Shown one piece after another: positions 1 to 21,288 of a DNA stretch of 21,288 nt. Source of the DNA: a virus. Position 1 is the first letter of the stretch. Each line of letters opens with the position of its first letter. Below the pieces are notes generated by a model. It was not told the DNA's origin. It saw only the letters and a program-made list of their open reading frames with translations, and ran no database searches. The stretch lies in the IMG/VR virus record IMGVR_UViG_3300034117_000167, positions 1 through 21,288 of that record. One strand, given 5' to 3'. A program made the position numbers and the translations under genes.

Positions 1-338
1 CTTACCTGCCACCCAGTCTGCCCACCTTTTTGAGATCCTGTTGGGTGAGGAATGATTCCTCGTTTCATTAATGATGGCATGTACTTCTTGTGGCGATTAA
101 CCAAGTCTGCAGTTTCTCCCACTGTGTAGGCTCTTTGACGATTCTTCTTGAAATCATTAATAAGACAACTTTCAATCTGATCTTTATTGATGTTATAAAC
201 AGACATAATGCCATTAGACTTATTTAGATGGTGAATGCGAACAAGGTCTCCATTAAGAAACCAAACTTTCTTGCTACCTGGAATAATTGGCTTGTCGTTA
301 TATTTGACATCAGCGATGCTGCTATTTTTTGTTGACAT
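1..338 (-). CDS. Helix-turn-helix protein, 3' end outside window (partial)
   Basis: An open frame starts at ATG 336-338 and runs to the left edge without a stop, giving 112 visible residues. The N-terminal half contains a beta-rich stretch with VWFLNGDLVRIHH (residues 25-37). Residues 69-112 look like a MerR/excisionase-type helix-turn-helix: RAYTVGETADLVNRHKKY, then MKRGIIPHPTG, then a GGQTGW stretch. Families with this pattern bind DNA; whether this one does is inferred. An SD-like AGGGA sits about 8 bases before the ATG, inside a small inverted repeat. The start lies 8 bases after the stop of the 153-residue protein, so it probably belongs to the same transcript. A DNA-binding protein at the end of a tail operon suggests a regulator or the first gene of another module. 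It could also be a structural protein with an incidental HTH-like segment. The C-terminus is missing, so no function beyond the fold is claimed. Confidence 0.75.
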   Translation of the reverse strand, partial: MSTKNSSIADVKYNDKPIIPGSKKVWFLNGDLVRIHHLNKSNGIMSVYNINKDQIESCLINDFKKNRQRAYTVGETADLVNRHKKYMPSLMKRGIIPHPTGSQKGGQTGWQV

Positions 339-340
339 CG

Positions 341-357
341 CTATCCCTAGGAGATAG
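341..357. repeat. Imperfect inverted repeat over stop codon and SD
   Basis: On the minus strand the sequence reads CTATC-T-CCTAGG-GATAG. The arms CTATC/GATAG flank a CCTAGG palindrome, with one extra base breaking the symmetry. It covers the TAG stop of the 153-residue gene (347-349) and the AGGGA SD-like sequence of the next gene. A hairpin here would tie access to that SD to ribosomes terminating at the upstream stop. The symmetry is seen directly; the regulatory role is inferred. Confidence 0.4.
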
Positions 358-808
358 TGCCTACGGCAATTACTTGCACGTGTAGGTTTCTTACTGTTCC
401 TGGTGCTGCAAATCTTACGTTAACCTTGCAGCCAGCCTTTGTGACATCTGAAATAGTTACAATTGCAGACTTGGTTGCATCAGTTACGTCACCAAAGATG
501 ACTGGCGTTGCAGTAACCACTGGGGGTCCATCAAAGGCGATCTCTGAGAACTTAACATCTGCTTCGCCCTTGCTGTCTGTAGACACATTCTCTGAATCAA
601 GTTTTACCTTTACGGTAGATCCAAAGAATGAAGTATTTGATGTTGCCTTGGTTGATACCACAGACTGGGTGTTGGTTGCCTTTACATAAGTCTTACCCTT
701 GCGTTGGTCAACAGCCTTGATTAAATCGTTAACGGCGTTAGTCAGTTCAAATAGGAAGGCAGCGTCAATTGGCTGTCCTCTTGATGGTGTTGGTAGTATT
801 TTAGCCAT
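347..808 (-). CDS. Small minor tail / fibre-like protein, 153 aa
   Basis: Begins MAKILPTPSRGQPIDAAFLF. The N-terminus (about residues 13-37) is a predicted amphipathic helix, followed by a Ser/Thr/Val-rich beta region. The C-terminal half alternates V/T/I in a pattern expected for a beta-sandwich, for example PPVVTATPVIFGDV. Short helix-plus-beta proteins of this kind occur late in tail modules as fibre, collar or decoration subunits. The assignment rests on position and composition, not on a recognised family. No SD is visible before the ATG. Instead a TATAAT hexamer ends 6 bases upstream, and the preceding gene stops at 815, so translation may be leaderless or coupled to upstream termination. 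The next gene, at 338, codes for a helix-turn-helix protein. Confidence 0.72.
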   Translation of the reverse strand: MAKILPTPSRGQPIDAAFLFELTNAVNDLIKAVDQRKGKTYVKATNTQSVVSTKATSNTSFFGSTVKVKLDSENVSTDSKGEADVKFSEIAFDGPPVVTATPVIFGDVTDATKSAIVTISDVTKAGCKVNVRFAAPGTVRNLHVQVIAVGTIS

Positions 809-813
809 AATCT

Positions 814-822
814 ATTATATCA
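814..822 (-). promoter_or_regulatory. Extended -10 promoter-like element (TGATATAAT)
   Basis: The minus strand carries TG-A-TATAAT, a full extended -10 match, overlapping the stop codon of the 175-residue gene. The last T of the hexamer is at 814 and the A of the ATG is at 808, so a transcript starting at the usual distance would begin at or next to the start codon. No good -35 is seen (TTTCAC at about 837-842). A chance match in AT-rich sequence is possible. Confidence 0.4.
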
Positions 823-1342
823 CGACATTGGTCTTGGTGAAAAGCACTGACTGTGGATATTTGTTAATTGGTGCTACTCCGTCTGGCAATTCGCTTGAGG
901 CATCTAAGCCCCTGTATGTTGGTAGTAATATTGCCACATCAACTTTTGCAAAACCTGTCGGAACAACTGTTTGAAAGTTTGTAGAGGTAGTTTCTTGAAT
1001 AAACTGCCAGTTATCTGATGCAAGGTTGTTGTGGAATCTAACATATACGTGAAACTTATTTACAAATAGTTTTTTAGGATTAGCAGCAAGAAGTCTGTCT
1101 ACTTTCCACGTAACCGAAAGAATGTTTGATGCAACCTTTGCGTCATATTCTGTGCTAAGTAGTGCAATTCCTTCTGCAGTAGTTGCGTCTGGCACTTCAT
1201 ATTGTTGAGACCATCTTGATGCTTGGCGACCATCTTCTGACACAACCCTGTATCTAGCAATATAGACATTGCCAGAATCGGGTCTATAGACAACTTCTGG
1301 CAAATCTTTAGCAGCAATGCGGACGTATTTTATGTTTGCCAT
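815..1342 (-). CDS. Minor tail protein, fibronectin type III-like, 175 aa
   Basis: Starts MANIKYVRI. After the short N-terminus, YIARYRVVSEDGRQASRWSQ (about residues 27-46) and later ILSVTWKVDR and FHVYVRFHN give the strand pattern and aromatic spacing of a fibronectin type III or similar Ig-like sandwich. Such domains decorate tail tips and fibres of many phages and are thought to help surface attachment. The start codon overlaps the TAA stop of the preceding 482-residue gene by one base (TAATG), which points to translational coupling because no strong SD is visible. The C-terminal 40 or so residues (LLPTYRGLDASSELPDG onward) form a loop-rich tail. The domain call is by pattern; the minor-tail role is inferred from position. 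Confidence 0.75.
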   Translation of the reverse strand: MANIKYVRIAAKDLPEVVYRPDSGNVYIARYRVVSEDGRQASRWSQQYEVPDATTAEGIALLSTEYDAKVASNILSVTWKVDRLLAANPKKLFVNKFHVYVRFHNNLASDNWQFIQETTSTNFQTVVPTGFAKVDVAILLPTYRGLDASSELPDGVAPINKYPQSVLFTKTNVVI

Positions 1343-2790
1343 TATACATCTACCGCAAATCTAAACTCTACATAGTTTGTTGAGTTAACTGGTTTAACGA
1401 TTGTTCTTGGCTGACCATTTTCATTATTGTTAACAATAGTATATCCTGTCATGCCGTAAAGAGGGTTTTCTGTGGAGGTGTTCTCAAATCTTAGTCCGTC
1501 AAGACATACATAGTAAAGAGGGCTTGGCTCTCCGTCTGAGTCTAGGACACTTGCGTACACCTTAACGTTCTTAACTAGATCCCACGAGAAGCCTGCAGAC
1601 TTTGTTAGACCTTCGATCTTTTTGGTTATAGCGAAGTATCTGTTCTTGGATAGATCAGCAACCACAACGTTCTTTCTTTCGGTTGGAAGACCTGAAGTAT
1701 TTATGTCGTACAGGTCTACCTCAAACCTTGCGTACTGTCCTTCACCATAAGAGTCATTTGAGGTGAACTCAATCATTACCCTGACATTGTCTGGGATATC
1801 TGATAGGTCTGAGTCTTCATCTTTTGAAACTACAGAAAATGCAAATCTCAGTTCGTCTATCACAGAACTGTTGTCAAAATTGAATTGTGCGTTTGTTAGG
1901 TGAATGTGGTTTGACTTAAACGCTGTTCCATCTGTCCAGTCTGAGTCTACAGAAAGAACTCCAGTAGAACTGTTTACGTCAAGTTTTGATGACTGCCCAG
2001 ACATAAAGATTGTGTTGTCCAAGAACCTTGGTTGCTCAAATCTCTTAGTCCTGTAATCGCTGAGGAATATTGTGTTGCTTGCTGCTGCCTGAAATACTTG
2101 TTGAATAGCACCACCAACAGTGATTGCAGCATCTGAAATACTGTTTAGTGTTCCACCATCATCTAGTTTTTTAGTGATAACTGGAATTGAGGTGGCAGCG
2201 TTTGTGGTGGCTGAATGGAATGCCCAACCTTCATTGGCTGAGAATGAGTATAGCGACTTGCTGTCAGAGTTAGATGCCAATGAGTTTCCAAGTGCAGAGA
2301 ACACGCCAATCTCGCTAATCTCATATCTATCTGCAGTGGGAAGTTCTGCTGTAAGAACTATCTTTGCTACGTCACCCTCATTTACAAATCCACGAGAAAT
2401 AATTGGAGCACGAATAGTCTCAAAGTCTAGTCGTGTCTTATCTTTAAAGTTTGGATAAGCATAAGCGACACCATCAGATACTGATGTAGACGATATTGTT
2501 CCGCTTTCACTGGCATTATAAGAGAATGTGTTTGTTGTTACTGCGGTGATTGTAAAGGTTCCGTCAAGAGGAGAGCCTAGACCATTGACATCAACTACTT
2601 GACCTATGGATAGACCATGGTTTGAAGATGTTAGGGTTGCTACAAAACCAGTCTTGGCTTTATTTGTAATTGGAAAACTTAATCCACTTAGTGGTTTTGC
2701 TCCACAACCAATGGCAAGATAGGAGGCGTAGGCTGGTGCCTGACCAACCAAATATTTAGCCATAATGCTTTTTCCAGTATTTGTAATCAT
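1342..2790 (-). CDS. Minor tail protein with inserted beta module, 482 aa
   Basis: I place the start at ATG 2788-2790, which has a strong SD five bases away. The frame extends up to a TTG at 2844, but that would overlap the previous gene and has no SD support. The N-terminus (MITNTGKSIMAKYLVGQAPA, then YLAIGCG) is the kind that opens many minor tail or collar proteins. A Gly/Thr-rich stretch of about 60 residues (ATLTSSNHGLSIGQVVDVNG to NTFSYNAS) resembles the small beta-barrel repeats seen in phage tail proteins. The original theme then seems to resume with LDFETIRAPIISRGFVNEGD and RYEISEIGVFSA. The C-terminal half (from about residue 230) is beta-rich, with WAFHSATT upstream, and may be a jelly-roll or carbohydrate-binding type fold. 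The likely role is tail-tip structure or host recognition. Its stop overlaps the next start (TAATG). Confidence 0.78.
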   Translation of the reverse strand: MITNTGKSIMAKYLVGQAPAYASYLAIGCGAKPLSGLSFPITNKAKTGFVATLTSSNHGLSIGQVVDVNGLGSPLDGTFTITAVTTNTFSYNASESGTISSTSVSDGVAYAYPNFKDKTRLDFETIRAPIISRGFVNEGDVAKIVLTAELPTADRYEISEIGVFSALGNSLASNSDSKSLYSFSANEGWAFHSATTNAATSIPVITKKLDDGGTLNSISDAAITVGGAIQQVFQAAASNTIFLSDYRTKRFEQPRFLDNTIFMSGQSSKLDVNSSTGVLSVDSDWTDGTAFKSNHIHLTNAQFNFDNSSVIDELRFAFSVVSKDEDSDLSDIPDNVRVMIEFTSNDSYGEGQYARFEVDLYDINTSGLPTERKNVVVADLSKNRYFAITKKIEGLTKSAGFSWDLVKNVKVYASVLDSDGEPSPLYYVCLDGLRFENTSTENPLYGMTGYTIVNNNENGQPRTIVKPVNSTNYVEFRFAVDV

Positions 2791-2795
2791 AATTA

Positions 2796-2803
2796 TCTCC
2801 TCT
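2796..2803 (-). promoter_or_regulatory. Ribosome binding site that sets the 2790 start
   Basis: The minus strand reads AGAGGAGA followed by five bases and ATG at 2790. This is one of the strongest SD sequences in the window and lies in the 22-base gap after the 183-residue gene. It decides in favour of ATG 2790 over the upstream TTG at 2844 or the ATG at 2763. Confidence 0.8.
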
Positions 2804-2812
2804 ATTGTACCA

Positions 2813-3364
2813 TTAACTGTCTTGGATTTCTCCACCAGAAACAATTTCTACCTGCACAACAAAGCCATCCTTAACATTGTTTACAGCCACCAAAAGGTCT
2901 CCTGTTAATGGATCTATGGTTACCGCTCCATCTACAAAGTATTGGTCTAGTTTTAGTGCTGACGATTCATCAGAGTCTCCGAAGGTTCCAGAAAGTGCTA
3001 AAATTCTTTTTGGACTATATGTAAAATAGATGTCGGATAGGTTTTTGATTGGCTGATATGTAATATTTAGTCCAAGAACAGAGTCGCTTCTACCAAGTTC
3101 CATCAACTCAAAGAGCGACAGATCTTCAAACAGTTCTTCTACAATTAGACCCTCAGAGCCTGCCACCTCTTCAGTAATAATGTTTCCAGGAACAGATATT
3201 GCGACAGCAGGCTTTTTTCCAACATATGCTGTAGATCCCTGATTTCCGCCTGTCACGCTTGTTGCAGGTGTTGCCGAGGTGCCAACCCTGCCAAGTACAA
3301 TGCTGTCTTCACCGTCAATTAGCGGTCCTTTTCCTAGTCCAAATCCAGGTCCAAAGTATGGCAT
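2813..3364 (-). CDS. Minor tail protein, 183 aa
   Basis: Starts MPYFGPGFGLGKGPLIDGED, a glycine-rich N-terminus, followed by a Ser/Thr/Gly-rich linker (GTSATPATSVTGGNQGS). Around residues 60-110 an acidic helical region (EEVAGSEGLIVEELFEDLSL, FELMELGRSD) precedes a beta-rich C-terminus. An SD-like GAGGTGG lies about nine bases before the ATG, and the gene begins one base after the stop of the hub gene, so it is almost certainly co-translated with it. I do not recognise the family. Its place between the hub and the 482-residue protein suggests a small tail-tip adaptor or a linker for receptor-binding proteins. That is inference from order only. Confidence 0.75.
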   Translation of the reverse strand: MPYFGPGFGLGKGPLIDGEDSIVLGRVGTSATPATSVTGGNQGSTAYVGKKPAVAISVPGNIITEEVAGSEGLIVEELFEDLSLFELMELGRSDSVLGLNITYQPIKNLSDIYFTYSPKRILALSGTFGDSDESSALKLDQYFVDGAVTIDPLTGDLLVAVNNVKDGFVVQVEIVSGGEIQDS

Positions 3365-3365
3365 A

Positions 3366-6300
3366 CTAAACCACCTCGCTCAAGTACACAGACATTTCTG
3401 GACCTTGATTGCTCTTGCTATAGTCAATTTGATAAACAACAAATCTAGAGGTACTTGGGGCAATCTGGTCTACCCCATTTTCATCCTTCATGTCAATATT
3501 AACAATGTCTCCAAGTTGTAGGGTTGGCATAGAGAATACCGAAACACCAATAGACTTTCTTGGCTTCATAATCTTTCCAGTAATCCATTCCATGAGGCTG
3601 TTTGCCATGTCTTGGTTTTGGATATATCTTGACTCCAAGGTAAACTCTTTCTTTCCATATGCAGAGCGACTGTTTCTAATTCTATTATACTCTTGTGCTT
3701 CCTTTAATGGCGAGGCAACTAGAGACGATCCTGTTGGTGTCTGTGGGTCTGACAAACTTGATCTTGTAGAGAAGTATTCATCAACAGTTAGTTCGTGTGT
3801 CGCCTGCTGGGTAAACGTTATGCCCTGGAGCCTTAGATAGTTACCCTCTGAACCGTCAAGAACTAGGACTGAGTCTGTTGAGTTAAACACCATGAACTCT
3901 GCAGAATATGGTCCTGGCAAGAATCCTGATATGGTGTAGCCTCTGTTGTTATTGTAGGTTGGTGCAATCTGTGCCGTTAGTGCTGGGTATGACTTGTCGT
4001 ATCTAACATTGAAGTAGGCTGCCTCACGCATGATTGTACCAAACTCTTCGTAATAGATTGAGTTGCCTGTAAGTGTGGATGGGCTAACTCCGCTAAGGAA
4101 CGATTCATTAATAACTCCACTAAGGGCATACTTACGCATTGACTCATTAAAACTTATAGAGCCAGAACCAAAGATACCGTTTTCTGGAACAGAGGCAGCA
4201 GAGACAACTTCGGTACTTGCGGTTTGGCTTGGTGAGGCAGAGATTGCAAACACGTGCTCAAACATGCACTTTGCCTTGCCACGAACAAACAAAGCCATGT
4301 TGTTATAAATTATTGGCTTTTTGGTTGTTGCGTCAATAAATGGGTCTGCGTCTGTTACTGTACCAACCAGAACGTTGTTAACATATAGGTAGAATCTTAA
4401 ACTATTTTCATTAACTACTTCATACTCAACTGCCAGGTCGTATACCGTGTTTACTGAATTTGTAGATGACATTCTTGACTGCCCTACGAAAGATCCGTTG
4501 TCAACAGATACATTGGTAAGACCTCCCCAGAGTTTTACAGGTGTAGCCTTTTGACCAGTAAGAAGCGTTCCGTTTTCATCTACTCCAACATTCATCTTGT
4601 AGAATAGTAGGTTGTGAATTGGGTCGTCCAACTGCTTTCCATCTTCCGAATACTTGACTACCTTCCTGGCAGTACCAGTGTCAGAGATTGCAGCAATTTC
4701 AAAGTAGTATCCGTTGTTGGTTACTGGGTTTAGCAAAACTGCAAGACCTCCAGAAGATGCCTTAACAGATGTGGTTGTTTCATTTCCTGTAGAAGACAAT
4801 TGCTTATTTGTGTACCAGGTATCTTCTCCAATACCAGATTGCTGATCTCCATACTCATACTTACCAACAATTCTCAACCTTGTTCCAAAGTATTTATATT
4901 TTGCTGCATTTGTACCTAGATTTTTATAGGTATAAGAAACAAAATCAACGCTGTCTGGGTCGTTGGCATCTGTAAATGCTGGACCAGACATGACTAGTGC
5001 AGATGACTGTACGCTTCCTGTTGGAACAGTTTGAGGATTTGTAACATTGTTGTCTGTCGTTGAAGTTTCTGCACTTAGGAAGTTTTTGATAACTCCAGTA
5101 ATAGTAGAGCCTTGACCAAGTTTAGAACTATCTCTATTTCCAGACTCATTTGTTTTTCCACCTGCAACCTTTGTTGCATCAGAGGAGACGAATCTTTGAT
5201 CCTTGAATGTAATTGACTTAATGTCTTTTTTGAGATTTGAGTCAGTAATTCCTAGCAAAGGTGATGACGTGTCTCCCTTACGCTTGATCTTGAATAGCGT
5301 GTCGCTTTGAATTGATGCAACTCTAAGCAGGTTCTTATTGTCCGTGTCAAATGGGTTGCTTACAACTAGGTCTGTTCCAGAGGCGGACAGAGATTCGTCT
5401 TTGGTATATAGAATTACTTCTTGACCTACCTTGATACCGCTTGTATCCTCTACAGAAATGGTTCTATTGTCATATGCAACAACGACATTTGAAAGATCTC
5501 CCAATACACCGCATCTATCGCTAGTGTTAATTGTTATAGTCTTTACAATGTTTCCATTAACAACTAGTGTTATGTCAGTAGCCTCTCCGTTGGTTACTGT
5601 TGTTGTCAGAGCAATTGTAGAGGTAGCAGAGGTGCTAGCATTGACCTTTGCTGTTGTACCTTGATTGATCCAAGTTTTGTTTGCATCATAAACTGGCTTC
5701 TTGGCAGTTCCAGTATTTTTGCAAAAGATTGTTCCGTTGTTTCCACCTGTTACGGTTGTTCCAACGATACTCCAACTGTAGGTGTCAGTAGTAGCCTTTT
5801 TTGCTGCATCCAAGTTCTTGTAGAATGACTTAAAAGATGGCAAGGTAACCTGTAGAGTCACTGCCGAGGTAGTTGATCCTGGCACAATGTTAGAAATGCT
5901 AATATTGCCAATTGAGGTAGTCTTGTCTACGTTATTCTTTTGCTGTAGAGATTGTGTGACAGCATATACTTCAACGTTGTTCATCGAAAGAGAATACTTG
6001 TATTCCTTGGCACTTCTGATATTTGTTGCTATTGGGGTAGCGTCTCCAGTACCGCTGGATGCCGAGAGGGTGCCAGGAGCCGTTAGTGTCCATGCCCTTG
6101 AGCCAGAGCCGAAAGTCTTAATTGGGATGCTAGCCTTGTGTGGAATGTATGCATCTCTTAGTTGGAAGTTTCCAATAGCACTAAATAGGTAATCAGAGTC
6201 CATAGTTACACCAGAAACTTTTTGTGTCCATGATGCTGTGTCTAGACCTGCTTTGTGCTCAACTGGAATGGTCCTTCCCTTGTCGTCTTTGGCTCCTGTG

Positions 6301-8840
6301 CCAAACTGGCAGCGACCATGAACTTCTACAGCACCTGGCTGAGGGAGTCCTGTAGTTTTGTTATAGAATGGCTTCGAATATATTCTCACAAATCCTGTTG
6401 GATACATTTTGCCATTGAATGGAATCTTGGAGAAATAATCTTCATACTCTTCTAGGCTGCTAATCCAAACATCAGAGGACTGACCAAGAACCTTATACTG
6501 TACAGCGTCGTAACGAATGACTTCTCCATTTGCATAGAAGTATCCTGCATATCTACCCATCCACTGTGCTGCATCTCCAAAGTCAATAATGTTAGCCTGT
6601 ATCTGCCCCTTTGCGTCAACATAAGGAACTGTAGCAGGCAAGGTTGTCTTTAGTGGAATTGCTGTAAGTGCATATGTTGACAGCGATCCGTCGTTACCGC
6701 TGTTCTGTGTCTTGGTTGCCTCTGATGGGGACACTTCCCAAAGGAGTGATGGCTTGTATGTCCAGTTCTTGTCACGATCTAGTTTGTTTGCTTGCTCTAG
6801 AGACGAATAAGACTTTTCGATATATCTAGTTGTAAAGTTAATCTTACCGTCATTGTAGACCTCTGTGTCTTGGCTTGCAATACTTATGATGTTTGCTAAC
6901 TTAGGCTTGGTCGTTGAGTTTCTTTCTACCCCACTCTTAGCAAAATCCTTAGAGCCATATAGGGTGATGTCTGTGCTTCTGTCAGTTACCTTTGGCAGCA
7001 TGTAGTTTTTTGACATCATCACAAAGTTGTTGTACTCGTCAAAGAACATTGCGGTCTGAGTAGAACGTGCTAGTTCGTTTAGAACCTCAGCAACTGTTAC
7101 ATCTGGCTCTACATAGAAGAATGGAATGATTGGTTCTGACTCTCCAGCCACTCTCTTAAATACATAGTTGCTAAACCCAATGTTGTCTAGCAAGAATGAA
7201 ATAGCATAGGTCAGAGATGCGTTTCTTGCAAGAATCTGTGGTGCTGAGAATGACTCAAAGTATGAAAACATATCTCTTAGATTAATTCTAACTGTCCTAG
7301 ACTCTGCACTTACCTCTGGGAATCCGTCTCCGTACATTGTTTTAATTGGTACGAAGTAGTCGTAGTAAGTTCCTCCGTCTAGTACCTCGGCAATTACGTC
7401 ATAGATTTTAAATTGAATTTGATTTGGTGCATACTTTGCAATAATGCTTGACGTATTGTTGATGTTGAAAGAATCATCAAAGTCAAAGATTTCAATTGAT
7501 CCTGTAGACACTAGAAGTTGTCCTACTGGCAAACCGCTAATACCTAAATCGGACGCTGACTTCTTGGCAGAAACACCCTTGGTCTTGTCTGTAATGTTGA
7601 CAGCAAGACGAGTTGACATTTCAATAAGGTCAAACGTTGAGTCTAACTTGTTCATGGTTTCTACAACGATTCTGAGACCTTTTAGATATTGCATTTCTCT
7701 GTATGCTGTTCTAAACTGGTTAGTTGTATTGATAAAGTTATCTGGTCTAGTGGTGTCAGTTACAAAATGTGTAAATCTGTCTACGGTTTCCTCCGCTACA
7801 ACCCAACCATATTCTGGGGTAAAGACTTGATACTCTTGCTCTTCCTCAATCCAGATATGATATTCTCCAATGTCTGTGGAAGATGTCTTGATTAAGTATG
7901 CATAGCCATTTACCGCCTTGATTGGCAGAAGGGCTTCTGTAGAATATGTCTCAGCCTGAATAAAGATGTCTCTATATCTATCTGGAACGATTAGCCCATA
8001 GGATAGTTCTACGTATCCGTCTGCACCAATGATGGCAGAACCATTTCTTCTAGTTGAGTTAGAGTCGAATGACTTTAGGTCTTCCCAGTCATTGCCCACA
8101 AGTCCTTGTACTTTCCACTTTACTGGAGTTGTCTTGTTTGATGCACCAAATAGTGGGTCTGCAATAGTTCCGTTTGCTGTAGAGATATTGCCTTGATCGA
8201 TTGTTCCAATGTTTGTTTGCATCTTAATAACAATTCTGTTTGCTGGAACGGCTTCCTTGTAAACCACAAATGGGGCTACGTCGTCAATGCCAAACTCAGC
8301 CAAGCCATTTAATGTTTTGTTCGCTACGCCATACTCTTTGCCAGACTCAGTTCTGAAAGATGTCCAGTACTTAAACTTATCGTTTCTGTCTGCTGCATAA
8401 TATCTAGGTCTGTTTGTATCTAGGTAAGACTGTCCTAGCCCATTGATTGTGCTACCGTTGACAAAGTGTGTTCCAGTTGTAGTAAAGTATCTAGCCTTGT
8501 TAATGCCAGACCTTGGTCTAAACTTTCCTAGGCAGTCGTCAAGGGAGAAGTATAGTTTTTCTTTTTCGTTTACTGTTGAAAATTTGATTGGCTGGTCGTT
8601 GTCGTCAAAGCCATTCTCAATAGTGGTATCTGAGTTTGTTCCGTTTTTATGGGTAGCATCGTTTTCGTCAAACTGCACAGGAAGTAGTCTAAGGGTTGTG
8701 TCGTCTTTTCTGTAGCGATAGTTACCAACCATTTTAATGTTGTCTGGAACATTCATATTCCATTCGGCAGAGATAAAAGATCTGTTTTTAACAGAGGAAG
8801 ATGTTTCTAGGTGCTCCTGTAGTTTTGCATCGTAGAACAA
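3366..8840 (-). CDS. Tail hub / Tal-like protein with large insertion, 1824 aa
   Basis: Very large tail-tip protein, second gene after the tape measure gene. The start is TTG 8838-8840, with GAAGAGG six bases upstream. Residues about 1-390 form a beta-rich N-terminal region (FRPRSGINKARYF, DDVAPFVVYKEAVPANRIVI). Residues about 397-613 look like a hub core: LPVGQLLVSTGSIEIFDFDD, then VAEVLNELARSTQTAMFFDE. The closing hub motif appears only at the C-terminus, about residues 1713-1824: AYGKKEFTLESRYIQNQDMA, PRKSIGVSVFSMPTLQLGDI. Between them lie more than 1,000 residues of Ser/Thr/Gly-rich beta sequence. These include an Ig-like part (about 950-1110), a short barrel-like part (ISVEDTSGIKVGQEVIL, about 1115-1200) and a segment at about 1280-1540 whose layout (YYFEIAAISDTG, LRFYLYVNNVLVGTVTDAD) resembles LamG/concanavalin-type glycan-binding domains. 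The likely role is to close the tail tube and carry receptor-binding modules. The hub call is fairly firm; the sub-domains are pattern-based. Confidence 0.8.
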   Translation of the reverse strand: MFYDAKLQEHLETSSSVKNRSFISAEWNMNVPDNIKMVGNYRYRKDDTTLRLLPVQFDENDATHKNGTNSDTTIENGFDDNDQPIKFSTVNEKEKLYFSLDDCLGKFRPRSGINKARYFTTTGTHFVNGSTINGLGQSYLDTNRPRYYAADRNDKFKYWTSFRTESGKEYGVANKTLNGLAEFGIDDVAPFVVYKEAVPANRIVIKMQTNIGTIDQGNISTANGTIADPLFGASNKTTPVKWKVQGLVGNDWEDLKSFDSNSTRRNGSAIIGADGYVELSYGLIVPDRYRDIFIQAETYSTEALLPIKAVNGYAYLIKTSSTDIGEYHIWIEEEQEYQVFTPEYGWVVAEETVDRFTHFVTDTTRPDNFINTTNQFRTAYREMQYLKGLRIVVETMNKLDSTFDLIEMSTRLAVNITDKTKGVSAKKSASDLGISGLPVGQLLVSTGSIEIFDFDDSFNINNTSSIIAKYAPNQIQFKIYDVIAEVLDGGTYYDYFVPIKTMYGDGFPEVSAESRTVRINLRDMFSYFESFSAPQILARNASLTYAISFLLDNIGFSNYVFKRVAGESEPIIPFFYVEPDVTVAEVLNELARSTQTAMFFDEYNNFVMMSKNYMLPKVTDRSTDITLYGSKDFAKSGVERNSTTKPKLANIISIASQDTEVYNDGKINFTTRYIEKSYSSLEQANKLDRDKNWTYKPSLLWEVSPSEATKTQNSGNDGSLSTYALTAIPLKTTLPATVPYVDAKGQIQANIIDFGDAAQWMGRYAGYFYANGEVIRYDAVQYKVLGQSSDVWISSLEEYEDYFSKIPFNGKMYPTGFVRIYSKPFYNKTTGLPQPGAVEVHGRCQFGTGAKDDKGRTIPVEHKAGLDTASWTQKVSGVTMDSDYLFSAIGNFQLRDAYIPHKASIPIKTFGSGSRAWTLTAPGTLSASSGTGDATPIATNIRSAKEYKYSLSMNNVEVYAVTQSLQQKNNVDKTTSIGNISISNIVPGSTTSAVTLQVTLPSFKSFYKNLDAAKKATTDTYSWSIVGTTVTGGNNGTIFCKNTGTAKKPVYDANKTWINQGTTAKVNASTSATSTIALTTTVTNGEATDITLVVNGNIVKTITINTSDRCGVLGDLSNVVVAYDNRTISVEDTSGIKVGQEVILYTKDESLSASGTDLVVSNPFDTDNKNLLRVASIQSDTLFKIKRKGDTSSPLLGITDSNLKKDIKSITFKDQRFVSSDATKVAGGKTNESGNRDSSKLGQGSTITGVIKNFLSAETSTTDNNVTNPQTVPTGSVQSSALVMSGPAFTDANDPDSVDFVSYTYKNLGTNAAKYKYFGTRLRIVGKYEYGDQQSGIGEDTWYTNKQLSSTGNETTTSVKASSGGLAVLLNPVTNNGYYFEIAAISDTGTARKVVKYSEDGKQLDDPIHNLLFYKMNVGVDENGTLLTGQKATPVKLWGGLTNVSVDNGSFVGQSRMSSTNSVNTVYDLAVEYEVVNENSLRFYLYVNNVLVGTVTDADPFIDATTKKPIIYNNMALFVRGKAKCMFEHVFAISASPSQTASTEVVSAASVPENGIFGSGSISFNESMRKYALSGVINESFLSGVSPSTLTGNSIYYEEFGTIMREAAYFNVRYDKSYPALTAQIAPTYNNNRGYTISGFLPGPYSAEFMVFNSTDSVLVLDGSEGNYLRLQGITFTQQATHELTVDEYFSTRSSLSDPQTPTGSSLVASPLKEAQEYNRIRNSRSAYGKKEFTLESRYIQNQDMANSLMEWITGKIMKPRKSIGVSVFSMPTLQLGDIVNIDMKDENGVDQIAPSTSRFVVYQIDYSKSNQGPEMSVYLSEVV

Positions 8841-8841
8841 T

Positions 8842-9501
8842 TTATACCTCTTCCAGGCTCATGGACACGTTCCAAAAGTCGTGACCTTGTCCTCTTTTTT
8901 CTACTGAGTATGAGAAGTCTGAAAAGAATACTTCAATAACATCTGAATAGTTATTTAAGTTATTATATCTGGTTACTGGATCTGCAAAGTTATCGTATCT
9001 GTCATATGACAAGAATAGCCAGAATGAGCCCTTGTGGTTTTCATACCAGTCAATTAGTTCGATACCGCCTGCACCGCCATCTGCAGTAAACATCTGACTC
9101 ATTCCCTGAGAAGCCGTAGACGTTCTTCTTAAGATTGGAATACCTTCTTCATCAAAGTCTGGTGATGCAGCAAAGCCTCTAGATGGTAGTCTTTGCCATG
9201 ATGTTGAAATCTGTGTTTTATCAGCGATGTGGTATGAACGCATACGACCATTGACCATACGCTCACGCTTTTCAATTCTAGTTGGTTTAAAAGATATTTC
9301 CTGACGGTTGTGGTCAGATAGGATTAGGAAGGTCCCAGCCTCGTCAGGAGACGCTGCAATAATATCCCCATTAGAACCTAGTTCATAACCTACAGGGACG
9401 TAGAAGCCGTCTTCAGTGAGCGTTCCAGGGGTATCTGATAGAAGCATAGCCTGTGGTCTGCCCCACTTCTTTCTTCCTGCCATATATGCTGAAGTAGTCA
9501 T
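8842..9501 (-). CDS. Distal tail (Dit-like) / minor tail protein, 219 aa
   Basis: First gene after the tape measure gene and directly before the hub gene. That is the usual place of the distal tail protein, which forms the ring joining tube and tip in siphophages. It begins MTTSAYMAGRKKWGRPQAML. The C-terminal half contains an IELIDWYENHKGSFWLFLSY stretch, then a DVIEVFFSDFSYSVEKRG stretch and an ending NVSMSLEEV, a beta-rich layout common in Dit-type proteins. A basic central segment (RIEKRERMVNGRMRSY) is notable. The ATG overlaps the tape measure stop by one base (TAATG). An internal ATG at 9483 (MAGRKKWG) is possible but less well placed for coupling. The functional call leans on gene order. 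Confidence 0.75.
   Translation of the reverse strand: MTTSAYMAGRKKWGRPQAMLLSDTPGTLTEDGFYVPVGYELGSNGDIIAASPDEAGTFLILSDHNRQEISFKPTRIEKRERMVNGRMRSYHIADKTQISTSWQRLPSRGFAASPDFDEEGIPILRRTSTASQGMSQMFTADGGAGGIELIDWYENHKGSFWLFLSYDRYDNFADPVTRYNNLNNYSDVIEVFFSDFSYSVEKRGQGHDFWNVSMSLEEV
8847..8853 (-). promoter_or_regulatory. Ribosome binding site for the TTG start at 8840
   Basis: GAAGAGG on the minus strand ends six bases before TTG 8838-8840. It is formed by the last codons of the upstream gene (Glu-Glu-Val), whose TAA lies between the SD and the TTG. The next in-frame ATG is well inside conserved-looking sequence (residue 29), so the TTG start is preferred. Confidence 0.75.
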
Positions 9502-12500
9502 TATAGGTTATTGCTCCTGATTCGTTGTGCGTCAATCTGTCTAATTTGAGACATTACTGTCTGAGCAATGTCATTAGCACTTGCTCCTGCATTAGATACG
9601 TTTACGTTGACACTATAATTATACACTGAATCTCCGCCGTAGGTGCCATTATTGACTGACTTTAGATTGTCTACCCCAAACTTTTTAACTGCTGGCTGAG
9701 AAACAACGAACTCTCCTGGGGTTAGCATGGCAGGTACTGTGTCTGTTCCAACTGCAAAACCACCCTCAACAAATCTTTGTGGCATAATCATTCCACCCTT
9801 GGCGTAACGCTTTAGTTTATACGCAGCAGATTGACCTGTTCCGTCAAATGGGAAGGTTGTTTTATCCATGATGTTTCCGCTACCAGGATAGATTTTTTCA
9901 ATTGCGTCCTTTGTGTAGCCTGCCCGAATAAGATCATCCCTATATTCGTTAGCCTTATTTACACCAAACAAAAGTGTTGCACTTGGCTTTTTCAATTTTT
10001 CTAGTTCTTTTGTTAAGGCTGCCTCGCCACCGATAGCCTTTAGGAATTTATCATAGAATGCCTTGTTTGCTTTTGCTACTGGAATTCCTTCGGTATAAGG
10101 ATCGACATTGATTGTCTGTAGTGCACTAGCAATTTTTGAGTAAGCAGTTTTATAGGTTGCAAAATCAGCGTCATAAAAACTCTTAGAGTCTTTTAGCCAA
10201 TCAATTCTTGACTTTACCTCTGGTGAAAGCGAAGCAAGGAGGTCATTTCTTCTTGTCTCCATGTATTCGGTATTGAAAGCCTGTTGCCCTGCAGTTCTAT
10301 CCCCAGTATTGTACGTGGCATATCCTTGCTTATCTTTCATTAAGAATCCGTACTTAAGACCCTTTTCTTCTGCTGCAGCGTACTTGGCGTATAGTCCCTG
10401 CCACTTTGCTCTAAGACCAAGATCTTTGATTTGAGTCCCACCCTTAGCACTAAACACATCTGCATCCAGTTGGTTATCATATGCAAAATCAGTAAGTGCT
10501 TGGCTAGCATTGTCAAAGTTTGTCATCATGCCTTTATACGCTGTGTTGGCATCTCCCTTATCCATTTGAGACAGAAGTCCCTCAATCTTGCCAGTGCCTC
10601 TTTGATTAACGAAGTCAGCCTTTCCGATATCCTTAAAACTTGTTTTATATGTCGGATCTAGGTTTTTGTCTGTTGTAGTATCTTTAATGGTACCGTCGCC
10701 CTTGTCGCCAGTGCCAGAGCCACCAGAGTTAATGGTCTTAATAACCTTAGTAATAGGCTGAACAATTGGCTTGCTTGCTTCAGCGTTCTTTTTAATCTGC
10801 TCGGCTGTTTGAGCAATTAGAGAGTTTAGAATTTCCTTTTGCTTTGCAAGGATAACTTCATTTTGAACAATTTCGTCTTTTTTAATTTCAAGAACCTGAA
10901 GACTGATGTCGTACATTTTTTGCTCAAGGTCTACTCGTGTAAACTTTTGACCGTTAATCTCTACGGTTAGCGTATCTACCGCTCTTCTCTTAGCATCTTC
11001 TAGAGCCTTAACCTGTGCATCGGCTGCTGCCTGGGCTTGTTGTGCTCTTAGTTGTTGTGCAGCCTTTGCAGCAGCACCAATGTCACCACGTGACAGGGCA
11101 TCGGCAACGTCTAGTTCGCCCTGCTTTTGCTTCATAATTTCATCATTAACAGACTTTACCTCTTGCAGAGCCTGGATCTGTTTGTCATAAGCCTCGTTGA
11201 TCTTTTCTGCTCTCTTAGAAATGATGTCAAGACCGTTTTGGTAAACGTTGTTCTGTGCTTCTAAGGTGTCAATTCTAACTTGTGCATCGTCAATTTCATT
11301 TTGAACTTCACCCTTAGATAGTCTATCTGCTGCTAGAGATGCCAACTTTGACTTTGTGAGCATGTCAATTGCTTTCTTTTGTTCTTTCTGGTTTCCAATT
11401 AACTTAACGCCAGCAAGGGCAACCATCATGTCCGCATCTGCAAGCATTTCTGAAGATAGGGCTGAGTTCTTGTTTCCTAGAACCAAAGCCTTTGTGGCAT
11501 CTACTCTATCGTAAATAGACTTGGTAGCCTTCATACCCGACTCTTCTGCTTGTCTGAGTTTAGCAATTGCAGATATTTGATTCATCTGCTTTACAAAATT
11601 TGTAATCTTACCATTCTTGTCAAAGAATAGTTTCATGTACTTGTCTGCTTCTTCCTTTGGCATGCCTAGGATGTTGTCGATAATGTCTTGATTAATGCCA
11701 GCAGAGTATAGGTTTGTGGCAAGACCAGCAAAGGTGTTCTTGAAGGCTGCACCCTTCTTTGCAAAGTCTTGAAGAGTCTTAGACGAAGCCTCGTATCCAA
11801 CGGTTAGTTTTTGTGAGGCATCCGTAAGGTCTCTCACGCCCTTGACATAGTCGTCTAGCCACGATGCCGATGGACCAGAGCCACCTGTTGTCTTAGTCTC
11901 TGGTGTTGCAACAAAGGCATTGTCACCGATTAGGTTTGTTGTTGCTCTTTGTGCTAGCCACTGGATGTACTTTGTCTGAGCGTATGCTCCTTGTCCAGCA
12001 TATTGCTGTCCCTCTGCAGCAAGCCATGCCTTAAATCCTGGGTCATTGCTCTCTACCGTTCCAGAAAGAATAGAAACATATTCTAGATAAATCTGCTGAC
12101 CTTCTCTGCTGGTGATGCTGTTAAAATATGTTGAATCATCACGAAGAATAGCCATTTCTTCTGGATTCATAATCTTTGCATTTTGAACAATGTCTACTGA
12201 AAGTTTGCCCTTTGGAAGAGCCTTAATTTCATCAATGTCGTTCATAAGTTTTGTTTCCATGGTTGGGTTCTTAGAAACATAGTCTACGATAACTGGAACG
12301 TTGATGCTTGGATCGCCACTCATTCTGCCAAGTTCTTTATAGAGTTCAATTAGATTTTCTGATTGTTCTCCGTCAGTAACTGTTGACATCTTGGTGATAA
12401 AGTTTGTCTGAACTGTTTTGTTGAGTTTACCGTTTGGATCCACGAATAGGTTAGAAATTCCAAGAACATCATTCAGACCTGTTCCAGTTAGGTTTGCGCT

Positions 12501-15500
12501 AATGTTAATTGCTTTTTCAATTACCGATGAATCTGTAGCCATTAGGTCAGTTAGCATCAACATTGCCATTGGGTCTACCGTTGTGTTGAGCAGCATCTCC
12601 AGTTGGTATCTTTGAGTCTTATCAACAACGTTTGTCTGTATGTTTGACAGGGCTGCACCTGCAATGTCCTCCATTGCGGTATCTTTATACTTTTTGCCAA
12701 TAGCCTTTTCTGCACCAGCAAGCAACTGATCTTGGTAAGCACTGTTCTTGAAAGATGCTTCAATTTGATTCATGGTCTTTACGTTTTGGTCTAGCAAGCC
12801 CTGTCTGTCAGTGATGTATTTGTTTTGTAGTTCGTCAGCCTTTGCTGTATCTCCTGCAGCCTTTGCTGCAGCGATTCTCTTTTCGTAATCTAACTGCAAA
12901 GAGTCTAGAAGTTGCTTCTGTTGATTAATGGCGTTTGCCTGAATTGCTACGTTCGCTCCTGCAAGTTTACCAAGGCGTTCTGCATATGCTTCAGCACCCT
13001 TAAAGTATCCGTAGATTCCTCCAGCAACTGTTCCAATAACAGCACCAATTGCTGTTCCAACTCCTGGCATAATCATTGAGCCTGCCACTGCACCAGCAGC
13101 AGCACCTGCGCCAGCACCTGCAGCAGCCCAGCCACCAGCGTTCAGAGCCTCCATGCCAGTCATTCCACCATTTTGTTGCAAGTTTGTGGATGTAAGTTCC
13201 ATCTGTCTTTGAGACTCTTCAATTAGTTTAACTCTAATCTCTAGTTCATTGTCAAGGATGTTCTCTCCGTTTGGACCTAGCAGCGATGTGATTTGTCCAG
13301 CAAGTTTAATTCCTAGGTTTACGTTACCCATCTTTCTACCAATATTGATGGCAATACTTCTAGCCTGTGCAGGAGTGATTGCATTTGAAAGCACAGATGT
13401 TGCAAGTTGACTGAATAGTGCTGATTCTGTACCGCCAGCACCTACCGCTGCTGTTGACTGTCCTGCTGCCTTAATGAGGGAGGCTCCAGACTCAGAGTCT
13501 ACGAAACTTTCTCCAAATGTGGTCTTTCCGCTTACTACGCCGTATGGGTTTAATTCTTTTGCTCTACGCTTATCTAGAATTTCTGATGCAGAAACCTTGC
13601 CAGCGAATTCGGCTAAACTCTGAATAGCCTTTGCTCCAGAACCAATTGCACCGTTAAATTCTAGAACATTGTCAATGCCACGATTGATTGCCTCGTTGTA
13701 TTGAATAAATCCATAAACAACTAGTCCGATTGCTGCAATTCCCAAAGTTGCAAAACCCATGGTCTTGTTCATTTGCTGAAGCATCATTGTTAGCATTGAT
13801 AGACCACCAATTACTGGTGTAATTGCTCCTGCAAGTTCTCCAACCTTTCCACCTGCCATGGTTAGGGCACCAGATACCATGGAGGCAGTCATCATAATTC
13901 CAGAGATCTTGTTGCCAAAACCACCAACGGCACCCCTGCCATTTCCTGATGCCTGGTTTGCATTGTTTGCCTGCTCTAGATCAATAGTGTTTCCACGTTC
14001 CCTGGCTAGACGTGCTCGTTCCTGAATGACCTTTGACTCAGTTCCATTCTCTTTCATTTCTTCAATAAGAGCGTTTCTCTTGCCTTGCATTATCTGCTCA
14101 CGCTGTAATGCCTCGGCAATCTCTGCTTCAGTTGCCTGATTGGTGTTTAGCAGTTTTTCTCTGTATATGTCTTTTTGTACTTGTAATGCTAGGTATTCAT
14201 CATCAGTTGCAAGCAGTAGTTGTTCGGCAACCTGCACTCTTTGGGCATGAAGTTTTTGATCTGCCTGAATTTGTCTGTCAATACTGTCATTCCAGCGGTC
14301 AGCCATGCCTTGTGCCACAGTAGTGAGTTTTTCCTTGCCTGTCTCAAGACCCTTTGATACTAGGTCAAGACCCTTGCCTTTAACCTTAGATGCAAAAGCA
14401 CCAACTTTGTCTCTCATGGTTGGCTGAACAGGTGCAGAGAATGGTGCGTCTACGCCAGGGATACCGCCTGGGGGTGGGGGTGGAACAGAGTTAAAGCCTT
14501 GATTGTATGATTTTGCATCATCTGCACCGTCTTGACTAGAAAGTCTGTGAGGGCTATTTCTGTCACGGACTTCCATGTATGGATCATTTTGTGGCTGATC
14601 TAGTTTTGCTTTCTTTGCTTCTTCATATGCTTGAGCATCATTAGCACCATCTTGTTGTGCAACAACTTTGCCAGTTCCTGCAGCACGAATTTCTGCACCT
14701 GTTGAAGATGCAGGAATCTCTACACGGCTTCCACCACCTCGTTGAGCAACTGCCACAACTCCACGATTAAATCTGTCTACTGCTCCAGAAGTAAACTCTG
14801 TAGGATTCTGTACTGATGCCAGGTCAGAGACTGACATCTGTCCTCTCTTAACAATGTGAGATAGTTGCTGACCATCTAGTGTGGATGCGTCTCCTCCAAG
14901 AAGACCATACATGTCCTCATATGCTCGTTTTCTTGAGGTTGATTCGTAAGTTGTTTGACCAAGTGCTAACTGCCTTCTACCAATACCCTTGTTGGTTCCC
15001 TTACCTGTAATTCTTCTAACAGTATCATCTTCAAATGCGGTCTGTGTGTCAAGCACTTTTTCTATTGATGGTCCAACATTTCCAGCATACTTGTCTGACT
15101 TTGCTAGTTCTCTTGCCTTACGAGTATTTATTTCGTGATAAACTTCATCTGTTACCTTGGTAGTTAGGTCTCCAACTTCTTGTGCTACCGCTTTTGCCAA
15201 GTCGTTTGCAAACATTGCAAATTCTGGAACTCTTTGCATTTCTGCACGTAAAGTTTCTGGTGACATGTCCCCAACCGAGTGACCAATAGCCTCTGCGATA
15301 ATTGGAGCATATGTTTCTGTAGAAGCGTTTGCTGAAACCTGCTGGGCGTTTGCACCCTCTTTACCCATGGCACGATTTAGATTTCCTGGAATGTACTGAA
15401 CTGCATTTGAGTATGAGTGGAATTGTCCTGAAATATGACCTTGTGCAAATCTAGGAACATTTCCAGCAATAAGAGCCTTAACTAATTCTGGATTTCTTGC

Positions 15501-17588
15501 TACCGACTTTGCTGGGATTACGGCTTCACCATTAGAAACCATTGCAACGATAGAGTCCGATGTTCCAGTTCCAGGACCAGAGATGATTCCTCCGTCAGCA
15601 TACTTCTTTCCAACAGTTGTTGGCGATGCCCCCATAGGACCGTAAGCACCCTGTGCCGTAATATTTCTTCCATATGCTGCTGTTAGTGCATCTACTGCTG
15701 CTGCTTCAGATGTAAATCTTTGTGTAAGTTGTTGATGAACCTGGTCAAGCGATGCAGCAACTGCTGCTGCTCTGATCTGGGTCTCGGTCATGTACGATGT
15801 TGATTCGCCAAGGAATCCTGTTTCTTGAGTTGTCCTATTAATAAATGATTTAATACCCACAAACATCTTAATGAGGTTTGCAACACCGTTACCAATAAGA
15901 CCAACAGTCATTAGTAGTAGTGGACCCACACCAGCGACTAGCCCTGTAAATGTAATCCAGAAACTCTTTGCTCCATCTGACATCTTGTTAAAACCGTCAA
16001 GGAACTTGCCAACAAAGTCAATTACTGGAGTAATAGCCTTTAGGAATGCTTCTCCAATTGGTGCAAGTTTAACCTTGACATCCTCAACAGCCTTTTGGAA
16101 CTTAAACATTGGAGAACTTTCGACTCTCTTCAATTCTCGTTCAGATAGGATTGCAAGTTCTTCAGAAGTTGCGTTTGATAGTTCTAGAACCTTTTGTGCC
16201 TGAGTACCCTCTTTTACAACATTTTGGAATAGGGTGGACATACGTGCAAACTGGAACTTACCGAATAGTTGCTCAATTGCTCGTGCTCTGTTTAGTGGGT
16301 CAAGGGTGTCTAGGGCTTGTGCAAACTGAATGACTGTTCCCTTGATGTCTCCCTTGTTTGACTCTACAATTCCCTTTAGGTTAATACCAAATGATTGCAG
16401 GAATTCATTTGCCTTTCCAGTTGGATTAATCATAGATGCAATACCAGACTTTAGGGCGTTAGCACCCTCAGATGCGTTGATTCCACCTTCCTTCATTGCT
16501 GTTAGGAAGAACGCTAGGTCTTCTACGTCTCCACCAAGTTGTTTAATAACTGGGGCTGCCTTTGGAATAGCAACTGTCAAGTCCTCAATAGATGTTACAG
16601 TTTGGTTTTCAACTGCGTTAAGGAAGTTAATCTTTCCAGCCAAGTCTTCTGCTGCCAAGCCGAATGCATTTGTCAATGACATTGTTGTTTCTAGTGCTTG
16701 AGATTGCTCTACTGAACCAAGTACCGCCAGCCTTGTGGCATTGGCTACCTGCTCCATTAGGTCTGCTCCGACCTTACCTGCTGCTGCTGCCTCTGCAGCC
16801 ATCTCCATGGTTTGTGAGACTGCTACTCCATACTTGGTGTATTCTTGAGCAAGGATTTGAATGTCCTTGATCATTCCTTCAGTTTCTTTGGCAGTAGTGT
16901 TAAAATCACCGTACACACGCTTAAACTTGATAGAAGCCTTTTCAAGTTCCATGTACATTTTGGCTGCTGCAGTGCCTGCCATAGTTAATGGAACAGTAAA
17001 ACCAACCATCAACTGGCGACCTGCCCACTGGGTGTTCTTACCCCAGTTTAGTAGGTTTGTAGAGCCTTGCTTGAGTAGTTGGTTTAGGATCTGCTGCTTC
17101 TGAGCAGCGATTGCTGTCTTGGTACCCAGATCATCCATGTCCAGCACTAGTGGTCTGACGGCGATGGACTTCATTGCACCAGAGGCATCACGACCTAGTT
17201 GGATATATTGGGTTTGTAGGGTCTTAACACGTTCACGAGCGACCTTGTCAATAGTTGACATCTCGGTCTTGAACAGTTTACCAAAGTTCTTGGTTGCTCC
17301 ACCAGCATACTTAAAGTACTGTCCCATTGACAGTTTGTTCTTTTCAAGAGCCTCTGTAAACGACTCTGTGGTGGTTTTAATGTTTTGGATGCTGGCATTA
17401 AATTTGCCTGCAGCATTAATATCATTAATTAGATTTTGTCTAAGTTTTGCTGCTGCTGCTGCTTGTGTGGCAGAGCCACGAGCCATCTGTGTTTGGAAGG
17501 CTGAAATCTGAGACTGCAACGCCTTTAAGTTTGCCAAGGCTTGACTGGTATCAATATTTATATTGATATTAGTCTGAGAATCAGCCAT
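9501..17588 (-). CDS. Tape measure protein, 2695 aa
   Basis: The largest gene in the window. It sets tail length and probably takes part in DNA entry. The N-terminus has a helical, Gln/Ala-rich region. Residues about 180-410 carry a TP901-type tape measure core (WGKNTQWAGRQLMVGFTVPL, YTKYGVAVSQTMEMAAEAAA, GGDVEDLAFFLTAMKEGGIN). Hydrophobic segments occur near residues 540-580 and 1226-1296. A glycine-zipper-like AAGAGAGAAAGAVAGSMIMP stretch lies within about 1483-1536. Residues about 2080-2270 are a long coiled coil. The tape measure motif with GGF, GTDTVPAML, TPGEFVV lies near the C-terminus (about 2592-2650), and a second copy sits at about 660-714. The polyproline run (about 1036) and a repeated QDGA element (979, 1019) mark a flexible linker. 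Start: AGAGGTG lies seven bases before the ATG at 17588, 23 bases after the short chaperone gene. Confidence 0.96.
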   Translation of the reverse strand: MADSQTNININIDTSQALANLKALQSQISAFQTQMARGSATQAAAAAKLRQNLINDINAAGKFNASIQNIKTTTESFTEALEKNKLSMGQYFKYAGGATKNFGKLFKTEMSTIDKVARERVKTLQTQYIQLGRDASGAMKSIAVRPLVLDMDDLGTKTAIAAQKQQILNQLLKQGSTNLLNWGKNTQWAGRQLMVGFTVPLTMAGTAAAKMYMELEKASIKFKRVYGDFNTTAKETEGMIKDIQILAQEYTKYGVAVSQTMEMAAEAAAAGKVGADLMEQVANATRLAVLGSVEQSQALETTMSLTNAFGLAAEDLAGKINFLNAVENQTVTSIEDLTVAIPKAAPVIKQLGGDVEDLAFFLTAMKEGGINASEGANALKSGIASMINPTGKANEFLQSFGINLKGIVESNKGDIKGTVIQFAQALDTLDPLNRARAIEQLFGKFQFARMSTLFQNVVKEGTQAQKVLELSNATSEELAILSERELKRVESSPMFKFQKAVEDVKVKLAPIGEAFLKAITPVIDFVGKFLDGFNKMSDGAKSFWITFTGLVAGVGPLLLMTVGLIGNGVANLIKMFVGIKSFINRTTQETGFLGESTSYMTETQIRAAAVAASLDQVHQQLTQRFTSEAAAVDALTAAYGRNITAQGAYGPMGASPTTVGKKYADGGIISGPGTGTSDSIVAMVSNGEAVIPAKSVARNPELVKALIAGNVPRFAQGHISGQFHSYSNAVQYIPGNLNRAMGKEGANAQQVSANASTETYAPIIAEAIGHSVGDMSPETLRAEMQRVPEFAMFANDLAKAVAQEVGDLTTKVTDEVYHEINTRKARELAKSDKYAGNVGPSIEKVLDTQTAFEDDTVRRITGKGTNKGIGRRQLALGQTTYESTSRKRAYEDMYGLLGGDASTLDGQQLSHIVKRGQMSVSDLASVQNPTEFTSGAVDRFNRGVVAVAQRGGGSRVEIPASSTGAEIRAAGTGKVVAQQDGANDAQAYEEAKKAKLDQPQNDPYMEVRDRNSPHRLSSQDGADDAKSYNQGFNSVPPPPPGGIPGVDAPFSAPVQPTMRDKVGAFASKVKGKGLDLVSKGLETGKEKLTTVAQGMADRWNDSIDRQIQADQKLHAQRVQVAEQLLLATDDEYLALQVQKDIYREKLLNTNQATEAEIAEALQREQIMQGKRNALIEEMKENGTESKVIQERARLARERGNTIDLEQANNANQASGNGRGAVGGFGNKISGIMMTASMVSGALTMAGGKVGELAGAITPVIGGLSMLTMMLQQMNKTMGFATLGIAAIGLVVYGFIQYNEAINRGIDNVLEFNGAIGSGAKAIQSLAEFAGKVSASEILDKRRAKELNPYGVVSGKTTFGESFVDSESGASLIKAAGQSTAAVGAGGTESALFSQLATSVLSNAITPAQARSIAINIGRKMGNVNLGIKLAGQITSLLGPNGENILDNELEIRVKLIEESQRQMELTSTNLQQNGGMTGMEALNAGGWAAAGAGAGAAAGAVAGSMIMPGVGTAIGAVIGTVAGGIYGYFKGAEAYAERLGKLAGANVAIQANAINQQKQLLDSLQLDYEKRIAAAKAAGDTAKADELQNKYITDRQGLLDQNVKTMNQIEASFKNSAYQDQLLAGAEKAIGKKYKDTAMEDIAGAALSNIQTNVVDKTQRYQLEMLLNTTVDPMAMLMLTDLMATDSSVIEKAINISANLTGTGLNDVLGISNLFVDPNGKLNKTVQTNFITKMSTVTDGEQSENLIELYKELGRMSGDPSINVPVIVDYVSKNPTMETKLMNDIDEIKALPKGKLSVDIVQNAKIMNPEEMAILRDDSTYFNSITSREGQQIYLEYVSILSGTVESNDPGFKAWLAAEGQQYAGQGAYAQTKYIQWLAQRATTNLIGDNAFVATPETKTTGGSGPSASWLDDYVKGVRDLTDASQKLTVGYEASSKTLQDFAKKGAAFKNTFAGLATNLYSAGINQDIIDNILGMPKEEADKYMKLFFDKNGKITNFVKQMNQISAIAKLRQAEESGMKATKSIYDRVDATKALVLGNKNSALSSEMLADADMMVALAGVKLIGNQKEQKKAIDMLTKSKLASLAADRLSKGEVQNEIDDAQVRIDTLEAQNNVYQNGLDIISKRAEKINEAYDKQIQALQEVKSVNDEIMKQKQGELDVADALSRGDIGAAAKAAQQLRAQQAQAAADAQVKALEDAKRRAVDTLTVEINGQKFTRVDLEQKMYDISLQVLEIKKDEIVQNEVILAKQKEILNSLIAQTAEQIKKNAEASKPIVQPITKVIKTINSGGSGTGDKGDGTIKDTTTDKNLDPTYKTSFKDIGKADFVNQRGTGKIEGLLSQMDKGDANTAYKGMMTNFDNASQALTDFAYDNQLDADVFSAKGGTQIKDLGLRAKWQGLYAKYAAAEEKGLKYGFLMKDKQGYATYNTGDRTAGQQAFNTEYMETRRNDLLASLSPEVKSRIDWLKDSKSFYDADFATYKTAYSKIASALQTINVDPYTEGIPVAKANKAFYDKFLKAIGGEAALTKELEKLKKPSATLLFGVNKANEYRDDLIRAGYTKDAIEKIYPGSGNIMDKTTFPFDGTGQSAAYKLKRYAKGGMIMPQRFVEGGFAVGTDTVPAMLTPGEFVVSQPAVKKFGVDNLKSVNNGTYGGDSVYNYSVNVNVSNAGASANDIAQTVMSQIRQIDAQRIRSNNL

Positions 17589-17611
17589 CCATAAACACCT
17601 CTTTTAATTTT

Positions 17612-17935
17612 TTATACTACTAGATTAGCAGTTGCTGCAGCCTGTGCGATCTTAAGACCAGAGGCTTCTTCCACGATTTCATATACTGTTGGAAGGTCAA
17701 GAAGGTCTTCCAACTCTTCTGGCTTTTCTGCTAGTTCTGGCTTGTATTGCTTCATAGCAATTGCCACACATTCTAGAAGAAGATCCATTGATTTTGCATT
17801 GTTGTCTGCAACCTCTGAAATCTTTTCAAACTTGTCCATGAATGGACGAAGTAGGGAAATCTTCAGTGGTCTGATGCTAATTTTAGTTCCGTCAAGCAGT
17901 GTAATTGTCTTTGCTTCATTTACGGTTGTTGCCAT
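17612..17935 (-). CDS. Tail assembly chaperone, short paralogue, 107 aa
   Basis: Sits immediately before the tape measure gene, where tail assembly chaperones normally lie. Its whole length matches the N-terminal half of the neighbouring 228-residue protein: both share PLKI, LR-FM-FE, a DN pair, C-IAM-QYKPE, an ED/D acidic patch and an E-A-G near the end. It lacks any C-terminal extension, so it corresponds to the short (lambda gpG-like) form. It ends GLKIAQAAATANLVV. An AAGGAGGA SD lies five bases before the ATG, the strongest in the window, and an extended -10 element lies upstream, so it is probably made in excess. The chaperone role is inferred from position, size and paralogy; no frameshift into a downstream frame is possible because the tape measure gene starts 23 bases later. 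Confidence 0.88.
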   Translation of the reverse strand: MATTVNEAKTITLLDGTKISIRPLKISLLRPFMDKFEKISEVADNNAKSMDLLLECVAIAMKQYKPELAEKPEELEDLLDLPTVYEIVEEASGLKIAQAAATANLVV

Positions 17936-17940
17936 TGTTT

Positions 17941-17948
17941 TCCTCCTT
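17941..17948 (-). promoter_or_regulatory. Strong ribosome binding site of the short chaperone
   Basis: AAGGAGGA on the minus strand, five bases before ATG 17935. It is close to the perfect anti-SD complement and contrasts with the long chaperone gene, which has no SD at all. A small palindrome (CCTTTAAAAGG) overlaps it and might slightly modulate access. Confidence 0.8.
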
Positions 17949-17963
17949 TTAAAGGTCTATATT

Positions 17964-17972
17964 ATTATAACA
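17964..17972 (-). promoter_or_regulatory. Extended -10 promoter-like element (TGTTATAAT)
   Basis: A perfect TG-n-TATAAT lies in the 54-base spacer between the two chaperone genes. Transcription would start near 17957 and give a leader of about 20 bases holding the AAGGAGGA SD. The -35 position (TAATTA, about 17987-17992) is not consensus. The site could drive extra expression of the short chaperone and the tape measure gene. The motif is seen; the activity is inferred. Confidence 0.5.
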
Positions 17973-17989
17973 TAAACAATAGTTTTTAA

Positions 17990-18676
17990 TTAGAGTTTCT
18001 CGTATGACAACCCCATCCCAATACCAAAACCAGCCTTTACCGCTTTTTGACCCTTTAGAGATGTTACATCATTTGGATCTCCACCCTTATTAAATACCTT
18101 GTTCTTCATTCTTTCCCAAGCATTCTCTTCTTGCTTTGTTGAGCCACCATCAATGTCTATTCCCTTTAGGGCTGCTAAAAATTTTCTTTCATTGTAAGAC
18201 TCTTCTCTCTTTGCATTGAGGGTCTCTGATAGTTCTGGCATGGATAGAGATGACTCAAGTTCTTCGTAGTCTTTCCAGATACCGAGCAAAAATACCTCCG
18301 ACTCTAACTTGGCAAGATCCATCGTCTCCCAAGAAGTGTTTTCTCTGTTGTTTGCTTGTTGACTAATTGGTTCGTCCGATTCTTCTGGTGCTTTTAGTGT
18401 AATCCCTGCTGCAATCTCTAGAACCTTGTAAAGACTGGTAATGTCAAAGGTGTCCTCAATTTGTTCAATTGTTTTGATTTCTGGCTTATACTGCATCATT
18501 GCGATTAGGGCACATTTAGAAACAAATGAGAATGCGTCTCCATTATCAGATGCTGTTTTAACGTTTTCAAACTCTTTCATAAATATCCTAAGATACTTTA
18601 TTTTAAGTGGGGTTAGGTATACTGGATCTCCATCTACGGTATAGATCATTTCAGAGTTATATATTTGAGTAGCCAT
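17990..18676 (-). CDS. Tail assembly chaperone, long paralogue, 228 aa
   Basis: The N-terminal half (residues 1 to about 97) is homologous to the neighbouring 107-residue chaperone (PLKIKYLRIFMKEFENV, then C-LIAMMQYKPEI). A linker rich in E, S, Q and N (about 97-115) leads to a charged helical C-terminal region: LAKLESEVFLLGIWKDYEEL, LSMPELSETLNAKREESY, KFLAALKGIDID. That region resembles the extension found in the long, frameshifted chaperone forms of other phages. Here it is fused in one continuous frame, so no frameshift is needed to make it. The ATG at 18674-18676 has no SD. A TATACT hexamer ends seven bases upstream, so the mRNA may be leaderless. It follows the terminator of the major tail gene, so expression is likely independent of that gene. 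The chaperone call is by order and paralogy. Confidence 0.85.
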   Translation of the reverse strand: MATQIYNSEMIYTVDGDPVYLTPLKIKYLRIFMKEFENVKTASDNGDAFSFVSKCALIAMMQYKPEIKTIEQIEDTFDITSLYKVLEIAAGITLKAPEESDEPISQQANNRENTSWETMDLAKLESEVFLLGIWKDYEELESSLSMPELSETLNAKREESYNERKFLAALKGIDIDGGSTKQEENAWERMKNKVFNKGGDPNDVTSLKGQKAVKAGFGIGMGLSYEKL

Positions 18677-18682
18677 CTACTA

Positions 18683-18691
18683 AGTATACCA
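18683..18691 (-). promoter_or_regulatory. Extended -10 promoter-like element (TGGTATACT)
   Basis: TG-G-TATACT directly follows the U-tract of the major tail terminator. Six bases (TAGTAG) separate the hexamer from the ATG of the long chaperone gene, placing the expected transcription start at the A of ATG. The same 12-base string TGGTATACTTAG recurs at 19470-19481. The -35 position (ACACTA) falls in the terminator stem and is poor. Confidence 0.55.
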
Positions 18692-18724
18692 AAAAGAAAA
18701 CCGCCTAGTGTTAACTAGACGGTT
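18691..18724 (-). terminator. Intrinsic terminator after the major tail protein gene
   Basis: On the minus strand AACCGTCTAGT and ACTAGGCGGTT pair over 11 positions (one U-G wobble) around a TAAC loop, followed by TTCTTTTT. It starts about 20 bases after the TAA of the major tail gene. On the plus strand the wobble becomes an A-C mismatch and no suitable U-tract follows, so it is oriented for the minus strand. Terminators behind highly expressed capsid and tail tube genes are common in phages. Confidence 0.88.
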
Positions 18725-18744
18725 CTCTACTATATTAAATTATA

Positions 18745-19416
18745 TTACGATGCTGCTGGGATGGTACGATCAATGATCTTACCGTAAGATGCATCGTTGT
18801 TTGGAAGCATTCTAAATGATACTTCAAACATGGTTGCTTCGTCACGCTTTGCTGATACTGTTACATTCTCAATTGAGAGTGCACGGTATGCAACATAGAT
18901 ACGCTCAATCTGCTCAGTTGGAGCACAGTCGCCTGTACCTGGACCAACTGCAACTAGACCACGCTCAATTGGGCATTCGCCCAAATTGCCTGCTGACAAG
19001 TTAAGAACTGATAGGTCTGGGTCGGTTACACCGTTGTCCCAGTCAGTGTCTGAGTTGCCTGCTGTTGCGTATAGAAGGTTTTCTAGAGTTGCTTCAGCGA
19101 ATGATGTGTTCAGGTTAACCTGCATTCCCTGCTTGTACAACTTTGCAACGTCAAGTAGTTGGTCAACCTGTACTTCACCGAAGTCAGGCTGGAACTGTAG
19201 TTCTAGACCATTGCTGGTGTAACCTACGTTCTTGAAGTTTGCTGCCTTTGCTGCGTCTCCGCTTGCTTGACCTGAGTAGCCAGATAGCGAGTCACGGAAT
19301 GACTTGCCATCAGCGTACGCTGGTAGATCGGTGTCTGCTAGTTCTCCGTCCTTGAAGACGAAGAGTGCTGCTGCACCAACGATAATGTTGGTATTGCTAC
19401 CTCTGCTGTATGCCAT
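18745..19416 (-). CDS. Major tail (tube) protein, 223 aa
   Basis: Located between the tail terminator-like gene and the chaperone/tape measure genes, the standard place of the tail tube subunit. It begins MAYSRGSNTNIIVGAAALFV and is beta-rich, with features such as LELQFQPDFGEVQVDQLLDV, a cysteine pair region (GECPIERG, GTGDCAPTEQ) and a C-terminal SAKRDEATMFEVSFRMLPN stretch. That ending is typical of tube proteins, where a strand near the C-terminus is followed by a small tail. AGAGGTG lies seven bases before the ATG (19424-19430), an extended -10 element lies 57 bases upstream, and a strong terminator follows, all consistent with an abundantly made structural protein. The specific tube-protein family is not identified; the assignment is by order, size and expression signals. 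Confidence 0.88.
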   Translation of the reverse strand: MAYSRGSNTNIIVGAAALFVFKDGELADTDLPAYADGKSFRDSLSGYSGQASGDAAKAANFKNVGYTSNGLELQFQPDFGEVQVDQLLDVAKLYKQGMQVNLNTSFAEATLENLLYATAGNSDTDWDNGVTDPDLSVLNLSAGNLGECPIERGLVAVGPGTGDCAPTEQIERIYVAYRALSIENVTVSAKRDEATMFEVSFRMLPNNDASYGKIIDRTIPAAS

Positions 19417-19472
19417 AATATTTCACCTCTTTTTTCTTTATGGAATTTTTGGGTGGTGTTTCCTCAAGACTA

Positions 19473-19481
19473 AGTATACCA
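19473..19481 (-). promoter_or_regulatory. Extended -10 promoter-like element upstream of major tail gene
   Basis: TGGTATACT, within the 12-base string TGGTATACTTAG shared with 18680-18691, sits in the 71-base spacer 7 bases after the stop of the tail-terminator-like gene. Initiation near 19466 would give a leader of about 50 bases ending in the AGAGGTG SD. The -35 position (ACCAAG) is weak, so activity would depend on the extended -10. Confidence 0.5.
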
Positions 19482-19487
19482 GCCTTT

Positions 19488-20018
19488 TTAGACTACTTGG
19501 TGGTATTCGTAGTCAATAATGATTTTGTTACCAGCATATGTTCTGGCAGTACCAAAATCAATGATATCCCTGGTTTCTTCCAGTTGATACATCTTCATTC
19601 TGTGGAAAAACACAGGATGAAACTCTGTTGGATCAGTGCCGAATGACACGGTACCGTTAGGGTTTCTAGGCAAAAGCCGAACCCATTCGTTTAACTCTTG
19701 AGCAGACTCGTCTTCACGGTCTAGCAAATCATACACCATTTGAGATATCTCGGTCATTAGTTCTGAGTCTCCCTGCATTTTGTAGAAATAGTACAAAAGT
19801 TGTTCTGATTTTACGTGTGGGAATGGTGATCTTCTATACTTGAACATTCTGTCATATACCGCAAAAGTGCCATTGCTAAGTGGGAAGGTTTCTGTCAATG
19901 CATCAATGTCTGTTGGCAGGCTTGGAAAGAATGGCAAATTAAAGTTGCCGTCAAAGTACTCTGACACCTTGTCAGCCAGATACTTGTTTATAAAGATTGG
20001 TGGATATGACATTGCCAT
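19488..20018 (-). CDS. Tail terminator-like protein, 176 aa
   Basis: Fourth gene of the connector block, directly before the tail tube gene, where the tail terminator (gpU-like) normally lies. I use ATG 20016-20018 (MAMSYPPIFINKYL), two bases after the preceding stop. The frame extends to a TTG at 20045, but that would overlap the upstream gene and has no SD. The second ATG (20012) is nearly as good. The protein has an N-terminal helix (FINKYLADKVSEYF), a central strand pair with FPLSNGTFAVYDRMFKYRRS, a helix LLYYFYKMQGDSELMTEISQ and a C-terminal beta part ending IIIDYEYHQVV. Alternating strand and helix over 140-180 residues fits tail terminators. The spacer after its stop contains the promoter-like element of the tube gene. 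Confidence 0.72.
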   Translation of the reverse strand: MAMSYPPIFINKYLADKVSEYFDGNFNLPFFPSLPTDIDALTETFPLSNGTFAVYDRMFKYRRSPFPHVKSEQLLYYFYKMQGDSELMTEISQMVYDLLDREDESAQELNEWVRLLPRNPNGTVSFGTDPTEFHPVFFHRMKMYQLEETRDIIDFGTARTYAGNKIIIDYEYHQVV

Positions 20019-20020
20019 TA

Positions 20021-20677
20021 CTATTTGCCTACTTTCATTATCCAATTATACCCTGTTGTTAGACCCAATGCTCTACCGCCACGTTTAGCAGATGCAAACT
20101 TAGTCTTAAAGTCTTTTTCTCTCTTTAGGCTGTAGAACACCTCATTCAGGAATGATTGCTTTAGGTATGAGTTAAAGAATGTGTCTAGCACCTTTTGGTA
20201 TTCACCTTCGGTAGCACCGCCAGGATTGACAACCGTTACTGAGTTAGGGGTGAACACAGTTTCTCCGTCTACCTCAAAAACCAATTTTGTCCTAGGGGTA
20301 ATGGTCACAGGAACTCCGCTTTCCATGATGGCAGCCTTGTTGTAGAATGGCACTCTTGATCCAGACTTGATGCTTCTTGATTGGCTAAATGATGACGATA
20401 TGGATAGACCGCCACCGACGACAGCATAGTCAATGTCAAACAGTCTTGCGTTTGGGCTTCCTGTCTGATACCACTCATATACGTGATGAAGGGATTCTGG
20501 ATTTACCCTGGCATTTGAATCAATGAAGTCTTTTAGAATTTCTGAAATACGAGCACCAAGCACCTTGAGCAGTGCTGGCTTGGCTTGCTGTGCACCTTCT
20601 AGGAATCCATTGGAGTATCCCAAAATGTTCTTCATGTCTTTGTTAAATGCTTTAAGGTCTAGGCTCATTGTCAACAT
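20021..20677 (-). CDS. HK97 gp10-like tail completion / neck protein, 218 aa
   Basis: Begins MLTMSLDLKAFNKDMKNILG. The helical N-terminus (SNGFLEGAQQAKPALLKVLG, then ISEILKDFIDSNAR) and the following LHHVYEWYQTGSPNARLFDI stretch are typical of gp10-like neck/tail completion proteins, in which a helix precedes a small beta-barrel. The C-terminus has GGATEGEYQKVLDTFFNSYL and a basic end (KFASAKRGGRALG). Such proteins sit at the head-tail junction and are needed to attach the tail. The ATG at 20677 overlaps the upstream TAA by one base and has AAGGA about 12 bases upstream; an ATG at 20668 is a less well-supported alternative. The position between the stopper-like and tail-terminator-like genes supports the call. 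Confidence 0.78.
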   Translation of the reverse strand: MLTMSLDLKAFNKDMKNILGYSNGFLEGAQQAKPALLKVLGARISEILKDFIDSNARVNPESLHHVYEWYQTGSPNARLFDIDYAVVGGGLSISSSFSQSRSIKSGSRVPFYNKAAIMESGVPVTITPRTKLVFEVDGETVFTPNSVTVVNPGGATEGEYQKVLDTFFNSYLKQSFLNEVFYSLKREKDFKTKFASAKRGGRALGLTTGYNWIMKVGK

Positions 20678-21126
20678 TAGACATCAGTTCCTTGGTTCTC
20701 TGATCTACGCAATACAACCTTGTAATACTCTACTGAGCCAAATGGGTTAATAAATGGCTCATTTGTTGCAATTTCAAATAGGGTTGATTGTCCAGATCTT
20801 GGTCCAGAAGTTTCTACATAAATCTCATTGCCATTTGTATCTCTAATGTTTGTAATCAGGATATTGGTAATTGCATTTCTAGAGTCTGAACTTGATACCC
20901 TGATGTCTGAGCGGATTCTTCCAAGAAGAATTAGTTCTTTTGTGATGTTGACATTTGGCTTGACATCTTCATTTAGTGCAGATCCTGCAGTGGTCAGGGA
21001 GCAGGCAAGAGTCTTGTCGTGTATCCACTGTTTCTTAATGCTGCCAAGGGCAGTCTGCTCTACAATTGGATAGTAGATGTCTGCAAGAAGTGGAAAAGTG
21101 AAACTGGTAGTTTCGCATGTAGCCAT
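20677..21126 (-). CDS. Head closure / stopper-like connector protein, 149 aa
   Basis: Begins MATCETTSFTFPLLADIYYP. The opening strand pattern, followed by GSIKKQWIHDKTLACSL, resembles head-tail stopper proteins, which start with a YYP-type segment and a Trp-x-x-D turn. The remainder is beta-rich with a charged middle (LLGRIRSDIRVSSSDSRNAI) and ends FGSVEYYKVVLRRSENQG. The likely role is to close the portal/adaptor channel and dock the tail. Its start overlaps the previous stop (TAATG) and its own stop overlaps the next start in the same way, so three connector genes are chained by 1-base overlaps. The specific function is inferred from order and size. Confidence 0.7.
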   Translation of the reverse strand: MATCETTSFTFPLLADIYYPIVEQTALGSIKKQWIHDKTLACSLTTAGSALNEDVKPNVNITKELILLGRIRSDIRVSSSDSRNAITNILITNIRDTNGNEIYVETSGPRSGQSTLFEIATNEPFINPFGSVEYYKVVLRRSENQGTDV

Positions 21127-21288
21127 TAGAGCACCCCGACTTTAGTAATAGACTTCATATACTTGTCAAGTATTTTGTCTACTATAAGATTACCTGTTCC
21201 TTCTAGCATCTTCTTGTCGAACTGAATTCTGTACTGATCAGTGTTATATGTAGTTACATACTTTTGGTAATAGTCTAATCTACCGCAC
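21126..21288 (-). CDS. Connector-block protein, C-terminal end only (partial)
   Basis: An open frame enters from the right edge and stops at TAA 21126-21128; 53 residues are visible, including CGRLDYYQKYVTTYNTDQYR and the ending KYMKSITKVGVL. The visible part is charged and mostly helical. Its stop overlaps the next ATG by one base. Position suggests a head-tail adaptor or another connector-block protein, but nothing in this fragment is diagnostic. The start is outside the window. Confidence 0.65.
   Translation of the reverse strand, partial: CGRLDYYQKYVTTYNTDQYRIQFDKKMLEGTGNLIVDKILDKYMKSITKVGVL

Follow-up and report, generated by a model that had tools for sequence, protein, structure and literature searches.

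Short and long tail assembly chaperones probably encoded by two separate genes in a Stanwilliamsviridae-like siphophage lineage with relatives of frameshift layout

Introduction

Tail chaperone frameshifting is among the best conserved phage recoding events. In lambda (gpG/gpGT) and L5 (gp24/gp25), frameshifted short and long chaperones with a common N-domain are made from a single locus just before the tape measure gene (Xu, Hendrix and Duda 2004, as cited in PMC10274946). A 21,288-base virus fragment from IMG/VR (hereafter the window) raises the question of how the two forms are supplied when each appears to have a gene of its own, and how such an arrangement could have arisen. A preliminary description of the window had proposed that two complete, paralogous genes stand in place of a programmed frameshift, that their initiation signals are opposite, and that duplication followed by loss of the extension from one copy produced them. 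Here we examined these proposals by homology searches, structure prediction, a survey of related loci and phylogenetic analysis.

Results

Two complete genes precede the tape measure gene

The order on the minus strand of the window is major tail protein, long chaperone, short chaperone and tape measure gene, with the following features.

18745..19416, minus strand: major tail protein gene (223 aa), matching phrog_2175 'protein with Ig domain' (E 3e-33)
18695..18728, minus strand: intrinsic terminator between the major tail protein and long chaperone genes, a 15-pair hairpin plus U run
18683..18691, minus strand: extended -10 box TGGTATACT of the long gene, ending 6 nt before the ATG; predicted leaderless start
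17990..18676, minus strand: assigned long tail assembly chaperone gene (228 aa), matching phrog_10504 (E 3.5e-19) and phrog_10474 (E 2.5e-14)
17964..17972, minus strand: extended -10 box TGTTATAAT of the short gene, read from the sequence
17942..17948, minus strand: Shine-Dalgarno AAGGAGG of the short gene, 6 bases before the ATG, read from the sequence
17612..17935, minus strand: assigned short tail assembly chaperone gene (107 aa), N-domain only, matching phrog_10504 (E 4e-17)
9501..17588, minus strand: tape measure protein gene (2695 aa), starting 23 bases past the end of the short gene

Both open reading frames were found complete and separate at these positions, as originally described, and the 23-base distance from the end of the short gene to the tape measure gene was also correct (tape measure start at 17588). 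The preliminary description had argued that this distance leaves no room for a frameshift product. The results bore this out: in relatives the gap measures 14–34 nt and all three relative frames occur. On the same grounds we rejected hidden frameshifting out of the short gene towards the tape measure gene. The nearest isolates point to a probably actinobacterial host; when bacterial genome contigs were scanned for a host or a prophage, no relative turned up.

The two proteins resemble annotated tail assembly chaperones

The shared N-terminal domain proposed earlier was recovered by BLASTP, which aligned short residues 1–94 with long residues 1–92 at 37% identity (E 9e-21). The positions PLKI, LR-FM-FE and C-IAM-QYKPE are common to both proteins, and both matched phrog_10504. 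In the long protein, the N-domain (residues 1–94) is followed by a linker and by an extension from about residue 115, with the phrog_10474 match covering residues 133–197.

A tblastn search with the long protein returned 128 phage records, 127 of them from Streptomyces phages, and reached genes annotated as tail assembly chaperone with E values down to 2e-21. The best Streptomyces matches were in two pieces, N-domain and extension, in different frames. Most Streptomyces relatives among the records examined are classified as Stanwilliamsviridae; between the major tail protein and the tape measure, they carry an annotated 'tail assembly chaperone' and a second ORF, and the homologue of the window's major tail protein, at the equivalent position, is annotated as major tail protein. 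In Emma1919, Stigma and Sham, the chaperone and the second ORF are annotated as one joined gene.

No Pfam family matched either window protein. Searching Pfam and the PDB by sequence with each of the two families, short and long, likewise gave no convincing family, and the Mycobacteriophage tail assembly family made weak contact with only 5 of 71 family members. AlphaFold2 models (pLDDT 75.8 for the long protein and 71.7 for the short) had the same N-domain layout of two strands followed by helices. Foldseek found nothing significant in the PDB for the long model. When PDB matches were re-aligned with VIA-align, the HK97 chaperone 2ob9 ranked first for the short model (Z 4.7, rmsd 4.8, 85 aligned), and YqbN 3klu (Z 5.3, rmsd 4.2, 84 aligned) followed by 2ob9 (Z 4.1, rmsd 4.9, 83 aligned) ranked first and second for the long model; these scores are weak, and they back a predicted fold like that of solved chaperones but do not prove it. 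Among predicted viral proteins, several that matched the long model are named tail assembly chaperone, including one of Arthrobacter phage Kitkat (E 8e-3).

The pair thus has the location between major tail protein and tape measure protein seen in the annotated Streptomyces homologues, the common N-domain with a C-terminal extension on the long form, and homology to annotated tail assembly chaperones. The programmed-frameshift layout expected for a long form is missing, the extension being in frame in 279 of 279 duplicated loci with no conserved slippery site, and is present in sister lineages. Taken together, we consider it very likely that this pair encodes both tail assembly chaperones, short and long, of a Stanwilliamsviridae-like siphophage lineage and was duplicated from a frameshift ancestor.

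Related loci are either duplicated or single-copy

Related loci were gathered from IMG/VR using the long and short proteins, an alignment of the extension and two single-copy relatives as queries, and each locus was scored with profile models of the N-domain and the extension. Of 441 loci, 279 were duplicated, having a second N-domain copy and an extension that continues the first copy in frame, and 145 were single-copy, with the extension following the lone N-domain in the -1 frame. Streptomyces phages of the Stanwilliamsviridae are among the 145. The remaining 17 comprised twelve contig-end cuts or partial regions, three loci with a diverged N-domain and two with a frame change. No complete locus showed a mixed state, and the short gene adjoins the tape measure gene in every complete duplicated locus. 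Whole contigs contained two copies in three duplicated phages and one copy in seven single-copy phages. Near-copies and repeats of one contig were common, and distinct sequences numbered 163 for duplicated and 91 for single-copy loci. The chaperone pair lies far beyond chance, as 279 IMG/VR loci, representing 163 distinct sequences, repeat it with the same order and signals. Ancestral single-locus versions, which the preliminary description had predicted among relatives, were thereby found: the 145 single-copy loci have one N-domain copy, a -1 extension and a heptamer at a fixed site.

Two unusual sets of loci were also observed. In the single-copy loci L182–L184, the N-domain has diverged so strongly that the profile sees it as two pieces, with CCCAAAT and the -1 extension kept. 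In L130 and L424, which come from one contig (IMGVR_UViG_3300027734_000209), a one-base frame change splits the N-domain of the long gene and is probably an assembly error.

A slippery heptamer marks the single-copy loci

In all 91 distinct single-copy loci, a heptamer lies just after the N-domain at one aligned place (CCCAAAC 33, GGGAAAC 32, CCCAAAT 16, CCCGGAA 8, CCCAAAA 1 and GGGAAAT 1); 83 of the 91 have the canonical X_XXY_YYZ form, and the shift is -1 in 145 of 145 single-copy loci. Codons 90–125 of 180 duplicated long genes contained none of the ancestral heptamers. An X_XXY_YYZ heptamer of any kind was absent from this interval in 144 of the 180, the rest carrying scattered others, and 166 of 177 short genes had no heptamer near the 3' end. 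At the protein level, the shifted single-copy product corresponds to the long protein over its length, and the tail of the unshifted product (e.g. KLTDPNLLGAALVGTN) resembles the end of the short gene product (KLADATLLSNLVNN).

Within the nearby single-copy group (L251, L278, L306, L433 and others), CCCAAAY and GGGAAAC replace each other at one aligned codon, so that one slip site is swapped for another. In the public annotation of L003, L172 and other Streptomyces phages, the extension ORF is not joined to the chaperone by a frameshift and is entered as a hypothetical protein of its own, although a heptamer precedes it and it is in the -1 frame.

The two genes have conserved, opposite start signals

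The preliminary description had noted no Shine-Dalgarno for the long gene and a near-perfect one for the short gene. This opposition proved to be real and conserved, with AAGGAGG 6 bases before the ATG of the short gene; for the long gene, the absence of a Shine-Dalgarno held, and its reading was refined to an apparently leaderless start, not a weak site.

On the 5' side of the long gene, the terminator hairpin (-22.2 kcal/mol, z -5.4) is followed directly by TGGTATACT, six bases and the ATG. A hairpin with z below -2 preceded the long gene in 61 of 61 non-redundant relatives. The -10 box lay 5–7 nt before the long ATG in 69 of 76 non-redundant relatives, and in an earlier set it was observed in 55 of 61 against 1.7 of 61 expected in shuffles. 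No Shine-Dalgarno was found before the long gene in the 76 non-redundant relatives, and ATG was the start codon in 178 of 178 long-gene starts checked; TTG starts are frequent in single-copy genes. Leaderless genes, which are common in Actinobacteria, are marked by a TANNNT box some 12 bp upstream of the start codon (PMC3160421), and AUG is preferred by leaderless Streptomyces mRNAs (PMC8780764). Most of the long genes combine such a box with an ATG start and no Shine-Dalgarno. From these signals we infer that the long gene is leaderless, with transcription predicted to start at its ATG.

The short gene had a -10 box 18–45 nt upstream in 94 of 95 non-redundant relatives (median 26) and a Shine-Dalgarno of at least 4 nt in 95 of 95. 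A scan for sigma-70 promoters gave -35/-10 pairs no more numerous than in shuffles, and it is the constant placement of the -10 box among relatives, rather than the scan, that underlies the promoter claim. The single chaperone gene of nearby single-copy phages is preceded by a promoter, a leader and a Shine-Dalgarno, mostly behind a terminator in the examples shown, so the simplest reading is that the ATG of the long gene shifted to the former transcription start.

Elsewhere in the window, a 153-aa gene (347–808, minus strand) likewise lacks a Shine-Dalgarno, and its ATG lies 5 nt downstream of the extended -10 box TGATATAAT; leaderless starts may thus be used at other genes of this phage.

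The short copy is the more conserved one

The long and short genes are both under purifying selection, with a median dN/dS of 0.10 for the long N-domain, 0.08 for the extension and 0.04 for the short gene. The 90th percentile of the short gene reached 1.1, an upper tail that probably consists of out-of-register pairs compared without gaps. In 635 of 780 genome pairs, conservation was higher for the short copy than for the long N-domain, as expected if the short protein is the abundant form. Mean pairwise identity was 68% for the short copy versus 58% for the long N-domain.

Ancestry of the duplicated loci

The trees carry no inferred root. In the N-domain tree, the long copies formed one clade (99/99) and the short copies another (97/93), the latter placed among nearby single-copy frameshift phages, and the long clade attached deeper than a simple late duplication predicts. 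Long and short N-domains as one clade were not rejected (p-AU 0.34; 0.11 with fewer rows). In the extension tree, duplicated and nearby frameshift phages formed one group (96/81) whose internal order was not resolved; the duplicated group was not resolved as one clade there, and one clade was not rejected (p-AU 0.32). A first extension tree with few nearby frameshift phages had suggested a clean single transition, a reading weakened by denser sampling, which leaves the branching unresolved. In a quick tree of the major tail protein, two nearby frameshift phages branched first within the group and the other frameshift phages fell outside. Because frameshift lineages lie on both sides and frameshifting is general in siphophages, the frameshift state is likely ancestral, and the duplicated state likely arose once or a few times.

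The single-copy frameshift relatives, the protein tails and the trees support the earlier proposal of duplication followed by loss of the extension from one copy. The part of that proposal concerning the origin of the second copy may have been too simple: given the deep attachment of the long N-domain, the trees do not distinguish a tandem duplication from acquisition of a second, divergent copy. Under acquisition, recombination with another phage would have given the long gene a divergent N-domain joined to the extension already resident, the resident N-domain becoming the short gene. The nesting of the short genes with nearby frameshift lineages, the separate and deeper clade of long N-domains, and the clustering of the duplicated-group extension with the same lineages would all fit this course of events. 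However, the long N-domain evolves faster in both identity and dN/dS, so that long-branch pull can explain its deep placement, and the test of a joint long and short clade did not reject it. We therefore regard acquisition as possible but unlikely.

The extension tree, and weakly the major tail protein tree, place most nearby single-copy phages among or beside the duplicated ones, as they would if the duplicated state were old and these phages had reverted to frameshifting through loss of a copy, with change in both directions. Such reversal appears improbable: the short copies form one clade with the nearby single-copy N-domains outside it, joint regain of the heptamer, the -1 frame and the stop is unlikely, and the duplicated group as one clade was not rejected.

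Within one genome, the two N-domains share an average identity of just 43%, a divergence that could suggest that the short gene is no longer a chaperone isoform and has another role, the long gene acting as chaperone alone or with an unrecognised product. The short gene, however, is the copy with the lower dN/dS, retains a tail like that of the unshifted product and always lies beside the tape measure gene in complete duplicated loci, which makes a changed role quite improbable. Persistent frameshifting at an unrecognised site in the long or short gene is very improbable indeed. Poly-A or poly-T heptamers do occur in codons 90–125 of a minority of long genes, and a heptamer lies close to the 3' end in a few short genes, but no heptamer is conserved at these places. 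The extension, moreover, already lies in frame, and the short, frame-variable gap before the tape measure leaves no room for a product.

Discussion

The preferred reading is a duplicated frameshift locus whose two copies have each kept one product. In the ancestor, most ribosomes would have read a single gene to its first stop, giving the short form, and some would have slipped back one base at the fixed heptamer and read the extension, giving the long form. The locus would then have been duplicated in the two-copy group. The upstream copy would have lost the slippery site and been fused in frame to the extension, yielding the long form only, and the downstream copy would have kept the N-domain and the unshifted-like tail, lost the extension and yielded the short form only. 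Each copy would have its own promoter: the long gene, which follows a strong terminator and lacks a Shine-Dalgarno, would have its start codon at or right beside the point where transcription begins, and the short gene would use a promoter, leader and Shine-Dalgarno, probably together with read-through from the long promoter.

The short:long ratio is, judging by these start signals, probably set by gene expression instead of frameshifting; control by expression strength fits because the separate promoters and start signals are conserved. The short protein would be expected to exceed the long protein, and both chaperones presumably work on the tape measure protein in the manner of lambda gpG and gpGT. 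On balance, we lean towards the view that ratio control by a -1 slip was replaced by control of transcription and initiation, with a leaderless minor partner behind a terminator and a major partner with promoter and Shine-Dalgarno delivering the same two products.

The closest known systems are the Stanwilliamsviridae Streptomyces phages Emma1919, Stigma, Sham and Enygma, which carry a homologous N-domain and extension in the same interval between major tail protein and tape measure. Where the window has two genes, however, these phages have a single locus in which the reading frame changes by -1 at CCCAAAT or CCCGGAA, and their single chaperone gene is preceded by a leader and a Shine-Dalgarno, which the window's long gene lacks. 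The lambda and L5 chaperones are alike in comprising short and long forms with a common N-domain before the tape measure, but they use a single locus and a frameshift, and the window proteins had no Pfam match to the lambda or L5 families.

Separate short and fused long chaperones have already been reported from T4-like phages, some of which have a short gene and a fused long gene with no frameshift (Vladimirov, Gautam and Davidson 2022, via PMC10274946). As far as the arrangement is described there, the window shares all of its elements: a separate short gene, a fused long gene and no frameshift. The T4-like phages, however, are a different phage group, whereas the window's own family contains the frameshift state and has documented separate start signals. 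What is new is the switch inside one family with close frameshift-type relatives, together with the conserved pair of leaderless and Shine-Dalgarno starts. In the open-licence PMC literature, we found no report of duplicated siphophage chaperones or of a leaderless chaperone. One paper there deals with a frameshift whose position could not be found (PMC5679792), and another describes a phage cluster with no recognised chaperone (PMC12859696).

For annotators, these results mean that the absence of a slippery site need not indicate a missing chaperone. For the biology of the family, close relatives have either the frameshift layout or duplicated genes and the same two products, which makes the need for a fixed short:long ratio directly testable; whether expression strength can supply the short:long ratio is likewise testable across these close relatives.
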